Part shown: piece after piece, positions 1 through 64,000 of the stretch
Layout: every line of letters starts with the position of its first letter
How positions within the stretch are numbered: position 1 is the stretch's first letter
From: Exiguobacterium aurantiacum
GTDB taxonomy: Bacteria; Bacillota; Bacilli; Exiguobacteriales; Exiguobacteriaceae
Assembly: GCF_024362205.1 (NCBI RefSeq)
Contig: NZ_CP101462.1
Location: forward strand, 2,948,001-3,012,000
DNA: 64,000 nucleotides
Reading direction: 5' to 3'
Notes under the pieces: generated by a model
Told to the model about the DNA's origin: nothing
The model's database searches: none
The model's input: the letters and a program-made list of their open reading frames with translations, nothing else
Program-made: the position numbers and the translations under genes

Positions 1-1782
1 CACGGAGAGTTCCAAGTATACGAGCCGCTCGCCGAGTATACAAAAGCCGATTTTTTAAATGATCCATCTAAAGTGACACCGGTGTTCGTACGTTTCTCGA
101 CGGTACAAGGTTCGCGCGGTTCCGGGGACACCGTCCGCGACGTACGCGGATTCGCGACGAAATTTTACACCGATGAAGGCAACTATGACCTCGTCGGGAA
201 CAATATGCCCGTCTTCTTCATCCAAGACGCCATCAAATTCCCGGACCTCGTCCACGCCGTGAAACCTGAGCCGCACACGGAAGTGCCGCAAGGCGGAAGT
301 GCCCACGACACGTTCTGGGACTTCGTCGGTCAAAATCATGAGGCAGCTCACCACGTCATGTGGGCGATGAGCGACCGCGGCATCCCGCGCAGCCTGCGCA
401 TGATGGAAGGGTTCGGCGTGCACACGTTCCGACTCGTCAACAAGGAAGGCAAGGCACATTTCGTCAAATTCCATTGGAAACCAAAACTTGGCGTCCATTC
501 GCAAGTGTGGGACGAAGCACAAAAGGCGCTCGGCAAGAACGCCGACTTCCACCGCGTCGACTTGTATGAGGCGATCGATAAAGGCGATTACCCGGAATGG
601 GAGCTCGGACTTCAAATCATCGCGGAAGAAGATGAGTTCAAATTCGACTTCGATATCCTCGACCCGACGAAACTTTGGCCGGAAGAAGACGTACCGGTCA
701 AACTTGTCGGTAAGATGATGCTCAATCGAAACGTTGACAACTTCTTTGCTGAAACCGAGCAAGTCGCCTTCCACCCTGGCCACCTCGTGCCCGGCATTGA
801 CTTCTCGAACGACCCGCTCCTTCAAGGACGCCTGTTCTCATACACGGATACACAATTGTCACGTCTCGGGGGACCGAATTTCCATCAACTCCCGATCAAT
901 AAGCCGGTCTGTCCGTTCCATAACAACCAGCGCGACGGCATGCATCAGATGGCCGTCCATAAAGGACAGACGAGCTACCATAAAAACGCGCTCAACAACA
1001 ACCAACCAGAGCCCGTTCCAGCTGAGCAAGGCGGGTTCGAGCACTATCAAGAGAAAGTGGACGGCCATAAGATTCGGGGCCGGAGCGACAGCTTCCTCGA
1101 CTTCTATTCGCAGGCGAAGCTTTTCTATAACAGCATGACCGACGTCGAAAAGCAGCACATTCAAGACGCCTACAGCTTCGAGCTCGGCAAATGTGAGTCG
1201 GACATGGTCAAAGAGAACGCCGTCGACCTGTTGAATCGCATCGACCGTCACCTCGCCTCAGTCGTCGCTGACAATCTAGGTGTCGAGCTTCCGACCGAGA
1301 ACAATGAAGTCGTCTCGGACAAGACCTCACCGGCACTCAGCATGGCCAACACGATCGCGAAACCGGACACGAAGAGCGTCGCCGTCCTGCTCGCCGGAGA
1401 CGTCGATGCCGCGCAAGTGAAGGCGTGGGTCCAGGTGCTCGCCGACAACAAAGTCAATTACAGCCTCGTCGGGAAGAAATCGTACACGCTCGGCGACCTG
1501 AAAGTGAAAGAGACGTACGATACGGTCGACTCGAGCCTGTTCGACGCCGCTTTCCTCGTCAGCACGGCGACTTCGGTCGAAGACGACGTGCTCGAGTTCA
1601 TCGAGAACACGTATAAACACTTCAAGCCGCTCGCGTTGCATCTGCATCATGATGAAGTGCTCGACCATTGCCGCGTGAAGACGGACCAACCTGGCGTCTA
1701 CACGTTCAAACAACATAGTCTCGATGGCTTCGATACGTTTATCGACGGCATCGCGAAAGGCCGGTTCTGGGACCGCGCCTAA
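1..1782 (+). CDS. katE: Large-subunit (clade 2) catalase, 5' end cut off
   Basis: Heme catalase that splits hydrogen peroxide to water and oxygen in the cytoplasm. The frame is open from base 1. The first visible residues [10 protein letters not shown] normally follow directly after the VHARG-type segment carrying the distal catalytic His, so roughly 90 residues including that His lie upstream of the window. Visible: the distal Asn in [11 protein letters not shown], the heme-ligand Tyr in RLFSYTDTQ, and a C-terminal flavodoxin-like domain of about 150 residues starting near KSVAVLLAG. That extra domain marks the HPII/KatE-type large catalases and excludes the short KatA type. 593 residues are visible, matching a family length near 680. 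Any PerR site would lie upstream and cannot be seen. A strong terminator follows directly. Confidence 0.93.
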
Positions 1783-1794
1783 CGTGAACAGTTT

Positions 1795-1831
1795 AAGGAT
1801 TCGACCCAAATCGACGGGTCGAATCCTTTTT
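1795..1831 (+). terminator. Terminator of the catalase gene
   Basis: A 13-bp perfect stem (arms 1795-1807 and 1816-1828) with an 8-nt loop is followed by a short T run, 13 bases after the catalase stop codon. Confidence 0.85.
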
Positions 1832-1860
1832 ACGCGCTTCCCCTCTCCTCCACTCTAGCG

Positions 1861-1880
1861 ATATACTTGGTGGGGTATAT
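1861..1880 (+). promoter_or_regulatory. Possible operator and -10 before the MFS gene
   Basis: A 20-bp imperfect palindrome has ATATAC and GTATAT as outer arms. It overlaps a TATACT -10-like hexamer (1862-1867) and lies about 20 bases before the MFS ribosome site. The right half GGGGTAT resembles half-sites of CsoR/CstR-family repressors, but the left half does not fit well. No -35 is obvious. Confidence 0.35.
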
Positions 1881-1902
1881 AGCGTAAAGGAGGAATGACT
1901 AG

Positions 1903-3156
1903 ATGCGAAAAAAGATGGCTACATATGTGGAAAACCTCGAGCACCAAAGAAAGTTATATAAACAAACGCTAGTCATCGTCGTGCTCTCGCAAGTGTTCGG
2001 CGGTGCCGGTCTCGCCGCCGGGATTACGGTTGGTGCTTTATTGGCACGTGATTTACTCGGAACCGACGCGTATGCGGGCGTCCCGACGGCCCTGTTCACG
2101 CTCGGCTCTGCTGCCGCTGCGTTTTTGATTGGATTGATGTCACAACGAGTCGGACGCCGTTTCGGACTGGCGACAGGATTTTTGACCGGTGCGGTCGGCG
2201 CATTCGGTGTCATTGTTGCCGCGACACTCGAGAGCGTGCCGCTCTTGTTCCTCTCGCTTCTCGTTTACGGGGCTGGGACGGCGACGAACCTCCAAGCCCG
2301 TTACGCCGGGACGGATTTGGCGAATGCGACCGAGCGGGCGACGGCCGTCAGCATCGCGATGGTCTCGACGACGTTCGGGGCCGTCGCCGGTCCGAACTTG
2401 GTCGGACCTATGGGACGTGTCGCCGAGGGGCTCGGCTTGCCGACGCTATCTGGACCCTTTTTACTTGCCGGTGTAGCCTACCTGTTCGCCGGACTCATTT
2501 TGCTCGTATTCTTGAACCCTGACCCGCTCCTCGTCGCTCGTGCGATCGAGGCGAAACGGAAGGAGGCCACTTCGTCGGCACAACCGGTCGAAGCTGCGCA
2601 TAGTCACCGTGGCGTTTATGTCGGAGCCTTCGTCATGGTTCTCAGCCAAATCGTGATGGTCGCCATCATGACGATGACACCTGTCCATATGCGTCACCAT
2701 GGCCATGAGCTCGGTGCGGTTGGCCTCGTCATCGGTTTTCACATCGGGGCCATGTATTTGCCGTCTCTCGTCACCGGGATACTCGTCGACCGGATTGGAC
2801 GTGAGGTGATGGCGATCGCTTCGGGCATGACATTGTTTCTTGCCGGTGTCGTCGCCGCCTTTGCCCCGGCTGATTCCTTGTTCTTCTTAATCGTCGGGCT
2901 CGTCCTACTCGGGGTCGGTTGGAATTTCGGGCTCATCAGCGGGACGGCCATCCTCGTCGATGCGACGACGACCGAGACACGCGCGAAGACGCAAGGCTCG
3001 GTCGATGTATGGATTGCCTTATCCGGCGCTTCCGGTGGTATGCTCTCCGGCATCATCGCCGCCCAGTCTAGCTATCTGACCTTGTCCCTGCTCGGCGGCA
3101 TCGTCTCTCTCGTCCTCGTTCCGCTTGTCCTTTGGTACCGTCGTCACCTGACATGA
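1903..3156 (+). CDS. MFS transporter
   Basis: Twelve-helix-type major facilitator superfamily membrane transporter, probably a drug or small-molecule exporter; the substrate cannot be read from sequence. The MFS loop 2-3 signature appears as GLMSQRVGRRFG, and its echo in the second half is GILVDRIGREV, so both six-helix halves are present. The cytoplasmic mid-loop is near residues 205-235. The ATG at 1903 follows a good AGGAGG site 7 bases upstream. The gene is monocistronic, with its own promoter region and terminator. The next gene is also an MFS protein but is not closely similar, so this is not a simple tandem duplication. Confidence 0.85.
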   Translation: MRKKMATYVENLEHQRKLYKQTLVIVVLSQVFGGAGLAAGITVGALLARDLLGTDAYAGVPTALFTLGSAAAAFLIGLMSQRVGRRFGLATGFLTGAVGAFGVIVAATLESVPLLFLSLLVYGAGTATNLQARYAGTDLANATERATAVSIAMVSTTFGAVAGPNLVGPMGRVAEGLGLPTLSGPFLLAGVAYLFAGLILLVFLNPDPLLVARAIEAKRKEATSSAQPVEAAHSHRGVYVGAFVMVLSQIVMVAIMTMTPVHMRHHGHELGAVGLVIGFHIGAMYLPSLVTGILVDRIGREVMAIASGMTLFLAGVVAAFAPADSLFFLIVGLVLLGVGWNFGLISGTAILVDATTTETRAKTQGSVDVWIALSGASGGMLSGIIAAQSSYLTLSLLGGIVSLVLVPLVLWYRRHLT

Positions 3157-3162
3157 TGCTCG

Positions 3163-3190
3163 ACCGATGCGTGAATACGCATCGGTTTTT
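3163..3190 (+). terminator. Terminator of the first MFS gene
   Basis: A 10-bp stem (3163-3172 and 3177-3186) with a GAAT loop followed by Ts, directly after the stop codon. Confidence 0.85.
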
Positions 3191-3209
3191 CCAGTGATAA
3201 GCGTCTGCT

Positions 3210-3261
3210 CGGACAAACCCCTATCCTTTTGTTATACTGCTTTAGTTATGTTTATTAACTA
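3210..3261 (+). promoter_or_regulatory. Promoter with overlapping inverted-repeat operator for the second MFS gene
   Basis: A -35 CGGACA (3210-3215), 17-bp spacer and -10 TATACT (3233-3238) are followed by TAGTTA-N7-TAACTA (3243-3261) across the expected transcription start. The position suits a TetR- or MarR-type repressor; which one is unknown. Confidence 0.5.
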
Positions 3262-3295
3262 TTTAGAATCAAATGGATAAGGAGGCGGGCCGACG

Positions 3296-4480
3296 ATGCA
3301 ACTGACCGCACAAAAACTTTGGACGAAAGATTTTCTCATCATCTCCCTCGTCAACTTCTTTTTAACACTCATCTTCTTCTTATTGATGGTGACCATCGGC
3401 GTCCACGCCGTCTCAGCATATGGGGCTTCGACGAGCGAGGCCGGCCTTGTCACCGGGATCTTTATCATCGGGACGCTCGTCGGGAGACTCTTCATCGGAC
3501 GCTTGATCGATTCGATCGGACGTCGCAAGACGCTCCTGATTGGCCTGACGTTCTTCACGACTACGATTTTGCTCTATTTCCTCGACTTTGGTATCGGCTT
3601 CTTACTGTTCACGCGCTTTGTCCACGGTCTCGGGATGGGACTGTCGAGCACGGCGACCGGAACGATAGTCGCCCAGGTCATCCCCGGCTCTCGTAAAGGC
3701 GAAGGCATCGGCTATTACAGCATGAGTTCGACACTCGCCACGGCCATCGGCCCGTTCGTCGGCTTGATGATGAGCCAATATACGAGCTTCTCGGTCATTT
3801 TTCTGACTTGTCTCGTTATCGGACTCATCAGTCTCGGGAGCGCTTTGTTCGTCAACGTCCCTGAAGCCGACAATCCGCAAGTCGTCCGGGGTTTGTCACT
3901 AAGTGCCTTCGTCGAACCGAAGGCGTTACCGATCGCGCTCATCATCGGGGTCGCGGCCCTCAGTTACTCAAGCGTGTTGTCTTATATCAATTTCTATGCG
4001 AGCGAACTCGACCTCGTCGAAGCAGCGAGTATTTTCTTTCTCGTCTATTCCATTGCGGTCCTGATTTCGCGGCCAATCACCGGGCGCCTGATGGACGCGC
4101 GAGGGGCCAATATCGTCATGTACCCGGCCATCGGTCTCTTCGCTATCGGCATGCTCGTCTTGAGCCAAGCAAACAACGCCGTCATGCTGTTACTCGCCGG
4201 AGCGCTGATTGGATTAGGATTCGGGAATATCCAATCCGGCACACAAGCAATCGCCGTGAAAGCGGCAGACCCCCAGCGGATGGGAATGGCCACGTCGACA
4301 TTCTTTATCGCTTTAGACGCGGGCCTAGGGTTCGGGCCCTATTTTATCGGCTTGCTCATTCCATTGACCGGTTTCTCAACCCTCTATCTGTTGCTTGCCG
4401 GGCTCGTCTTCTTTACTCTGTTCCTCTATTACTTGATGAACGGCCGCCGCGAACGCTCCGAAATGAAACAAGCTGCCTGA
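3296..4480 (+). CDS. MFS transporter
   Basis: Second major facilitator superfamily transporter, 394 residues, with about twelve hydrophobic segments. The signature loop reads GRLIDSIGRRK after helix 2, with a second-half echo near GRLMDARG. The ATG at 3296 is 10 bases after AAGGAGGCGG. The gene ends in a terminator overlapping its stop. The promoter carries an inverted repeat at the start site, so expression is probably repressed until an inducer is present, as for many efflux pumps. The substrate is not identifiable. Confidence 0.85.
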   Translation: MQLTAQKLWTKDFLIISLVNFFLTLIFFLLMVTIGVHAVSAYGASTSEAGLVTGIFIIGTLVGRLFIGRLIDSIGRRKTLLIGLTFFTTTILLYFLDFGIGFLLFTRFVHGLGMGLSSTATGTIVAQVIPGSRKGEGIGYYSMSSTLATAIGPFVGLMMSQYTSFSVIFLTCLVIGLISLGSALFVNVPEADNPQVVRGLSLSAFVEPKALPIALIIGVAALSYSSVLSYINFYASELDLVEAASIFFLVYSIAVLISRPITGRLMDARGANIVMYPAIGLFAIGMLVLSQANNAVMLLLAGALIGLGFGNIQSGTQAIAVKAADPQRMGMATSTFFIALDAGLGFGPYFIGLLIPLTGFSTLYLLLAGLVFFTLFLYYLMNGRRERSEMKQAA

Positions 4481-4510
4481 CAGGACTTTTTATCGTCCTG
4501 TCTTTTTTTG
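4480..4510 (+). terminator. Terminator of the second MFS gene
   Basis: Inverted repeat ACAGGAC/GTCCTGT around the stop codon, followed by seven Ts. Confidence 0.85.
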
Positions 4511-4591
4511 GAATGTTCACACATTTCGTCGCGACTTACGTTAATATAAAAATAATGCGTCGCAAAGTTTTTGATTGAAATGAGGGACATG

Positions 4592-6646
4592 ATGTACGCC
4601 GATCAGACGATTCAACACTATTCCTCCGTCCTCCTCCGTACGTTCGACAAGATTTCTGATTTTGTCTTCTTCATGGAAGTGGATGGTTCAACGTATCGCT
4701 ATATATTTGTAAACGAGCCTGGGAAGCAGGCGATTGGCTGGACGGATGCCGATATCGGGAAACGTGTCGAGGACATGGTCCCGCCCGAGACGGCCGCTCT
4801 CGTCACGCGACACTATGAAGAGGCCGTTCGTGAGCGAAAGAGTATCGTCTTCGAGGACTATCGATTGGCCGAACCTTCTTACTCGGTCCAACCCGTCTCG
4901 CATGAGATTCAGCTACCGGTTCATTACTATGAGTCCGAGGTGACACCGGTCTTCGATGAGTCAGGCGTTTGCACGCACGTCATCTCGGTCGTCCGCGAAG
5001 TGACGGATCGGAAGCGTCGTGAACTCGAGTTATCGATTTTAAAAGATCAACATGAGTCGCTCCGACGGTACTCGCCGCACGGCATCTTCGTGCTTGACGA
5101 TGTGTTCCGTGTCCAATCGATCAACCCTGCCGTCACACAGATTACCGGTTACGGAGAAAATGAGTTGCTAGGCGAGCCATTTTTAGCATGGTTGCCGGAG
5201 TCAGAACGCATTCTCGTTGAGGAAGGGCTTCACTTTGCCTTATCTGGAACTCCCCATAAATATGGGATCACGGCAGTCCAAAAGACGGGTGGCTTGCTCG
5301 ACTTGGCCATCCTGAATATTCCGATTGAAGTCGGAGGCCGGATCACGGGTCTGTTCGCCATCATCATCGACCACACCCCGGAGAAGAACGCTGAACGTGC
5401 GACCCAAGAGAGCGAGCGCCGCTATCGCCAGCTGATCGAGACGATTCCTGAAGGGATTATCGTTCATAAAGACGGCGTCATTTTATACGCCAACGCCTTG
5501 GCGCTAGAAACGATTGGGGAAACGTATATCGAGAGCGAATCGATCTTCAAATTTATCGCCTCGGAATTTCATGAGACGACGAAAGAGCGCCTTCATGCCT
5601 TACGACAAGGTGGTCCCGTCCAAGACACGGAAATCGTGCTACTCACGCCGGCAGGACGAAGGCTACATATGGACATCGGCAGCCTGCTCATCGATTACGA
5701 AGGCACAACTGCCGTCATGACCTTGTTGCGTGACGTCACTGAGAAACTTGAGATGGAGCGCGCCCTGCATCAAAGCGAGACGCAATATCGCCTCATCACG
5801 GAGAACATGAGCGACCTCGTCTGTATATTAGAACGTGACGGTCAAGTACGCTACGCCTCGCCGTCCCACAAGACCGTGCTCGGATATGCGCCCGAGCTTT
5901 ACGAAGGTAAAAATACGCTCGACTTCATCCATCCGAATGACGTCGAGTCCGCGAGACGACAGCTCGACACGATGACAGCGTCGAGTGAACCGCTCACGCT
6001 CGAATTTCGTCACTTGCACCAGGATGGACGTTGGATTTGGCTCGAGACGAAGATTCAAGCGATCTACGACGACGCGGGCCAGTTGCTCCATTACTTGACG
6101 GTCACGCGGGAGATCATGAAGCGCAAAGTGCTGGAGAAACAGCTCAAGCACTTGGCTTACCATGACACATTGACCGACTTGCCGAATCGGCGTTACTTTC
6201 TCGCCTACTTGGAGGAGACGTTGGTGCGATTGGATGAAGAGGACGAGTCTCTCGCCGTCCTCTCGCTCGATATCGACTGTTTCAAACAGATTAACGATAC
6301 ACTCGGACATGACATCGGCGATGAACTGTTACGCCAATTTTCCGCCCGCCTGACCGATGTCCTGCGAAACCAAGACGTGATCGCTCGCTTTGGCGGCGAC
6401 GAATTTTCGGTGCTCATCCGTTACACGGAATCCGATGCCCCGAGACGGGTGGCCGAAAAGCTTGTCACCTCGCTCCAACTCCCTTGGCAAATCGAGGGCC
6501 ATTCATTCATCACGACCTCGAGCGCCGGGGTCGCCCCGTACCGACCAGGAATGCCGACGAAGCAATTGCTCAAACATGCGGATTTGGCACTATATGAAGC
6601 CAAGGCCCGTGGGCGAAACCAATACGTCGTCTTTGAAGACCGCTGA
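4592..6646 (+). CDS. PAS-domain diguanylate cyclase (GGDEF)
   Basis: Makes the second messenger c-di-GMP from two GTP. About four successive PAS-like sensor segments (residues ~10-150, 155-270, 275-390, 395-515), with PAC-type ends such as REVTDRKRRE and RDVTEKLEME, lead into one GGDEF domain (~520-685). The catalytic motif RFGGDEF is intact and is preceded at the usual five-residue distance by RNQD, an RxxD inhibitory site, so product feedback is likely. No transmembrane helix is evident, so it is probably cytoplasmic. The reading frame is open from a TTG at 4571, but GAGGG at 4582-4586 sits 5 bases before the ATG at 4592, which I take as the start. No EAL domain. It is monocistronic with its own terminator. 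Confidence 0.9.
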   Translation: MYADQTIQHYSSVLLRTFDKISDFVFFMEVDGSTYRYIFVNEPGKQAIGWTDADIGKRVEDMVPPETAALVTRHYEEAVRERKSIVFEDYRLAEPSYSVQPVSHEIQLPVHYYESEVTPVFDESGVCTHVISVVREVTDRKRRELELSILKDQHESLRRYSPHGIFVLDDVFRVQSINPAVTQITGYGENELLGEPFLAWLPESERILVEEGLHFALSGTPHKYGITAVQKTGGLLDLAILNIPIEVGGRITGLFAIIIDHTPEKNAERATQESERRYRQLIETIPEGIIVHKDGVILYANALALETIGETYIESESIFKFIASEFHETTKERLHALRQGGPVQDTEIVLLTPAGRRLHMDIGSLLIDYEGTTAVMTLLRDVTEKLEMERALHQSETQYRLITENMSDLVCILERDGQVRYASPSHKTVLGYAPELYEGKNTLDFIHPNDVESARRQLDTMTASSEPLTLEFRHLHQDGRWIWLETKIQAIYDDAGQLLHYLTVTREIMKRKVLEKQLKHLAYHDTLTDLPNRRYFLAYLEETLVRLDEEDESLAVLSLDIDCFKQINDTLGHDIGDELLRQFSARLTDVLRNQDVIARFGGDEFSVLIRYTESDAPRRVAEKLVTSLQLPWQIEGHSFITTSSAGVAPYRPGMPTKQLLKHADLALYEAKARGRNQYVVFEDR

Positions 6647-6660
6647 TAGCGGTCTTTTTT
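6636..6660 (+). terminator. Terminator of the diguanylate cyclase gene
   Basis: AAGACCGCT/AGCGGTCTT stem with a 3-nt loop and T tail, overlapping the stop codon. Confidence 0.85.
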
Positions 6661-6754
6661 CACGTGAAACATAGATGACGGCACCTAAACACGAACATTA
6701 AATAGAATTTAACAGCAATCATCAAGATATTTTACCTTTTATCGCTATATACCT

Positions 6755-6829
6755 TTGACATATTCTTTAATTTACGTTACATTACCGAATGGGCGAAGTA
6801 TTTATCATTCAACGAACATAATTGTTCGT
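6755..6829 (+). promoter_or_regulatory. guaC promoter with PurR-box-like palindrome
   Basis: TTGACA (6755-6760), 17-bp spacer and TACATT (6778-6783) form a sigma-A promoter. Downstream lies a perfect ACGAACA-TAAT-TGTTCGT palindrome (6812-6829). Read on the minus strand, its right half (6833-6821) matches the Bacillus PurBox consensus AWWWCCGAACWWT at 12 of 13 positions. A second CGAAC half-site lies at 6692-6696. B. subtilis guaC (yumD) is a known PurR target, which fits. Confidence 0.6.
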
Positions 6830-6847
6830 AAATAGGGGTGTGACAAC

Positions 6848-7831
6848 ATGGATAAAGTATTTGATTATGAAGATATTCAATTGATTCCCGCAAAATGTAT
6901 CGTCGATAGCAGGTCTGAATGTGATGCGAGCGTAACGCTTGGGGGCTTTACGTTCCGACTTCCGGTCGTTCCTGCCAACATGCAGACGATCATCGATGAG
7001 AAAGTCGCTTTGTCGCTTGCCGAGAACGGTTATTTCTACATCATGCATCGCTTCAACCCAGAGACGCGCCTCAAGTTCATCGAAGACATGCATGGACGCG
7101 GGTTGTATGCATCGATCAGCGTCGGGGTGAAAGAAGACGAGTACCGTTTCGTCGAGATGCTCGCCGAAACCGGACATACGCCGGAGTTCATCACGATTGA
7201 TATCGCGCACGGCCATTCAAATGCGGTCATCCGCATGATTCAACACATCAAACACCACCTTCCAGGCTCGTTCGTGATTGCCGGCAACGTCGGGACACCA
7301 GAAGCAGTCCGGGAACTCGAACATGCCGGGGCGGATGCGACGAAGGTCGGCATCGGGCCGGGCAAAGTCTGTATCACGAAAATCAAGACAGGCTTCGGCA
7401 CGGGCGGTTGGCAACTCGCCGCGCTCCGTTGGTGTGCCAAGGCGGCAACGAAACCGATCATCGCGGATGGGGGCATCCGGACACATGGGGACATCGCCAA
7501 ATCGATTCGCTTCGGCGCATCGATGGTCATGATCGGTTCGTTGTTCGCCGGTCATGACGAGTCGCCGGGCGAGACGTTCGAACAGGATGGGAAGTTGCTT
7601 AAAGAATACTTCGGGTCGGCTTCTGAATTCCAAAAAGGGGAACGGAAAAACGTGGAAGGCAAGAAAGTGTTAGTCGAGCATAAAGGGGCGCTCCAAGACA
7701 CGTTGACCGAGATGGAGCAAGACCTCCAATCGGCCATCTCTTACTCGGGTGGGGACAATCTCGATGCATTGCGCACCGTCGATTACGTCATGGTGAAAAA
7801 CTCAATCTTTAACGGGGATAAAGTGTATTGA
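6848..7831 (+). CDS. guaC: GMP reductase
   Basis: Reductive deamination of GMP to IMP with NADPH, returning guanine nucleotides to the purine pool. The 327 residues match the short Firmicute GuaC. IMPDH/GMPR barrel signatures are visible: DYEDIQLIP at the N terminus, the [10 protein letters not shown] strand, and the catalytic Cys loop in [11 protein letters not shown] (near residue 178). There are no CBS domains, which separates it from IMP dehydrogenase. The ATG follows GGGGTGTGACAAC. It stands alone between two terminators, with a PurR-like operator ahead. Confidence 0.95.
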
Positions 7832-7862
7832 AAAAAGGCGACTCGCGCGAGTCGCCTTTTTA
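7831..7862. terminator. Shared terminator between guaC and the acetyltransferase gene
   Basis: A palindromic GC-rich hairpin (arms AAAAGGCGACTCG and CGAGTCGCCTTTT) has A and T runs on both sides, so it can end transcription from either strand. Confidence 0.85.
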
Positions 7863-8291
7863 TAACTGTTTCGTCATCATATAGTAGTCTGAGCCCGGCG
7901 GATAATCATGGAGCACGCCGGCGACTTCATAGCCATACCGCTCATAAAACGTCTTCGCTTGAAACGAGAACGTCGTCAACTTGACGCGCGTCGCCCCGAG
8001 TTCACGGGCCAACCGCTCCCCTTCCTCAAGCAGACGGCTTCCTAGTCCGGTCCCCGTATGTTCTGACGCGACCCATAGCCGGTCCAAGTCGAACCAGCTC
8101 CAATAGACGCTCCCGAATAACCCGGCAATCACTTCACCGTCCTGTTCCACTTTCAACTGAACGACCGGGACGTCCGCGTTGCGGATCTCGCGGTGGTGTG
8201 CCGAACGAGCATCGTTGAACTCCCGCAACCGGCTCGTCAACAACTGTTGAAATGATTCATCCTCGTCGTGAATTCGTTTGATTTCCATCAT
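7860..8291 (-). CDS. GNAT family N-acetyltransferase
   Basis: Acetyl-CoA-dependent acetyltransferase of unknown substrate, 143 residues, one GNAT domain. The acetyl-CoA loop is visible as EHTGTGLGSRLLEEGE (R/QxxGxG/A type), followed by the LGATRVKLTTFSFQAKTFYERYGYE segment typical of the fold's end. The start overlaps the stop of the upstream metallo-beta-lactamase gene (shared 8288-8291), so the two are translationally coupled. A second ATG at 8288 is equally possible, with GAGG just ahead. Confidence 0.85.
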   Translation of the reverse strand: MMEIKRIHDEDESFQQLLTSRLREFNDARSAHHREIRNADVPVVQLKVEQDGEVIAGLFGSVYWSWFDLDRLWVASEHTGTGLGSRLLEEGERLARELGATRVKLTTFSFQAKTFYERYGYEVAGVLHDYPPGSDYYMMTKQL

Positions 8292-9148
8292 GCCTCACCG
8301 TTCGAACCGTTCACGAAAAACGAAATCAACTCTTGTTCTTCCTTGTCTACCGGACGCCCCGTCAATCGTTCGTACTGAGCGGTTATCAACTTATTATTTC
8401 CCGGGAAATCGACAGTGATTCGGGCCAAACTCCTTAATATGTCGCGGTCCTTCTCGTATTCGGGACGGGTCACGACTTGACCGTGCGACCAGACGTACGC
8501 CTCGGCATTGAACTGATCGAGCACGTCTAACAGACGAAGCGTCTGTCCCGGTGTCATCCGCCAAGTCGGCGCATACAAGTTCGCATAAAGCGCATCCCCT
8601 AAAAACAACACCTTTTCCTCTGGCATGTAAGCCACGACCGCATCAGCGGCGTGATCTCCGCCGACATGTTTCAGAATGACATGAACCCCGCCGAGGTCGA
8701 GGGTGAGCGTATCATCGAACGTCATCGTCGGTAGGACGACGCGCATCGACCGCTCCGCCCCGTACTCGAGTTGAATCGCTTCCGCACAAAACGCGATCTC
8801 GCGCCCGTCCCTAACCCGTTCGGCCAAGGAGGCATCATCCCACGCATAGGGTAATAATCGTTCCATCCCAGCTTTTGTCGCCGTGCTCGCGATGGAGACG
8901 GTGTCGGTCAGCGCCGACAAGCCAAAGATGTGGTCCCAATGCCAATGCGTCAACGCGACAAGTGTCGGCCGCTTGATGCCCCGCTCGGTTAAGGCGTCTA
9001 GAAATAAATTCGTGTGCGCCTCCGAGTTCCCCGCATCAATCATGAGCGTATGGGTGTCGCCGATGACGGCCCCCAAAATGGGTCGATCGGTCTCCGCGAC
9101 CGGGTCCATGTACCAAAACCGGTCCGAATGCTGTGTAAGTGTCTGCAT
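8288..9148 (-). CDS. Metallo-beta-lactamase fold hydrolase
   Basis: Zinc hydrolase of the MBL superfamily, about 286 residues. The metal motif HWHWDH appears in ALTHWHWDHIFG, with further ligands in GGDHAADAV and FLGDALY. The substrate is unknown; the glyoxalase-II/thiolesterase-like branch is plausible. The frame extends to a GTG at 9157, but AGGAG lies only 1 base before that GTG and 10 bases before the ATG at 9148, so I prefer 9148. Coupled downstream to the GNAT gene. Confidence 0.85.
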   Translation of the reverse strand: MQTLTQHSDRFWYMDPVAETDRPILGAVIGDTHTLMIDAGNSEAHTNLFLDALTERGIKRPTLVALTHWHWDHIFGLSALTDTVSIASTATKAGMERLLPYAWDDASLAERVRDGREIAFCAEAIQLEYGAERSMRVVLPTMTFDDTLTLDLGGVHVILKHVGGDHAADAVVAYMPEEKVLFLGDALYANLYAPTWRMTPGQTLRLLDVLDQFNAEAYVWSHGQVVTRPEYEKDRDILRSLARITVDFPGNNKLITAQYERLTGRPVDKEEQELISFFVNGSNGEA

Positions 9149-9178
9149 GACCTGCACGCTCCTTTCTCTATAATCTGT

Positions 9179-9256
9179 TCATCGGTTGACGCAAGTTTCG
9201 GCGAAAGTCGTCTTCCCGCTCCCAGCCAATCCTTCAATCAGCCACAATTTCCCCAT
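9179..9256 (-). pseudogene. 25-codon P-loop ATPase/kinase remnant
   Basis: A short frame begins with ATG 8 bases after a good AAAGGAGA site. It encodes a beta-strand plus Walker A motif (LIEGLAGSGKTTFAE) and then stops at a TGA. The start of an adenylate-kinase-like or other P-loop protein is therefore intact while everything after the first helix is missing. The MBL gene follows directly. Most likely a remnant left by a deletion; a genuine 25-residue peptide is less likely. The ribosome site overlaps the stop of the large c-di-GMP gene upstream, suggesting they were once one operon. Confidence 0.6.
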
Positions 9257-9270
9257 CGTCCGTCTCCTTT

Positions 9271-12200
9271 TCAGTGTTCTTGATATGAGTCGTAAACGTA
9301 GTATCCGTCCCCGCCACAGTTTTTCGCGACGTACATGGCCGCGTCCGAGTGATGGATGATCGCATCAAGCGAGACTTGATCCATTTTGGAGTAGGCCACA
9401 CCGACACTGGCAGCCATTCTTAGTCTCAAGCCGTTTCCAACCATCATTTCCTGGGAAATGACATGATTCAACTCATCAAACACGCTTGTATCGAGTGTTT
9501 CTGGCTCCGCTTCGATGACGATTAAAAATTCGTCGCCCGCAAATCGGTACGCTTTTCCTGAAACCGTTTGGCCGAACGAGCGGATTCGTTTTGCTGTCTC
9601 GACGAGCACCTCATCGCCAATCAAGTGGCCATAGGAATCGTTCACTTTCTTAAAATCATCCAAATCGATAAACAGTAGCGCGACCGCTTGCTTCCGATTC
9701 ATCTTCTGTCTCAAATCGGTCATGAGCGAATGCCGGTTCGCCAACTTTGTCAATCCGTCTTGGGTGATGAGCTCGATCACTTCTTGATGCTTTCGCTCAC
9801 GTCGAATCTCGTTTTCCATCCAACGGGTCACGAGCAGGATCGTATCAGTCATCTCGTTGATCGTCACCACATCGACGACATCTTCCAGACTGCCTTGTTC
9901 AGCCAAAAAGACGACCCATCCGAACGTCTTTCCTTCATTCGCTAATGGCAGACTGATCATCGAGGCAAACTCGAGTCCATCGATGACGAGTTCACCCCGG
10001 CCCAGCTTTTGATGACCAATCGTCGTCAAGGCGTGCAGTTGCTGCAGGTCGGCTCTCGTCCAATCGAGTATGCCTTCCCCATCTTTTGATAAGACGCGAT
10101 GTGTGGACTCCGTTGAGAAAACGAGTGCGTGGGAATACCCAATCCATTCACGGAGCACCGTCTGGATCCGTTTCAGTTTATCGCTGAACGGTTCGTGGGT
10201 GGCCGTCACTTCATAGAGCGACTCGAGCGTCTGTTGACGCCGGGCTTGCGCCCGCGTTTGATCGGTCAATTCGATTTCTGCCATGACCCATCGAGCGAAA
10301 TCTTCGAGTGTTTGCATGGCCTCGGCATCGAAGCGACGAGACTGTTCGTCGGTCACGCACAGCGTACCGATGACGTGGCCGCTTCGCGTCAAGAGTGGTA
10401 CACCGGCATAAAAACCGAGTCCTTTGAGTAACGGATTGTCCGACATCGCCTCGGCAGTTCGCACATCTTCGATGACGAGCGCGGATTTACCTGTGACGAC
10501 ACGGTCGCACAACGTCCACTTCCGTTCCACGCTCGAATTTTCAAGCGCGACTCCTTGGCACGATTTGATCCATTGTTGATCCGTCGTCAAAATCGAAATC
10601 AGTGCGACCGGCATATTCAACGTCTGGGCGACAAGCCTTGAAATGCGATCATACCGCTCTTCTCGTGGGGTGTTTAAAATTTCAAGACGAAGGATCGCCT
10701 TCAACCGTTCAGCTTCCGTCTCATCAAGTGACGTCATCGGTAAAGCGTGGTCAGACTGTTCCTGACGCAGCGCCGCATGTTGCGCGATGAGCGCCTCAAG
10801 CGCCTGTTGGAGTCCGGCTGGCGGAAGGGGGCGACTGAAGAAATACCCTTGGACTTCATCACATCCGAGTTGGTCAATCGCGCGATACTGTACCTCGGTC
10901 TCCACACCTTCAGCCGTGACCTCTAAATTCAGTTTCTTGGCAAGTGAGACAATCAGTTTGACGATTTCGTATTCTTTCAGCCCGTTGTCTTTATCCAGTT
11001 GCTTGATGAACGAACGGTCGATCTTGATGCCATCGATATCAAACATTTTCAAGTAGTTGAGCGACGAATAGCTGACTCCGAAATCGTCAATCAAAATTCG
11101 GAACCCTTTCGCTTTCAAATAATCGACCGTTTGAATGCCGAGGAGCGGTTCTTGCATGAGCGTATGCTCCGTGATTTCAAACTCGAACTGTTCCGGTAGC
11201 AGGCCATACGTCGTGAGAACTGGTAACAATTGCTGAATATAGTCTTGACGGAACAACACCGGTGAGACGTTGACCGCGACACGTCGTCCTTCAAACAAGT
11301 CCGGCTGGTCGATCATGTCACGACAGACCTGGTCAAAGACGAATTCAGTAATATCCTCGATCAAGAGCGACTTTTCAGCAATCTTAATAAACGTTTCCGG
11401 CGAGACGTTCCCGAGCGCCGCGCTTTGCCAACGTACGAGTGCCTCAAAATGAACCTTCCCGTCCCGACAGCCGACTTTCGGCTGATAGACGACGCTCAGC
11501 TCATCCCCCTTCAAACCTTTGACGAGCTCCATCTCGATTGTCATCTCATCGATATAGTGCTGGACGTAGTCATCTTTTTCGTACACTTTGATGATTTGTT
11601 TTCCAGCCTGCCTGGCCTCGAGGAGCGCCGTCGAGGCATTCATGATGACCCGGTCGGCGTCCTCAGTCCCCGCGCTAATTCCGAGACAGCCCGACAAGGC
11701 GAATTCCGTCTCGGCAACTTGATACGTATAGTCAGCAATGGCCGAGAGTAGACGCTCCCCATGCACCGTCGCCGTCTCAATTGATGTGTACGGCAAGACG
11801 GCAATAAAATCTTCCCCATCGACGCGACCGATGATCGAGCCTTTCGGCAACAGGTCCGACAAGTGCCGCGTCATCTCTTTGATCAAGCGATGCGACTGTT
11901 CCACGCCTTGAAGGGATAAGACGATCTTGAATCGATTGATGTGCAGACGCATGACGCTCGTCGCTTCCGTTTCTTGTTGCAGGAACAACTTCTCGAGTTC
12001 GAGCTTCACTTTCATCAAGTTCGGCATCCCGGTCAAGTAGTCGATATTCTCGATGCTACTCAACAGTTTCATTTCCGCCTCTTCCGATAAGTCCGTCGTC
12101 AAGCCGAGAACGTAACGCACCTCTCCTGCCTCGTTCTCGAGTGGTATGAGGACGGATGAAGCGAAGCGGGCCGTGTTGGCGTCGATGTTCATCTTCGACA

Positions 12201-12453
12201 TGAAATAGACCGGTTCATGCGAGGCGACGACTGCGTCATAATGCACGATCAGCTCGTTGGCGACCTCGGCCGCATACATGTCATGCAGAAAACGTCCGCC
12301 TACGTCTTCCGGAAGTGAGGATGCCAGTTTCCCCTGCTCACTGACGCGCGTGTAACGGTACCCGTCAGGCGTCACTTCCATCAAAAACACCATCCGGTAT
12401 AGATGAACGAAAACATCAAACAAATAATGCGGGTCAATCTTCATCTGCTGCAT
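9271..12453 (-). CDS. Multidomain c-di-GMP protein: PAS-GGDEF-EAL-GAF-GAF-GGDEF
   Basis: A 1060-residue c-di-GMP metabolic or signalling protein. Order: PAS-like sensor (~10-125), degenerate GGDEF (~130-290, motif VDGEDF, probably not cyclizing), EAL phosphodiesterase (~310-555) with intact HFEALVRW, EITEHTLMQ, IDDFGVSYSS and TAEGVET elements, GAF (~570-730) with a PREERYDRI lead, a second GAF-like segment (~735-885), and a C-terminal GGDEF (~890-1055) with motif AGDEF, a variant usually still active. The protein thus carries a phosphodiesterase and a probably competent cyclase separated by sensors. No membrane helix. The ATG at 12453 is preceded by GGAGG at 7 bases. Confidence 0.9.
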   Translation of the reverse strand: MQQMKIDPHYLFDVFVHLYRMVFLMEVTPDGYRYTRVSEQGKLASSLPEDVGGRFLHDMYAAEVANELIVHYDAVVASHEPVYFMSKMNIDANTARFASSVLIPLENEAGEVRYVLGLTTDLSEEAEMKLLSSIENIDYLTGMPNLMKVKLELEKLFLQQETEATSVMRLHINRFKIVLSLQGVEQSHRLIKEMTRHLSDLLPKGSIIGRVDGEDFIAVLPYTSIETATVHGERLLSAIADYTYQVAETEFALSGCLGISAGTEDADRVIMNASTALLEARQAGKQIIKVYEKDDYVQHYIDEMTIEMELVKGLKGDELSVVYQPKVGCRDGKVHFEALVRWQSAALGNVSPETFIKIAEKSLLIEDITEFVFDQVCRDMIDQPDLFEGRRVAVNVSPVLFRQDYIQQLLPVLTTYGLLPEQFEFEITEHTLMQEPLLGIQTVDYLKAKGFRILIDDFGVSYSSLNYLKMFDIDGIKIDRSFIKQLDKDNGLKEYEIVKLIVSLAKKLNLEVTAEGVETEVQYRAIDQLGCDEVQGYFFSRPLPPAGLQQALEALIAQHAALRQEQSDHALPMTSLDETEAERLKAILRLEILNTPREERYDRISRLVAQTLNMPVALISILTTDQQWIKSCQGVALENSSVERKWTLCDRVVTGKSALVIEDVRTAEAMSDNPLLKGLGFYAGVPLLTRSGHVIGTLCVTDEQSRRFDAEAMQTLEDFARWVMAEIELTDQTRAQARRQQTLESLYEVTATHEPFSDKLKRIQTVLREWIGYSHALVFSTESTHRVLSKDGEGILDWTRADLQQLHALTTIGHQKLGRGELVIDGLEFASMISLPLANEGKTFGWVVFLAEQGSLEDVVDVVTINEMTDTILLVTRWMENEIRRERKHQEVIELITQDGLTKLANRHSLMTDLRQKMNRKQAVALLFIDLDDFKKVNDSYGHLIGDEVLVETAKRIRSFGQTVSGKAYRFAGDEFLIVIEAEPETLDTSVFDELNHVISQEMMVGNGLRLRMAASVGVAYSKMDQVSLDAIIHHSDAAMYVAKNCGGDGYYVYDSYQEH

Positions 12454-12544
12454 ACTGTACCTCCAGGCAATCTCCGTTTCCTCTAGTTTAGTTGTTTTAG
12501 ACGATGTTGTTCACGAAACCGTTCAAAAAAAGGGGAATCATTTT

Positions 12545-12572
12545 TTGAGATGTACTGGAAATCGGGTATAGA
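12545..12572 (+). promoter_or_regulatory. Promoter of the small membrane protein gene
   Basis: TTGAGA (12545-12550), 16-bp spacer, TATAGA (12567-12572). GGGTAT overlapping the -10 also resembles a sigma-B -10, but no convincing sigma-B -35 is in place. Confidence 0.45.
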
Positions 12573-12605
12573 TATGTAAAAGTTGAAAAAGCGAGGTGAA
12601 CCATC

Positions 12606-12917
12606 ATGCTCAGTCGAAACGTCTACCCACAGACGCGCCCAGGGAAATGGTCGGTCCTCTTGTTGCTCGCCGTGTTTTTACTCTTAATCATGTCTGCCCT
12701 CATCGTTCAGTCGGGTCAACCGTTCAATTTCGACACCCTATTCGACCACACACGGGCCGCAATCGTGTCGCTGTCGGCTGTCGCCGCCGCGTTCGGTGCG
12801 TTTGTCGTGGGACTTTACACGATTTTCCGTAACCATGAACGCTCGGTCGCCGTCTTCTTTACCGTCTCGCTCGGTGGACTTGTCGCCTTGTTCGTCCTTA
12901 TGCAGCTGTTTCTCTAA
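12606..12917 (+). CDS. Small three-helix membrane protein (paralogue of the 18502 gene)
   Basis: 103 residues, unknown function. A short cytoplasmic start (YPQTRPGKWS) is followed by three hydrophobic helices (about 16-36, 52-72, 80-102). It shares the N-terminal pattern [VL][YF]P-T--GKWS, a central GAF[VL][VT]G segment and the same length and helix layout with the protein at 18502-18828, so the two are paralogues. GAGGTG stands 8 bases before the ATG. Stands alone and ends in a hairpin shared with the convergent monooxygenase gene. Confidence 0.75.
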   Translation: MLSRNVYPQTRPGKWSVLLLLAVFLLLIMSALIVQSGQPFNFDTLFDHTRAAIVSLSAVAAAFGAFVVGLYTIFRNHERSVAVFFTVSLGGLVALFVLMQLFL

Positions 12918-12920
12918 TCG

Positions 12921-12954
12921 AAAACGCACCTTTCCGTTAGGACAGGTGCGTTTT
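12921..12954. terminator. Shared convergent terminator
   Basis: AAAACGCACCT and AGGTGCGTTTT arms around a 12-nt loop, with usable T runs on both strands. Confidence 0.8.
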
Positions 12955-12956
12955 GG

Positions 12957-13949
12957 TCAGAGAAGCTCTTTGGCGAGGAGGCGATAGACGTTCAGACGAC
13001 TCTCTTGCGTATGTTGGATGCTGCAAATCATCGCCTCATCAAATCCGTAATGGACCGACTCTTCTTGCAATTGCGTCGCAATCTGCTCCGGTGTCCCGAC
13101 GAGATGAATCTTGCGGTTGTTGGCGATTTGAATCTTATCGATCTCAGTGAGGGGATAATCGTGCGCCGCTTCCGGGCTGAGCAGTTGACGAAGCTGTCCT
13201 TTCATCAAGAACAAGCGCGACAAATCCGACGGGCGAGCCAAATACTCGGCTTCTTCTTCCGTCTCGGCCGTCGTGACGAGATACGTGACGCTGATGTCCG
13301 GCTTCTCCATGAAAGCGGACGGCGTGAAGTGCTGACGATACGCGTCGAGCGCAGCGACACTCAGTTCCCCATTGAAAAATTGGGCGAATGAATAACCGAG
13401 TCCCATCCGCCCTGCTTGGATGGCGCTATTCCCGCTCGATCCGAGGAGCCACGCCTCAGGGAGCGTCACCCCGGTCGGAGCGGCCGGCGTGTTCTTGTAC
13501 CACCGTTCTTCCGGGGACTCATCGTTGATCAGTTGCAACGTCGTTCCAAGTTTTTCATACAAACCGTCCATCATCGGTTTTTGACCTTGTGACATCGCGT
13601 AGATGGCATTAGGATCGCCACCCGGGGCCCGGCCGACCCCGAAGTCGATCCGGCCCGGCGCGAGCGCGCTGAGCGTCTTGAACACTTCGGCCATCTTGAG
13701 CGGCGAATAGTGCATCATCATGATGCCACCCGACCCAAGGCGAATCCGTTCCGTCTTCGCGGCGATATACGCTGCGACGACTTCCGGGGCCGAGCTCGCG
13801 AACGACATGCCGCCGTGGTGTTCGGCCATCCACATCCGGTAATATCCTAGTTCTTCTGCCACTTGGGCGAGTTCGACCGCGCTTTGTAACGCGTGTTCTG
13901 ACGTATGTCCGGATGTCACCGGCGCTTGATCGAGTACACTTAATCTCAT
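12957..13949 (-). CDS. LLM-class flavin-dependent monooxygenase
   Basis: Luciferase-like flavin monooxygenase/oxidoreductase, 330 residues, single TIM barrel. Typical marks are the N-terminal LSVLDQAPV, the MAEHHG motif, RLGSGGIMMMHYSP, and PGRIDFGVGRAPGGDP. It resembles the group-1 LLM enzymes annotated YwcH/YvbT in Bacillus; the substrate is unknown. The ATG follows GGAG at 8 bases. Monocistronic, convergent with the small membrane gene and divergent from the YjiH gene. Confidence 0.85.
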   Translation of the reverse strand: MRLSVLDQAPVTSGHTSEHALQSAVELAQVAEELGYYRMWMAEHHGGMSFASSAPEVVAAYIAAKTERIRLGSGGIMMMHYSPLKMAEVFKTLSALAPGRIDFGVGRAPGGDPNAIYAMSQGQKPMMDGLYEKLGTTLQLINDESPEERWYKNTPAAPTGVTLPEAWLLGSSGNSAIQAGRMGLGYSFAQFFNGELSVAALDAYRQHFTPSAFMEKPDISVTYLVTTAETEEEAEYLARPSDLSRLFLMKGQLRQLLSPEAAHDYPLTEIDKIQIANNRKIHLVGTPEQIATQLQEESVHYGFDEAMICSIQHTQESRLNVYRLLAKELL

Positions 13950-14092
13950 CTGTATCGCTCCGTTCCTAAAGTATATATGGTGAATATCTCGAATTTGTAA
14001 GACTCGCCGTCATCATACTAAAGTGAGACCGAGAATACGAGCAGTTCGCTCGTGTGACCGTTTTCTTTTTTTCAGAAAATTGCAACGAGTTG

Positions 14093-14122
14093 TTGCCTGC
14101 TACGTATCCCCTTCTCTATAAT
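14093..14122 (+). promoter_or_regulatory. Promoter of the yjiH-type gene
   Basis: TTGCCT (14093-14098), 18-bp spacer, perfect TATAAT (14117-14122). It places the start about 95 bases before the coding start, leaving a long leader. Confidence 0.6.
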
Positions 14123-14225
14123 GAACGAGAAGAAACTATTCTTTCATAGCGATTCACTCACGCATGATGGGGACATGCACGTGATTCGCGCCAACTACTT
14201 TTTCGGGGAAAAGGGGTAAAAAAAC
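14123..14225 (+). ncRNA. Structured 5' leader of the YjiH permease gene
   Basis: The leader carries a long hairpin: arms 14149-14157 and 14181-14189 (one mismatch), a small internal loop, then GCATG/CATGC and a 7-nt loop. It is followed by a G-rich ribosome site and an A7 stretch. It does not match the riboswitch consensus sequences I know (purine, preQ1, TPP, SAM, guanidine). It could be a translational control element or simply a stable 5' end. Confidence 0.4.
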
Positions 14226-15602
14226 ATGAATCAGACACCAAACAAGCCTGGCCAAGATGGGACCTCATTCACGTCCAACGACTTTCTGAAATTCTTAATT
14301 CCTTCTTTGATCGGTCTCATGTTCTTCATCGTGCCCGTACCGACCGAGGACGGATTTACGATTCCGGTCGCACTCTTGTCAAATCAGTTGATCGACCTCA
14401 TCGGCGGGATCGTTCCGACGCTTGCCGTCATCATGATGGGCATCTCAGTGCTTGGATCATTATGGACGTATTTGGCTAAGCCGGCGTTCATCTTAGAACG
14501 GCCACACTTCAATTCACTGTTCAACGTCACACCGTTCTGGTTCGGGATGCGGGTCGTTGGTTTTATTGCCGGGGTGATGACACTTCTCGTAATCGGACCG
14601 GAGATGATCACATCCGAATTCACTGGCGGACTCTTGCTGTATGATTTGATTCCGATTTTATTCGCGACGTTCCTATTTGCTGGGATGTTGCTCCCGCTCC
14701 TATTGAACTTCGGTCTGCTCGAATTTGTCGGGACGATGCTCATCAAAGTGATGCGCCCGCTCTTCAAACTTCCGGGCCGGGCCTCGCTCGACTCGCTCGC
14801 ATCTTGGGTCGGGGACGCGACAATCGGGATTCTCTTGACGACGAAACAGTATGAAAACGGCTACTACACGAAACGAGAAGCTGCCGTCATCGCCACGACG
14901 TTCTCCGTCGTCTCGATCACATTCACCATCGTCATCTTGTCGTATATGGAGCTCGACGCTTACTTCCTGCAATATTATGGAGCGATTGTCTTATCAGGGA
15001 TTGTCGCAGCGCTGATTATGCCTCGGATTTATCCGTTGTCGAAAAAGGCTGATACACCATATGAAGAAACTGAACTAAAACCGGAAGAACCGGTGCCAGC
15101 CAACGTGAAAATGCGGACGTGGGCGTTGCGTCAAGCACTGTTAAAGTCAAAATCTAGCAAAGGTGCCGTCGCCACGCTTAAAGACGGTTTCCAAAACGTG
15201 CTCGACATGTGGCTCGGCATCTTGCCGGTCGTCATGGCCGTCGGGACGATTGCGCTCGTCATTGCAGAATACACGCCGCTCTTCACGATTCTCGGTAAAC
15301 CGTTCGAACCGATTTTGATGTTGCTCCAAGTTCCCGAAGCCGAAGCGGCTGCTCAGACGATGGTCGTCGGGTTCGCCGATATGTTCTTACCGGCTGTCCT
15401 CGGAAGCGGGATCGAGAGTGAGCTGACGCGATTCGTCATCGCCACTGTCTCGGTCACGCAGCTCATCTTCATGTCGGAAGTCGGGGGATTGCTCCTCGGT
15501 TCGAAACTGCCGATTTCATTCTTTGACCTCGTCCTCATTTTCTTACTCCGGACGTTTATCACGTTACCTATCATCGTCGGGATCGCCCACTTGGTCTTTT
15601 GA
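14226..15602 (+). CDS. YjiH family membrane protein (Gate/nucleoside-recognition type)
   Basis: Integral membrane protein of 458 residues with about ten or more hydrophobic helices, matching the YjiH/COG3314 family with its nucleoside-recognition GATE fold: FWFGMRVVGF, LASWVGDATIGILLTTKQYENGYYTKREA, and the C-terminal SGIESELTRFVIATVSVTQ repeat-like segment. It is presumably a transporter of a small organic solute; the substrate is unproven. A soluble stretch of about 50 charged residues interrupts the middle. Long structured leader upstream, terminator downstream. Confidence 0.8.
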   Translation: MNQTPNKPGQDGTSFTSNDFLKFLIPSLIGLMFFIVPVPTEDGFTIPVALLSNQLIDLIGGIVPTLAVIMMGISVLGSLWTYLAKPAFILERPHFNSLFNVTPFWFGMRVVGFIAGVMTLLVIGPEMITSEFTGGLLLYDLIPILFATFLFAGMLLPLLLNFGLLEFVGTMLIKVMRPLFKLPGRASLDSLASWVGDATIGILLTTKQYENGYYTKREAAVIATTFSVVSITFTIVILSYMELDAYFLQYYGAIVLSGIVAALIMPRIYPLSKKADTPYEETELKPEEPVPANVKMRTWALRQALLKSKSSKGAVATLKDGFQNVLDMWLGILPVVMAVGTIALVIAEYTPLFTILGKPFEPILMLLQVPEAEAAAQTMVVGFADMFLPAVLGSGIESELTRFVIATVSVTQLIFMSEVGGLLLGSKLPISFFDLVLIFLLRTFITLPIIVGIAHLVF

Positions 15603-15606
15603 CGAC

Positions 15607-15650
15607 ACAACGCCTCTTCTCGTAGTTTCCTGAGAAGAGGCGTTGTTTGT
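15607..15650 (+). terminator. Terminator of the yjiH-type gene
   Basis: A perfect 15-bp stem (15607-15621 and 15632-15646) with a 10-nt loop and a short T-rich tail. Confidence 0.85.
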
Positions 15651-15675
15651 ATACTAAAGAAAAAGGAGGTGCGTC

Positions 15676-16335
15676 ATGGAACATCATTACGCAGGTCAGC
15701 TCGAGGTTGCGAAAAAAGGCTATGCCGGTATCGTTGACCCGGTGGCTTATGTGAACGACCGCTATCACGGCCATTGGACGATCAAAACCGAAAAGCGGAT
15801 TGAAGGAGTTCCGGCGCTCCTGCAAAAAGCGTTCAACGGCGGCAAAAACAATTGTACGCTCACTTCGATGACGGCCGTCTTTCGTTATTACCGTGACCAA
15901 GGCTATGACCAAATCCCTGAGGACGTGTTCGAGATTCAACAGGATGCCCGCGAGATCGCCCTCGCCCATCAGTTCAAAGACGAGAAAGGCACACCCCCGA
16001 CCCGCATCGCGACAATCGTCACGAAACTGTGGACCTACTACGGCTATGATGGACGCGGTAGCTCGCGGTATCTATGGAAATGGTCGACGTTCGAGCGCGA
16101 ACTCGCGGCCGATCGTCCCTTCATCTTGAATATGGCGAACGGGTTCTATAAAAATCACTCCGTGACCGGAATCGGGTACATCATCTTCCGCAAACCCGGC
16201 TTTCCCGACGTCATCTTGCTCGAGGTGCTTGATAATAGATCCCGTGACATTCGCTACATCGATTTCAACGAGTTCAACTTTTGGGGCAGCATCACGCGCG
16301 TCCATCCGCCAAAGCTTGACGTTCAGGCAAAATAA
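15676..16335 (+). CDS. C39-like (papain-fold) cysteine peptidase family protein
   Basis: 219 residues with no signal peptide or membrane helix. The layout fits C39-like peptidases: a catalytic-type Cys in KNNCTLTSMTAVFRYY (near residue 57), a His in NHSVTGIGYI (near 157) and an Asp/Asn in EVLDNRSRD. The peptidase activity is inference; a related acyl-transfer role is possible. AAAGGAGGTG lies 5 bases before the ATG. Its last 13 bases overlap the convergent gene on the other strand. Confidence 0.6.
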   Translation: MEHHYAGQLEVAKKGYAGIVDPVAYVNDRYHGHWTIKTEKRIEGVPALLQKAFNGGKNNCTLTSMTAVFRYYRDQGYDQIPEDVFEIQQDAREIALAHQFKDEKGTPPTRIATIVTKLWTYYGYDGRGSSRYLWKWSTFERELAADRPFILNMANGFYKNHSVTGIGYIIFRKPGFPDVILLEVLDNRSRDIRYIDFNEFNFWGSITRVHPPKLDVQAK

Positions 16336-17135
16336 TGACGAGCGCTCGCCTCGATGGCTGCCCCGATTCGAATCAGATGGTCTCGCTTCGCATACGAACC
16401 ATGGTGGAGACCGAACGCGTCTCGACCGTTCCCGAGACCGACGAACACTTCGGATGGTTTGAAATGCAGTCCGACCATCGGGACACCGAGCGTCGCATGA
16501 TGACCGAGCTCGAACCGGGCACTCGGATACGTCTCGACATGCCCGTTATGTGTGAATCCTTCAAACGACGCGCAGTTTTCCTGTCCAAGGACGATCAGAC
16601 GGGACGGGGCCACATAACGGATCGTCCGTTCGAGCAAATCGAGTGACATCGGGTGCTCCATCCACTGGCGTCCCGTCCGCAACCGGCCCATCTGACGCCA
16701 CGTCGCATATTTGAAGAAGTCGACATGGAGCGCGGACCCGTCGTAAAACGAGCGTCCCATGCCCTCAAGCAACGCTTCCAATTTCGCTCCACCCCGTTTG
16801 CCGAACCAACTCGTCGTCGCTCGTCCGGCCTCAAAATAGGCCGCGGCGTGTTCAAGCGTCGCTTCGTGCGCCCTTTCGTCTTGAAGATAGTCATCGAGTG
16901 ATTGATCACGCCAATAGAACTTTTGCGACTCCCCGCTCCTGACGGTACCGTCCCGTTCGAAAAACTCGCCGCGCGACGGGTTCGTCCCGATGGTGAGCCA
17001 TTGTTTCTCCGTCGGTCGCCCGTACCATAGAACCGGGGACGCCCCATCAATTAGCTCCGCCTGAAACGACGACGTCATGAGCGCTTGTTGAAATCGTATC
17101 GCGTCTTGCAATAGCACACGTGCCTGCTCCATCAT
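16323..17135 (-). CDS. Conserved hypothetical protein, possibly uracil-DNA glycosylase fold
   Basis: 270 residues, unknown function. The segment [14 protein letters not shown] resembles the G-x-NPS motif A of uracil-DNA glycosylase-superfamily proteins, and a conserved strand [11 protein letters not shown] lies where the superfamily has a second core strand, followed by GLHFKPSEV near the expected motif B. The match is weak and the HPS motif is not clean, so activity should not be assumed. No signal peptide. Overlaps the end of the convergent C39-like gene by 13 bases, with no terminator between them. Confidence 0.55.
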
Positions 17136-17228
17136 TCCACATCCTCTCTACTCGGTCGTTTCCCGCTTTCAGGCACCTCTAAAATGCGTTATAGTGAGAG
17201 GACGAAGCCAAAAAAAGGACGTGGATCT

Positions 17229-17939
17229 ATGCGCATCAACAAATTCATCAGTGAATCCGGCAAGGCGTCCCGCCGCCAAGCCGACCGTCTCATCGAAGAG
17301 GGACGGGTCACCATCAACGGGAAGAAAGCGAAAATCGGGGACCAAGTGGACCCAGGAGACGAAGTGCTCGTCAACGGTTCGGCCGCCCGTGTCGCACGAA
17401 ACAACGTCTATATCGCCGTCCATAAACCGGTTGGCATCACGAGCACGACCGAGAAGAAGGTTAAAGGCAACTTGGTCGACCTCGTCAACCACCCGCTCCG
17501 CATCTTCAATATCGGCCGTCTCGACAAAGATTCGGAAGGGCTCATCTTGATGACGAACGATGGCGATATCGTCAACGAGATCCTTCGCGCAGAGGGTGAG
17601 CACGAGAAAGAATACATCGTCTCGGTCGATAAGCCGATCACCCCGGAGTTCGTCGAACAGATGGAAGCCGGCGTGAAAATCCTCGGGCAGAAGACGTTGC
17701 CGTGTAAAGTGCACCAACTGTCGAAGTTCGATTTCAACATCACGCTGACGCAAGGACTCAACCGCCAAATCCGCCGCATGTGTGAAGCGCTCGGCTACGA
17801 GGTGTACCGTCTTCAACGCGTACGTGTCATGAACATCACACTCGGTAAGCTCCCGCCCGGACAATGGCGCGACCTGTCGAAGAAAGAGCGCGAGCAGTTG
17901 TTCCGCGAACTGAATTACGAACCGAAAGAATGGTACTGA
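17229..17939 (+). CDS. rluF: 23S rRNA pseudouridine synthase, RluF type
   Basis: Isomerises a uridine in 23S rRNA to pseudouridine (U2604 in E. coli RluF). About 236 residues. N-terminal S4 RNA-binding domain ([20 protein letters not shown], residues 1-60), then the RsuA/RluB-E/F catalytic domain with the active-site motif [10 protein letters not shown] and the [18 protein letters not shown] segment. The frame opens at 17184, but a TATAGT -10 (17190-17195) lies inside that extension, and S4 proteins of this family begin at the ATG at 17229. Monocistronic. Confidence 0.9.
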
Positions 17940-17940
17940 A

Positions 17941-17968
17941 AAGCAGCCTGAGACATCTCAGGCTGCTT
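17941..17968. terminator. Shared terminator of rluF and the convergent gene
   Basis: A perfect 13-bp stem with a CA loop directly after the rluF stop; the opposing gene's stop lies at its other edge. Confidence 0.75.
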
Positions 17969-18378
17969 TATTCTGGTCGGAGCGATGCGACATGGTCGAT
18001 CTCACGACGGATGAAACGTTTGAGTTGGGCGCTCAAATCATCGAGCTGCCCCATCGTCGTCTCGAACGAAAAGGTCGCCTTCATGTCTCCGCCATCACCT
18101 TTCATTTGTTCGATCACGGCGTTGACTCGAACGGTTCCTCGCGTATTCGCCAGTTCGAACGTCAAGGAGACATGGACGAGCGGGACATCGAGTGTCCACA
18201 TCTGGGGCGACTTCCCATTGCGTGCATTGAACGCGGATAACGTGGAGACGAGCGCGTCGATGTCGGATGCAGTGATATACTCATCCACCGTGACCTCGCA
18301 CCACTTCCCTTTCAGAGTCAATACGACTTCTATTTCCAACTCGTCTTCCCAAATCCGTCTCATTTTGAACTGTTCCAC
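17968..18378 (-). CDS. Conserved hypothetical protein
   Basis: About 136 residues, predicted soluble, mostly alternating beta strands with a helical C terminus (MGQLDDLSAQLKRFIRREIDHVASL). No recognised domain. It somewhat resembles small beta-rich proteins that include Imm-like and WapI families, but I cannot name it. The frame extends to a GTG at 18393; GAGGG sits 8 bases before the GTG at 18378, so that start is preferred. Confidence 0.6.
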   Translation of the reverse strand: MEQFKMRRIWEDELEIEVVLTLKGKWCEVTVDEYITASDIDALVSTLSAFNARNGKSPQMWTLDVPLVHVSLTFELANTRGTVRVNAVIEQMKGDGGDMKATFSFETTMGQLDDLSAQLKRFIRREIDHVASLRPE

Positions 18379-18433
18379 CGTTTCATCCCTCACTCTCTCA
18401 TTTCGACTATATCATGTCGTTTCAACGAAATTC

Positions 18434-18469
18434 GTCAACTTTTCGCCAAAACGGGAATAGTCCTATACA
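18434..18469 (+). promoter_or_regulatory. Possible promoter of the second small membrane protein gene
   Basis: GTCAAC-N13-GGGAAT (18434-18458) resembles a sigma-B promoter; TATACA (18464-18469) could be a sigma-A -10 with a weak -35. Neither is certain. Confidence 0.3.
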
Positions 18470-18501
18470 GATGATTTTGTAACGAAAAGAGGTGAATCGT
18501 C

Positions 18502-18828
18502 ATGAATGGCGCCTTGTTCCCACGCACCTCGGTCGGCAAGTGGTCGATTATCCTCATCGGCTTGTTCCTCGCCATGTACGTGCCATTCCTCCTGCTCGAT
18601 AACTTCGATACGACCTTCCACTCGACGCTTTGGAGCGACAACGCTGCGAACATGCTACGGCTCAGCTACATGACCACATTCTTCGTCCTTGGGCTCGGAG
18701 CGTTCGTGACCGGATGGTGGGCCATCTTGAAACAAAAAGAGTACGCCGTGCTCGTCTTCTTCGCGGCCGTTCTCGGCTCCGGACTGTTCGTTTTATTGGT
18801 CATGGAGCTCCTCGGTATTCTCGAGTAG
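18502..18828 (+). CDS. Small three-helix membrane protein (paralogue of the 12606 gene)
   Basis: 108 residues, unknown function, three predicted membrane helices (about 15-35, 55-76, 82-104). It begins with LFPRTSVGKWS, close to the YPQTRPGKWS of the 103-residue protein at 12606, and keeps the GAFVTG motif in the second helix. AAAGAGGTGA lies 6 bases before the ATG. Its terminator is the hairpin into which the downstream IS element has inserted. Confidence 0.75.
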   Translation: MNGALFPRTSVGKWSIILIGLFLAMYVPFLLLDNFDTTFHSTLWSDNAANMLRLSYMTTFFVLGLGAFVTGWWAILKQKEYAVLVFFAAVLGSGLFVLLVMELLGILE

Positions 18829-18837
18829 AAGGCAAAA

Positions 18838-18865
18838 CAAGGAGTTCGCCACAGCGAACTCCTTG
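18838..18865. terminator. Terminator hairpin, left copy of the 28-bp IS target duplication
   Basis: CAAGGAGTTCGC/GCGAACTCCTTG hairpin after the small membrane gene. The identical 28 bp recur at 20561-20588 in the same orientation, flanking the IS element. On the left AAAA precedes it, and on the right TTT follows the second copy, so the ancestral uninterrupted terminator can be rebuilt. Confidence 0.8.
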
Positions 18866-18874
18866 CAGATTGTA

Positions 18875-18915
18875 GACAAAGTCACGTTTCAGGCGAACTG
18901 AAACGTGACTTTGTC
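18875..18915. terminator. Perfect 18-bp hairpin at the left end of the IS element
   Basis: Arms 18875-18892 and 18898-18915 with a GCGAA loop. It stands just downstream of the transposase stop and probably insulates the transposase from read-through; a role in transposition is also possible. Confidence 0.6.
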
Positions 18916-18952
18916 GTTTTCGGGCCTTGAGGCGCTCTGCCCGAGCCCCTTT

Positions 18953-20320
18953 TCAGGCGGGCTGGGCGTTCTTCCATGCCCAGCCCGCCATCTTCTTAAG
19001 ATTGAGGGCAGCAAAAGTAAGCATCGCCTGCATTGAAACTTTTTCAAGTCCCCGATAACGGGTCCAACGCATGCCATGCTTCTCTTTTGCGTCCGCGAAC
19101 ACGCGCTCGACCGTCTGTTTACGACGGTCATAGATGTTGCGGTTCAATTCCGTGTGGCGGAGGTCTTCGACCTCGTCCATATAGGGTTGCCAGAGGTGCC
19201 GCTCGATGATCCGCTGGTGCTTCTGGCTCTTCGTGCACTGCTCGAGCAGCGGGCAGTTCACACAAACCGCAGGATTCGAGACGTACTTGCGTTTCCCCTC
19301 GCGCATCGTCGTGCTGTACGTTAATAACTCGTTGTTTGGGCAGATGTAGACGTCATGGTGCTCGTCGTAGATGAAATCCTTGGTCTTGAAGGCGCCCTTC
19401 TTACCCTTCGGGCGGGTGTATGGGAAGACCGGCAGGATCCCACGGTCAATCAGCAGCTTGGCAATGGCCGGATTTTTATAGGCGGAGTCGGCGGCGACGG
19501 CGAACGGTTGAATCAGGCGGTCGGAGACCTTGTCGAGCAGATCGGGGAACGCTACACTATCGTGCACGTTACCCGGTGTGACGATAGCACCGAGCACGAA
19601 CCCATGGGCGTCGCTCGCCGCATGGACCGAGTAAGCGAACTGCTTCTCACGCTCACCCTTCACGTAATATCCACTCTCAGGGTCTGTCGTGCTGACCTTG
19701 ATTTCCTTCGTCTCCTCCGCCTGATTCTTTTTTGGCCCTAAGGGCTTCTTTCCACTTTCTTCGCGGTCTCGCTCGACCTCGGCATCGAGTTGTTCTTGAT
19801 AGTGCTTCACCTCTTGCCGGACGGTCTTCTTGACGAGCTTCCGCTTGTTTGCGTTCGCTTTGACGTGTGTCGAGTCGACGAATAGGACGGCACGATCGAT
19901 GAACCCTGCGTCAGCAGCCTGTTCAAGGATATGATAGAAGATGTCGTCGAACAAGCTCGTGTACTGGAACCGACGCACATAGTTCTTCCCGAACGTCGAG
20001 AAATGTGGCACCTTGTCCGTGAACCCGAACCCGAGAAACCAACGGTATGCGACGTTCGTCTCGATCTCACGAATCGTCTGTCGCATGGATCGGATACCGA
20101 ACAGGTACTGAAGGAAGGCCATCTTGATCAGGACGACAGGGTCGACGCTTGGCCGGCCACGGTCCTCAGAATATAAGTCCTCCACGAGCGGATAGATGAA
20201 CTCAAAGTCGATCACCGCCTCGATTTTTCGGACCAGATGGTCCGCTGGCACAAGCTCGTCGAGCGTGACCATTTCCAGTTGTGTCCGATTGGTTTCCGAT
20301 TCTGTTGATTTCCTGATCAT
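18953..20320 (-). CDS. IS1182-family DDE transposase
   Basis: About 455-residue transposase. N-terminal DUF772-type domain (DRGRPSVDPVVLIKMAFLQY, FGIRSMRQTIREIETNVAYRWFLG), then a DDE core: Asp in FVDSTHVKANANK, Asp in AADSAYKN, Glu in ERVFADAKEKHGMRWTRYRG, and the cysteine cluster CPNNELL/CVNCPLLEQC. The frame extends to an ATG at 20356, but that ATG overlaps the TATAAT -10; GGAGG 8 bases before the ATG at 20320 indicates MIRKSTES as the true start. No frameshift or stop, so probably active. Confidence 0.9.
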   Translation of the reverse strand: MIRKSTESETNRTQLEMVTLDELVPADHLVRKIEAVIDFEFIYPLVEDLYSEDRGRPSVDPVVLIKMAFLQYLFGIRSMRQTIREIETNVAYRWFLGFGFTDKVPHFSTFGKNYVRRFQYTSLFDDIFYHILEQAADAGFIDRAVLFVDSTHVKANANKRKLVKKTVRQEVKHYQEQLDAEVERDREESGKKPLGPKKNQAEETKEIKVSTTDPESGYYVKGEREKQFAYSVHAASDAHGFVLGAIVTPGNVHDSVAFPDLLDKVSDRLIQPFAVAADSAYKNPAIAKLLIDRGILPVFPYTRPKGKKGAFKTKDFIYDEHHDVYICPNNELLTYSTTMREGKRKYVSNPAVCVNCPLLEQCTKSQKHQRIIERHLWQPYMDEVEDLRHTELNRNIYDRRKQTVERVFADAKEKHGMRWTRYRGLEKVSMQAMLTFAALNLKKMAGWAWKNAQPA

Positions 20321-20424
20321 CCGATTCGCCTCCATAACTGTTTCTATATCTCCCATTATAAAAAAGCGACGACGTTACGAAAAGAGGGATTGATGCGTGG
20401 GCCGACTGCGGGCACGCGAGACTT

Positions 20425-20505
20425 CCAGGGGATTAGCAAGCAAAGGGAGACCCAGCAGCGACAAAGTCGCGATGCGGCTCCCTGCTTGCCCCCAGAAAAG
20501 CGAGC
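20425..20505. repeat. Nested inverted repeats near the right end of the IS element
   Basis: GCAAGCA...TGCTTGC encloses GGGAG...CTCCC and an inner GCGAC-AAA-GTCGC hairpin. Non-coding subterminal structure belonging to the element. Confidence 0.5.
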
Positions 20506-20560
20506 TGTGCCCGGTCGGGCAAATAAAAAAGACTGCAGACAATGTTTTGTCTACAGTCTG

Positions 20561-20588
20561 CAAGGAGTTCGCCACAGCGAACTCCTTG
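20561..20588. terminator. Terminator hairpin, right copy of the 28-bp IS target duplication
   Basis: Identical to 18838-18865. It lies directly after the stop of the subtilase gene (minus strand), so termination of that gene has been preserved after the insertion. Confidence 0.8.
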
Positions 20589-20600
20589 TTTCATGTGTAC

Positions 20601-22322
20601 TTATTTGACAACGACGTGTTTCATCTGACTCGCGCGACCTTTCGCGTCCTCGATGTGGATCGAGAGGCGCTCCCCTTTTTTAAGGGTGCGTGTCTTCGTG
20701 ACGAACGTTCCCGTGAGGCCGGTCGTCCCTTTTCCGATGACTCGGCGCTTCGCGTCTCGGACGATGACCGTCATTCCCGCATCCGCGCGACCCGATACTT
20801 GCTTCGCGTTCGCACGTGGTGTCGAGACGGTCGGTTGTTTCGCACGGGCACCTTTCACGACGAGGAGACGTTCGCTCGAGACGAGCTTCCCGTTGCTATA
20901 GACGACACGGAGAATCGTGCCTTCTTTTTTGGCCCCAATGTTCAACGCGATACGAGCCTGTTTCGATGTTCCGGCCGCAAGACGTTTCTCGCCGTTATAG
21001 ACCGTCACTTTCGTCCCGCTCTGCACACTAGCGGCAAACACCGTCGAATTGTCACGGACGACGCCTGGCTTGGCGTAGAGACGGAGCATCGAAGCCGCAT
21101 GATGCACGTTGACCTTGCCGTAGCCGCTGATGTAATCAAAGTTGAACGGAAATTCTTTTTCCGAGTCTTCCATGAAATAGTCAAGCCCGTCTTCATAGCT
21201 CATCCCACCTATCGCATCCCCGCCAGAGAAAGCAAGCGGCTCTGCCGTACGATGGAGCAATTGACGAATCTCTTCGACTTTGAGTGCCGGACGTGTCGAT
21301 AGCAGTAATCCAACGACAGCCGAGACGTGTGGCGTCACCATACTCGTGCCGTCCATATAGACGACGTTTCCGTTCGGGACGAGACTCGCGACTTTCGTGC
21401 CCGGCGCCACGACATCGACCCCATACCCGTAATTCGAGTAATCCGAGACGATGCCGAACGTGTTCGTCGCACCGACCGAAATCGTATACTTCGATGAAGC
21501 TGGGTACGACAGGCTTGAATCGCCATCATTCCCCGTTGCCGCCACGACGACGACACCGCGGTCATAAGCGTACTTCAACATGTAGCCGATCGTCCGGCTC
21601 TCGCTGCCGCCAAGGCTCATGTTGATGACTTTGGCACCGGCATCGACGGCATACTTGATCCCGAGCGCGATCTGTTCCGTATCCCCAGAACCACTCGCGT
21701 CTAGCACTTTGACCGGGAGAATCGAGACAGCAGGCATGATTCCGCGCATCGATGTCCCGTTATTTTGAATCGCACCGATGACGCCGGCCACGTGTGTCCC
21801 GTGCCCGTGATCGTCAAGCGCGCTGCCTTCCCCGTTCGGGTCGACAAAATTCTTCTCGTTGGCGATATCGACACGTCCTTTGAAATCAAGGAGGCGATAA
21901 TCGACACCCGTATCAAGGACGGCGACTTTCACCGAACGGACCGGCAATTTGAGAGCCTCATACGCATCGAGTCCGATTCCGGCTTCCTGGAACGGCTGCA
22001 ACACCGATTTCGGGTTGAGTGACCATTGATAGTCGTAACTCGTATCAGCCATGAACGCTTGATACGTCTGAACCGGCTCGATGAATTCGATATTCGTGTC
22101 ACGCTCAAGCGTCGTCTTGGCCGTCGCCTGCGTTTTCGTGCTCGCCGACTCGACATTGACGACCGCGAAGTGGTCACCTGGGCGACCGATATCGATCTGT
22201 TCTGCCGAGACGTTCGACAACGCGTTCATCTTCCCGATCGATTTGCTCGGTGACGACTTGTATTTGACGATATAACGCGGGGCATCATCAACTTCAATCG
22301 ATACCCCGAATTTACCCATCAT
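20601..22322 (-). CDS. Subtilisin-like serine protease (S8), no signal peptide seen
   Basis: 573-residue S8 peptidase. An inhibitor-I9-like propeptide covers residues ~15-85 (RYIVKYK...FIEPVQTYQ). The catalytic triad is intact: Asp137 (VAVLDTG), His174 (HGHGTHVAG), Ser327 (MDGTSMVTP); oxyanion Asn265 (AATGNDG). A C-terminal bacterial-Ig-like module (~485-573) resembles those of secreted or wall-associated proteases. No secretion signal precedes the propeptide: the frame begins MMGKFGVSIEVDD and an in-frame TGA lies 12 codons upstream. The gene may be 5'-truncated, or the protein may act inside the cell. No good ribosome site stands before the ATG, which supports truncation. Confidence 0.85.
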   Translation of the reverse strand: MMGKFGVSIEVDDAPRYIVKYKSSPSKSIGKMNALSNVSAEQIDIGRPGDHFAVVNVESASTKTQATAKTTLERDTNIEFIEPVQTYQAFMADTSYDYQWSLNPKSVLQPFQEAGIGLDAYEALKLPVRSVKVAVLDTGVDYRLLDFKGRVDIANEKNFVDPNGEGSALDDHGHGTHVAGVIGAIQNNGTSMRGIMPAVSILPVKVLDASGSGDTEQIALGIKYAVDAGAKVINMSLGGSESRTIGYMLKYAYDRGVVVVAATGNDGDSSLSYPASSKYTISVGATNTFGIVSDYSNYGYGVDVVAPGTKVASLVPNGNVVYMDGTSMVTPHVSAVVGLLLSTRPALKVEEIRQLLHRTAEPLAFSGGDAIGGMSYEDGLDYFMEDSEKEFPFNFDYISGYGKVNVHHAASMLRLYAKPGVVRDNSTVFAASVQSGTKVTVYNGEKRLAAGTSKQARIALNIGAKKEGTILRVVYSNGKLVSSERLLVVKGARAKQPTVSTPRANAKQVSGRADAGMTVIVRDAKRRVIGKGTTGLTGTFVTKTRTLKKGERLSIHIEDAKGRASQMKHVVVK

Positions 22323-22428
22323 GGCTTGAAGGTTCCAAAAATTAACTCCAAAAAATCACTTCATTTCATTATTTTAGGAAACACTCAATTTGTCTATCTC
22401 TGCTATGGTTTTTTCGAAAAGTAATATG

Positions 22429-22457
22429 AAAAAGGTCAGAGGAATTTCCTCTGACCT
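22429..22457 (-). terminator. Terminator of the short-chain dehydrogenase gene
   Basis: An 11-bp perfect stem (22433-22443 and 22447-22457) followed on the minus strand by T5. Confidence 0.8.
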
Positions 22458-22473
22458 GAACAAGTGATTTTTC

Positions 22474-23223
22474 TTATTTGGCCGTGACACCGCCGTCGAC
22501 CGGAAGTTCGATTCCGGTGATATGGTTCGCCTCGTCCGATGCGAGGAATAAGACGGCTGCCGCCACTTCACCCGCCTGACCGAGATGCGGCAAGGCAATT
22601 TGGTTCAAGAAATGCTGTTTATAATCCGGATGCTCCATATGGGGCGCACTCATCGGTGTCACGATATAACCCGGATGGACCGAGTTGACGCGAATGTTGT
22701 GTTTTCCGTAATCGACGGCCGCAGCCTTTGTGAGTGAGCGAACGGCCCCTTTTGAGGCCGTATATGCACCGGCACCCGCCATACCTGTTAATGCTGAGAT
22801 TGACGAGATGTTGACGATCGAACCGCCGCCATTATGCTCCATGAGCGGGATGGCATATTGCGTCCCGAGCATGACGCCATCGATATTGATTCGATACGTC
22901 CGTGCCCAGTCGTCCTCGGTCTGTTCCAAGAACGGTTTTGCAAGCGCGATGCCCGCATTGTTGACAAGAATATCGAGCTTCCCGCACACCGATTGGACTT
23001 CATCATAAATTCTTTCCCAATCACTGCGCGAAGTGACGTCGTGCTGAAGCGCGACCGCCTCTCCTCCGTTCGCCCGGATTGTTTCGACGACACGTGTCAC
23101 CGCGTCAACATTGATGTCCGTCGCGACGACGGTCGCTCCTTCGCGTGCGAACAGTCTGGCCGTCTCCTCACCCATACCACTGCCTGCCCCCGTAATGACC
23201 GCTACTTTCCCCGTTAACCGCAT
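22474..23223 (-). CDS. Short-chain dehydrogenase/reductase
   Basis: NAD(P)-dependent SDR of classical type, about 249 residues. Cofactor motif TGAGSGMG, structural NNAG, active-site Ser in NISSISA, and YxxxK as YTASKG; C terminus with the usual GIELPVDGG. Substrate unknown; likely a 3-oxoacyl or alcohol dehydrogenase-like role. The frame extends to 23295, but that runs through the operator. GGAG precedes the ATG at 23223, where the Rossmann fold begins. Divergent from the TetR gene with a palindrome between them. Confidence 0.9.
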   Translation of the reverse strand: MRLTGKVAVITGAGSGMGEETARLFAREGATVVATDINVDAVTRVVETIRANGGEAVALQHDVTSRSDWERIYDEVQSVCGKLDILVNNAGIALAKPFLEQTEDDWARTYRINIDGVMLGTQYAIPLMEHNGGGSIVNISSISALTGMAGAGAYTASKGAVRSLTKAAAVDYGKHNIRVNSVHPGYIVTPMSAPHMEHPDYKQHFLNQIALPHLGQAGEVAAAVLFLASDEANHITGIELPVDGGVTAK

Positions 23224-23247
23224 GATTCCAGCTCCAATCTTAAATTG

Positions 23248-23264
23248 TGATAGTCTAACTATCA
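23248..23264. promoter_or_regulatory. TetR-type operator between the SDR and tetR genes
   Basis: TGATAGT-CTA-ACTATCA, a 17-bp perfect-arm palindrome in the divergent intergenic region. Size and place fit a site for the neighbouring TetR regulator acting on both genes. Confidence 0.6.
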
Positions 23265-23345
23265 TAATAGTAGTCGATGCACATTCGATTCTCAACGAAA
23301 CTGCTTCAAAGCGTTATAATGACAAGAGAATGAAGAGGTGATGAC

Positions 23346-23972
23346 ATGAGTAAACGTCAACAAAACAAAGAAGAACGGTTAAATCGGATCATCAGTCAGG
23401 CTGAAATCCTGTTTCTAAAAGACGGGTTCGAGCGCGTCCAAATGCAGGACATCGCTGACGCCGCCGAAATCGGGGTCGCGACACTGTTTCGCTATTTCCC
23501 GAAAAAAGATCAGTTGATTGTCGCCGCGGCTGTCCGCAACTTGGCGCCGACGCTCGACGCATTCAAGGAACTGACGAGCCGGTCAGGAGATGCGTACTCG
23601 CGACTCGAGGCAATCCTTGACTATTTGCTCGACCAACAAATGAAACGGACGAGTCACTCTCGCTTCCGTGAAGCGTTTGAGAGTTACGCCTCGTTCGTCC
23701 CCAGTCCTCTACCGGGCATCGACGACTACATCGGACTACAGCGCGAGATTATGGAGACGCTCGAACCGCTCATTGAGGCTGGGAAGACGGACGGCTCACT
23801 TCGAAGTGACATCGACGTGAAAACGACCGTCGTCACCGTCATCAATGCGTTCGGGACGTTCGGCAACAATATCATTTTGAAGTCTCACATCAGTTATTTA
23901 GAGGACGATATCGAACCGCACATCCAACAACGGGTGTTGCGAGAGATGCTCCTATCATATGTGCGGCCATAA
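23346..23972 (+). CDS. TetR/AcrR family transcriptional regulator
   Basis: 208-residue repressor. N-terminal TetR helix-turn-helix (residues ~15-60; VQMQDIADAAEIGVATLFRYFPKKDQLI is the signature stretch). The C-terminal ligand-binding domain is of unknown specificity. Probably represses the divergent SDR gene and itself through the palindrome at 23248. TATAAT at 23315-23320 gives a -10 and GAGGTGATG precedes the ATG. Confidence 0.9.
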   Translation: MSKRQQNKEERLNRIISQAEILFLKDGFERVQMQDIADAAEIGVATLFRYFPKKDQLIVAAAVRNLAPTLDAFKELTSRSGDAYSRLEAILDYLLDQQMKRTSHSRFREAFESYASFVPSPLPGIDDYIGLQREIMETLEPLIEAGKTDGSLRSDIDVKTTVVTVINAFGTFGNNIILKSHISYLEDDIEPHIQQRVLREMLLSYVRP

Positions 23973-23974
23973 CG

Positions 23975-24000
23975 AAAGCCCCTTCGCGTGAAGGGGCTTT
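23975..24000. terminator. Shared terminator of the tetR and VOC genes
   Basis: An 11-bp perfect stem AAAGCCCCTTC/GAAGGGGCTTT with a GCGT loop, between convergent genes. Confidence 0.85.
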
Positions 24001-24379
24001 ATTCGTGCAGTTCGAGCGGCAGACCGTCTGGGTCGAAGAAGAACGTCATCTTCTCGCCCGTGAACGTGTCAAACCGAATCGGTTCCGTCGTGACACCGTG
24101 CGTATTCAGTTCGGCGACGACCGACTCGATGTCGTCGACTTTGAAGGCGAGATGACGGAGCCCGCACGCCTCCGGGAAGCTCGGCCGTTTCGGGCTATCC
24201 GGTTTGATGAACAGCTCAAGCTCGTACGCGCCGAGCCGCAGGTCGATCTTGTGATCGCCTTTGTCCGGACGATGATGCTCGCGGATGACGTCGAAACCAA
24301 GGATATCGATGTAGAACCGCTTCGCCTCGTCATAGTTCGAGGCGATAATCGCCACGTGATGGATTGTATGTAGCTCCAT
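23999..24379 (-). CDS. VOC family (glyoxalase I-like) protein
   Basis: 126-residue single vicinal-oxygen-chelate protein of the GloA2/YaeR/YwbC-like group. Metal-ligand-type positions: His in IHHVAIIASNY, Glu in AYELELF, His in LRHLAFKVDD, Glu at the C terminus in LPLELHE. It could be a glyoxalase-like lyase; the substrate is unproven. The frame extends upstream to 24463, but that part lies in the leader hairpin. GGGGGA stands before the ATG at 24379. Expressed from a distant promoter through a leader with an intrinsic terminator. Confidence 0.85.
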   Translation of the reverse strand: MELHTIHHVAIIASNYDEAKRFYIDILGFDVIREHHRPDKGDHKIDLRLGAYELELFIKPDSPKRPSFPEACGLRHLAFKVDDIESVVAELNTHGVTTEPIRFDTFTGEKMTFFFDPDGLPLELHE

Positions 24380-24514
24380 AAAAATCCCCCATATACAAAA
24401 AAATGAGCACCTCTCACTAGAGGTGCTCTCGAAAAGTCTACCGCGTCGAACCACGCTCCACAACGTGCTCCCGAAGGAATGTCCGCCGTCTTACATAGAC
24501 CAGCTCATCGCATG
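24380..24514 (-). ncRNA. Candidate attenuator/riboswitch leader of the VOC gene
   Basis: From a clear promoter (24521-24549) to the VOC start there are about 135 untranslated bases. Just before the ribosome site stands a perfect 10-bp terminator (24405-24428) with T7. An upstream GAGCAC segment (minus strand, 24470-24465) could pair with the terminator's 3' arm GTGCTC, giving an antiterminator. A GTCTA/TAGAC pair could close an upstream aptamer-like domain. No match to riboswitch or T-box consensus that I recognise. Confidence 0.5.
24397..24428 (-). terminator. Intrinsic terminator inside the VOC leader
   Basis: GAGCACCTCT/AGAGGTGCTC stem with a 4-nt loop, followed on the minus strand by ATTTTTTT. 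It lies 18 bases before the VOC start codon. Confidence 0.75.
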
Positions 24515-24520
24515 TACTCA

Positions 24521-24549
24521 ACTATAGGCGAATCCGGCCCCCGCGTCAA
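24521..24549 (-). promoter_or_regulatory. Promoter of the VOC leader
   Basis: On the minus strand TTGACG, 17-bp spacer, TATAGT. It diverges from the htpG promoter about 20 bp away. Confidence 0.65.
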
Positions 24550-24567
24550 TCTTTTGTTTGAATCGGG

Positions 24568-24630
24568 TTGACATCTTCCTAAAAATTAGGATAATCAATA
24601 GTGTTAGCACTCTTATTGACAGAGTGCCAA
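24568..24630 (+). promoter_or_regulatory. htpG promoter with CIRCE element
   Basis: TTGACA (24568-24573), 16-bp spacer, GATAAT (24590-24595). TTAGCACTC-N9-GAGTGCCAA (24604-24630) follows, matching the HrcA operator CIRCE with one mismatch. Confidence 0.9.
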
Positions 24631-24658
24631 AATCGAACAAATAAAAAGGAGAACGATC

Positions 24659-26527
24659 ATGACAAAGAAACAGTTTCAAGCCGAATCGAAACGAATTTTA
24701 GAGTTGATGGTCCACTCAATCTATACGCATAAGGACATCTTCCTCCGTGAGCTCATCTCGAACGCGAGTGACGCCATCGACAAGATGTATTACCGGGCCT
24801 TATCGGATGAGGCGATCGACTTCAATAAGGACGACTACTTCATTAAAATCGAGCTCGATAAAGACGCCCGCACGATCACTATCCGCGACACCGGAATCGG
24901 GATGACGGACGACGAGCTCGAGTCGAACCTTGGAATCATCGCCAAGAGCGGTTCGCTCGCGATGAAGCAGGCGACGAAGATGGAAGAAGATCACAGCCTC
25001 ATCGGTCAATTCGGCGTCGGCTTCTACTCGGCGTTCATGGTGGCCGACCGTGTGATTGTCCGCACCCGCTCGGTCGACAGCGAACAAGGCTACTTGTGGG
25101 AATCGGAAGGCACAGACGGCTATACGATCGAGCCAATCGACAAGACAGACGTCGGGACCGAGATCACGTTGCACGTGAAAACCGACACAGACGACGAGAC
25201 GTATTCGACGTTCCTCGAAGAATACGAGATTCGGTCGCTCATCAAGAAGCACTCGGACTTCATCCGCTATCCGATCAAGCTCGACGTGACGAAACACCGT
25301 CAAAAAGACGACTCAGAAGAGTACGAGGACTATATCGAAGAAGAGACGGTCAACAGCATGGTGCCGATTTGGCGCAAACGGAAGAGCGAGCTCTCGGACG
25401 AGGACTACAAGACGTTCTATCACGAGAAACGCTACGGCTTCGACGAGCCGCTCAAACACCTTCACTTGAACGTCGACGGTTCCATCCGGTATCAGTCGAT
25501 TCTCTACCTCCCATCGACGGTCCCGTTCGACTATTACACGAAAGAGTTTGAGAAAGGGCTCGAGCTATATTCGAACGGCGTCTTGATCATGGAGAAATCG
25601 CCTGACCTGCTCCCGGACTATTTCGGTTTCGTCAAAGGGATGGTCGACTCGGAAGACCTATCGCTCAACATTTCCCGGGAGATGCTGCAACAAGACCGAC
25701 AGCTCCGCGTCATCGCCAAGAACGTGAAGTCGAAAATTAAAGGTATGCTCGAGAAGATGCTCCAAAACGAGCGCGAGGATTACGAGAAGTTCTTCGAGTC
25801 ATTCGGCCGTCAAATCAAGTTCGGCGTCTACGACCAGTTCGGCGCTGCCAAGGACGACTTGAAAGACTTGCTCTTGTTCCACTCGTCGAACGAGAAGAAG
25901 CTCGTCACGCTCAAAGAGTACGTCGAACGCATGAAAGACGACCAGAAGTACATCTATTACGCGACGGGTGAATCGATTCACCGCATCGACCTCCTCCCTC
26001 AGGCGGAACGCTTGAAAGAAGAAGGGTTCGAGATTCTCTATTTCACTGAAGAAATCGACGAGTTCGCCATCAAGATGCTCCAGTCGTATGACGACAAAGA
26101 GTTCAAGTCGATCGCGAGCGGGGACCTCGGGCTCGATGACGAGGCGGCCAATTCGCTCAACGAGGACAACAAGGACTTGTTCGCCTTCATGAAACAAGAA
26201 CTTGGCGACCGTGTTAAAGAAGTGCGCGCCTCGACACGCCTCAAGTCACATCCGGTCTGCTTGACGGTCGCTGGCGACGTCTCGATCGAGATGGAGAAGA
26301 TTTTGAACACGATGCCGAACGGTGGCGGTATGAAAGCGGAGAAAGTGCTTGAAGTGAACGCCGACCACGCCATCTTCCAAACGTTACAACGCGTCTATAC
26401 AGAAGATGAGGCGAAAGCGAAACAGTATACTGATTTGCTCTATCAGCAAGCGCTCCTCATCGAAGGGCTACCGATTGAAGATCCGGTCGCCTATTCGAAT
26501 GCGGTGTGCGCGTTGATGGCGGAGTAA
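24659..26527 (+). CDS. htpG: Molecular chaperone HtpG (Hsp90)
   Basis: ATP-dependent Hsp90 chaperone, 622 residues, cytoplasmic. The N-terminal GHKL ATPase has [23 protein letters not shown] and [17 protein letters not shown]; the middle domain has NISREMLQQ; the C-terminal dimerisation domain ends without MEEVD, as in bacteria. Full length. AAAGGAGAACG precedes the ATG. The CIRCE operator places it under HrcA heat-shock control. Confidence 0.97.
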
Positions 26528-26532
26528 TGGAA

Positions 26533-26558
26533 AGGCAGAGGGTGTCCTCTGTCTTTTT
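26533..26558 (+). terminator. Terminator of htpG
   Basis: GGCAGAGG/CCTCTGTC stem with a GTGT loop and T5. Confidence 0.8.
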
Positions 26559-26623
26559 CATTTATTCGTATGGAGACGTGATACAATTTAACGTAGAAGA
26601 AATTCTTGGGAATGAGGTGTCAT

Positions 26624-27421
26624 ATGCTGTTCGAAAAAAATAAGTTGTATAAACGCTCTGAACTCCATGACCGTTACGGCGGGAGCCGCCAACGTGGAAT
26701 TAGTACCCCAAATAAACATAAACTCATTTTTATGTTCGATAGTGGGATGGATGAAGAGTTTGGATATAAAAATGGTTGGAACGAAGATGACGGCCTCTAT
26801 TACTACAGCGGAGAGGGACAAGAAGGCAATCAATCTTTCTCTTTTGGGAACAAAGCGCTCCTCAATCATGTAGAGAACGGCGAAGACGTTTATTTATTCG
26901 AATCACTCGGACGAGGGACTTACCGCTTCGTTGATCAACTCATTTTAATTGGATTCGATATTCAATTTGGAATCGATAAACATCATAACCAGCGCGAAGT
27001 CATCGTCTTTGCTTTTGAACCATTACACGTGATTCAGGAAGAAGCCCGCCAATTCTCATCGACGATGCAATATAAAACGATTGAAGAATTAGAAGAAATC
27101 GCCTCTCGTGATCCAAAACGAGCTACTGGTTTAAGTATGTCGGCGCGAAAATTACAAGTTCGCGAACAAACAGCGGCACTTCATTATTATGTGCTAGCTC
27201 GTGCCAATAATTGCTGTGAAGCCTGTGGACAACCGGCTCCTTTTGAAACAGAAGAAGGTCCCTACCTCGAACTCCACTCTCTTTATAAAGAATCAGATGA
27301 CGGTTTGTCACGACCTGATCAAGTTGTAGCGGTTTGTCCTAACTGCCATGCTCGCCTTCATAAAGGTAAAGACAGAGCAGAATTTAATCAACATATCATC
27401 AATAAGATTCAACAACATTAA
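26624..27421 (+). CDS. HNH endonuclease with N-terminal modified-DNA-reader-like domain
   Basis: 265 residues. The C-terminal HNH module has zinc-type cysteines CCEAC and CPNC, with LELHSLYK and CHARLHKGK giving the His residues, as in McrA-like nucleases. The N-terminal ~130 residues (YGGSRQRGISTP, FGNKALLNHVENGEDVYLFE) belong to a domain often fused to HNH, presumably reading DNA or its modification. Base composition is clearly AT-richer than its neighbours, so probably acquired. Likely a solitary type IV-like restriction or defence enzyme. GAGGTG lies 6 bases before the ATG at 26624; the frame itself opens at 26606. No methylase is next to it. Confidence 0.75.
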   Translation: MLFEKNKLYKRSELHDRYGGSRQRGISTPNKHKLIFMFDSGMDEEFGYKNGWNEDDGLYYYSGEGQEGNQSFSFGNKALLNHVENGEDVYLFESLGRGTYRFVDQLILIGFDIQFGIDKHHNQREVIVFAFEPLHVIQEEARQFSSTMQYKTIEELEEIASRDPKRATGLSMSARKLQVREQTAALHYYVLARANNCCEACGQPAPFETEEGPYLELHSLYKESDDGLSRPDQVVAVCPNCHARLHKGKDRAEFNQHIINKIQQH

Positions 27422-27754
27422 TCTGCTTTAAGATTGAGGTTTTTTTGTTTGTAATTGATAATATGGTGATTTCATACGAGAATCGTCTTCTCATTCCATT
27501 AATAATTCTGCTTCTTCAAGTTAGCATTTACTTTTTTTACATAGGTTATTGAAAACAAAAGCATATTTATTTTGTAATCGTTTTCTTTCCTTTCATCAAG
27601 CGATTTATCCGTTTAACGTTGATCTATCAACATTTTACCAGACATGCAAACGCCTTGACATTTTTGGCGTGTTATATGAAGTTAGTATTACATTATAATT
27701 ATTCTAGTAGAGACGAAAGTCCACTAGAGTAAAAAACCAAGGAGGACATATCCC
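27422..27754. other. AT-rich gene-free stretch upstream of ahpC
   Basis: 333 bases without a supported gene. It holds a weak hairpin after the HNH gene, a 14-bp palindrome GTTGAT-CT-ATCAAC (27618-27631), TTGACA at 27655 within a CGCC/GGCG repeat, and the PerR box at 27693. AhpC expression signals account for the right half. Confidence 0.5.
27693..27707 (+). promoter_or_regulatory. PerR box in the ahpC promoter
   Basis: TTATAATTATTCTAG matches the PerR consensus TTATAATNATTATAA at all but two defined positions and contains a TATAAT -10. It predicts derepression of ahpCF by peroxide. Confidence 0.7.
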
Positions 27755-28318
27755 ATGTCATTAATCGGCAAAGAAATCTTACCTTTCAAAGCACAAGCAT
27801 TCCAAACAGGTGAATTCCTCGAAGTATCAGACAACGACTTCAAAGGTCAATGGAGCGTCGTTTGCTTCTACCCAGCTGACTTCACATTCGTCTGCCCGAC
27901 TGAACTTGAAGATCTTCAAAACGAATACGCGACACTTAAAAACCTCGGCGTCGAAGTCTACTCAGTATCGACTGACACACACTTCACGCACAAAGCATGG
28001 CACGAAACGTCTGAGAAAATCGGCAAAATCGAGTACATCATGATTGGTGACCCATCACACACAATCTCACGTAACTTCGACGTCTTGAACGAAGAAGATG
28101 GCCTTGCTGATCGCGGTACGTTCATCATCGATCCAGACGGCGTCATCCAAACAGTCGAAATCAACGCAGGCGGCATCGGCCGTGACGCGAGCACACTCGT
28201 TAACAAAGTCAAAGCGGCACAATACGTCCGCAACAACCCAGGCGAAGTTTGCCCGGCGAAATGGGAAGAAGGTTCTGCAACACTTCGCCCGAGCCTCGAC
28301 CTCGTCGGCAAGTTGTAA
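27755..28318 (+). CDS. ahpC: Alkyl hydroperoxide reductase subunit C (peroxiredoxin)
   Basis: Typical 2-Cys peroxiredoxin that reduces hydrogen peroxide and organic peroxides, 187 residues. Peroxidatic Cys47 in FTFVCPTE and resolving Cys166 in GEVCPAKW. Strong CAAGGAGG ribosome site. First gene of the ahpCF operon, 12 bases ahead of ahpF, with a PerR box in the promoter. Codon choice looks optimised for high expression. Confidence 0.97.
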
Positions 28319-28330
28319 GGAGCGGATTTC

Positions 28331-29854
28331 ATGTTAGAAGCAGATATTAAACAACAGTTGGACCAATATCTCCAGCTCATGGAGGGCGATGTCGTCCTCC
28401 GTGTGAGCGCTGGAGACGACGCGGTCTCTAAAGAGATGCTCGACCTCGTGAACGAACTCGCGAGTATGTCGTCACGCATCTCGGTCGAGCACGTCACGCT
28501 CGTTCGCACACCGAGCTTCAGCGTGGACCGTCCGTCTGAAGAGACAGGGATCGTCTTCGCAGGGATCCCGCTCGGTCACGAGTTCACGTCACTCGTCCTC
28601 GCGTTGCTCCAAGTGAGCGGCCGGGCACCGAAAGTCGACGCGGATGCGATCAAACAGATTCAAAACATTCAAGGCACGTACCACTTCGAATCGTATATCA
28701 GCCTCAGCTGCCATAACTGCCCGGACGTCGTCCAGGCACTCAACGTCATGAGCGTCCTCAACCCGAACATCTCACACACGATGATCGACGGTGGCGCGTT
28801 CAAGGCAGAAGTGGAAGCGAAAGAAATCATGGCTGTCCCGACCGTCTTCTTGAACGGTGAGGCGTTCGGCAACGGACGCATGTCACTTGAAGAGATTTTG
28901 GCGAAACTCGGAACTGGTCCTAACGCTTCAGCGTTTGAAAACAAAGACCCGTATGACGTTCTTGTCATCGGTGGCGGCCCGGCCGGTGCGAGCGCAGCGG
29001 TTTACGCGGCTCGTAAAGGCATCCGGACCGGTATCGTCGCGGAACGCTTTGGTGGTCAAGTGATGGACACGATGGGGATTGAGAACTTCATCGGCACATC
29101 TTACACGGAAGGCCCGAAACTCGTCGCGAGCTTGGAAGAGCACGTGAAAGAGTACGGCATCGACGTCATGAACCTCCAGCGCGCGAAGCGCCTCGAGAAG
29201 AAAGACCTCGTCGAAGTCGAACTTGAGAACGGTGCCGTCTTGAAGAGTAAGAGTGTCATCCTGTCGACTGGTGCACGTTGGCGCAACGTCAACGTCCCAG
29301 GTGAGGCCGAGTTCAAAAACAAAGGTGTCGCCTACTGCCCGCACTGTGATGGCCCTCTCTTCGAAGGTAAGCGCGTCGCGGTCATCGGTGGCGGTAACTC
29401 TGGGATTGAAGCAGCGATCGACCTCGCTGGGATCGTCAAACACGTGACCGTGCTCGAGTTCGCTGCTGAACTCAAAGCTGACCAAGTGCTTCAAGACCGT
29501 CTCCACAGCCTCCCGAACGTGACCGTCGTCACGAACGCTCAGACGACAGAAATCACGGGTACGGACAAAGTGAACGGCATCTCGTACTTGTCGCGTGAGA
29601 CGAACGAGACGCATCACGTCGAACTCGAAGGCGTCTTCGTCCAAATCGGACTCGTCCCGAACACGGACTGGCTCGACTCGGTCGAACGCAACAACTTCGG
29701 TGAAATCGTCGTCGACCGTCATGGCGCGACGAACGTCCCAGGTGTGTTCGCAGCAGGCGACTGCACGAACAGTGCCTACAAACAGATCATCATCTCGATG
29801 GGATCTGGTGCGACTGCCGCACTCGGTGCTTTCGATTATATGATTCGCAACTAA
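28331..29854 (+). CDS. ahpF: Alkyl hydroperoxide reductase subunit F
   Basis: FAD/NADH disulfide reductase that recycles AhpC, 507 residues. N-terminal double thioredoxin fold (~1-195) with redox motif CHNC; FAD motif [19 protein letters not shown]; thioredoxin-reductase-like redox centre CPHC; NADH motif [11 protein letters not shown]-terminal FAD segment GVFAAGDCT. Full length. Translated from AAGGAG after ahpC. Confidence 0.97.
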
Positions 29855-29857
29855 TGC

Positions 29858-29890
29858 AAAATGCGTCCTCGAGCCGAGGACGCATTTTTT
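29858..29890. terminator. Shared terminator of ahpF and the convergent gene
   Basis: A perfect 13-bp stem AAATGCGTCCTCG/CGAGGACGCATTT with an AGC loop and T run. Confidence 0.85.
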
Positions 29891-30290
29891 AGATTTCGAA
29901 TGATTTTCCAGAGTCCGGGATAAACAACAGCTTTTGTCCCGCTTCTGTTTTAAAGACATAGGCGACATTTGAAAGGAACGGGTTCCACTCGTCCCCTTCC
30001 GTGCGCACACTTTCTGTATACGTGACGTTTCCATACACCGTAGATAGCTCTTGTTGTGCCGCAGCGACCGAGTAAGTCGGAATCGATAAGACAATCGTCG
30101 CACCGACCAAAAAGACAGCCACGAACGCAGACCACCATTTACGTTTGGGATACGTCATCTTCACTAAGATCAGTATTGAAATCATCCAACTGATTGGTAC
30201 CCAAAACGTCGCTGCATTTCCATACCACGTGTCATTTACATAAAATAATGCAATCGTCACAATCAATCCAGTTATCCACCACCACTTCAT
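29889..30290 (-). CDS. Small membrane protein of unknown function
   Basis: About 133 residues. Two or three hydrophobic helices in the first 70 residues (WWWITGLIVTIALFYV, WVPISWMISILILVKM, SAFVAVFLVGATIVLSI), then an external or soluble tail of about 60 residues ending KLLFIPDSGKSFEI. No known domain. The frame opens at a GTG (30299); GAGG 8 bases before the ATG at 30290 supports the later start. Confidence 0.65.
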   Translation of the reverse strand: MKWWWITGLIVTIALFYVNDTWYGNAATFWVPISWMISILILVKMTYPKRKWWSAFVAVFLVGATIVLSIPTYSVAAAQQELSTVYGNVTYTESVRTEGDEWNPFLSNVAYVFKTEAGQKLLFIPDSGKSFEI

Positions 30291-30368
30291 CCCTATCACC
30301 TCACTTCAATTATCCCAAAAACAGGAAAATAGGCAACGCCATTTTGATTTACTCTAACCGATTCAAAC

Positions 30369-30393
30369 GTTTTGTTTCCTCGGAAAGTGGAAT
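30369..30393 (+). promoter_or_regulatory. Possible sigma-B promoter of the aldo-keto reductase gene
   Basis: GTTTTG (30369-30374), 13-bp spacer, TGGAAT (30388-30393), close to the GTTTAA-N13-GGGWAT general-stress pattern. Confidence 0.35.
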
Positions 30394-30432
30394 AGCGGAG
30401 AAGAGAACGGATTTTGAATGAGGAGGCATTTT

Positions 30433-31269
30433 ATGAACATCCCAACCATCAAACTACATGACGGCTACGAGATTCCCGCCATCGGTCTCGGCACCGTCTA
30501 TTTACGAGGTGAACCGGGCGTCGACGCCATCACGAGCGCCATCCGCAATGGCTATCGTCTCATCGACTCGGCGATTCGCTATGACAATGAAGGTGCCGTC
30601 GGGGAAGCCGTCCGCCAATCCGGTATCCCGCGCGAGCAGCTGTTCTTGACGTCGAAGCTTCGCGCCCAATACTTCGACTACGACGATGCGCTCGAGATGA
30701 TTCGTGAGTCGCTCTACCGGGCGAACCTCGACTATTGGGACTTGTTCCTACTGCACTGGCCGAACCCGAAACAAGACAAATATGTCGAGGCTTGGCGCGC
30801 CCTCATCCAAGCGAAAGAGAACGGATGGATTCGCTCCATCGGCGTTTCGAACTTTATGCCCGAGCACCTCGACCGTTTGATTGAGGAGACGGGTGAGACA
30901 CCGGTCATCAACCAAATCGAGATGCACCCCTACTTCTCACAAGTCGAGCAACGAGAGGCCGACAAAGAGCGAGGCATCATCACCGAGGCATGGAGTCCGT
31001 TGAGCCGAGCTCGCACGGTCACCCATGATGAGACAATTGCCGAGCTAGCGCGACAAAAAGGCAAGACCGTGTCCCAAGTCATTCTGCGTTGGCACGTCCA
31101 GGTCGGTGTCATCCCGCTCCCGCGTTCGTCGAGCGAGTTGCACCAAAAAGAGAATCTCGACGTCTTCAACTTCGAATTGACCGAAGACGAGATGGCGACG
31201 CTCAACGCACTGACGAAGCCGGACGGACGCATCGATAATCAAGACCCGAGAGAGTACGAGGAATACTAA
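30433..31269 (+). CDS. Aldo/keto reductase
   Basis: NADPH-dependent carbonyl reductase, 278 residues, AKR5-like group that includes the methylglyoxal reductases YvgN/YtbE. Catalytic tetrad visible: Asp in LIDSAIRYDNE, Tyr in the same motif, Lys in LTSKL, His in LLHWPNP. Cofactor loop at PLPRSSS. AGGAGG 7 bases before the ATG at 30433; the frame opens 15 bases earlier. Possibly under general stress control. Confidence 0.92.
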   Translation: MNIPTIKLHDGYEIPAIGLGTVYLRGEPGVDAITSAIRNGYRLIDSAIRYDNEGAVGEAVRQSGIPREQLFLTSKLRAQYFDYDDALEMIRESLYRANLDYWDLFLLHWPNPKQDKYVEAWRALIQAKENGWIRSIGVSNFMPEHLDRLIEETGETPVINQIEMHPYFSQVEQREADKERGIITEAWSPLSRARTVTHDETIAELARQKGKTVSQVILRWHVQVGVIPLPRSSSELHQKENLDVFNFELTEDEMATLNALTKPDGRIDNQDPREYEEY

Positions 31270-31303
31270 AAAAGATTGAGCCGCCTGGGCTCAATCTTTT
31301 TTC
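31268..31303. terminator. Shared terminator of the aldo-keto reductase and metQ genes
   Basis: AAAAGATTGAGCC/GGCTCAATCTTTT stem with a 5-nt loop and A/T runs on both sides. Confidence 0.85.
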
Positions 31304-31304
31304 A

Positions 31305-32123
31305 TTAAAACGCCGGAATCGCCGTTTCTTCGTAATTCTCTTCCAAGAACGCACGGACTTCGTCACTTGTGAGTGCTTCGCCGAGTTTCTGGATGGCTTC
31401 TTCATCTTTATTGTCTTCACGGGCCACGAGCGTGATGGCGAAGTCGTTCTCGACACCTTCCGTCAAGAGGGCATCGCTCTTCGGCGTCAAGCCGAGTGGC
31501 GCCGCATAGGCCGGCGTCATGAGGACCGCATCGACGTCGTCATACGCACGCGCGAGCATGAGCAAATCGACTTCCTCGAACTTGAGGTTCTTCGGGTTTT
31601 CCGTGATATCGGCTTGCGTGTAATACGAACCATTTTTCTCACCGAGCTCGATCACATCGTGTTGGGCGAGCAATGAGAGCGAGCGGTCGATGTTCGACAC
31701 GTCATTGGCGATGGCGATCGTCGCGCCTTCCGGGATATCATCCATGTTGTCATACTCTTTCGAGTAAACACCGTAGTTGGCGAAGTAAATCGGTTCGATC
31801 GGAACGAGGTTGGCGTCATTGCTGCGGTTGAACTCTTCCATGTACGGGACGTGTTGGAAGAAGTTCGCGTCGACTTCTTTCGCTTCGAGCGCCGTGTTCG
31901 GTTGGACGTTGTCACCGAGGACGACGATTTCGAGCTCGATGTTGTCTTCTGCGAGTTGCTCTTTCGCGATTTCAAGCATATCCGTCATCGGCGGGATGAG
32001 CGATGCGACTTTGAGCGTCTGCGGCTCGTTTGACGGGGCTTCCGTCGTATTCGTTTCGGTATCGTTCCCGCATGCCGCGAGGACGAGTGTGAGTGAGGCG
32101 AAGAGCGCCATTAATTTTTTCAT
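31305..32123 (-). CDS. metQ: Methionine-binding lipoprotein MetQ
   Basis: NLPA-family substrate-binding lipoprotein of the methionine ABC importer, 272 residues. Lipobox LAAC with Cys18 after a short signal peptide. Family stretches include LGDNVQPNTALEAKEVDANFFQHVPYMEEFN and IAIANDVSNIDRSLSLLAQ. Last gene of the metNIQ operon, 25 bases after metI. Confidence 0.93.
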   Translation of the reverse strand: MKKLMALFASLTLVLAACGNDTETNTTEAPSNEPQTLKVASLIPPMTDMLEIAKEQLAEDNIELEIVVLGDNVQPNTALEAKEVDANFFQHVPYMEEFNRSNDANLVPIEPIYFANYGVYSKEYDNMDDIPEGATIAIANDVSNIDRSLSLLAQHDVIELGEKNGSYYTQADITENPKNLKFEEVDLLMLARAYDDVDAVLMTPAYAAPLGLTPKSDALLTEGVENDFAITLVAREDNKDEEAIQKLGEALTSDEVRAFLEENYEETAIPAF

Positions 32124-32148
32124 AAATTTTCCTTCTTTCTGTGTTTGA

Positions 32149-32811
32149 TTAGCGTTTGTCGATGAGTCGGGCCACCGTCGTACCGGTGAACTGGATCATC
32201 TGGACGAAGACGAGCATGATCAAAATCATGTACATCATCAGCTCCGTCTTAAACTGTTGATAGCCGTAGCGGATGGCAAAGTCACCGATGCCACCGCCCC
32301 CGACCACCCCCATGATGGTCGAGTACGAGATGAAGCTGATGATCGACGTCGTCAGCCCGAGGACGAGACCGGAACGGGCCTCGACGTATAGGAACTTGAA
32401 GATGACGTCTTTGATGGACGCCCCCATCGACACGGCCGCCTCGACGACGCCGCGCGGTACGTCAAGCAGTGACTGCTCGACGAGTCGCGAGTAATGGGCG
32501 ATGGCGATGATGGCGAGCGGCACGGTTGCCGCCGCCGTCCCAATGGCCGTTCCGATGATGAGCCGCGTAAATGGAATCAAAAACACGACGAGTAATAGGA
32601 ACGGGAACGAGCGGACGATATTGACGATCAAGTTGAGCACGGAGAAGACGGCCCGATTTTCGAGCAACTGCCCTTTTCGTGACAAGTAGAGCCACGTCCC
32701 GAGCGGCAAACCAAGGAGGACGGCCGCGAGAATCGAAACGCCGACCATGATGAACGTCTCCCCGATCGAACGCCAAATCTCGGTCTGATATTGCAGAAGC
32801 ACCTCAGGCAT
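32149..32811 (-). CDS. metI: Methionine ABC transporter permease MetI
   Basis: Membrane permease, about 220 residues, five to six helices. ABC permease EAA-type loop appears in EQSLLDVPRGVVEAAVSMGAS. The ATG at 32811 overlaps the end of metN by 8 bases (a GTG at 32820 also opens the frame), giving translational coupling. Confidence 0.92.
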   Translation of the reverse strand: MPEVLLQYQTEIWRSIGETFIMVGVSILAAVLLGLPLGTWLYLSRKGQLLENRAVFSVLNLIVNIVRSFPFLLLVVFLIPFTRLIIGTAIGTAAATVPLAIIAIAHYSRLVEQSLLDVPRGVVEAAVSMGASIKDVIFKFLYVEARSGLVLGLTTSIISFISYSTIMGVVGGGGIGDFAIRYGYQQFKTELMMYMILIMLVFVQMIQFTGTTVARLIDKR

Positions 32812-33550
32812 GTGGTTCACCCGCCTTCTTCAGTTGATTGACGAACCAGGACGGATTGTCGTCGATGTCTGCGACCCCGCTCGGAATGACATCAATCGTC
32901 TCATACACCGAACCGTCCGTCATGACGGTCACGCGGTCGCACACTTGTTTGATGACGTCCATCTCATGCGTCACGATGACGATGGTGACGCCGAGCCGCT
33001 CGTTAATCGACTTCAACACGCCGAGCACTTCGGCCGTCGTGTTCGGGTCGAGCGACGACGTCGGCTCATCACATAACAAGACGTGCGGTTCGTTCGCGAG
33101 CGCGCGGGCGATGGCGACGCGTTGCTTTTGACCACCGCTGAGCTGCGCCGGGTATTTGTCTTTGAACGACTCGAGCCCGACGAAACGCAAGCACTCGAGC
33201 ACCCGGGCCTCATGCGTCGAGCGCGGTCGGCCGGCCAGTTTCAGCGAGGCGGCCACGTTGTCATAGACGCTCTTGTTCGCGACAAGATTAAACTGTTGGA
33301 AAATCATACCGATGACGTGCCGGTTCTCGCGCAACTGTCGACTCGACAGGCTCGTCAACTCGTCGCCATCGACGGTGACTTTTCCTGTATCCGGTGTCTC
33401 GAGCAGATTCATCAAGCGCAGCAACGTCGACTTGCCGGCCCCGCTCGCGCCGATGATGCCGTAGACCTCGCCCCGCTCGATCTGAAGCGAGACGTCACGG
33501 ACCGCTGCGTCGCGGCCGAACTGTTTGCTGACATTCGTTAACGTGATCAT
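32804..33550 (-). CDS. metN: Methionine ABC transporter ATPase MetN, without NIL domain
   Basis: ABC ATPase powering methionine uptake. Walker A GASGAGKST, signature LSGGQKQRVAIARAL, Walker B VLLCDEP, H-loop IVIVTHEMD. About 248 residues, whereas MetN is usually near 340 because of a C-terminal methionine-sensing NIL domain; here the protein ends soon after the ATPase, so substrate feedback inhibition may be missing. Assignment as methionine rather than another amino acid rests on the neighbours. AAAGGA precedes the ATG at 33550; the frame opens at 33586. Confidence 0.88.
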   Translation of the reverse strand: MITLTNVSKQFGRDAAVRDVSLQIERGEVYGIIGASGAGKSTLLRLMNLLETPDTGKVTVDGDELTSLSSRQLRENRHVIGMIFQQFNLVANKSVYDNVAASLKLAGRPRSTHEARVLECLRFVGLESFKDKYPAQLSGGQKQRVAIARALANEPHVLLCDEPTSSLDPNTTAEVLGVLKSINERLGVTIVIVTHEMDVIKQVCDRVTVMTDGSVYETIDVIPSGVADIDDNPSWFVNQLKKAGEPHA

Positions 33551-33597
33551 AGACGGTTCCTTTCTCTCATGGGAAAACTGGGTCAACCTCGTACCCC

Positions 33598-33626
33598 ATT
33601 TTAGCGAACTAAAGCAAACTTGTCAG
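33598..33626 (-). promoter_or_regulatory. metNIQ promoter
   Basis: On the minus strand CTGACA, 17-bp spacer, TAAAAT. The leader to metN is only about 40 bases, too short for a SAM riboswitch or T-box. Confidence 0.65.
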
Positions 33627-33640
33627 GTGAGGTGCTTCAC

Positions 33641-33666
33641 AAAAAAAGAACCGCACGCGGCGGTTC
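33641..33666 (-). terminator. Terminator of the UDG-like gene
   Basis: GAACCGC/GCGGTTC stem, with T7 after it on the minus strand. Confidence 0.8.
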
Positions 33667-34411
33667 ATTTTAGCGGATGTTGTTTGAAATGGTCGGCGAT
33701 ATGACGTCGCATCGATTCGCGGTTCTCGGCAAAGATGCGATGCCGGTGGCCGTTCCCCCCTGATGGATGGGGAAATCCGCTCACGACGCGCTCCGGCGCG
33801 ATGATGCCCTTATCGACGAGCGTCTCGACGGCCCGACGGACGTTGATACCCATCGGCAAGATGAGGGCATCCTCGAGGACACTCATCTCGTCGGCGAAGC
33901 TGCCTTCGACATATGAGCGGAACAAGTCCGTTTTCAACATATCCGGGCTCGACCCGTTATAGTTCTTCCCTTTATAAAAGACGGGATACGGCAACACCGC
34001 CGTGTTCTGCACGAGATGGTTCGACTTGTCGAACAAGTCGAGCGTCGTCGGAATCTCGAGGTGGTGATGCAACTCCAAATCGTCGAGCATCGTCACCAAG
34101 TTCTTGCGGATCGGCCCCGAGAAGCTGCCCCGCTGTTTGACGGCTAGGAGCGCCTCGTCGTCAGGTGCGTCCGCCAAATCACGGATCGCCTCGAACGATT
34201 GCCGCATTTGATACAGTCCCGGCGTGATCCCAGCGATGACGACTTTGGCGTTCGGGTTGATGTATTCGAACGGCGCGTAATAAATCGTCAGTTGCTTGTT
34301 CGGGTCCTCCTCGAGTAAGAACGGTTCACTCTTCAGTGTCGTCTCTTCCAAATCGGGTAAATCGAGAATATGTTGTTTATAGCGTTGAAACAAATCGGTG
34401 CGTGTCGGCAT
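33665..34411 (-). CDS. Uracil-DNA glycosylase-superfamily-like protein
   Basis: 248 residues. Motif A-like VVIAGITPGLYQMRQSF and motif B-like SGFPHPSGGNGHR fit the uracil-DNA glycosylase fold, with a central strand DALILPMGINVRRAVE. Catalytic Asp/Asn of classical UDGs is not obvious, so it may act on another lesion or none. GGAGGGACTTGC precedes the ATG. Single gene between the met operon and a divergent marR. Confidence 0.65.
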   Translation of the reverse strand: MPTRTDLFQRYKQHILDLPDLEETTLKSEPFLLEEDPNKQLTIYYAPFEYINPNAKVVIAGITPGLYQMRQSFEAIRDLADAPDDEALLAVKQRGSFSGPIRKNLVTMLDDLELHHHLEIPTTLDLFDKSNHLVQNTAVLPYPVFYKGKNYNGSSPDMLKTDLFRSYVEGSFADEMSVLEDALILPMGINVRRAVETLVDKGIIAPERVVSGFPHPSGGNGHRHRIFAENRESMRRHIADHFKQHPLK

Positions 34412-34485
34412 GCAAGTCCCTCCTCTGTTTTTCTGTTCCCTAAATCGGTAAATCTTATCGGAGCTTCACGAACTCGTTTCGCGCA

Positions 34486-34514
34486 TTGACTCGGCACATC
34501 CGCTTTTGTATAGT
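34486..34514 (+). promoter_or_regulatory. marR promoter
   Basis: TTGACT (34486-34491), 17-bp spacer, TATAGT (34509-34514). Confidence 0.7.
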
Positions 34515-34547
34515 TAGGAACGACAAAAACGAATAGGAGTGACCAAT

Positions 34548-34976
34548 TTGACTCCAACAGAATCGACAACACGACTCCTCGATCTCCTCAGCGAGCGTCA
34601 CGACCAAATCCGTCGCATCAGCGAACTGGCTTGGAACGAGCAACACGATATCTACATCTCTAACTCCGAATGGTACGTGCTCGCCCGGATTTATCAAACG
34701 AAACCGACCATTGCTGAAGTGACGCGCAACGTCCACATCTCCCGTCAAGCGATCCATAAGCTCATCAAGAACTTGAAAGCGAAAGAACTCGTCACGGTGA
34801 CCGATCACCCGACGAGTCGAAAAGACAAATGTATCGAGCTGACCGAGCTCGGCGTCCGTTGCTACGAACAGAACGAGACACTGAAAGCCGAACTCGAACA
34901 AAAAATAGCCGATTCACTCGGTGACGACGCGTTCCGACAACTGAAAATGTTGTTGAAAACCGACTGGAATCTGTGA
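34548..34976 (+). CDS. MarR family transcriptional regulator
   Basis: About 142 residues, winged helix-turn-helix dimer. DNA-binding region residues ~40-110 with SEWYVLARIYQTKPTIAEVTRNVHISRQAIHKLI and the wing TVTDHPTSRKDKCIELTELG. Target unknown. A GTG at 34539 overlaps the AGGAG ribosome site; the TTG at 34548 is 8 bases from it and is the better start. Next gene downstream is a CarD-like regulator with its own promoter. Confidence 0.88.
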   Translation: MTPTESTTRLLDLLSERHDQIRRISELAWNEQHDIYISNSEWYVLARIYQTKPTIAEVTRNVHISRQAIHKLIKNLKAKELVTVTDHPTSRKDKCIELTELGVRCYEQNETLKAELEQKIADSLGDDAFRQLKMLLKTDWNL

Positions 34977-35007
34977 TCTCTCCTAACGATTGGGAGGGAT
35001 TTTTTTG
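34977..35007 (+). terminator. Terminator of the marR gene
   Basis: ATCTCTCC/GGGAGGGAT imperfect stem followed by seven Ts, at the stop codon. Confidence 0.75.
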
Positions 35008-35023
35008 TGTCATATCTCACCCC

Positions 35024-35067
35024 AAATGTCAACCGAGTTGACATTTCGTGTCATGAACTACTATACT
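35024..35067 (+). promoter_or_regulatory. carD-like gene promoter embedded in a 23-bp palindrome
   Basis: Perfect arms AAATGTCAAC (35024-35033) and GTTGACATTT (35037-35046) with a CGA spacer. The right arm contains the -35 TTGACA (35038-35043); the -10 TATACT is at 35062-35067 (18-bp spacer). A dimeric repressor bound there would block the promoter. Confidence 0.65.
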
Positions 35068-35091
35068 TGATGAAAGGAAGAGGTGATCGAT

Positions 35092-35607
35092 TTGTTCAAA
35101 ACTGGTGATTTAATCATCTATTCGACCCACGGAGTTTGCCGCATTGACGACATTTCCGACATGACGGTCGCGGGTGAGACGAAGTCGTACTACACGCTCC
35201 ATCCCATCAACAACGCACAGAAGTTGCAAATCAGTATCCCCGTCGATAGTGACAAAGTGATGATGTTGACGCTCCTTGAAGCGAAAGAAGCAAAAGAGAT
35301 CCTCGAATCGTTCCGCTCGCCGGGTGTCGAATGGAATCCCCATCCGAACAACCGCAATCGCGAATTCTTGAACGTCGTGCACTCGGGTAACCGTCACGAG
35401 ATCGCTCAAGTCATCAACACGCTTGCTCGCCGCCAAAGCGAAGCTCTCTTGTTGAACAAAAAGTTATATGAACAGGACCGTAAGATTCTAGAGAACGCTA
35501 AAACGATCCTCGTGAAAGAACTTTCGCTCGCGCTTGAATTATCGGAAGAAATCATCGATCAACAAATTGCTACTTATTTGAGCGAAGAACCTGTCGCCAC
35601 TACTTGA
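35092..35607 (+). CDS. CarD family transcriptional regulator
   Basis: About 171 residues. N-terminal CarD/TRCF RNA-polymerase-interaction domain (FKTGDLIIYSTHGVCRIDDI and the KLQISIPVDS strand), then a helical C-terminal DNA-binding domain. CarD proteins bind RNA polymerase beta and affect open-complex stability, often at rRNA promoters. The frame opens at a GTG (35083), but GAGG lies 8 bases before the TTG at 35092 and the family normally begins MFxxGD. Promoter carries a 23-bp palindrome. Confidence 0.88.
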   Translation: MFKTGDLIIYSTHGVCRIDDISDMTVAGETKSYYTLHPINNAQKLQISIPVDSDKVMMLTLLEAKEAKEILESFRSPGVEWNPHPNNRNREFLNVVHSGNRHEIAQVINTLARRQSEALLLNKKLYEQDRKILENAKTILVKELSLALELSEEIIDQQIATYLSEEPVATT

Positions 35608-35608
35608 T

Positions 35609-35640
35609 TGGCCCCTTCCGTGCGAAGAGGTCTTTTTTTT
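35609..35640 (+). terminator. Terminator of the carD-like gene
   Basis: Imperfect stem GGCCCCTTC/GAAGAGGTC with a CGTGC loop, followed by eight Ts. Confidence 0.7.
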
Positions 35641-35655
35641 ATGCGAAAAATCAAA

Positions 35656-35690
35656 AAGAAAAAGCGAGAATATTTTCATATCCTCGCTTG
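35656..35690 (-). terminator. Terminator of mqo
   Basis: Stem AAGCGAG/CTCGCTT continuing into GGATAT/ATATTC, with a T run on the minus strand. Confidence 0.7.
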
Positions 35691-35697
35691 CACTCGC

Positions 35698-37197
35698 TCA
35701 ATTGTGGACGACGCCTTTCTCTTTCAAGCCGAGCGCCATCGCTGTCGATTCGTGAATCGTCTTAAACAGTTCCGGGTGATCGGAGAGCGAGACGCCATAA
35801 GACGGCACCATCTCTTTGATTTTCCGTTCCCATTCCGGCATCCGGTTCGGGAAACACTGTTCGAGCACTTTTAACATGACGTGTACTGCCGTCGACGCTC
35901 CTGGTGACGCACCGAGAAGTGCTGCGACCGATCCGTCTTCCGCACTGACGACTTCCGTTCCGAACTGAAGCGTCCCTTTGCCGTCCGGTGTGTCTTTGAT
36001 GACTTGGACCCGTTGTCCGGCGACGACGATTTCCCAATCCTCGTTCTTCGCGGTCGGAATGAATTCACGGAGCTCGTCCATTCGTTTGTCATGCGACAAG
36101 AGCACCTGCTCAATCAAATATTTCGTGAGCGGCATCTCTTTCGCCCCGGCCGCGAGCATCGTCACGACGTTGTACGGTTTGACCGATTGGATGAGGTCGA
36201 GGTTCGAGCCTGTCTTCAAGAACTTCGGCGTAAAGCCGGCGAACGGTCCGAACAACAACTCTTTGCGCCCTTCGATGAAGCGCGTGTCGAGGTGCGGCAC
36301 CGACATCGGCGGTGCGCCGACTTTCGCTTTGCCGTATACTTTCGCGTTGTGTTGTTCGATGACGTCACGGTTCTTACAGACGAGGAACAGACCGCTCACC
36401 GGGAATCCGCCGATATGCTTCGATTCCGGGATGCCTGTCTTCTGAAGGAGTGGCAGGCTACCGCCACCGCCGCCGATAAACAGGAACGGCGCCGTGTGCG
36501 TCTCGATTGTGTTCGCCTGAATATCCTTTACCTTCACTTCCCACAGCCCGTTCGCCAACCGTTTGACGTCCTCGACGCTATGCTGGTAATTGACCTCAAC
36601 ACCTTGGTCGGTCAAATGATCAAACAGCATCCGCGTGAGCGCGCCGAAGTTGACGTCGGTACCTGAGTCGATTTTCGTCGCCGCGATCGGCTCATCGACG
36701 GAACGACCTTCCATGACGATCGGCATCCAGTCACGGAGCTGTTCCGGGTCATCTGATAAGACCATGCCTTCAAACAACGGATTATTTGTTAGCGCTTCCA
36801 AACGTTTCTTCAGGAAGCGGACATCGGTCTCGCCTTGGACCATACTCATATGTGGAATCGAACGGATGAACGCTTCCGGGTTTTGAATCAAGCCTTTGTT
36901 GACGAGATGCGCCCAAAACTGACGTGAGATTTGGAACTGCTCATTGACGTTGATCGCTTTCGAGATATCGAGCGTGCCATCCGGCTTCTCGGTCGTATAG
37001 TTCAACTCACAGAGCGCGGCATGTCCCGTCCCGGCGTTGTTCCATTCATTCGAACTCTCTTCCCCTGCACTTTCGAGCTTCTCAAACACTTTGACTTCCC
37101 ACTCTGGTACGAGCTCTTTAAAGAGCGACCCGAGCGTCGCACTCATGATGCCTGCACCAATCAAAATGACGTCTGTTCTCTTTTGAACACTGCTCAT
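35698..37197 (-). CDS. mqo: Malate:quinone oxidoreductase
   Basis: FAD enzyme oxidising malate to oxaloacetate and passing electrons to quinone at the membrane, about 499 residues. FAD motif [20 protein letters not shown] near the start, [16 protein letters not shown]-like stretch (here [16 protein letters not shown]), and [18 protein letters not shown]. The frame opens at 37254, but family proteins begin near [10 protein letters not shown] and AAGGATGGGG precedes the ATG at 37197. PerR/Fur-like boxes overlap its -10. Confidence 0.94.
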
Positions 37198-37271
37198 GAA
37201 AACCCCATCCTTCTCCCCTGGATTTGTGTATGAGACGATTCGGTAAATCCCCATTCGCCGACTCGCCCCGT

Positions 37272-37295
37272 TTATAATTGTTATATTGATTATAA
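37272..37295. promoter_or_regulatory. Two overlapping PerR/Fur-like boxes between mqo and the NUDIX gene
   Basis: TTATAATTGTTATAT (37272-37286) and TTATATTGATTATAA (37281-37295) differ from the PerR consensus TTATAATNATTATAA at two and one defined positions. On the minus strand they contain a TATAAT that would serve as the mqo -10. Confidence 0.55.
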
Positions 37296-37421
37296 CGCTT
37301 TTGTGATGTTTGATAAGGGTTAAGTACGGAAAACTTTTAGAGATTCTAACGAAGTTATCTCGCGGGAACTAGAGATGTTATGATGAATACAATCAATACT
37401 TAAGAGAATGAGGTAGCTATA

Positions 37422-37835
37422 ATGAAAAAGAAAGTAAAAGTAGTTGCAGCAGTGATTGAAAATGAAAATCAAGAAATTCTCTGTGCCCTTCGCTCAACAA
37501 ATATGTTGATTCCAAATATGTGGGAGTTTCCTGGTGGAAAAGTTGAAGACGGTGAAAATTTACAAGAAGCACTTGAACGTGAGATTTCTGAAGAGTTGGA
37601 TTGTGAAATCACTGCGCACGAAGTGATTAATGAACATGTACATGAATATGAGACGTTCATCATTCAATTGATTTCATTACGCGCCGAGTTGAAATCTGGG
37701 ACACCTGTTGCGACAGAACACGATGCATTGATTTGGTTAAAACGCGATAACTTACATTCCCTCGTGTGGGCCCCAGCAGATATTCCTGCTGTCAACGATA
37801 TCATCAATCAAACGACAAAAGCCGAGAACGTGTAA
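37422..37835 (+). CDS. NUDIX hydrolase, MutT-like
   Basis: 137 residues, (deoxy)nucleoside triphosphate pyrophosphohydrolase type. NUDIX box intact from GGKVEDGENLQEALEREISE to ELDC (G-x5-E-x7-REVSEEL form). Similar to 8-oxo-dGTP sanitising MutT proteins, though such genes often accompany DUF3427 helicases in defence-like loci. Base composition is AT-rich like the facing helicase gene and unlike the rest of the window. GAGG precedes the ATG. Confidence 0.88.
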   Translation: MKKKVKVVAAVIENENQEILCALRSTNMLIPNMWEFPGGKVEDGENLQEALEREISEELDCEITAHEVINEHVHEYETFIIQLISLRAELKSGTPVATEHDALIWLKRDNLHSLVWAPADIPAVNDIINQTTKAENV

Positions 37836-37855
37836 CCATCACGTCTCGGCTTTTA
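37817..37855. terminator. Shared terminator between the NUDIX and helicase genes
   Basis: AAAAGCCGAGA...TCTCGGCTTTT stem with an inner ACGTG/CACGT pairing; works in both directions between the convergent genes. Confidence 0.8.
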
Positions 37856-40735
37856 TTAATGCGTTTGTTCATGTAAGTAATCGTAGAGTTGCTGATCAAC
37901 ACGTTCTTGGAGGAGCAAGTTCATCGTAACCACCGATAATTCTTGTCCATCTTGATTCAGCATTCTCGTATCTTGAACAGATTCGCGATCCGGTTTTACT
38001 TCACCCAAATAGTAGAAATCTCCACCTTCATCGTCGTCTTTTTTCACAAAAAGATGAATATCGATGTTTCTTTCTTTCGATCTAATAATCTTTTGTACTT
38101 CCTCTGATTTTGTCGTTCTTCTGCTTCGCGTATACCAATGAAACACTTCCGGATTAATAAACGAGTCTCCGTAATTGACGCTAGCTTCAACGTCTTCGCC
38201 TTTATGATACGTGACAAAAATTGGACAGGTTTGATGTTTTATTTTATAGCCATATATCGTTGATTGTTCTTCTTTATCCCAATTTAATAGGCGACAAGCG
38301 TCTTTCCTCGTATACTTTTCAAGTCTGGTTAATGGTTTCGTTTGATCGTATCGTTGACCTCTAGCTAAAGAGGCTGTTAATACATCTTTAAACAACTGAG
38401 TGAACCATTCGTCTTTTAATAAAAACTGCATATGCGATGAAAATTTATATACTTCATTCTCCCATAAAATTAAAGACTGCCCTCCATACTTTAAGCGGTC
38501 AGCATCCTTAAAAAAGTTTAGTGATAATACGTTTTCTAAAGAGTGAATGGTAGCTTTGTCACTTCGTATGCCCTTTTCACGCAAGTGACGAATAAAATCT
38601 TCTTTGTTCAAACTTTCCTGCTCTAACAGAAGTTGCATTAACAATGTCTCATGTACTCGTTTTCCTGATAATAACTCTTGAGTCACCATCAACAGAACTT
38701 TCGAGTGAACGGATGGAAGGTCAGGGAGATCATGCTCCACTATATTCAAAAATGCACCGTAATGCCCCTTCTTTGTTCCAATAACAATTGGATCCATTGA
38801 ATAATGTTCAACATAATCACTTAACATCGGCGGTCGGCCTAAACGGTTTTTCAAATTGTGATAAGCCTCTTTTAACACTTTTAAGTCAGTGAGTTTCGCT
38901 TGATTAATCGATTCGTAAATTCGCTCTTTGGCGATAGCTTCAAAGTTAATGGTCGACGTGCCAGAAATGTAGCTACGATCGATCACTTTTCTCCGAATCG
39001 AATCTTTATTTTGAGACCGGTCTCCAGACAAGGCGACTGGAATCAAATAATTATTTTTGTAGTTAGCAATGAAATCGATAACGGTCACGTATTGTTTCGA
39101 ACTATGCTTTCGTAACCCTCGTCCTAATTGTTGGATAAAAATAATACTCGATTCTGTCTGCCGTAACATGACGACTTGATTGATGCTCGGAATATCAATT
39201 CCTTCGTTGAATATATCAACTGTTAAAATATAATCTAGACGACCCTCTTCCAAATTAGTAACTTCAACTTGTCTCTTTTCTTGCGAATCATCTCCAGTCA
39301 ACGCACATGTTCGAAAACCTCGATGATTCAATTCTTCAGAAAGTCGTTTCGCTTCTCGTTTTGAACTACAGAATATCAACCCACACAAACGCTCTCCAGA
39401 AAAACCATAGTAATCCATCTTCTCTATAATTCGTGTCACTCGTTCCTCGGACACGAGTTGATTGAATATATCAATCTCTACTTGATCTCCACTCACCTCA
39501 AGATCGGTCACCCCAAAGTAGTGAAACGGACATAACATATCTTCTTCAAGCGCTTCTTGCAGTCGAATCTCATATGCAATGTTGTAATTAAACAGTTTAA
39601 ATAGATCATATCCGTCTGAACGTTCAGGAGTTGCTGTCATTCCTAGTAAAAATTCTGGCGTAAAGTGTTCAATAATTCGTTGATACGTGGTTGCTCCCGC
39701 CCGATGACTTTCATCAATTAGAATATAATCGAACGCATTTCGATCAAACTGATTTAAGGTTTCTTGTTTAGAAATCGTTTGAATAGTCGCAAAAACATAT
39801 TTAGCATGTATAGCTCTGCTCGTTCCAGAAAGAACTCCAAAATCTTCTTCTTTCCCACCAATTACTCGCTGAAAATCTTGTTTTGCTTTTTGCAGAATTT
39901 GCTCTCGATGAACAATAAATAGCATTCGCTTCGGTCGATAGCGACGAACGTCAAAAGCGGCTAAATATGTTTTTCCCGTGCCCGTCGCTGACACGACCAG
40001 CGCTCTTGTATTTCCATGCGCACGAACGGCCTCGATTCCATTTAAAGCTGCTAGTTGCATCGAATTAGCTTCTACTTGTAACGCTTCTTTTAATCGATTT
40101 ACTCCATATGAGTCTGGAAATTCAGCTACACGTTCTCCGAAGACTGGTCGATACGAACGTTCGTAAGCTGAAACCCATTCAGGTGTCAACCGGACTGAAA
40201 CATTCCACATTTCTTCAAACTGATCGAGGAAGTGTCCGACAATTTCTCCATTCTCGTGAGAGGTCAACTTCAGATTCCACTCGTAATTTGTCTTTAACGC
40301 TCCAGACGTCAAATTAGAACTTCCAACAATTAAGGAGTAGTACTCTTCGTGTTGAAAAATGTATCCCTTAGAGTGGAATGCCTCAACTTCTGAAATGCGA
40401 ATATCTACATTCTTCAGTTTTAATAGTTCTTTAAAGACTTTAGGCTGATTAAAGTATTGGTACGTTGAAGTCATGATTTTTCCACGGATACCTTTGTCAT
40501 GTAAGTCGGAAAGCGTAGATTTTAACGTGGCTAAGCCAGCTTCCGTAATAAACGCAACAGAGAATAAGAAAGATTGGCATCCCTTCAGTTCGTCTAGAAG
40601 CGAAGTGAGTACATCTTGTCGTTTATGTTTTTCATTCATTAATAATTCAGGTTTAAATGGACTCACGTGATGATGATGCTTATCAATGAACCCCTTTTCT
40701 AACGAATTTTTGAGTTGTTCTGTAAAATGAGTCAT
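37856..40735 (-). CDS. PLD-like nuclease / DEAD-box helicase / DUF3427 fusion protein
   Basis: About 959 residues. Residues ~30-170: HKD-type phospholipase-D nuclease domain with His121-x-Lys123 (EAFHSKGYIF) and GSSNLTSGAL. Residues ~225-600: superfamily 2 helicase with Walker A SATGTGKT, DESH box (ILIDESHRA), MTATPERSDG, DIFNEGIDIP and QQLGRGLRKH. Residues ~790-955: DUF3427 (TRKDACRLLNW, CPIFVTYHK, HWYTRSRRTTKS). The same domain order is known from COG3886-type proteins in defence-rich islands. The gene is AT-rich and probably acquired. GGAGG lies 5 bases before the ATG at 40735. Convergent with a NUDIX gene. Confidence 0.88.
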   Translation of the reverse strand: MTHFTEQLKNSLEKGFIDKHHHHVSPFKPELLMNEKHKRQDVLTSLLDELKGCQSFLFSVAFITEAGLATLKSTLSDLHDKGIRGKIMTSTYQYFNQPKVFKELLKLKNVDIRISEVEAFHSKGYIFQHEEYYSLIVGSSNLTSGALKTNYEWNLKLTSHENGEIVGHFLDQFEEMWNVSVRLTPEWVSAYERSYRPVFGERVAEFPDSYGVNRLKEALQVEANSMQLAALNGIEAVRAHGNTRALVVSATGTGKTYLAAFDVRRYRPKRMLFIVHREQILQKAKQDFQRVIGGKEEDFGVLSGTSRAIHAKYVFATIQTISKQETLNQFDRNAFDYILIDESHRAGATTYQRIIEHFTPEFLLGMTATPERSDGYDLFKLFNYNIAYEIRLQEALEEDMLCPFHYFGVTDLEVSGDQVEIDIFNQLVSEERVTRIIEKMDYYGFSGERLCGLIFCSSKREAKRLSEELNHRGFRTCALTGDDSQEKRQVEVTNLEEGRLDYILTVDIFNEGIDIPSINQVVMLRQTESSIIFIQQLGRGLRKHSSKQYVTVIDFIANYKNNYLIPVALSGDRSQNKDSIRRKVIDRSYISGTSTINFEAIAKERIYESINQAKLTDLKVLKEAYHNLKNRLGRPPMLSDYVEHYSMDPIVIGTKKGHYGAFLNIVEHDLPDLPSVHSKVLLMVTQELLSGKRVHETLLMQLLLEQESLNKEDFIRHLREKGIRSDKATIHSLENVLSLNFFKDADRLKYGGQSLILWENEVYKFSSHMQFLLKDEWFTQLFKDVLTASLARGQRYDQTKPLTRLEKYTRKDACRLLNWDKEEQSTIYGYKIKHQTCPIFVTYHKGEDVEASVNYGDSFINPEVFHWYTRSRRTTKSEEVQKIIRSKERNIDIHLFVKKDDDEGGDFYYLGEVKPDRESVQDTRMLNQDGQELSVVTMNLLLQERVDQQLYDYLHEQTH

Positions 40736-40847
40736 ACGTACCTCCAACATGATTTATACTAAGTTCAAATAATTTCAATACCAAAATTTTATTTTACATA
40801 TATTTCATTATTAGCTTCTGCATAAAAAATGATCAAGGAGGAACTTC

Positions 40848-41399
40848 ATGTCTATGTTCTATCTCATCCGTCATTGCTCGGCCACCGGTCAAGAACCGGA
40901 CGCACCACTCACCGAGGCCGGTGAACAACAAGCACTCACCCTCGCTGACTTCTTTCAAGACATTCCTGTCGATCGCATCATCTCGAGCGACTATACGCGA
41001 GCCATCGCCTCGATGGCACCACTCGCCACATCCAAGCAGCTGACCATTGAAACGGAGCCGAAGTTACGCGAGCGCATCCTCTCACTCGAACCGCGTAACG
41101 ACTGGTTCGAGCTGTTGCGTCATTCGTTCACCGATGCTTCGTTCCGTGTGCCGGGTGCCGAGTCGGGTCAAGAGGCGACGGACCGGATCTTGAGCGTCAT
41201 TGACTCACTCGACGACGTAAACGGTGCGACCGTCCTCGTGACGCACGGCAACCTGCTCGCGCTACTGCTTCAACATGTGGATAACCGTTATGACTTCGAC
41301 ACGTGGCGCAATCTCAGCAATCCCGACATTTATCGCCTCGACATTGTGGATAACTCTTGGTCGGTGAATCGCGTCTGGTCCGTCCCTGCCTGTGGATAA
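40848..41399 (+). CDS. Histidine phosphatase family protein
   Basis: 183-residue phosphoglycerate-mutase-like phosphatase. The phospho-accepting His9 is in LIRHCSAT, the second His in VTHGNLLALL, and an acid residue in SSDYTRAIAS-type context. Substrate unknown. AAGGAGG 8 bases before the ATG. Its last 120 bases contain three perfect DnaA boxes, one overlapping the stop codon. Confidence 0.88.
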   Translation: MSMFYLIRHCSATGQEPDAPLTEAGEQQALTLADFFQDIPVDRIISSDYTRAIASMAPLATSKQLTIETEPKLRERILSLEPRNDWFELLRHSFTDASFRVPGAESGQEATDRILSVIDSLDDVNGATVLVTHGNLLALLLQHVDNRYDFDTWRNLSNPDIYRLDIVDNSWSVNRVWSVPACG

Positions 41400-41410
41400 C
41401 GTTATCCACA
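41276..41410. promoter_or_regulatory. Cluster of four perfect DnaA boxes
   Basis: TGTGGATAA at 41276-41284, 41345-41353 and 41391-41399 (TTATCCACA on the minus strand) and TTATCCACA at 41402-41410 on the plus strand. The last two form a 22-bp inverted repeat (41390-41411). Four exact 9-mers in 135 bp cannot be chance. No dnaA/dnaN neighbours and no AT-rich unwinding region, so this is not oriC; a DnaA-titrating or DnaA-controlled site is likely. Confidence 0.7.
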
Positions 41411-41411
41411 G

Positions 41412-41448
41412 AAAAAGCCGTCTCATTCACGAGACGGCTTTCGTTTTT
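41412..41448. terminator. Shared terminator of the phosphatase and degV genes
   Basis: AAAGCCGTCTC/GAGACGGCTTT stem with a 6-nt loop, A run before and T run after. Confidence 0.85.
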
Positions 41449-42311
41449 CATTTCTCCACAAAGAACATCGAGATGGCTCCGAGGCCGACGTGCGTCCCGA
41501 CCGAGACGCCCATCTGCATGAGGTAAATCTCACCTTCAAAGTCGGATTCGGCTTGAATCTTCGCCTTCAAATTCTCGGCAATCTTTTGATCCGACGTATA
41601 GCCGATGATGACGAAGTTGGTGATGTCCTTGTCGCAGCGTTTGATGAACTCGTCCGTATAGTGCTTGAGCACTTTACGCGTTCCCCGCTCTTTGGCGACG
41701 ATGGCCCCTTTACCGTTCTTCATGCTCATAATCGGCTTGACCATCAATAGCTTGCCGATGATGGCACTCGCGTTCGAGATGCGTCCGCTCTTAATCAAGT
41801 GGTCCAAATCATCGACCGACAAGAAGTGCTTCACTTTCATTTTATACTTCTCGTTGAAGTCGACGAGCTCCTCGAACGTCGCCCCGGCTTCACGCATCTG
41901 GGCGCTCTTCATTAACAACCAACCGCTCCCATGGCTCATCGAGCGTGAGTCGACGATATGAATCTTCACCGTCGAATCGGGATGCGCCTCTTCGAAGTAC
42001 TCTTTTCCGAGCACAGCCGATTGATACGATCCACTCGTCCCGCTCGACATGCAGATGCATAAAATCTCATCATGTCCACTCTCAACGGCCTCTTCCATCA
42101 GCTTCATAAATGTCGCCGGGCTCGGCATGCCCGTCGTCGGGAATTCCGGTAGCGCTTCCAACATTCCGTAAAACTCATCGGGCTGGATGTCGACACGGTC
42201 TTCATACGATTTGTTGTCAATCGTGATGATGAGCGGCGCGACGCCAATCTCATATTTTGCTAAAATCTCATCGGATAAATCACACGTTGAATCTGCTAGT
42301 AATTTTATCAT
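41448..42311 (-). CDS. DegV family fatty-acid-binding protein
   Basis: About 287 residues. DegV signature: LLADSTCDLS near the start, GMPSPATFMKLMEEA, the lipid-head-group segment MSSGTSGSYQSA, VDSRSMSHGSGW, and the C-terminal GTHVGLGAISMFF. Known members (FakB) bind fatty acids for the FakA kinase; that role is inferred here. GGAGGG precedes the ATG at 42311; the frame opens 12 bases earlier. Confidence 0.92.
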   Translation of the reverse strand: MIKLLADSTCDLSDEILAKYEIGVAPLIITIDNKSYEDRVDIQPDEFYGMLEALPEFPTTGMPSPATFMKLMEEAVESGHDEILCICMSSGTSGSYQSAVLGKEYFEEAHPDSTVKIHIVDSRSMSHGSGWLLMKSAQMREAGATFEELVDFNEKYKMKVKHFLSVDDLDHLIKSGRISNASAIIGKLLMVKPIMSMKNGKGAIVAKERGTRKVLKHYTDEFIKRCDKDITNFVIIGYTSDQKIAENLKAKIQAESDFEGEIYLMQMGVSVGTHVGLGAISMFFVEK

Positions 42312-42401
42312 GGTACCCTCCAAATAATCGCCCTCAAATGACGAGAATCGTCCTAGACCACTACGTCGATTCAGACGTCACGATAGGACTTCTCCATTGT
42401 A

Positions 42402-42914
42402 TCAGATATGGAGGGGTAGGTGTTTTTTTGCCAGGCTCGAATATGCGTTTGTTTGCTCGTGTCGAAGCAACCATTCCTTCCGCCAGAGTCCGCCCGCATA
42501 GCCCGTCAACGTCCCATTCGATCCGATGACACGATGGCACGGGATGACGATGCTCAACCGGTTGCGTCCGTTGGCGCTGCCGACGGCCCGTACGGCGCGG
42601 TCCCGGCCGAGTCTCACGGCCAGTTCGCGATACGAGGTCGTCTCGGCGTATGGAATCATGACCAGCGCCTGCCACACGTCCTGTTGAAACACGGTCCCCT
42701 CGACTTCAAACGGGAACGTGAACGCGTGGCGACGTCCGTTGAAGTACTCATCGATTTCTCGATGGCACGTTTTCAACACGTCCGGCGTCATTTCATCCGC
42801 TTCAAAACGGACGTCCGTACGTTCGACGAACAGGATGGAATGGATGGCCGTCTCTGTCCCGACAATCTCCAGAATCCCAATCGGACTCACGTAGTCCAGT
42901 CTATACGTCTCCAT
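42402..42914 (-). CDS. ogt: Methylated-DNA--protein-cysteine methyltransferase
   Basis: Suicide repair of O6-methylguanine, 170 residues. Acceptor Cys126 in IPCHRVIG; helix-turn-helix segment TSYRELAVRLGR. Last gene of a three-gene adaptive-response operon (adaA-like, alkA-like, ogt), overlapping the alkA-like gene by 14 bases. Confidence 0.94.
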   Translation of the reverse strand: METYRLDYVSPIGILEIVGTETAIHSILFVERTDVRFEADEMTPDVLKTCHREIDEYFNGRRHAFTFPFEVEGTVFQQDVWQALVMIPYAETTSYRELAVRLGRDRAVRAVGSANGRNRLSIVIPCHRVIGSNGTLTGYAGGLWRKEWLLRHEQTNAYSSLAKKHLPLHI

Positions 42915-43800
42915 ACAATGACCTCCATAGATAGAATGTGGCGTACGCTTCCCATCCGGAAAAACGTTCCCCGTACAACCTCACTTCGTCTGCCGTCAAC
43001 TTGTCGCTTCGCCCAAGATGATGCTTCAACGCCTGATGCAGACCAGCGTCCGCGGCCGGGAACGCCGTCGGGTCTTGGAAACACTTCATCCGGACATACG
43101 CGGCCGTCCACTCCCCGACACCGCGTAAGCTTAACAACCGTTCATGCATCATGTCGGGTGGCTCGCTGCGCAACTGCTGTTTCGACAATCGTCCGTCCGT
43201 CATTTCCTGGGCGATACCGATGATATATTCTGCTTTCCGGGTGCTGAATTGGAGCGGTCGCAGTTCACTCGGGTCGAGCAGTGCAATTGTCTCTGGATTT
43301 GGGAATGCCCAGTACGTCACGCCGTCCACCTCCCGGGATGGTCCATACTGCTCGACGAACCGTCGTTTCAGCGTATAGGCGAACGAGAGTGTGATCTGTT
43401 GGCCGATGACGGCCCACGTGAGCGCCTCGAACAAGTCCGGGAATCCGATCAGCCGCAGCCCCTCGTACTCTCGGACGAGCGGATGCAACAGTTCATCCGT
43501 CTCAGCCATCCGCGCGAACGCGGCGACGTCTTGGTCGAGATCAAACCAGTCGCGGACGTATCGTTCCACATGTTCTTGCTCCGTTTTTGAAATAATGTCT
43601 TCCGGGAACACGATGACGAGGCCTTGGGACGTCTCCATGATGTCACCCAACAGCAACCGTCCGTCCACATCGAACAGCTTCGAGACGGACGTTTCGCGAG
43701 CGACATGCATCACTTCATCGTTTGAACGTCGTAAAAACTGCAGACATTGCTGAAAATCAAACGGAGCGGTGACGTGAATCTCGAACGATGAGCGACTCAT
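42901..43800 (-). CDS. alkA: DNA-3-methyladenine glycosylase, AlkA-like
   Basis: Base-excision glycosylase removing alkylated purines, about 299 residues. Helix-hairpin-helix LSLRGVGEWTAAYVRMKC followed by the catalytic Asp in FPAADAGL. The N-terminal domain is AlkA-like. The frame opens at 43833, but MSRSSFEIHV at 43800 is preceded by GAAAGGGGGGAGTCG, an ideal ribosome site. Overlaps the adaA-like gene upstream by about 44 bases and ogt downstream by 14. Confidence 0.88.
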   Translation of the reverse strand: MSRSSFEIHVTAPFDFQQCLQFLRRSNDEVMHVARETSVSKLFDVDGRLLLGDIMETSQGLVIVFPEDIISKTEQEHVERYVRDWFDLDQDVAAFARMAETDELLHPLVREYEGLRLIGFPDLFEALTWAVIGQQITLSFAYTLKRRFVEQYGPSREVDGVTYWAFPNPETIALLDPSELRPLQFSTRKAEYIIGIAQEMTDGRLSKQQLRSEPPDMMHERLLSLRGVGEWTAAYVRMKCFQDPTAFPAADAGLHQALKHHLGRSDKLTADEVRLYGERFSGWEAYATFYLWRSLYGDV

Positions 43801-44344
43801 CGACTCCCCCCTTTCGATACGCACTCGGCGCACAGCCCTTTAGCCGTCGAAAGACGCGATAAAAGTTGGACGGCGTTTGAAAGCCGACCTCATAACAGAT
43901 GGCGAGATTGCTCATGTCCGTCGTCCGTAACAGATGGGCCGCCTTGTCGATGCGAACTTTTTCGAGCAGACGGCGCGGCGTCTCGCCTGTCGCCTGGGTG
44001 AACGTCCGCTCGACATAGAACGGGCTCAAGTTGACATGCTCGGCAATCTCCTCGAGTTTGAGCGGACGTTTGTAATGAGTGAGCAAAAACGCCGTCACGT
44101 CGTGGACGAGCGCGCTCGCCGGACTACGGTCGACCTCGGGCTGACATCGTTTGCACGGCCGAAAGCCGGACGACTCCACTTCCGCTTTCGTCTCATAGAA
44201 ATCGACATTCTCTCGCTTCGGTTTCCGCGAGCGGCACGAGGGACGACAGTAAATCCCGGTCGTCTTGACCGCAGTATAAAACTGGCCGTCATACGCCGCG
44301 TCACAGGCGAGCACTTTCTCCCACTTCTCTTCAAACGTCAGCAT
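43757..44344 (-). CDS. adaA: AdaA-like methylphosphotriester-DNA methyltransferase / AraC-type activator
   Basis: About 195 residues. N-terminal Ada zinc domain with Cys33, Cys37, Cys64 and Cys67 (IYCRPSC, PCKRCQPE), which takes a methyl group from DNA phosphotriesters and thereby becomes an activator. C-terminal AraC double helix-turn-helix (LEEIAEHVNLSPFYVERTFTQATG, AICYEVGFQTPSNFYRVFRRLKG). It should activate its own operon with the alkA-like and ogt genes. GGGGGTGG precedes the ATG at 44344; the frame opens at 44392. Confidence 0.92.
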   Translation of the reverse strand: MLTFEEKWEKVLACDAAYDGQFYTAVKTTGIYCRPSCRSRKPKRENVDFYETKAEVESSGFRPCKRCQPEVDRSPASALVHDVTAFLLTHYKRPLKLEEIAEHVNLSPFYVERTFTQATGETPRRLLEKVRIDKAAHLLRTTDMSNLAICYEVGFQTPSNFYRVFRRLKGCAPSAYRKGGVDESLIVRDSRHRSV

Positions 44345-44479
44345 CTCAGCCACCCCCTTTTGTTTCACTGTAGCAGATTGATTTTCGTTCACTCGTCCTG
44401 TTTCTTGCGCTTACAGTCTACATTCCCGCGATTCACGAATCTCATTGATTTTGAATCCGTCTTCGCTTCTGACTCGTAC

Positions 44480-44503
44480 TATGATTACACGACTCAATTG
44501 AGT
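44480..44503 (+). promoter_or_regulatory. Possible mprF promoter -10 and palindrome
   Basis: TATGAT at 44480-44485 could be a -10. A perfect 12-bp palindrome ACTCAATTGAGT follows at 44492-44503, near the expected start site. No clear -35. Confidence 0.3.
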
Positions 44504-44539
44504 ACACTTTAGCTAATCAAGTCAGAAGGAGTACATACG

Positions 44540-47038
44540 ATGCAAAAGCGATTTTCCTGGAAACAACTGAAATGGTTGCTTCCATTCCTATTGATTGGAT
44601 TGATTCTATATCAGAGTGGCCAAGAGCTCCAAAACCTGTCGCTCGCCGCGGCGTTTCAAACGTTAGAGGCGTTGACGGGATTCGAACAAATCGCCTTGAT
44701 CGGACTCGGACTCGTCGCCGTTTTGACGATGACCGGCTACGACTACTACTTACTGCGCTCGCTCGACGTCCAGCTCCCGCTCGCGAAGCTGCTTCGCGCG
44801 GCATGGATCACCAACGCGATGAACGGCATGATCGGGTTTGGCGGCGTCATCGGCATCGCGCTCCGGACGTCGCTGTATCGTCCATATACGGACACAAAGC
44901 GTTTGCTCCGGGCCATCGGTTGGATGACCCCGACGCTCATCAGCGGCTTGTCGCTGCTTGCCGCAGGCGTGCTACTCGGGCTCTTCCCGGCCGATACGCT
45001 CACCGGAACGAAACAGTGGATTTGGCCGGTGCTCCTCGCGACACTCGCCGTCCTGCCGCTCTACATATATGTGACGCGGAAGCGATCGAACTTGGATTGG
45101 CCGACCTTGCTCGGCTATATCGCGACGTCGCTAGCCGAATGGGTGACGGCCGGGCTCGTCGCCTTGTATGCCCTGCATTTGCTCGGAGGCGAAGCACCGC
45201 TCACGGCCATGATGGGAATCTTCATCGTCGCGACCATCGTCGGGGTCGTCTCGCTCGTCCCGGGTGGTGTCGGTTCGTTTGATCTATTATACCTCGTTGG
45301 GATGACCCAGCTCGGCATCGACCAAGAGATCGTCTTGTCTTCCTTGATCGTCTATCGCTTCGTCTACTTCATCGTCCCGTTCATGATCGGCCTATTCTTG
45401 GCGGCCCTCGTCTTCGGGGACCAGGTCGTCAAGCAGATTGAGTATAAACCGATCATCGGGTCGTCTTATGAAATCGGGACCGTCGTCTGGCGCATCGTGT
45501 CGCGCACACTCGCCAAGACCGGACGGCTCGCCGGAAGCCTGATTGCATTGATGACGAGTCTCGTCTTGTGGTTCCAAACGCTGTTACCGAGCGTGTCACC
45601 ACTCTATTCGACTTCCCTCTGGTTGCAGTGGGTCGGCACGCTCGCACTGTTCACCGCCGGTCTGTTGACGCTACTGACCACGTTCGGGATGTACATCCGG
45701 ACGAAACGCGTTCTCTGGCTCGTCTGGATTGCATGTATCGTCGCCGGCATCGGTGTCCTCGCACGCGGCTTCAATTTGTTCGAAGCGTTCGTCGTCGGTG
45801 GATTCGCTTTGTTCGTGTGGTTGACCCGGACCCAGCACAAACGCTATCGCTCCATCGTGACCGTCAGTCGCTTCGTCCGCAACGTCGCCTATGTCGGTCT
45901 CTACGTCGGCACGCATGCGTTCCTGCTGCAATCGTTCAGTCAGACCGACACGATTTTCTTCGATTCGGAAGCGGCCGCCGGGTTGAGCATCGCTGCCGTC
46001 GTTTTGTCCGGACTGCTGTTGATTGGCATCTTCACGCTGTTCAACCGGTTGAAACGTCCGAAGCTCGGCTTGTCGTTCGAACCGTCCCGTTTCGCGGCGT
46101 TTCAAGCCGCGCATGCGACGACGAGCGCGTTCGATTTGGCCTATATGAACGACAAGCTCGTCTATTATGGGCCGGACGACGAGGCATGTCTCTTGTTTGC
46201 TAAATCCGGCAATCACGCCATCGTCCTCGGTGATGTGCAAGGAGCGCGTGACGCCGCGTCACACTTGTTGCTCGCCTTTATCGAAGAGACGGACCGGCTC
46301 GGCTATATCCCGCTCTTTTATCAAGTCACTCCGGATTGGATGCCACGCCTGCACGACGCCGGTTTCACGTTCTTCAAGCTCGGTGAAGAGGCGACGGTCG
46401 ATGTCGTCACGTTCTCGCTCACTGGCAAAAAGCGCGCCAACATGCGCTCGCTCCATAACCAATTCACGAAGCGGGGCTACACGGCCGATATCGTCATGAA
46501 TCCGTCACCCGAGTTGATTACGTCACTGCGCGGCATCTCGGACGACTGGCTCGGCAATCGAAGCGAGAAAGGGTTCTCGCTCGGCTTTTTCAATGAGCAG
46601 GCCTTGCCCCATTACCCGATTGCCCTCCTGCGTGACGAGACGGAACAAGTTATTGCCTTCATTACGCTCCTCCGTGGCCATGACACCGTCTCTATCGATT
46701 TGATGCGCTCTCACGGTGAGGCTCTGCCCGGATCGATTGAAGTGCTGATTCTGCACGTGATCGAGTGGGCACGGGCAAATGACTACGCCCATGTCGGCCT
46801 CGGCATGGCACCACTCGCCTCAGTCGGGGAGCAACCGTTCGCGTACTGGCCGGAGCGGATTGCGGCCGATATCTTCGAGAACATCAGTTACATCTATCCG
46901 TTCAGCGGGCTCCGTCAATTCAAACGCAAGTTCACACCGACGTGGGAAGCTAGATATTTGGCCATCCGCAAGCGTCGGAAACTGCTCCCGTCCTTGCTTC
47001 GGACGGCACGGTTGATTAGTCGGAAACGAGAATCTTAA
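44540..47038 (+). CDS. mprF: Phosphatidylglycerol lysyltransferase (MprF)
   Basis: 832-residue bifunctional membrane protein that adds an amino acid (usually lysine) from aminoacyl-tRNA to phosphatidylglycerol and flips the product outward, lowering sensitivity to cationic peptides. N-terminal flippase with about 14 helices (first ~500 residues; ITNAMNGMIGFGG, VSLVPGGVGSFDLLYL) and a C-terminal cytosolic GNAT-like synthase domain (~520-830; AYMNDKLVYYGPDDEACLLF, GFSLGFFNE, FKRKFTPTWEARYLA). AAGGAG precedes the ATG. The specific amino acid cannot be told. Confidence 0.93.
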   Translation: MQKRFSWKQLKWLLPFLLIGLILYQSGQELQNLSLAAAFQTLEALTGFEQIALIGLGLVAVLTMTGYDYYLLRSLDVQLPLAKLLRAAWITNAMNGMIGFGGVIGIALRTSLYRPYTDTKRLLRAIGWMTPTLISGLSLLAAGVLLGLFPADTLTGTKQWIWPVLLATLAVLPLYIYVTRKRSNLDWPTLLGYIATSLAEWVTAGLVALYALHLLGGEAPLTAMMGIFIVATIVGVVSLVPGGVGSFDLLYLVGMTQLGIDQEIVLSSLIVYRFVYFIVPFMIGLFLAALVFGDQVVKQIEYKPIIGSSYEIGTVVWRIVSRTLAKTGRLAGSLIALMTSLVLWFQTLLPSVSPLYSTSLWLQWVGTLALFTAGLLTLLTTFGMYIRTKRVLWLVWIACIVAGIGVLARGFNLFEAFVVGGFALFVWLTRTQHKRYRSIVTVSRFVRNVAYVGLYVGTHAFLLQSFSQTDTIFFDSEAAAGLSIAAVVLSGLLLIGIFTLFNRLKRPKLGLSFEPSRFAAFQAAHATTSAFDLAYMNDKLVYYGPDDEACLLFAKSGNHAIVLGDVQGARDAASHLLLAFIEETDRLGYIPLFYQVTPDWMPRLHDAGFTFFKLGEEATVDVVTFSLTGKKRANMRSLHNQFTKRGYTADIVMNPSPELITSLRGISDDWLGNRSEKGFSLGFFNEQALPHYPIALLRDETEQVIAFITLLRGHDTVSIDLMRSHGEALPGSIEVLILHVIEWARANDYAHVGLGMAPLASVGEQPFAYWPERIAADIFENISYIYPFSGLRQFKRKFTPTWEARYLAIRKRRKLLPSLLRTARLISRKRES

Positions 47039-47045
47039 AACGCCA

Positions 47046-47075
47046 AAGAGCGCCTCGCATGCGAGGCGCTCTTGC
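47046..47075. terminator. Shared terminator of mprF and the GH16 gene
   Basis: A 28-bp perfect palindromic hairpin (47046-47073), AAGAGCGCCTCGC and its complement, between convergent genes. Confidence 0.8.
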
Positions 47076-47081
47076 TTTCGA

Positions 47082-49472
47082 TTATTTTACGGTCACGCTG
47101 ACGTTATCGATCGTCACATCGTGCGCGCCGAGCGGCGAGCCTTCCGTGCGGCCGAGCAAGAATTTCATCGCTGTCATGTCCGTCTGGCCCATCGTGAGCT
47201 CGAACTCGTACGACTTCGTCTCAGGAGTGACTTGGACGATCTCGCTCAAGAAACGTGTGTATGCCGCGTTCTCGATTGTCACTTCCATGTTGCGGGCCAC
47301 TGTCGATTTGGCGTCAAAGCGCACGACGTACGTTTGACCTGCATGCAACTCGAGACCGCCCTGTTCCATGAGCACGCTCCACGGCTCTTGTCCTTCTTGC
47401 GTGATTGACAACTGAGCCGCCTCGTTCACCGCTTCGACCGCCGCTTGGGCGTCAAAGTGGACGTATGAGCCCCAATGCGTCAATCCTTCAGCGAACGAAC
47501 CGTTCTTGAGCGGCGACGGGTCAACCTCGACCGGTGTCACATCCAACAGTTGTACATCGTCGAGCGTGATTTCACCTTTAGCCGAACCAAGCACGAATTG
47601 GAGTTGGCTCAACAAATCCGTCTCTTGTTCCATCGTGAACGGGATTTCAATTGATTGGAAGTCGCGCGTCAACGACACGTCTTGGAGCGGGAGATATGCT
47701 TGCCCGTTCAATCCATTCAAGCCGACTTGAAGCGATTTGATGCGTTCCGATTTCGCGTTGAAACGAAGTACGTAGTCACGGCCTTCCGTCAATTGAATGC
47801 CGTTTTGGACGAGCGTTGCCGGTTGCCCTTTCTTCGCGTTCGTCACGAACTCGAAGTGACGCGCTTTCTCATCAACTGTGCCTGTGCCTTTCGTTGCGCC
47901 TGGGTCGAACTGCCAGTAAGTCAAGCGGTCCATTGCCCCTTGGTCGAACGTTCCGTTATAGACGTGGTTGCCGTTTCCGAGCGCCGGTTTCGTCGCGTTC
48001 GGGTCGAGCGCTTCACGCGGCGTCTGTTCGACGCGGACGTTCCCGATTTGGACGCCTGCCGTGCTGAGGCCGACGTTGAATTCGAGGCGTGCCGCGAGAT
48101 CTGTGTCTTCCGTCATGTCGAACGTCATCGAGTACGTCTGGACATCGGTCGTCAAATCGAACGAGCCTTCATCCGAATACTTGGCGTAACCGCGGTCCGG
48201 TCCACCGCCGACTTTGACAGCGATCGAGCGAGCCGAGTCGGCACTCGCGTCGAACGTCACTTTGTAGTGACCTCCTTTGCCGAGTGACACGTTTTGAATC
48301 AATTGGTGCGAGTAAGGCTGACTGCCCGCTTGTGTGATTGAGATATCCGCGAAGCGTGAACCCGCCTGTTCAATCACGTCGATCGATCCAACTCCACCGA
48401 AGTCAGGGAGCGCCACATAGTTCCAGTTCACCGGGTCGAGCGCCTGCGAACCGTTCGTTACGGTCGTGATTGGCTCCGTGTAGTCTTGGTCGTAGACAAG
48501 GTTTCCGTCTTCAGACGGTTGTTTCGCTCCGTCCGGAAGCACGATTGTTTCGTCGGTATACACCGGTTCGACCGCTTCGCGATAGTCACGGTTCTTCAAA
48601 TCGAAGACGCGAACGTAATCGACTTTCATATCAGCTGGGAATGGTGTCGTCGCATCGACGTCTCCATCAAACCAGCCGCCGACGGCCAAGTTCATAATCA
48701 AATAGAAGTTTTGGTCGAACGGTGCCGGATAGCTGTATTTCGTAGCTTGGTTCAACCCTTTCGAGTACCAATCGTTTTGTGTCTGATACAATTTCCCGTC
48801 AACGTACCAACGCAACTCGCCTGGCTCCCACTCGACCGCATATGTATGCCATTTGTCGATGCCGTCGCCTTCTTCAAAGTGGTAGTCTTTGCCGGTATAT
48901 TTATTGTTCGGCCAGTTCTCGCCGTAATGGATCGTTCCAGCGACCTTGTCAGGCTGGCTCCCCCATGCTTCCATGATGTCGATTTCACCAGACGCGGCCC
49001 AGGCGCCGTAGCGGTCCTGTTCCGGCAACATCCAGAACGCCGGCCATAGTCCTTTGCCGGTTGGGAGCTTCGCGCGCATCTCATAACGGCCGTACGTTTG
49101 ACTGAACTTACCTTTGGTCGTCAACTTCGCTGACGTGAAGTCGTATGACCCGAGTTCGTCTGTCACTTGTTCTTTTTTCGCACGGATGACGAGGTTCCCG
49201 TCTTCTACGAAAGCGTTTTCATTTTTGTCCGTGTAAAATTGCTTCTCATTGTTTCCCCAACCTGGTGTGACCGGCGTGCCTTCAGCGTCTTTCAACCAGT
49301 TCCCCGTGTCAAAGTTCCATTTCGTTTGATCAATCTCTGATTTGTTGAACTCATCCGACCAGACGAGCTTCCATTTCGTGTTGTCTTTCTTCTCCGGCTT
49401 TTCGGCAGATGCGCCTTGTGCGGCAGATAAGACAAGCCCAGTTCCGAGTGCAAGTGCGACCCATTTCTTCAT
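47082..49472 (-). CDS. Secreted GH16 beta-glucanase with carbohydrate-binding modules
   Basis: 796-residue exported beta-1,3- or 1,3-1,4-glucanase (laminarinase type). Signal peptide 1-23 ending GASA. GH16 domain ~33-295 with the catalytic motif Glu163-x-Asp165-x-x-Glu168 (GEIDIMEAWG). Three CBM4/9-like beta-sandwich modules follow (~325-485, ~500-650, ~655-796), each with an NG.F/Y...W start and DNV or DDVQ end. Likely binds and cuts storage or cell-wall beta-glucan outside the cell. GGAGG precedes the ATG. A cre site at the promoter indicates CcpA repression. Confidence 0.92.
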   Translation of the reverse strand: MKKWVALALGTGLVLSAAQGASAEKPEKKDNTKWKLVWSDEFNKSEIDQTKWNFDTGNWLKDAEGTPVTPGWGNNEKQFYTDKNENAFVEDGNLVIRAKKEQVTDELGSYDFTSAKLTTKGKFSQTYGRYEMRAKLPTGKGLWPAFWMLPEQDRYGAWAASGEIDIMEAWGSQPDKVAGTIHYGENWPNNKYTGKDYHFEEGDGIDKWHTYAVEWEPGELRWYVDGKLYQTQNDWYSKGLNQATKYSYPAPFDQNFYLIMNLAVGGWFDGDVDATTPFPADMKVDYVRVFDLKNRDYREAVEPVYTDETIVLPDGAKQPSEDGNLVYDQDYTEPITTVTNGSQALDPVNWNYVALPDFGGVGSIDVIEQAGSRFADISITQAGSQPYSHQLIQNVSLGKGGHYKVTFDASADSARSIAVKVGGGPDRGYAKYSDEGSFDLTTDVQTYSMTFDMTEDTDLAARLEFNVGLSTAGVQIGNVRVEQTPREALDPNATKPALGNGNHVYNGTFDQGAMDRLTYWQFDPGATKGTGTVDEKARHFEFVTNAKKGQPATLVQNGIQLTEGRDYVLRFNAKSERIKSLQVGLNGLNGQAYLPLQDVSLTRDFQSIEIPFTMEQETDLLSQLQFVLGSAKGEITLDDVQLLDVTPVEVDPSPLKNGSFAEGLTHWGSYVHFDAQAAVEAVNEAAQLSITQEGQEPWSVLMEQGGLELHAGQTYVVRFDAKSTVARNMEVTIENAAYTRFLSEIVQVTPETKSYEFELTMGQTDMTAMKFLLGRTEGSPLGAHDVTIDNVSVTVK

Positions 49473-49559
49473 TACATTTCCTCCCTTGGCATGAATGAAG
49501 GCAGGGACGACACAATCGACCTTGCCTCTTCTAGTGACGTACAGATTGAAACCGCTTTC

Positions 49560-49611
49560 CGAAAGCGCTTTCGTTAACGCTATTATAAATTTTTTCCATG
49601 CCTCGATTCAA
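49560..49611 (-). promoter_or_regulatory. GH16 gene promoter with cre site
   Basis: On the minus strand TTGAAT (49611-49606), 18-bp spacer, TATAAT (49587-49582), then the palindrome CGAAAGCGCTTTCG (49573-49560) at the expected start region. The palindrome fits a CcpA catabolite-responsive element. Confidence 0.8.
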
Positions 49612-49640
49612 CCATTTTCTTGAAGTGAAATGAAAATGAC

Positions 49641-49676
49641 ATAAAAAAGCATCGACGATGAATCAAGTCGATGCTT
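49641..49676 (-). terminator. Terminator of the DUF1349 operon
   Basis: AAGCATCGAC/GTCGATGCTT stem overlapping the stop codon, with T6 on the minus strand. Confidence 0.8.
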
Positions 49677-50235
49677 CCGTGACGGTCCAATCTGAAATCG
49701 TGACTTTGAATCCAGGCGCCTCCGTATCCGGACTACAGGCGTACGGTCCGACGCGTAACGTCGACACGTCATGGAGATGGGCGATCCGCAACTGCTCACG
49801 AGCACCTCCCTCGTATTCGAAGAACACCTCGACATCGCCATCGGTATAGACGAGTTCGAACGTCAACCGTCCGTAAATGTTTTTATTCGGGAAATCTCGC
49901 GTCGACCAATCCGAGTAGCCAAAGGACGTGACGACGGCCCCGAGATGTGACGGTCCGTCCGGGATATACTCGACGGACGTCTTGAGCCAATGGTCGTCGT
50001 TGACGTATAGCAGGATTCCGGCCTGATCATATGTATGGCTCGGCTCCATCTCAATCGTCGCCCGGCACGTAAACCGCTCGGCCGACACGTCCGTCACCAA
50101 AGCGTGCGCCGTCATCCGGTTGAAGCCGTAATGGGTGTTCCGCCAAAAGTCGGTGTCTGGTGCCGTCTGGAACGTCAGGTGCTCACCTGCGTTCACTTCA
50201 TTAGGTTCATTGATCCACTGATACGTTTTCCACAT
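49663..50235 (-). CDS. DUF1349 family protein (concanavalin A-like fold)
   Basis: 190 residues, a predicted beta-sandwich: FTCRATIEMEPSHTYDQAGILLYVNDDHWLKTSVEY and SDWSTRDFP are characteristic of DUF1349, a lectin-like family. No signal peptide. Function unknown; sugar binding or hydrolysis is a guess. Overlaps the preceding NUDIX gene by 29 bases, the end of a four-gene operon. Confidence 0.8.
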   Translation of the reverse strand: MWKTYQWINEPNEVNAGEHLTFQTAPDTDFWRNTHYGFNRMTAHALVTDVSAERFTCRATIEMEPSHTYDQAGILLYVNDDHWLKTSVEYIPDGPSHLGAVVTSFGYSDWSTRDFPNKNIYGRLTFELVYTDGDVEVFFEYEGGAREQLRIAHLHDVSTLRVGPYACSPDTEAPGFKVTISDWTVTEAST

Positions 50236-50785
50236 TCAATCGTCCTCCTTGATCTACTTGACGAAATGATCCGTACCGATGCCGCATCGCGAACAATAAA
50301 GACAGCATCGCCCGTTTGTATGGGATGAAATGTCCCAACTCCATCAATTCGAAAACGGTCTTCTCTTCGGCCCAACGAACTGCCTGGACCTCGCTCTGCT
50401 GTAGCGTCAACGCATGGATATCGACTTCGGTCTCAATTAAATAAATATCATCGAGCACACCGTCTGAATGGAACGTCAAATGCGGGCGCATGTTCGTCAT
50501 GTCAATCGCGAACCCGATTTCTTCTTCTAGTTCACGCATCGCTGCTTGTCGACTCGTCTCGCCAGCGAGAGCGTTGCCCGCAACTGTCACATCCCATCCG
50601 TTCGCCCAGTTCTCCTTCTCCGATGTTCGTTGTTGAATCAACATCTCGCCTTGTCGATTGAACAGACAGACATGTACGACCAAATGACAATCTCCTTCGT
50701 GCGCTCTCGTGCCGCGTTGCCAAAGACGATTAGTCCGTTCTCGATGTTTCGTATACACGTCCCACAGTTCTACTTGTTCAGGCAC
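50207..50785 (-). CDS. NUDIX hydrolase (second of a tandem pair)
   Basis: 192 residues. NUDIX box AGNALAGETSRQAAMRELEEEIGF, preceded by RQGEMLIQQRTSEKENWANGWDVTV as in isopentenyl-diphosphate-isomerase-like/YfcD NUDIX proteins. Very similar to the gene just upstream, so a tandem duplication. GTG start at 50785 after AAGGA; overlaps the upstream gene by 8 bases. Confidence 0.85.
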   Translation of the reverse strand: MPEQVELWDVYTKHRERTNRLWQRGTRAHEGDCHLVVHVCLFNRQGEMLIQQRTSEKENWANGWDVTVAGNALAGETSRQAAMRELEEEIGFAIDMTNMRPHLTFHSDGVLDDIYLIETEVDIHALTLQQSEVQAVRWAEEKTVFELMELGHFIPYKRAMLSLLFAMRHRYGSFRQVDQGGRLNVENVSVDQ

Positions 50786-51323
50786 GGCTCGATTCCTTCT
50801 TTTCGTAGCTGTAGATGGCGCCCCACTGTTTGCGCATCGAAAATAATAGCGAAATCATCGATTCATAATACGGAATGAACGTCCCTGCTTGAATTCGCTC
50901 GAGAATCGTCGCTTCGTCCGCCCACTGCACGGCCTGCACTTCTGATTGTTGGAGCGTCAACTCGTCGAGGTCGACGTCTGTCTCGACGAGATAGATATCA
51001 TCGAACCCCTCATCAAAGTTGACCGTCAAATGCGGCCTTGTGTGCGATAAGTCGAGTTTTAGCCCGATTTCTTCTTCGAGCTCGCGCATCGCTGCCTGTT
51101 GGCTCGTATCGCCGACCGTTGCACTACCACCGACCGTGATGTCCCACATGTTCGACCAACCGTCTTTGAACGGTTGGCGCTGCTGAATCAACATCTGTCC
51201 GTCCTTGTTGAAAATGCAGACGTGGATGACGAGATGAAAATCGCCGTTCTCGAGACGGTTGCCCCGCTGCCACGTCCGCCCTGTCTTCTTGCGGTCCACA
51301 TCATACACATCCCAAAACTCCAT
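50778..51323 (-). CDS. NUDIX hydrolase (first of a tandem pair)
   Basis: About 181 residues. Starts MEFWDVYDVDRKKTGRTW, parallel to VELWDVYTKHRERTNRLW of its neighbour; NUDIX box GGSATVGDTSQQAAMRELEE followed by EIGL. The substrate is unknown. The frame opens at 51380 inside the upstream gene; the ATG at 51323 matches the paralogue's start and follows GGGGATGG. Confidence 0.87.
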   Translation of the reverse strand: MEFWDVYDVDRKKTGRTWQRGNRLENGDFHLVIHVCIFNKDGQMLIQQRQPFKDGWSNMWDITVGGSATVGDTSQQAAMRELEEEIGLKLDLSHTRPHLTVNFDEGFDDIYLVETDVDLDELTLQQSEVQAVQWADEATILERIQAGTFIPYYESMISLLFSMRKQWGAIYSYEKKESSRA

Positions 51324-51336
51324 CGTTCCATCCCCT

Positions 51337-51831
51337 TCATGTCGCCGCGCTGGCACCTGCGGCCTGGTCTGACTTCGCACAATCGATGGCGACGACGATC
51401 GAGATGAGCATGTGCTCCATCGTCTCGTCCATCACTTGAATCTCGTAACTGTCGCCCCATGACAGCCATTTTTTCTGAACGCTGCCGATGACTTGGCCGT
51501 TCTGTATCACTTGGAAGTCCATGTCCCACCAGTTGCCTTGCACATCGATTCCGGCCGCATCAATCGTATAACGTGGTTTGAACAACGTAAACTCTTTTGA
51601 GATCGTGACCGTCTCCTGGCCTTCGACGTCGACATAGAACTTCGGCAAGAAACTGAACGTCTTTTTCGTGATTGTCGTAATCTCATGGCCTTCTTTGTCT
51701 GAAATCGTAAACGACTTCGGTAGCTTCATGAAGCTCCCTTCGACGAAATACAAATCGTTCTCATCCGCATCTTTGATGGTGAAGCGCCCGCGCAGGCTGA
51801 AAACCTTTTGTTTCATGTAGAGCGTGTTCAT
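51337..51831 (-). CDS. LURP-one-related (YxjI-like) protein
   Basis: About 164 residues, tubby-like beta-barrel family: LYMKQKVFSLRGRFTIKDADENDLYFVEGSF, then FLPKFYVDVEGQE and KKWLSWGDSYEIQV. Members are thought to be membrane-tethered or phospholipid-associated, with no proven role. GGAGGG suits the ATG at 51831; an ATG at 51837 is too close to it. First gene of the operon with two NUDIX genes and DUF1349. Confidence 0.85.
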   Translation of the reverse strand: MNTLYMKQKVFSLRGRFTIKDADENDLYFVEGSFMKLPKSFTISDKEGHEITTITKKTFSFLPKFYVDVEGQETVTISKEFTLFKPRYTIDAAGIDVQGNWWDMDFQVIQNGQVIGSVQKKWLSWGDSYEIQVMDETMEHMLISIVVAIDCAKSDQAAGASAAT

Positions 51832-51887
51832 CGTCATCCCTCCGATTGAGTGTGATACCTTATATACGGAATAATACCCAAATCGAT

Positions 51888-52562
51888 TCAGTTTCCTTCA
51901 ACGCTGATATGACTCTTCGAGAGGATGTCTGGAAGATCCGCCAATCGATTGATGACATGGTCCGCCTGCCGCAACTCCTCTTCTTGAGAAAAGTCGAACC
52001 GACACCCGACTGCAGTCAGACCGTTCGTTTGCGCCGCCACAATATCTGAAAGTCGATCACCGACGACGAACCCGTCTTGAATGTTATGGGTTGTCACGAT
52101 ATGAGCGACCAAATCACTTTTGTTCAACGTTTCGATGTGCTCGATGCTGTACGTTGCTGTAATCCAATCGTGCAAGTCATAGTGCGATACAATCGCCTCA
52201 AGATAAGGAATCAATCCATTGCTGGCGATATACAAGGTACAATTCATCGCCGTCAGTTTCTCAAACAAAGCAGTCACCCCTGGATAGAGCGCCCCGTTGC
52301 CACTTCGAATATTTTCGATTAAACGGTTCAAGAAATAGTCGTCTGCTGCGCCTCGAACAGACACCGAATAGTCAGGGAGCAACGTTTCCCACACGACAGG
52401 CAAGGGAACTCCCATAATCTCACGATATTGTTCAATCGGTGTATCACCTTCCCATCCCTCGTTCTTGCGTAAAAAGTGAAACGTTTCGTCGAGTGCCTTC
52501 TCTAAGATGGTCTCTGTCCGAAACAAGGTGCCGTCCATATCAAAAATAATGGAAGTGTTCAT
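51888..52562 (-). CDS. HAD-superfamily hydrolase
   Basis: About 224 residues, phosphatase of the phosphoglycolate-phosphatase/beta-phosphoglucomutase-like branch. Motif I IIFDMDGTLF near the N terminus, motif II LYIASNG, Lys in LNKSDLV, motif IV VVGDRLSDI. The frame opens at 52625, but GGGGGAACATGT precedes the ATG at 52562, where the HAD motif I begins. Substrate unknown. Confidence 0.88.
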   Translation of the reverse strand: MNTSIIFDMDGTLFRTETILEKALDETFHFLRKNEGWEGDTPIEQYREIMGVPLPVVWETLLPDYSVSVRGAADDYFLNRLIENIRSGNGALYPGVTALFEKLTAMNCTLYIASNGLIPYLEAIVSHYDLHDWITATYSIEHIETLNKSDLVAHIVTTHNIQDGFVVGDRLSDIVAAQTNGLTAVGCRFDFSQEEELRQADHVINRLADLPDILSKSHISVEGN

Positions 52563-52681
52563 ACATGTTCCCCCTACAATGAAATGACATTTATTGGTTT
52601 GTTTATCATACAACTTTTTGTTCAAGATGCACTACAATCAATCACCATCCATCTGACATCACTCAGTAAGGAGGAGCGTAC

Positions 52682-53125
52682 TTGCTAAATCATATTTCAA
52701 TCGAACTTGATGTACATTCGTTAACATACTCGAATCAAATCGTTGGCAACATCGCCTTCGTCATCGACTTTCATGATTATTTCCCGGGACAAGGTTGGTC
52801 GGATTTCGTCGCCATCGTCTTGAACTGGTGGGCCGACAATGCCCGTGCCCTCGTATTCGCCCCGTTGCGAGAGACATACTCGTTTCAGTTCATGGACGGT
52901 CCGATTCGGATAGCCGCTAAAAAAATGACCGCCACTGACGTCGAGCTCACATTTGTAGAAGATGGTCATGCTAAGACGCCTATGGGGACTGTATCGCTTG
53001 AGGAATTGAAACATTCCCTCATCAAAGCCAGTCATCAGTTCATCAACGCCGTGAATCGAAACGGATGGCAGAACGAGGAGGTTGAACAGCTCCGTCACGC
53101 CGTCAAAGCGCTTCAGGCATACTAA
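52682..53125 (+). CDS. Conserved hypothetical protein
   Basis: 147 residues, no recognised domain. N-terminal beta-rich part with aromatic stretches (FVIDFHDYFPGQGWSDFVAIVLNWWADN), C-terminal helical (SLEELKHSLIKASHQFINAVNRNGW). Soluble. It resembles in build, not clearly in sequence, the 17968 protein. TTG start after AAGGAGG with a 7-base gap. Confidence 0.65.
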   Translation: MLNHISIELDVHSLTYSNQIVGNIAFVIDFHDYFPGQGWSDFVAIVLNWWADNARALVFAPLRETYSFQFMDGPIRIAAKKMTATDVELTFVEDGHAKTPMGTVSLEELKHSLIKASHQFINAVNRNGWQNEEVEQLRHAVKALQAY

Positions 53126-53128
53126 AAC

Positions 53129-53156
53129 GCCGCCTCGTATTCGAGACGGCGCTTCG
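53129..53156. terminator. Shared terminator before the GH3 gene
   Basis: CGCCGCCTCG/CGAGACGGCG stem (one mismatch) with a TATT loop between convergent genes. Confidence 0.65.
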
Positions 53157-53160
53157 TTCA

Positions 53161-55935
53161 TTATCCGTTTTTCATGCTGAACGAGTCGACGAGCGTGAAC
53201 GTGATGTCTTTCACGTCGAGACCGCCGAGTGCGAAGTAGAGCTGCAAATAGTTGTGTTGGTTCAAGAAGAACACTTGCTTCGTCTGCGTCACCCATTCCC
53301 CGTCCGTCCCGTTGAACGTGAACGTCGGGCCCGGGATGTTGTTGGCGAACAACGTGACCGGCATCTGGGCGAGTTCGCCCGCGTCCGATTTGGCCGTGAT
53401 CGTCACGTCGTACGTGCCCGTCTCATCGACCGAGACGGCAAAGACGTGCGTGTTCCCTGTCGACGTGTCGGCGTCACTCAAGCTGACACTCTCCCCGTTT
53501 TCGAGATGGCGATACGTCACATCGAAATCGATGGCTTGTCCGGCTTCCTCGTCGAGCCCAATCACCTCGACCGTGCCGTCGTGAATACCGAGCTCGCGCT
53601 CCATCGCCGGAGACTGTAAGACGAAACGACAGATGTTCGCCGCACTCCGGAGCAGTTCACCGCGCGTGAGCGAGCCATCAGCGAGTGCCGCCCCCGTGTT
53701 GTCATCGAACGAGTTCGTGTCCGGACGGTCAACGACCATATATAAGTCGTTTTGCGACTGGACCATCGCTGCCGTGTTCTGACGGTTCGCCGGCTCGTCT
53801 TCTTGGTGGTTCACTTTCGCCCACCAGTCGGTCATGACGATGCCGTCAAAGCCCCACTCGTCACGGAGGATACGTGTGTTCTGGTCATAGAGCCCGGCCG
53901 TCCACACGCCGTTGACGGCGCCGTACGTCGTCATGATCGATGACGCCTTGCCTTCTTTGACGGCCATCTCGAACCCTTTCAAGTAAATCTCACGCAGCGC
54001 CCGCTCTGAAACGATTGAATCGATATCGTGACGGTGTGCCTCTTGGTTGTTGGCGCTGAAGTGTTTGAGCGTTCCCGTCACGCCGACGCGATGCATCCCG
54101 TTCAATTGGGCGATCGCCATCTTGCCGGTCACGTGCGGGTCTTCCGAGAAGTACTCGAAGTTCCGGCCGTTCAGTGGGTTGCGGTGGATATTCATCCCAG
54201 GTCCGAGGAGCGTATCGACGCGATTTTTCCGCATCTCGAGTCCAATCATCTCGAACAGGTCTTCGACCAATTCGACGTTGAACGTCGAAGCGAGGAGCGT
54301 CCCGTTCGGAAGGGCGAACGCCTTCGTCCCGATGTCCATCCGGATGCCGGACGGGCCGTCTGCGCAACATGCCGCTGGGATGCCGAGTTCGTTCAAGCGG
54401 TCCGATACCCCACCGAACGCAGCGGCCGTCCCCGGTGTCACCCGTGGCGAGTTCATCCCTTGTCCCCGCACGATGCAGGCGAGATCTTCGTCCGTCAATT
54501 GATCGAGGAACGCGTCGAGCTCGACCTTGCCCGCATAAACGTCCTTCAGTGTTAAGCCGTTGTCACCGGCGTAGTCGCGCGTGACCGGACGTTCGGCGAG
54601 ATAGCGTGCCTCGACATCGACCGCACGGAGCGGCGTCGGCACGTATTCGACCAAATAGCCATGCTCGCCAGCGACCGGCTTGATGCGGTCGAACGGGGTG
54701 ACCGGGGCCATGTTCTCGCTGAGCGTCTCGACAAGTTGTTGAGATGCCTCTTCATACGCGAACACCGGTCGCGCCGAGCGGACGTCGGTCCCGAGGTGAA
54801 GCTCGTATGTGCCCGCCTCGAGAACAAAGCTTGATACGTGCCCTGTCGCGCCGTTGTCGTCATAGCTCGCGAAGTCCGCGACCGGTATGCTGAGTGTGAG
54901 CGTCGTCCGTTCTCCCGGTGCGAGCGTATCCGTCTTATCGAAAGCGACGAGCGAACGGGCCGGGTTGCCGAGCACACCTTGTGGCTTCTCGATGTACAGC
55001 TGGACGACCTCTTTTCCGTCAACGGCGCCTGTGTTCGTCACATCGACGGTCACCGTGATCACGCCGTCCTGTTCGCCCGCCGTCGCGACGTCGGTCGTGA
55101 ACGTCGTGTATGACAAGCCGAAGCCGAACGGATAGAGCACCGCGTCCTTGGCGAACGTCTCGAAATAACGGTAGCCGACATAGATGTCTTCTTGGTAGAT
55201 GCCTTTGTCCGCATGTCCAAAGTTTTTCGTCGACGGGTAGTCCTCAATCGATTTCGCGATCGTATCGGTCAACTTTCCAGATGGCGTTACCGCACCCGTC
55301 AACACGTCGACGAGTCCTGTCCCACCTTCTAATCCCCCTTGCCATGCGTAGAGGATTGCGCTCGGTTGATGCGCCCAGTCCATGTTGATGATATTGCCGA
55401 CGTTCAAGACGACGGCCGTCTTCGTGAATGTTTTTGACACCTTCTCAATCAACGCCTGCTCGATGTCCGTCAACAAATAGCTGCCCGGGTCGGCCGTGTT
55501 ATCCCGGTCCTCACCAGCCGTGCGTCCGATGAAGACGAGCGCCATGTCGGAGGCTCCTGCCGCTTCCGCGACGAGCTCGTCCGTCACCGCCATCTCTGGC
55601 TGTGACCACGGTTCGCCGGCCCAACCGACACCTTGGTCGAACGGATTCGCTTCGACCCAAATCTCGTACGTCTCAAGAAGCGACGCGTTCAATCGAATGC
55701 CTTCGGTCGCCTGAAGCGCCTCGAGCGGACTCGTCACGTGCGAGACGTTGACCATCCCACCTGATCCCGTGCCGCTCTTGTAGTAGTTGAATTGGCTGCG
55801 CCCGAAGACAGAAACGGTCGTCCCCGATTGAATCGGAAGCGTCGCCTGCTCATTCTTCAAGAGGACGGCCCCTTCTGCGACGGATGTCCGCGCCAATTGT
55901 TTATATGTATCCCAGTTCAATGTGTAAGTCTTCAT
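53161..55935 (-). CDS. GH3 beta-glucosidase with permuted domain order
   Basis: 924 residues. The part that is usually C-terminal in GH3 comes first: alpha/beta domain ~15-235 (GAVLLKNEQATLPI, GSGGMVNVSHVTSPLEAL) and fibronectin-III-like domain ~285-390 (VTVDVTNTGAVDGKEVVQLYI). The usually N-terminal TIM-barrel domain follows (~485-760), with the nucleophile Asp703 in GIVMTDWW and the Lys624-His625 pair in TLKHFSANN. A beta-rich tail closes the protein. This swapped order is known from some rumen and clostridial GH3 enzymes. No signal peptide, so cytoplasmic. Overlaps the esterase gene by ATGA. Confidence 0.92.
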   Translation of the reverse strand: MKTYTLNWDTYKQLARTSVAEGAVLLKNEQATLPIQSGTTVSVFGRSQFNYYKSGTGSGGMVNVSHVTSPLEALQATEGIRLNASLLETYEIWVEANPFDQGVGWAGEPWSQPEMAVTDELVAEAAGASDMALVFIGRTAGEDRDNTADPGSYLLTDIEQALIEKVSKTFTKTAVVLNVGNIINMDWAHQPSAILYAWQGGLEGGTGLVDVLTGAVTPSGKLTDTIAKSIEDYPSTKNFGHADKGIYQEDIYVGYRYFETFAKDAVLYPFGFGLSYTTFTTDVATAGEQDGVITVTVDVTNTGAVDGKEVVQLYIEKPQGVLGNPARSLVAFDKTDTLAPGERTTLTLSIPVADFASYDDNGATGHVSSFVLEAGTYELHLGTDVRSARPVFAYEEASQQLVETLSENMAPVTPFDRIKPVAGEHGYLVEYVPTPLRAVDVEARYLAERPVTRDYAGDNGLTLKDVYAGKVELDAFLDQLTDEDLACIVRGQGMNSPRVTPGTAAAFGGVSDRLNELGIPAACCADGPSGIRMDIGTKAFALPNGTLLASTFNVELVEDLFEMIGLEMRKNRVDTLLGPGMNIHRNPLNGRNFEYFSEDPHVTGKMAIAQLNGMHRVGVTGTLKHFSANNQEAHRHDIDSIVSERALREIYLKGFEMAVKEGKASSIMTTYGAVNGVWTAGLYDQNTRILRDEWGFDGIVMTDWWAKVNHQEDEPANRQNTAAMVQSQNDLYMVVDRPDTNSFDDNTGAALADGSLTRGELLRSAANICRFVLQSPAMERELGIHDGTVEVIGLDEEAGQAIDFDVTYRHLENGESVSLSDADTSTGNTHVFAVSVDETGTYDVTITAKSDAGELAQMPVTLFANNIPGPTFTFNGTDGEWVTQTKQVFFLNQHNYLQLYFALGGLDVKDITFTLVDSFSMKNG

Positions 55936-57002
55936 CGTGTCATCTCCTTCATTCCATTTGCGATTTCAATCAAACAGTCTTCGGCTTGCGGGAAGTCGCC
56001 GAGCTTGTCCATAAAGGCGTGATCCATCCCGCGATATTGAATCAGTCGTGTCGGCACGCCGTCACGTGCGAGTTTACGTGCGTACGCCTCACCTTCGAGA
56101 CGAAGGTAATCGTATTCGGCCGTGATGATCAAAGCTGGCGGTAAGCCGTTTACATCATCCGCGAACAACGGCGACACGAGCGGGTCGGTCAGCTCGGCCT
56201 TGCCTTGTAGGTAGATTTGGTTCAACAAGTCTTCTGAATCACCGAGCGCCATGACGACGCCACGGATCAAATCATGATGATGCTTGATTTCATAGCGGTC
56301 GAGCGTCCATTCGTAATCGTCTGTCGGAATGGAGCCCAAATTGACGACCGGATAAATGAGCGCCTGGAAACGAATCATGTTCGTCTCGTTCGAGCGGTCT
56401 AGTAAGCAACAAGCGGTCGCCAAGTTCCCACCGGCACTGTCGCCGGCAACGGCGATGTCGTCCCGTGACACCCCGAGCTCAGCGGCACGCTCGTGCACCC
56501 ATTCGAGCGCTCGGTAACAGTCGTTCAGTCCGGCTGGAAACGGATGCTCCGGCGCGAGCCGGTATTCAACCGAGACGACGAGGGCGTTCGCTTTCTCGGC
56601 GAGCAGTTTACACGGGTTCTCGACCGTATCGAGCGTCCCTCCGAAGAAGCCACCGCCGTGAAAGAACAGAATGGCCGGTAACGTCTCTTCCGTACGCGGC
56701 CGATACAGGCGCGCCGGGATGTCGCCGTCAGCGCTCGGAATCATAACGTGGTCTGTCGCGATGTCCATCGTCGTCACGTCACGGTTCGGCCAACCCATGC
56801 TGGCACGGGCGGACGCCAAGTCGAATGACGTTTCCAGCTCGGATGCGGCATATCCTTTGATGACGGCTAACACTCGTGGATCGAGGTCTCCGGTCACATC
56901 AGCGTCTGGGATAGGTTTGATGATTGTCTCGACGCCGTTCTCATAATTCATGTTTTGAGACTGGCTCAAGAGCCTTACCAGTTGTTCATAAGTTTGTTCC
57001 AT
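55932..57002 (-). CDS. Alpha/beta hydrolase, hormone-sensitive-lipase family esterase
   Basis: 356 residues. HSL-type oxyanion motif FFHGGGFFGG, nucleophile Ser in VAGDSAGGN, His in GMDHAFMD, and an Asp near the C terminus. Hydrolyses short acyl or acetyl esters; placed just ahead of a GH3 glucosidase, it may deacylate glycosides (inference). AGGAGG precedes the ATG. Stop and start of the next gene overlap, so coupled. Confidence 0.88.
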   Translation of the reverse strand: MEQTYEQLVRLLSQSQNMNYENGVETIIKPIPDADVTGDLDPRVLAVIKGYAASELETSFDLASARASMGWPNRDVTTMDIATDHVMIPSADGDIPARLYRPRTEETLPAILFFHGGGFFGGTLDTVENPCKLLAEKANALVVSVEYRLAPEHPFPAGLNDCYRALEWVHERAAELGVSRDDIAVAGDSAGGNLATACCLLDRSNETNMIRFQALIYPVVNLGSIPTDDYEWTLDRYEIKHHHDLIRGVVMALGDSEDLLNQIYLQGKAELTDPLVSPLFADDVNGLPPALIITAEYDYLRLEGEAYARKLARDGVPTRLIQYRGMDHAFMDKLGDFPQAEDCLIEIANGMKEMTR

Positions 57003-57086
57003 CAGTTCATCCTCCTGACATGTTTAAAGGGTTCGCCCTCGATTGGTAGAATAAGGATGTATCATCTACGAAAACGAGGTCTTGTT

Positions 57087-57860
57087 ATGTACAGTACAGT
57101 CGAAAGAGATACACACTTCCAACACGTGCTTCACCATCTACAAACCAACACAGGTGTTCAAGGTGTCGTTCAGCTCGGCTCCGGTGCCGCAGGCTATCAG
57201 GACCAATACTCTGATATCGATTTAATGGTCGCTGCCCGTACTGGCGTTGACCCCCAATCCATCAAGCAGCATCTAGCCGGCTACTTTCTCCAGTTATCCC
57301 CGGTTTTCATCAAAGAGAAGCGGTTCGGACCGGATATCTTTTTATTGATCGTCCTGCTCGAGAATCAATTGGAATTTAACGTCTCCATCGCCCCGCTGGA
57401 AATCCTACCGGTCCGTTCCCCGCTTTGGAATGTGGTCGTCGACCGGGACGGACAACTCCTCCAACGCATGGAAAGCGAACATGAACGGTTCATCTCGAGT
57501 CCAATCCGGTATGAGACAGGTGACGTTCCTTTCGAGTTCATCTATGCCTCGCTGGCGCTTGAGAAAGAGTTGAAGCGAAACAATCCCATTTATGCCTTGA
57601 AAATGCTCGAGACGTTGCGCGAGTTGACGTTGACGGCTCAGGCGCTGAAAGAAGGACGAAAGGTCCATCAATTCAAGGCGTATCATACGTTGAATCATTC
57701 GTTCATCGAGGACTATTTACAGACATATCCGGGCTCCGTCGACCTGGTGTCAATCCGACGCGCCAAACAATCACTTCACACATTGTTTGCAACTTGTTTG
57801 GAAGACCATCCGCAGTTCAAACTTAAACCGTATATGGAGCGTTTGCTTCAAGAGCGATAA
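57087..57860 (+). CDS. Nucleotidyltransferase-fold protein
   Basis: About 257 residues. N-terminal polymerase-beta-like NT core: GSGAAGYQDQYSDIDLMV gives G-S-x-D-x-D type metal ligands; an EFNVSI strand follows. C-terminal helical part as in antibiotic or streptomycin adenylyltransferase-like families, but the specific substrate is unknown. The frame opens at 56955; GAGGTC before the ATG at 57087 marks the start. Divergent from the esterase gene. Confidence 0.75.
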   Translation: MYSTVERDTHFQHVLHHLQTNTGVQGVVQLGSGAAGYQDQYSDIDLMVAARTGVDPQSIKQHLAGYFLQLSPVFIKEKRFGPDIFLLIVLLENQLEFNVSIAPLEILPVRSPLWNVVVDRDGQLLQRMESEHERFISSPIRYETGDVPFEFIYASLALEKELKRNNPIYALKMLETLRELTLTAQALKEGRKVHQFKAYHTLNHSFIEDYLQTYPGSVDLVSIRRAKQSLHTLFATCLEDHPQFKLKPYMERLLQER

Positions 57861-57872
57861 AACTTTCAAAAA

Positions 57873-57922
57873 TTGACAATTATCCAGCTTTTCCATACCA
57901 TTCTACTAATGCTTCAGTAGAA
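57873..57922 (+). promoter_or_regulatory. Promoter and inverted repeat before the solA-like gene
   Basis: TTGACA (57873-57878), 17-bp spacer, TACCAT (57896-57901), then TTCTACT-N8-AGTAGAA (57901-57922) over the start region. Confidence 0.5.
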
Positions 57923-57937
57923 AGGATTGATGTCCAT

Positions 57938-59077
57938 ATGTCACAACCAGTACGATATGATGTCGCCGTCATCGGCGCCGGCACGATGGGCATGTCAGCC
58001 GCCTCGTTTTTAACGGAACGCGGTGCCCATACGCTCGTTATCGATGCGTTCGACCCGCCTCACAACAAAGGCAGTCATCACGGGGACACCCGGATGATCC
58101 GACATGCCTACGGGGAAGGTCGTGCGTATGTCTCACTCGTCAAACGGGCCCAAAAATTATGGGAAGATCTCGACCGTACGTCGCAGTATCCTATTTTCAA
58201 GAAAACGGGTGTCCTCGGTATCGGGCCACGCGATTCGGCGTTTCTCGGTGAGACGATTGCCTCGGCCGAAAAGTATGACTTGCCGCTCCAGCGTTTGTCG
58301 AAAGGAGACATCGAGACACGTTGGCCCGGACTCTCGATTCCAGACGACTATATCGGTTGCTATGAGACCGAGTCGGGACTGCTCTACAGCGAGAACGCGA
58401 TTCGAGCGTATCGCGAACGGGCCGTCGCAAACGGTGCCGAGCTCGTCATGAACACGCCGGTCGAGTCACTCGAATTCCATGAGGACGGGGTCACCATCGT
58501 CACGTCCGAGGCGACGTTATACGCCAAGAAAGTGATCGTCACAGTCGGGGCCTGGGCGAAACAACTGCTCCCCGACCTGTCGCTCCCGCTCACACCGACC
58601 CGGAAAGTCGTCGGTTGGTTCGAGGCTGACGAGACGCTTTATTCGGATGCGTCGTTCCCGTCGTTCTTCGTCGAGGACAATGACCGGATGTTCTATGGAT
58701 TCCCAAGTCTTGACGGGGCCGGACTAAAAGTCGGACGGACCGACGGCGGTCAGGCCATCGATCCGAACCTACATACGCAAGACTTCGGTCGCTATGAAGC
58801 CGACGAAGGCGATTTGCGCCACTTCCTCGCGACGTATATTCCAGAGGCGAACGGTGCCTTGAATCAAGGCAAGACATGCCTGTATACGATGTCGGACGAT
58901 CATGATTTCATCGTCGATGTTCATCCCGAACATCACAACGTACTCATCGCCTGCGGTTTCTCAGGTCACGGCTTCAAGTTCGGCAGTGTCATGGGCGAAG
59001 TGCTGAGTCAGCTCACGCTAGACGGGCAAACATCGTTCGATTTGAGTCGCTTCCGTCTCGCTCGTTTTCGTGCATGA
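57938..59077 (+). CDS. solA: FAD-dependent N-methyl amino acid oxidase (SolA/sarcosine oxidase-like)
   Basis: Monomeric sarcosine-oxidase family enzyme, 379 residues, releasing an amino acid, formaldehyde and peroxide. FAD motif VAVIGAGTMGMSAASFL, GSHHGDTRMIRHAYGEG near the flavin-linking region, and the C-terminal ACGFSGHGFKFGSVMGE with the substrate-loop FSGHGFK. N-methyl-tryptophan versus sarcosine preference cannot be told. Confidence 0.88.
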   Translation: MSQPVRYDVAVIGAGTMGMSAASFLTERGAHTLVIDAFDPPHNKGSHHGDTRMIRHAYGEGRAYVSLVKRAQKLWEDLDRTSQYPIFKKTGVLGIGPRDSAFLGETIASAEKYDLPLQRLSKGDIETRWPGLSIPDDYIGCYETESGLLYSENAIRAYRERAVANGAELVMNTPVESLEFHEDGVTIVTSEATLYAKKVIVTVGAWAKQLLPDLSLPLTPTRKVVGWFEADETLYSDASFPSFFVEDNDRMFYGFPSLDGAGLKVGRTDGGQAIDPNLHTQDFGRYEADEGDLRHFLATYIPEANGALNQGKTCLYTMSDDHDFIVDVHPEHHNVLIACGFSGHGFKFGSVMGEVLSQLTLDGQTSFDLSRFRLARFRA

Positions 59078-59176
59078 ACGACGAACCGCTTCGTTTCGTG
59101 TATAATGAAGCGTAATCCAAATTGCTAATGAAAATTTCTCGAATAGAAGTTTCTTACACGAAAATGAGGTAAACCT

Positions 59177-60622
59177 ATGAATCAACCAAGCTTTTCAGAC
59201 TATCGCCTAAGCGAAGATATCCAACGCGCACTAGGCATCATGAAATACGAATCACCGACCGAAGTCCAACAGAAAGTCATCCCGCTCGCACTCGAGCGTC
59301 AAGACTTGGTCGTCAAAGCCCAAACCGGCAGCGGGAAGACCGCAGCGTTCGGCATCCCTGTCACGGAACTCATCGAATGGGAAGAGAACAAGCCGCAAGT
59401 CTTGATTCTCACACCGACGCGCGAACTCGCCGTCCAAGTCCGTGAGGATATGACGAACATCGGTCGTTTCAAACGCATCAAGGCGACCGCCGTCTACGGG
59501 AAAGAACCGTTCTCGAAACAACGTGAAGAATTGAAGCAGAAGACGCACATCGTCGTCGGGACACCGGGACGCGTCATGGACCACATCGAACGTGAGACAC
59601 TCGTTCTCGATAAAATCGATTACTTGATTATCGATGAGGCCGACGAGATGTTGAACCGTGGCTTCCTCGCTGACGTCGAGGCGATCCTCCAAGAATTGCC
59701 ACGCGACCGTGTGACGATGGTGTTCTCGGCGACGTTCCCGAACGATATCGAGCGCCTGTGTCAGAAGCACATGAACGAACCAATCCGTGTCGCCATCGAA
59801 TCGAGCGGTGTCACCGCTTCGACGATCGAACACGGCTTGATTGAAGTGCGCCGAGAAGACAAGCTCGCTGTGCTGAAAGATGTGACCGTCGTCGAGAATC
59901 CGGACAGCTGCCTCATCTTCTGTCGGACGAAAGAACATGTCGACACGGTTTACACCGAGCTCGATCAGGCCGGTTACTCGTGCGAACGCCTCCACGGTGG
60001 CCTTGAGCAAGAAGACCGTTTCGCCGTCATGGAAGGGTTCAAGATGGGCAACTTCCGTTATCTCGTCGCGACCGACGTCGCAGCACGTGGAATCGACGTC
60101 GATAACGTCAACCTCGTCATCAACTATGACGTGCCGATGGAAAAAGAGAGCTACGTGCACCGGACCGGACGCACAGGCCGTGCCGGCAACGCCGGAAAAG
60201 CGATCACGCTCGCGACACCGCATGAAGGCAAGTTCGTTCGCGCCATCGAAGCGTTCATCAAGTTCGATATCCCGGAGATGGATGCACCGACTGAAAGAGA
60301 AGTCGCGCGCAACCAAGCCGCATTCGAAGAGAAGTTGAGCGGTCGACGTGTCGTTCGCAACAACAAGACGGCCCGGATCAACCAAGACATCATGAAGCTA
60401 CACTTCAGCGGCGGGAAGAAGAAAAAACTCCGCGCCGTCGACTTCGTCGGTACAATCGCCAAAATTCCTGGCGTGTCGGCTGACGATATCGGCATCATCA
60501 CGATCAACGACCAGATGACGTACGTCGACATTTTGAACGGCAAAGGCTCACTCGTCCTTCAGGCGATGGAATCGACACCGATTAAAGGTAAAAAACTAAA
60601 AGTTAGCAAAGCTCATAAATAA
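59177..60622 (+). CDS. dbpA: DEAD-box RNA helicase DbpA/YxiN
   Basis: ATP-dependent RNA helicase that acts on 23S rRNA during 50S assembly, 481 residues. Q motif near residue 25, Walker [22 protein letters not shown] box (IIDEADEML), SAT, and [11 protein letters not shown]-terminal ~70 residues ([18 protein letters not shown]...VDILNGKGS) form the DbpA RNA-binding domain specific for hairpin 92. GAGG precedes the ATG; TATAAT at 59101-59106 gives a -10 and a 70-base leader. Confidence 0.93.
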
Positions 60623-60630
60623 ACAATCCA

Positions 60631-60667
60631 GGTTTCGGAGAGGAAGATCTCTCCGGGCCTTTTTTGT
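60631..60667 (+). terminator. Terminator of dbpA
   Basis: CGGAGAG/CTCTCCG stem extended by GG/CC, followed by six Ts. Confidence 0.85.
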
Positions 60668-60679
60668 GTTTAACCAACA

Positions 60680-60740
60680 TTATCGAAAGCGCTTTCGATA
60701 AACTTTAAAAAAATAAGACTTATCGAGATAACGCTTTCAA
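60680..60740. promoter_or_regulatory. Orphan pair of cre (CcpA) sites
   Basis: A perfect 22-bp palindrome at 60680-60701 centred on GAAAGCGCTTTC, and GATAACGCTTTCAA (60727-60740), which on the minus strand matches the cre pattern TGWAANCGNTNWCA at 13 of 14. Centres are 43 bp apart. Neither flanking gene starts here. Confidence 0.6.
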
Positions 60741-60792
60741 GAGCATCATACCGATAACCGTTCCGAAATTCAACTATCCTCACGTGATTGAC

Positions 60793-60822
60793 AAAAAAAG
60801 GCTCAGACGATTGTCTGAACCT
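60793..60822 (-). terminator. Terminator of the DUF4317 gene
   Basis: GGTTCAGAC/GTCTGAGCC (minus strand) stem with T7. It lies 130 bases after the stop codon. Confidence 0.75.
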
Positions 60823-60953
60823 CAGTCTTCCAAATGAAGAAAATCAACCTTGTCCTCTCGAGTCGAACGATGTCTCGACAGGAGGACAGCAAGGGCGGTC
60901 ATCCGCTCAACGATTTCTAACGGGTGAACCCGCTCGCCTCCGTCCGCTTAGCG

Positions 60954-62147
60954 TCAGTCGAGCAGCTCTTCCGAGATCAACTTGAATCCTTCGATTTCCG
61001 TGTCTTCTTCTAGTTCAATCAACAGGCAACGTTTCCCTTTCACGTTCACTTGTCTCACGTACTTCAAGTCTTGCGGGCTGATCGAGATATTGGCGACTTT
61101 CGTATTGATTTTAATCGACTTCGACGTGTATTTTGGGACGACGCTACTCGCCTTCATCTCATATTGGCGGTCGTCGACGACTTGTTGGAACGCCTGCTCG
61201 ACCTTCTCCGTCGTCACGTCCTCGACCCCGCTCGCTTTCAAGACGATCTCGACGGTGCGGGCGTCAATCATCGGCACGCTCTCTTCCTCGTCCTCACGCT
61301 CCGCTTCGGCGAGGATCATCTGGTTGATTTCATCGTAAACGGTAGCGAGCGTCCCGACGTTCACTTCTTCACCGATGACGGTCTTGACGACCTCCTCGAA
61401 CATCGCCTTCTCCTCGACCGCCGTCACAATCTCGGTCCCGTTCAAGACGTTCTCGATAAAGCCAAAGTCCGGTTGATGCGCCTTTTGCGCGGCATACAAG
61501 ATATGGTTGACGTCGGCCGCATTGTCCGTGAAACACGGGAACAAGAAACCGCCGACCGGGGCGTCGAGCTTGATGACCGGGTTGATAAAGATGTTCGATT
61601 TGAACTCTCGCTCGATATAGTCGAACACGAGCGATTGTTTTGGGAGCTCGGTCTGGTTGATGCTGCCGAGGATGAACCGCGACGTCCATACCTCGTCACG
61701 CATATCGATTTCCGTCTCCTCCGAGTGACGGCGTGTCGGCTTATTGTATTTGAAGCGGATGAACGTGATGACCATGTCCTTCTCGAACGGCGCGTCCTGC
61801 ACCATCTTGAGTGCGACCCGCTGCATCATACCGGCCCATTCTTCGATGTCGTCGCTCCGGAGAGCCTCATACAACAACGTTTGCGTATGGTCGGTCTGAC
61901 CTGCTTCTGGATGCTGAAACTTCACTTCGAACAACTTCTCGTCAATTTTGCCGCCGAGCACTTTCTTGAAGTTGGCGAGGAACAGCTCTTGGTGCTCCTG
62001 CTCGACAAACGGGAACGAGCGCAGTTCCTCGTGGAAAATCTCGTTGCTGTCTTGGCGAATATAAATATTATAAATATCAGCGATTTTTACCGCGTCCGCA
62101 TTCAACTTGAAATGCTTGCGAATCGCCGCGATGTCTTTTTGATTCAT
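60954..62147 (-). CDS. DUF4317 domain-containing protein
   Basis: 397 residues, one DUF4317 domain across most of the length (begins MNQKDIAAIRKHFKLNADAVKIADIYNIYIRQDSNEI, with FIRFKYNKPTRR and GGFLFPCFTDNAADVNHILYAA). Found mainly in Firmicutes, function unknown, cytoplasmic. GAAGGAGTTGGG precedes the ATG; TATAAT (minus, 62192-62187) is the -10. The transcript runs 130 bases past the stop to its terminator. Confidence 0.85.
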   Translation of the reverse strand: MNQKDIAAIRKHFKLNADAVKIADIYNIYIRQDSNEIFHEELRSFPFVEQEHQELFLANFKKVLGGKIDEKLFEVKFQHPEAGQTDHTQTLLYEALRSDDIEEWAGMMQRVALKMVQDAPFEKDMVITFIRFKYNKPTRRHSEETEIDMRDEVWTSRFILGSINQTELPKQSLVFDYIEREFKSNIFINPVIKLDAPVGGFLFPCFTDNAADVNHILYAAQKAHQPDFGFIENVLNGTEIVTAVEEKAMFEEVVKTVIGEEVNVGTLATVYDEINQMILAEAEREDEEESVPMIDARTVEIVLKASGVEDVTTEKVEQAFQQVVDDRQYEMKASSVVPKYTSKSIKINTKVANISISPQDLKYVRQVNVKGKRCLLIELEEDTEIEGFKLISEELLD

Positions 62148-62402
62148 TCATCCCAACTCCTTCGTCCTTTACTACAAACCGCCTTCATTATACCAATAGT
62201 TGGTGCTTGCGCGTATGTCAGTAGTGCTAAAGCCGGGACGTCTGATGTCATGTATCATGTCCCTGACCTCAAGTTTTATAATCGTTGGATTCATTTTTGG
62301 TAAATTTGCGTATTTCTCACTTCCTTGCCATGTATATTCGATGTGCATCGTACGTTTACGAGGCGCGTCGTTCAGTCGTCATACATAATAGGAGGCACAA
62401 AC

Positions 62403-63035
62403 ATGCTTAAAAAATGCATCAGTTCGTTATTCGCCATCGTCTTGGTCGCCACGTCGCTCCACTTCACGACGTCGACCGCCTCGGCACTCCCGCCGAACAT
62501 TCCATCCAAAGCAGATGCGCTCTCGAAATTGAACGCATTGACCGTTCAAACCGAAGGCGCGATGACCGGCTACAGCCGTGACTTGTTTCCGCATTGGAGC
62601 AGTCAAGGAAACGGGTGTAACACGCGTCACGTCGTCTTGAAACGGGACGCCGACTCGGTCGTCGACGAGTGTCCGGTCACGACTGGTAAGTGGTACAGTT
62701 ACTATGATGGCATCACGTTCACGTCGCCGTCTGACATCGATATCGATCACGTGGTGCCATTGGCTGAAGCGTGGCGTTCAGGCGCGAGCAGCTGGACGAC
62801 GACGAAACGTCAAAGCTTCGCCAACGATTTGAATGGGCCTCAGCTCATCGCCGTCTCGGCCAGCTCGAACCGTTCAAAAGGGGACCAAGATCCTTCGACA
62901 TGGCAACCTCCACGCACCGGTGCGCGTTGTGCCTATGCGAAGATGTGGGTCGAAACGAAGAGCCGTTGGGGACTCAGCCTTCAGTCAACAGAAAAGACGG
63001 CCCTTCAAACGGCGATCAACGCCTGCAGCTATTAA
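62403..63035 (+). CDS. Secreted HNH nuclease (DUF1524-like)
   Basis: 210 residues. Signal peptide about 1-30 (LKKCISSLFAIVLVATSLHFTTSTASA). The nuclease motif is DIDIDHVVPLAEAWRSGA followed by NDLNGPQLIAVSASSNRSKGDQDP, the H..N..N/H pattern of secreted DUF1524/GmrSD-like nucleases of Gram-positive bacteria; four cysteines could form two disulfides. Probably degrades extracellular DNA or RNA. AGGAGG 7 bases before the ATG. A small gene follows after 19 bases. Confidence 0.82.
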   Translation: MLKKCISSLFAIVLVATSLHFTTSTASALPPNIPSKADALSKLNALTVQTEGAMTGYSRDLFPHWSSQGNGCNTRHVVLKRDADSVVDECPVTTGKWYSYYDGITFTSPSDIDIDHVVPLAEAWRSGASSWTTTKRQSFANDLNGPQLIAVSASSNRSKGDQDPSTWQPPRTGARCAYAKMWVETKSRWGLSLQSTEKTALQTAINACSY

Positions 63036-63054
63036 GTTTTGAAAGGAGTTCGCT

Positions 63055-63297
63055 ATGAACCAGCAATCTTCAGTATTTAAAGCCTCCCACGGCGTCATGA
63101 CCGAGGAAGTCGGCGTCATCAGTGGAGAACTTGAATTACGGACGACGTGCCAGGAAGACGGCACGCTCGAGCTCGCCATCACGTATGTCGGGGCGGCCGA
63201 GTGGTATACGTTACCGGGGAAAGACTACAAACTACATGACGTGCGTGACCACGAGGTCGTACATCGCTTGCTCGTAAACGTCCTCGAGCGGGCATAA
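63055..63297 (+). CDS. Small conserved hypothetical protein
   Basis: 80 residues, acidic, soluble, mostly beta strands (EVGVISGELELRTTCQEDGTLELAITYVGAAEWYTLPG) with a C-terminal helix. No signal peptide. AAAGGAG 6 bases before the ATG, and only 19 bases after the secreted nuclease gene, so co-transcribed. Function unknown; a nuclease inhibitor is one possibility. Confidence 0.65.
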   Translation: MNQQSSVFKASHGVMTEEVGVISGELELRTTCQEDGTLELAITYVGAAEWYTLPGKDYKLHDVRDHEVVHRLLVNVLERA

Positions 63298-63299
63298 CA

Positions 63300-63331
63300 A
63301 ATGAGCCGACACGGCATCGTGTCGGCTCATT
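63300..63331. terminator. Shared terminator of the nuclease operon and msrA
   Basis: A perfect 14-bp stem AATGAGCCGACACG/CGTGTCGGCTCATT with a GCAT loop. Confidence 0.85.
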
Positions 63332-63800
63332 GTTTGTACTTGTCTAATAGTGTCTTCGGGATATGGCAGTAATCATCCGGGCATCGCGCGAGCCGGTCTT
63401 GATGCTCGTCCGCGCTTCGGATGTAGTTCGTGAGCGGCAACACTTCGAGTGCGATCCGGTCGACATCGTTCCGTCTGTGGATAAACGCACGGGCCGCATC
63501 CACATGGTGAAGATCCTCGCTATAGACGCCGGTCCGATATTTCTCCCCGACGTCCTCGCCTTGACGGTTGACGCTGTATGGGTCGATGATTTCAAACAAG
63601 TAATCCATCAGTTCATCCATCGTGACGATGTTTGGGTCAAACGTCGTTTTGACGCATTCCACGTAGCCATCATATTTTCCATCGAGCGAATCCGTCGTCC
63701 CATTCGCTCGCCCCGCTTCTGTCTCGACGACGCCCGGTAACGTCTTGATGAACGCCTGCACGCCCCAGAGACAACCTCCCGCTAGATATACAGTTTGCAT
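63327..63800 (-). CDS. msrA: Peptide methionine sulfoxide reductase MsrA
   Basis: Reduces methionine-S-sulfoxide in proteins, 157 residues, single-domain MsrA without fused MsrB. Catalytic Cys10 in GGCLWGVQ (the usual GGCFWG with Phe replaced by Leu), then GYVECVKTTFDP and DPYSVNRQGEDVGEKYRTGVY. Its stop lies inside the convergent terminator. AAAAGGGGAG precedes the ATG. Confidence 0.92.
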   Translation of the reverse strand: MQTVYLAGGCLWGVQAFIKTLPGVVETEAGRANGTTDSLDGKYDGYVECVKTTFDPNIVTMDELMDYLFEIIDPYSVNRQGEDVGEKYRTGVYSEDLHHVDAARAFIHRRNDVDRIALEVLPLTNYIRSADEHQDRLARCPDDYCHIPKTLLDKYKQ

Positions 63801-63904
63801 ATAATCTCCCCTTTTAAATTTTAGTAACTAAATCCCACAATTATGCATAAATACGCTACGATAAAATAAATCATTGATTGGTGATCAGATACGGAGGACC
63901 TACT

Positions 63905-64000
63905 TTGAAAAAACTCATGTTGACCACACTTTGGACCATCACGTTCGTCGCGAGTATGTACTATGTCGCGACGGGAGAATCATTCGTCTCAATGAGCCAG
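63905..64000 (+). CDS. Exported or membrane protein, 5' end only
   Basis: 32 codons visible: TTG start 7 bases after GGAGG, then KKLMLTTLWTITFVASMYYVA, which reads as a signal peptide or signal anchor. The frame runs off the window. No family can be named. Confidence 0.6.
   Translation, partial: MKKLMLTTLWTITFVASMYYVATGESFVSMSQ

Follow-up and report, generated by a model that had tools for sequence, protein, structure and literature searches.

We identified a compact group of DnaA boxes, here called cluster A, at the 3′ end of a phosphatase gene within the window, the whole 64-kb stretch of DNA that was analysed (G000:C1:2948001-3012000, from a chromosome of 3,043,125 bases or 3.04 Mb). Comparison of its sequence across related genomes suggests that cluster A is an oriC-proximal cluster of the DnaA-box cluster (DBC) type, that it was gained once in a gene that is itself dispensable, and that it is held there by selection for DnaA binding. 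We put the probability of this reading at about two in three. The features concerned are listed below in window coordinates.

40848..41399, + strand: histidine phosphatase superfamily (branch 1) gene, 183 aa, Pfam His_Phos_1 at E 5.9e-26, carrying boxes 1-3
41276..41284, - strand: DnaA box 1, an exact TTATCCACA lying within the phosphatase reading frame
41345..41353, - strand: DnaA box 2, exact, likewise within the phosphatase reading frame, at a distance of 69 bp from box 1
41391..41399, - strand: DnaA box 3, exact, forming the last two phosphatase residues and the TAA stop
41402..41410, + strand: DnaA box 4, exact, in the intergenic space and in inverted orientation to box 3
41391..41410, no strand: palindrome of boxes 3 and 4, TGTGGATAACGTTATCCACA, perfect, 20 bp, boxes 11 bp apart
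41414..41441, no strand: intrinsic-terminator-like hairpin between the convergent phosphatase and DegV genes, listed on the + strand
41448..42323, - strand: DegV-family gene, convergent with the phosphatase gene, Pfam DegV at E 8.6e-76 and NCBIfam TIGR00762 above cut-off
41452..41460, + strand: DnaA-like site TTCTCCACA, one mismatch, possibly chance

A preliminary description of this DNA had reported four perfect DnaA boxes in 135 bp, the last pair being an inverted repeat over the phosphatase stop codon. Our scan of the 64-kb window reproduced both observations: exact TTATCCACA occurs here four times (n = 4), at 41276 (-), 41345 (-), 41391 (-) and 41402 (+), with positions and strands as reported, and the TAA stop (41397-41399) falls within box 3, one arm of the perfect 20-bp palindrome. 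A fifth exact box, which is solitary, lies at window 63476-63484. In the reading frame of the phosphatase, box 1 covers the third base of a His/Tyr codon followed by Val-Asp-Asn, and box 2 covers the third base of an Ile/Val codon followed by the same three residues. Dinucleotide-preserving shuffles of the window yielded on average 0.26 copies of TTATCCACA per window and reached the observed five in 0 of 100 cases. By a Poisson estimate, four boxes in 135 bp are expected 2.8e-10 times per genome at the shuffle rate, and 1.9e-9 times at the observed density of 20 boxes outside oriC. The boxes are thus clustered outside oriC well above chance.

The cluster lies outside oriC, as previously stated, yet merely 53.6 kb to its left in G000, the genome of the window. 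In the 8 of the 12 cluster-bearing genomes for which the positions of cluster A and oriC were both listed on one contig, this distance ranges from 46.5 to 64.9 kb, an oriC-proximal position. G000 contains 32 exact TTATCCACA boxes, compared to 5 matches for the reversed pattern that served as a control. Twelve of the boxes make up its oriC, which is bipartite like that of B. subtilis: nine are located upstream of dnaA (C1:3042654-3043065) and three (C1:1446-1617) in the dnaA-dnaN interval or in the beginning of dnaN, the two genes (G000:C1:1-2756) being recognised from their translations. The remaining 20 lie outside oriC, and nine of them fall into three clusters, all to the left of oriC: cluster A with four boxes at 53.6 kb, cluster B at rlmH with two exact boxes at 26.7 kb, and cluster C at an S66 gene with three boxes at 222 kb. 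We found no AT-rich element at cluster A; no 30-bp stretch within 40980-41700 falls below a G+C content of 0.30, a minimum equal to the window-wide median of such values, compared to 0.07 in the dnaA-dnaN gap. The earlier remark that dnaA, dnaN and an unwinding element are missing here was correct, the element being absent as judged by base composition. A secondary replication origin was rejected, since the AT-rich element and the dnaA/dnaN context are both absent at the cluster.

The palindrome links cluster A to oriC in sequence. In G000 its second copy is formed by the two exact oriC boxes nearest to dnaA (G000:C1:3043046-3043065), and 7 of the 12 genomes with the palindrome at cluster A hold a second copy; all 5 of these second copies whose place was checked (G000, G007, G010, G014 and G017) lie in the oriC array. 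Across the 38 genomes of the family the palindrome is present in 29, namely all 12 of the clade and 17 of the 19 sister-genus genomes; in one of the sister-genus genomes (G019) the single copy lies within the oriC array.

We sought the phosphatase in 19 genomes of the genus, whose five named relatives are all Exiguobacterium. A search for the cluster at the same place in related genomes had been proposed as a check, and cluster A was found there in 12 of the 19. Within this clade the palindrome (boxes 3 and 4) is exact in 12 of 12 genomes, box 2 in 11 of 12 and box 1 in 10 of 12. Box 1 of G008 carries one mismatch, and in G018 a 69-bp in-frame deletion (23 codons) merges boxes 1 and 2 and leaves three boxes. 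This deletion in the phosphatase gene (L025) extends exactly from one TGTGGATAAC direct repeat, in box 1, to the other, in box 2, as replication slippage would produce. The preliminary description had named loss of boxes in close relatives that keep the coding sequence as evidence against its reading; this was seen, in part, only for box 1 of G008.

Outside the clade, five genus genomes have the phosphatase gene and show no box in the 3.5-kb locus, even at one mismatch; these relatives are more diverged (60-65% protein identity) and probably never had boxes. Two others, G003 and G013, yielded only distant phosphatase matches, and beside the DegV gene both retain a 3′-end remnant with no exact box. 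At 16 phosphatase loci of the sister genus (42-52% identity) no exact box was present within 1.5 kb on each side, and 2 of the 16 had a single one-mismatch match; three further sister-genus genomes gave only weaker phosphatase matches and are not among the 16 loci. Since cluster A is lacking in 7 of the 19 genomes of the genus and at the 16 loci examined in the sister genus, it is inessential to the family.

We used two trees to place the origin of the cluster. On an unrooted DegV DNA tree of 19 rows, the 12 genomes with boxes lie on one side of a branch with support of 100/99, and box presence requires 1 change, compared to 5.9 in shuffles. None of the four sister-genus genomes tried contained a close DegV orthologue, the best match being 33% identical. 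The second tree, of phosphatase proteins with the box columns removed, was rooted on the sister genus and had 21 rows (16 from the genus and 5 of the 16 sister-genus loci, with the interrupted gene of G005 left out). It also requires one change, but the box clade is weakly supported (71/91) and appears in 70% of bootstrap trees. When the DegV tree is rooted at its midpoint, G003 groups with the box clade, although this genome lacks cluster A, the S66 pattern and an intact phosphatase. A single gain of cluster A appears to fit the trees best, and it is simpler than repeated loss because boxes are absent from the outgroup loci, from the clade without them and from G003 alike.

To separate constraint on the DNA from constraint on the protein, we compared codons in 11 clade genomes; G018 was left out, as its deletion removes the region. 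Among 100 codon columns with an invariant amino acid and synonymous choices, 7 lie in boxes and 93 elsewhere. The codon itself is invariant in 7 of the 7 box columns and in 11 of the 93 others (hypergeometric P about 2e-6), and without the two palindrome codons the P value is 6e-5. The seven do not include the Asn codon of box 1, because G008, which has the mismatch in this box, encodes Tyr there. In boxes 1 and 2, Asp is written GAT in 11 of 11 genomes, whereas GAC is commoner over the gene as a whole (119 to 66, box codons included). All 20 columns of the palindrome are invariant in the 12 genomes, including its 11 non-coding bases. The conservation of the cluster across the clade exceeds what the protein needs, although protein constraint could contribute part of the invariance of boxes 1 and 2, both being coding. 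These box codons, together with the 2.8e-10 clumps expected per genome, bear out the earlier claim that the cluster is beyond chance and selected, and point to maintenance at the level of the DNA.

The boxes also outlast an intact phosphatase. In G005 an in-frame TGA lies upstream of the conserved THGN motif and all four boxes are kept; this nonsense codon comes from one unverified assembly and could be a sequencing error. The G018 deletion is a second such case. Might the boxes nevertheless be a relic, which arose once by chance or perhaps through copying of the oriC pair, and has survived only through common descent and protein constraint? The 12 box genomes do form one side of a branch, their sequences are related, and the mismatch in box 1 of G008 also speaks for this scenario. 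Columns with an invariant amino acid, however, vary in codon at 82 of 93 positions elsewhere in the gene and at 0 of 7 in the boxes, and the non-coding half of the palindrome is invariant too. We regard a relic as the least probable of the explanations considered here.

The palindrome could alternatively serve as an RNA hairpin, either a terminator or a stabiliser of the mRNA 3′ end, with its match to DnaA boxes being incidental. The end of the transcript indeed folds into two hairpins, one of which is the palindrome (81 nt, MFE -31.4 kcal/mol, z -7.75). However, the palindrome is identical in 12 of 12 genomes without any compensatory change, whereas the adjacent terminator differs between genomes in the sequence and length of its loop and in one pair of its stem, and seven relatives that lack the palindrome still show the inverted repeat of the terminator when inspected by eye. 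A hairpin also leaves boxes 1 and 2 unexplained, as well as the fact that oriC of G000 contains the identical palindrome. We therefore rejected a function as RNA hairpin only, since the sequence folds well but is frozen, and consider the hairpin explanation in general very improbable.

The gene context also bears on a possible role in transcription. The phosphatase gene reached no cut-off in NCBIfam. In a consensus promoter scan of 40700-42500 we found 4 promoter-like sites, none of which was at the boxes, and the boxes are located at the 3′ ends of two convergent genes, not at the promoter of a neighbour. Regulation of the neighbouring genes by DnaA, which had been offered as an alternative in the preliminary description, is on these grounds less likely. 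It might take the form of DnaA blocking RNA polymerase at the 3′ end of the phosphatase gene or of the DegV gene, with titration as a side effect. The boxes abut the terminator between these genes, and the available text of PMC4447404 reports that several genes at B. subtilis clusters are apparently repressed by DnaA. The same text places the strong gcp/ydiF cluster of B. subtilis downstream of both of its genes, making promoter control unlikely there (PMC4447404, in the part available). This position resembles the gene-end location of cluster A, where promoter-like sites are absent and all boxes remain in G005 with its interrupted phosphatase. Transcriptional control as the main function is unlikely.

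The wider neighbourhood holds several features of its own. The interval between mqo and the phosphatase gene (window 37422-40750) contains a NUDIX gene, matched by PDC-S07 of PADLOC, and a PLD/helicase/DUF3427 gene, matched by mREase_IV of PADLOC (E 1.9e-282). This pair looks like a polymorphic defence cassette, because the gene adjoining the phosphatase is the helicase in 6 of 17 genus loci and mqo in the other 11. Hitch-hiking of the boxes with the cassette was rejected, because the 6 of 17 loci with the adjoining helicase include G009, which has no boxes, and because the helicase is absent from the 1.5-kb flank in 7 of the 12 box-bearing loci. On the other side, window 42402-44392 carries an alkylation-repair run consisting of a methylguanine methyltransferase, an AlkA-like glycosylase and an Ada-type regulator. 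Far from these genes, window 6656-6671 holds a parS-like sequence, TTTTTCACGTGAAACA, that has a single mismatch. It is the sole such match in the window and lies 35 kb from the box cluster, at which we found no parS; at up to 3 mismatches (<=3) the number of parS-like sites in the window is at chance level.

Cluster A is one of several DnaA-box clusters in these genomes. Cluster B is situated upstream of rlmH (G000:C1:3016250-3016590, L039:4250-4590) and consists of two exact boxes and several one-mismatch sites. Its core pattern TTATCCACAGAGTTATCCACA occurs in 38 of 38 family genomes. By tblastn, every one of the 24 loci checked has rlmH next to the pattern (the 19 of the genus and L108, L110, L111, L114 and L138 of the sister genus), while the other 14 of the 38 loci were identified by the identical 21-bp pattern alone. 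In the 12 genomes measured, cluster B is 25.7-26.7 kb from oriC. It shares with cluster A the box sequence, the position left of oriC and a conserved spacing, and differs in that its core is in all 38 family genomes whereas cluster A is confined to one clade. We take rlmH to be the gene called yydA in B. subtilis. The rlmH cluster is probably far older than cluster A, because its core is present in 38 of 38 genomes and a B. subtilis cluster lies at the same gene, and it is possibly an ancient control site of the Bacillales.

Cluster C (G000:C1:2821142-2821221, L041:8142-8221) comprises three exact boxes before and inside the start of an LD-carboxypeptidase S66 gene, identified by Pfam in G000 only. 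In 18 of the 19 genus genomes, two inverted boxes are exactly 26 bp apart, with a spacer that drifts in sequence. The third box is exact in 14 of the 18 and, in G000, is coding and lies just after the ATG; coding DnaA boxes in the genus are therefore not unique to cluster A. In the sister genus, G019 has two extra clusters, at L136:6251-6371 (about 127 kb from oriC) and at L137:5936-5988 (about 104 kb). They are located at a DEAD-box helicase and between the genes for a NUDIX protein and for a methyltransferase. The NUDIX/DUF3427-helicase neighbour in G019 resembles the cassette beside cluster A, perhaps by coincidence.

The third box at rlmH differs between genomes with and without cluster A. 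It is exact in 6 of 7 genomes that lack cluster A (G003 has TGTGGACAA) compared to 1 of 12 that carry it (G014), the other 11 having TGTGGATAG. A speculative and rather doubtful explanation is that the genus keeps a roughly fixed DnaA-binding capacity left of oriC through turnover of clusters, and that the gain of cluster A let another site weaken. The extra clusters of G019, which differ from those of the genus, are a further observation on which this idea draws. G003, in which only the rlmH pair is left, fits it poorly. If the idea were true, stabilising selection would act on the summed DnaA titration and would leave its mark even in coding sequence.

Under the DnaA-sink reading, DnaA would bind all four boxes, and the palindrome would be the strongest unit. 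Replication forks usually move at 0.5-1 kb per second, at which cluster A would be copied within roughly one to two minutes of initiation. Since it is about 54 kb from oriC, early duplication after initiation would double the local DnaA sink, reduce free DnaA and thereby delay re-initiation. Cluster A may act in this jointly with the rlmH (27 kb) and S66 (222 kb) clusters. Binding, titration and an effect on timing are inferred for cluster A from its DNA. A gene for YabA, which regulates DnaA in B. subtilis, is present in G000. Evidence against simple titration comes from B. subtilis, where about 10-fold overproduction of DnaA in an otherwise wild-type strain gave no over-initiation, as far as the available text of PMC13220808 reports. 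We consider transcriptional control, an RNA hairpin, a datA/DARS-like activity and relic status each to be less likely than the DnaA sink.

Among the loci of E. coli, datA resembles cluster A as a DnaA-box locus outside oriC that lowers the amount of available active DnaA, as cluster A would. DARS1 and DARS2 are likewise control loci outside oriC that bind DnaA, a property that we predict for cluster A, and DARS2 also uses Fis. A cluster of the datA/DARS kind would change the nucleotide state of DnaA through ATP hydrolysis or ADP release, beyond sequestering it, and the palindromic pair 11 bp apart together with two further boxes could in principle hold an ordered DnaA oligomer. However, datA as described in the available part of PMC5295017 is about 1 kb long with five boxes, promotes hydrolysis of DnaA-ATP and needs IHF for its action. 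DARS1 and DARS2 have reactivation of ADP-DnaA as their own feature (PMC4585315, in the accessible part). In B. subtilis, the nearest model, IHF, Hda, datA and DARS are all absent according to the accessible portion of PMC13220808. A catalytic role of cluster A is very unlikely, and the analogy with datA/DARS drawn in the preliminary description gains no support from this analysis.

The importance of DnaA-box clusters in Firmicutes is unsettled. Cluster A arose inside a gene, its appearance can be located on a tree, and it was then frozen at synonymous sites across a clade. This amounts to evolutionary evidence for the importance of such clusters, and the existence of related clades that carry or lack cluster A offers a natural comparison for testing titration models of initiation. 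The rlmH cluster, which shares its gene with a cluster of B. subtilis, is a candidate for an old, conserved site of initiation control in the Bacillales. A literature search on Exiguobacterium with DnaA box or replication origin returned, as judged by titles, no report on DnaA boxes.

The six strongest DnaA-binding regions outside oriC in B. subtilis are presumably the six DBCs of Okumura 2012. In vitro, the eight strongest DnaA-binding regions of this species are the two parts of oriC and six regions elsewhere, namely ywcI/vpr, gcp/ydiF, trmE/jag, ywlC/ywlB, yqeG/sda and yydA/yyzF, where the yydA cluster spans the yyzF coding sequence (PMC4447404, in the text available). The B. subtilis clusters are said to sequester DnaA in the accessible part of PMC11019786. 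Deletion of all six causes early initiation, an effect that is strong only with all six gone, according to the available portions of PMC5295017 and PMC13220808; the former, a review, takes the view that no B. subtilis cluster has a significant role. Like cluster A, these DBCs, as far as the sources describe them, lie outside oriC and pack several DnaA boxes into little sequence. A phosphatase/DegV pair is described at none of the six, and cluster A further differs in that three of its four boxes are coding, one of them forms a stop codon and the whole is limited to one clade. In conclusion, the analogy with the B. subtilis DnaA-box clusters drawn in the preliminary description is supported at the level of sequence by DNA that is oriC-proximal and conserved within a clade, and by a second cluster at rlmH.
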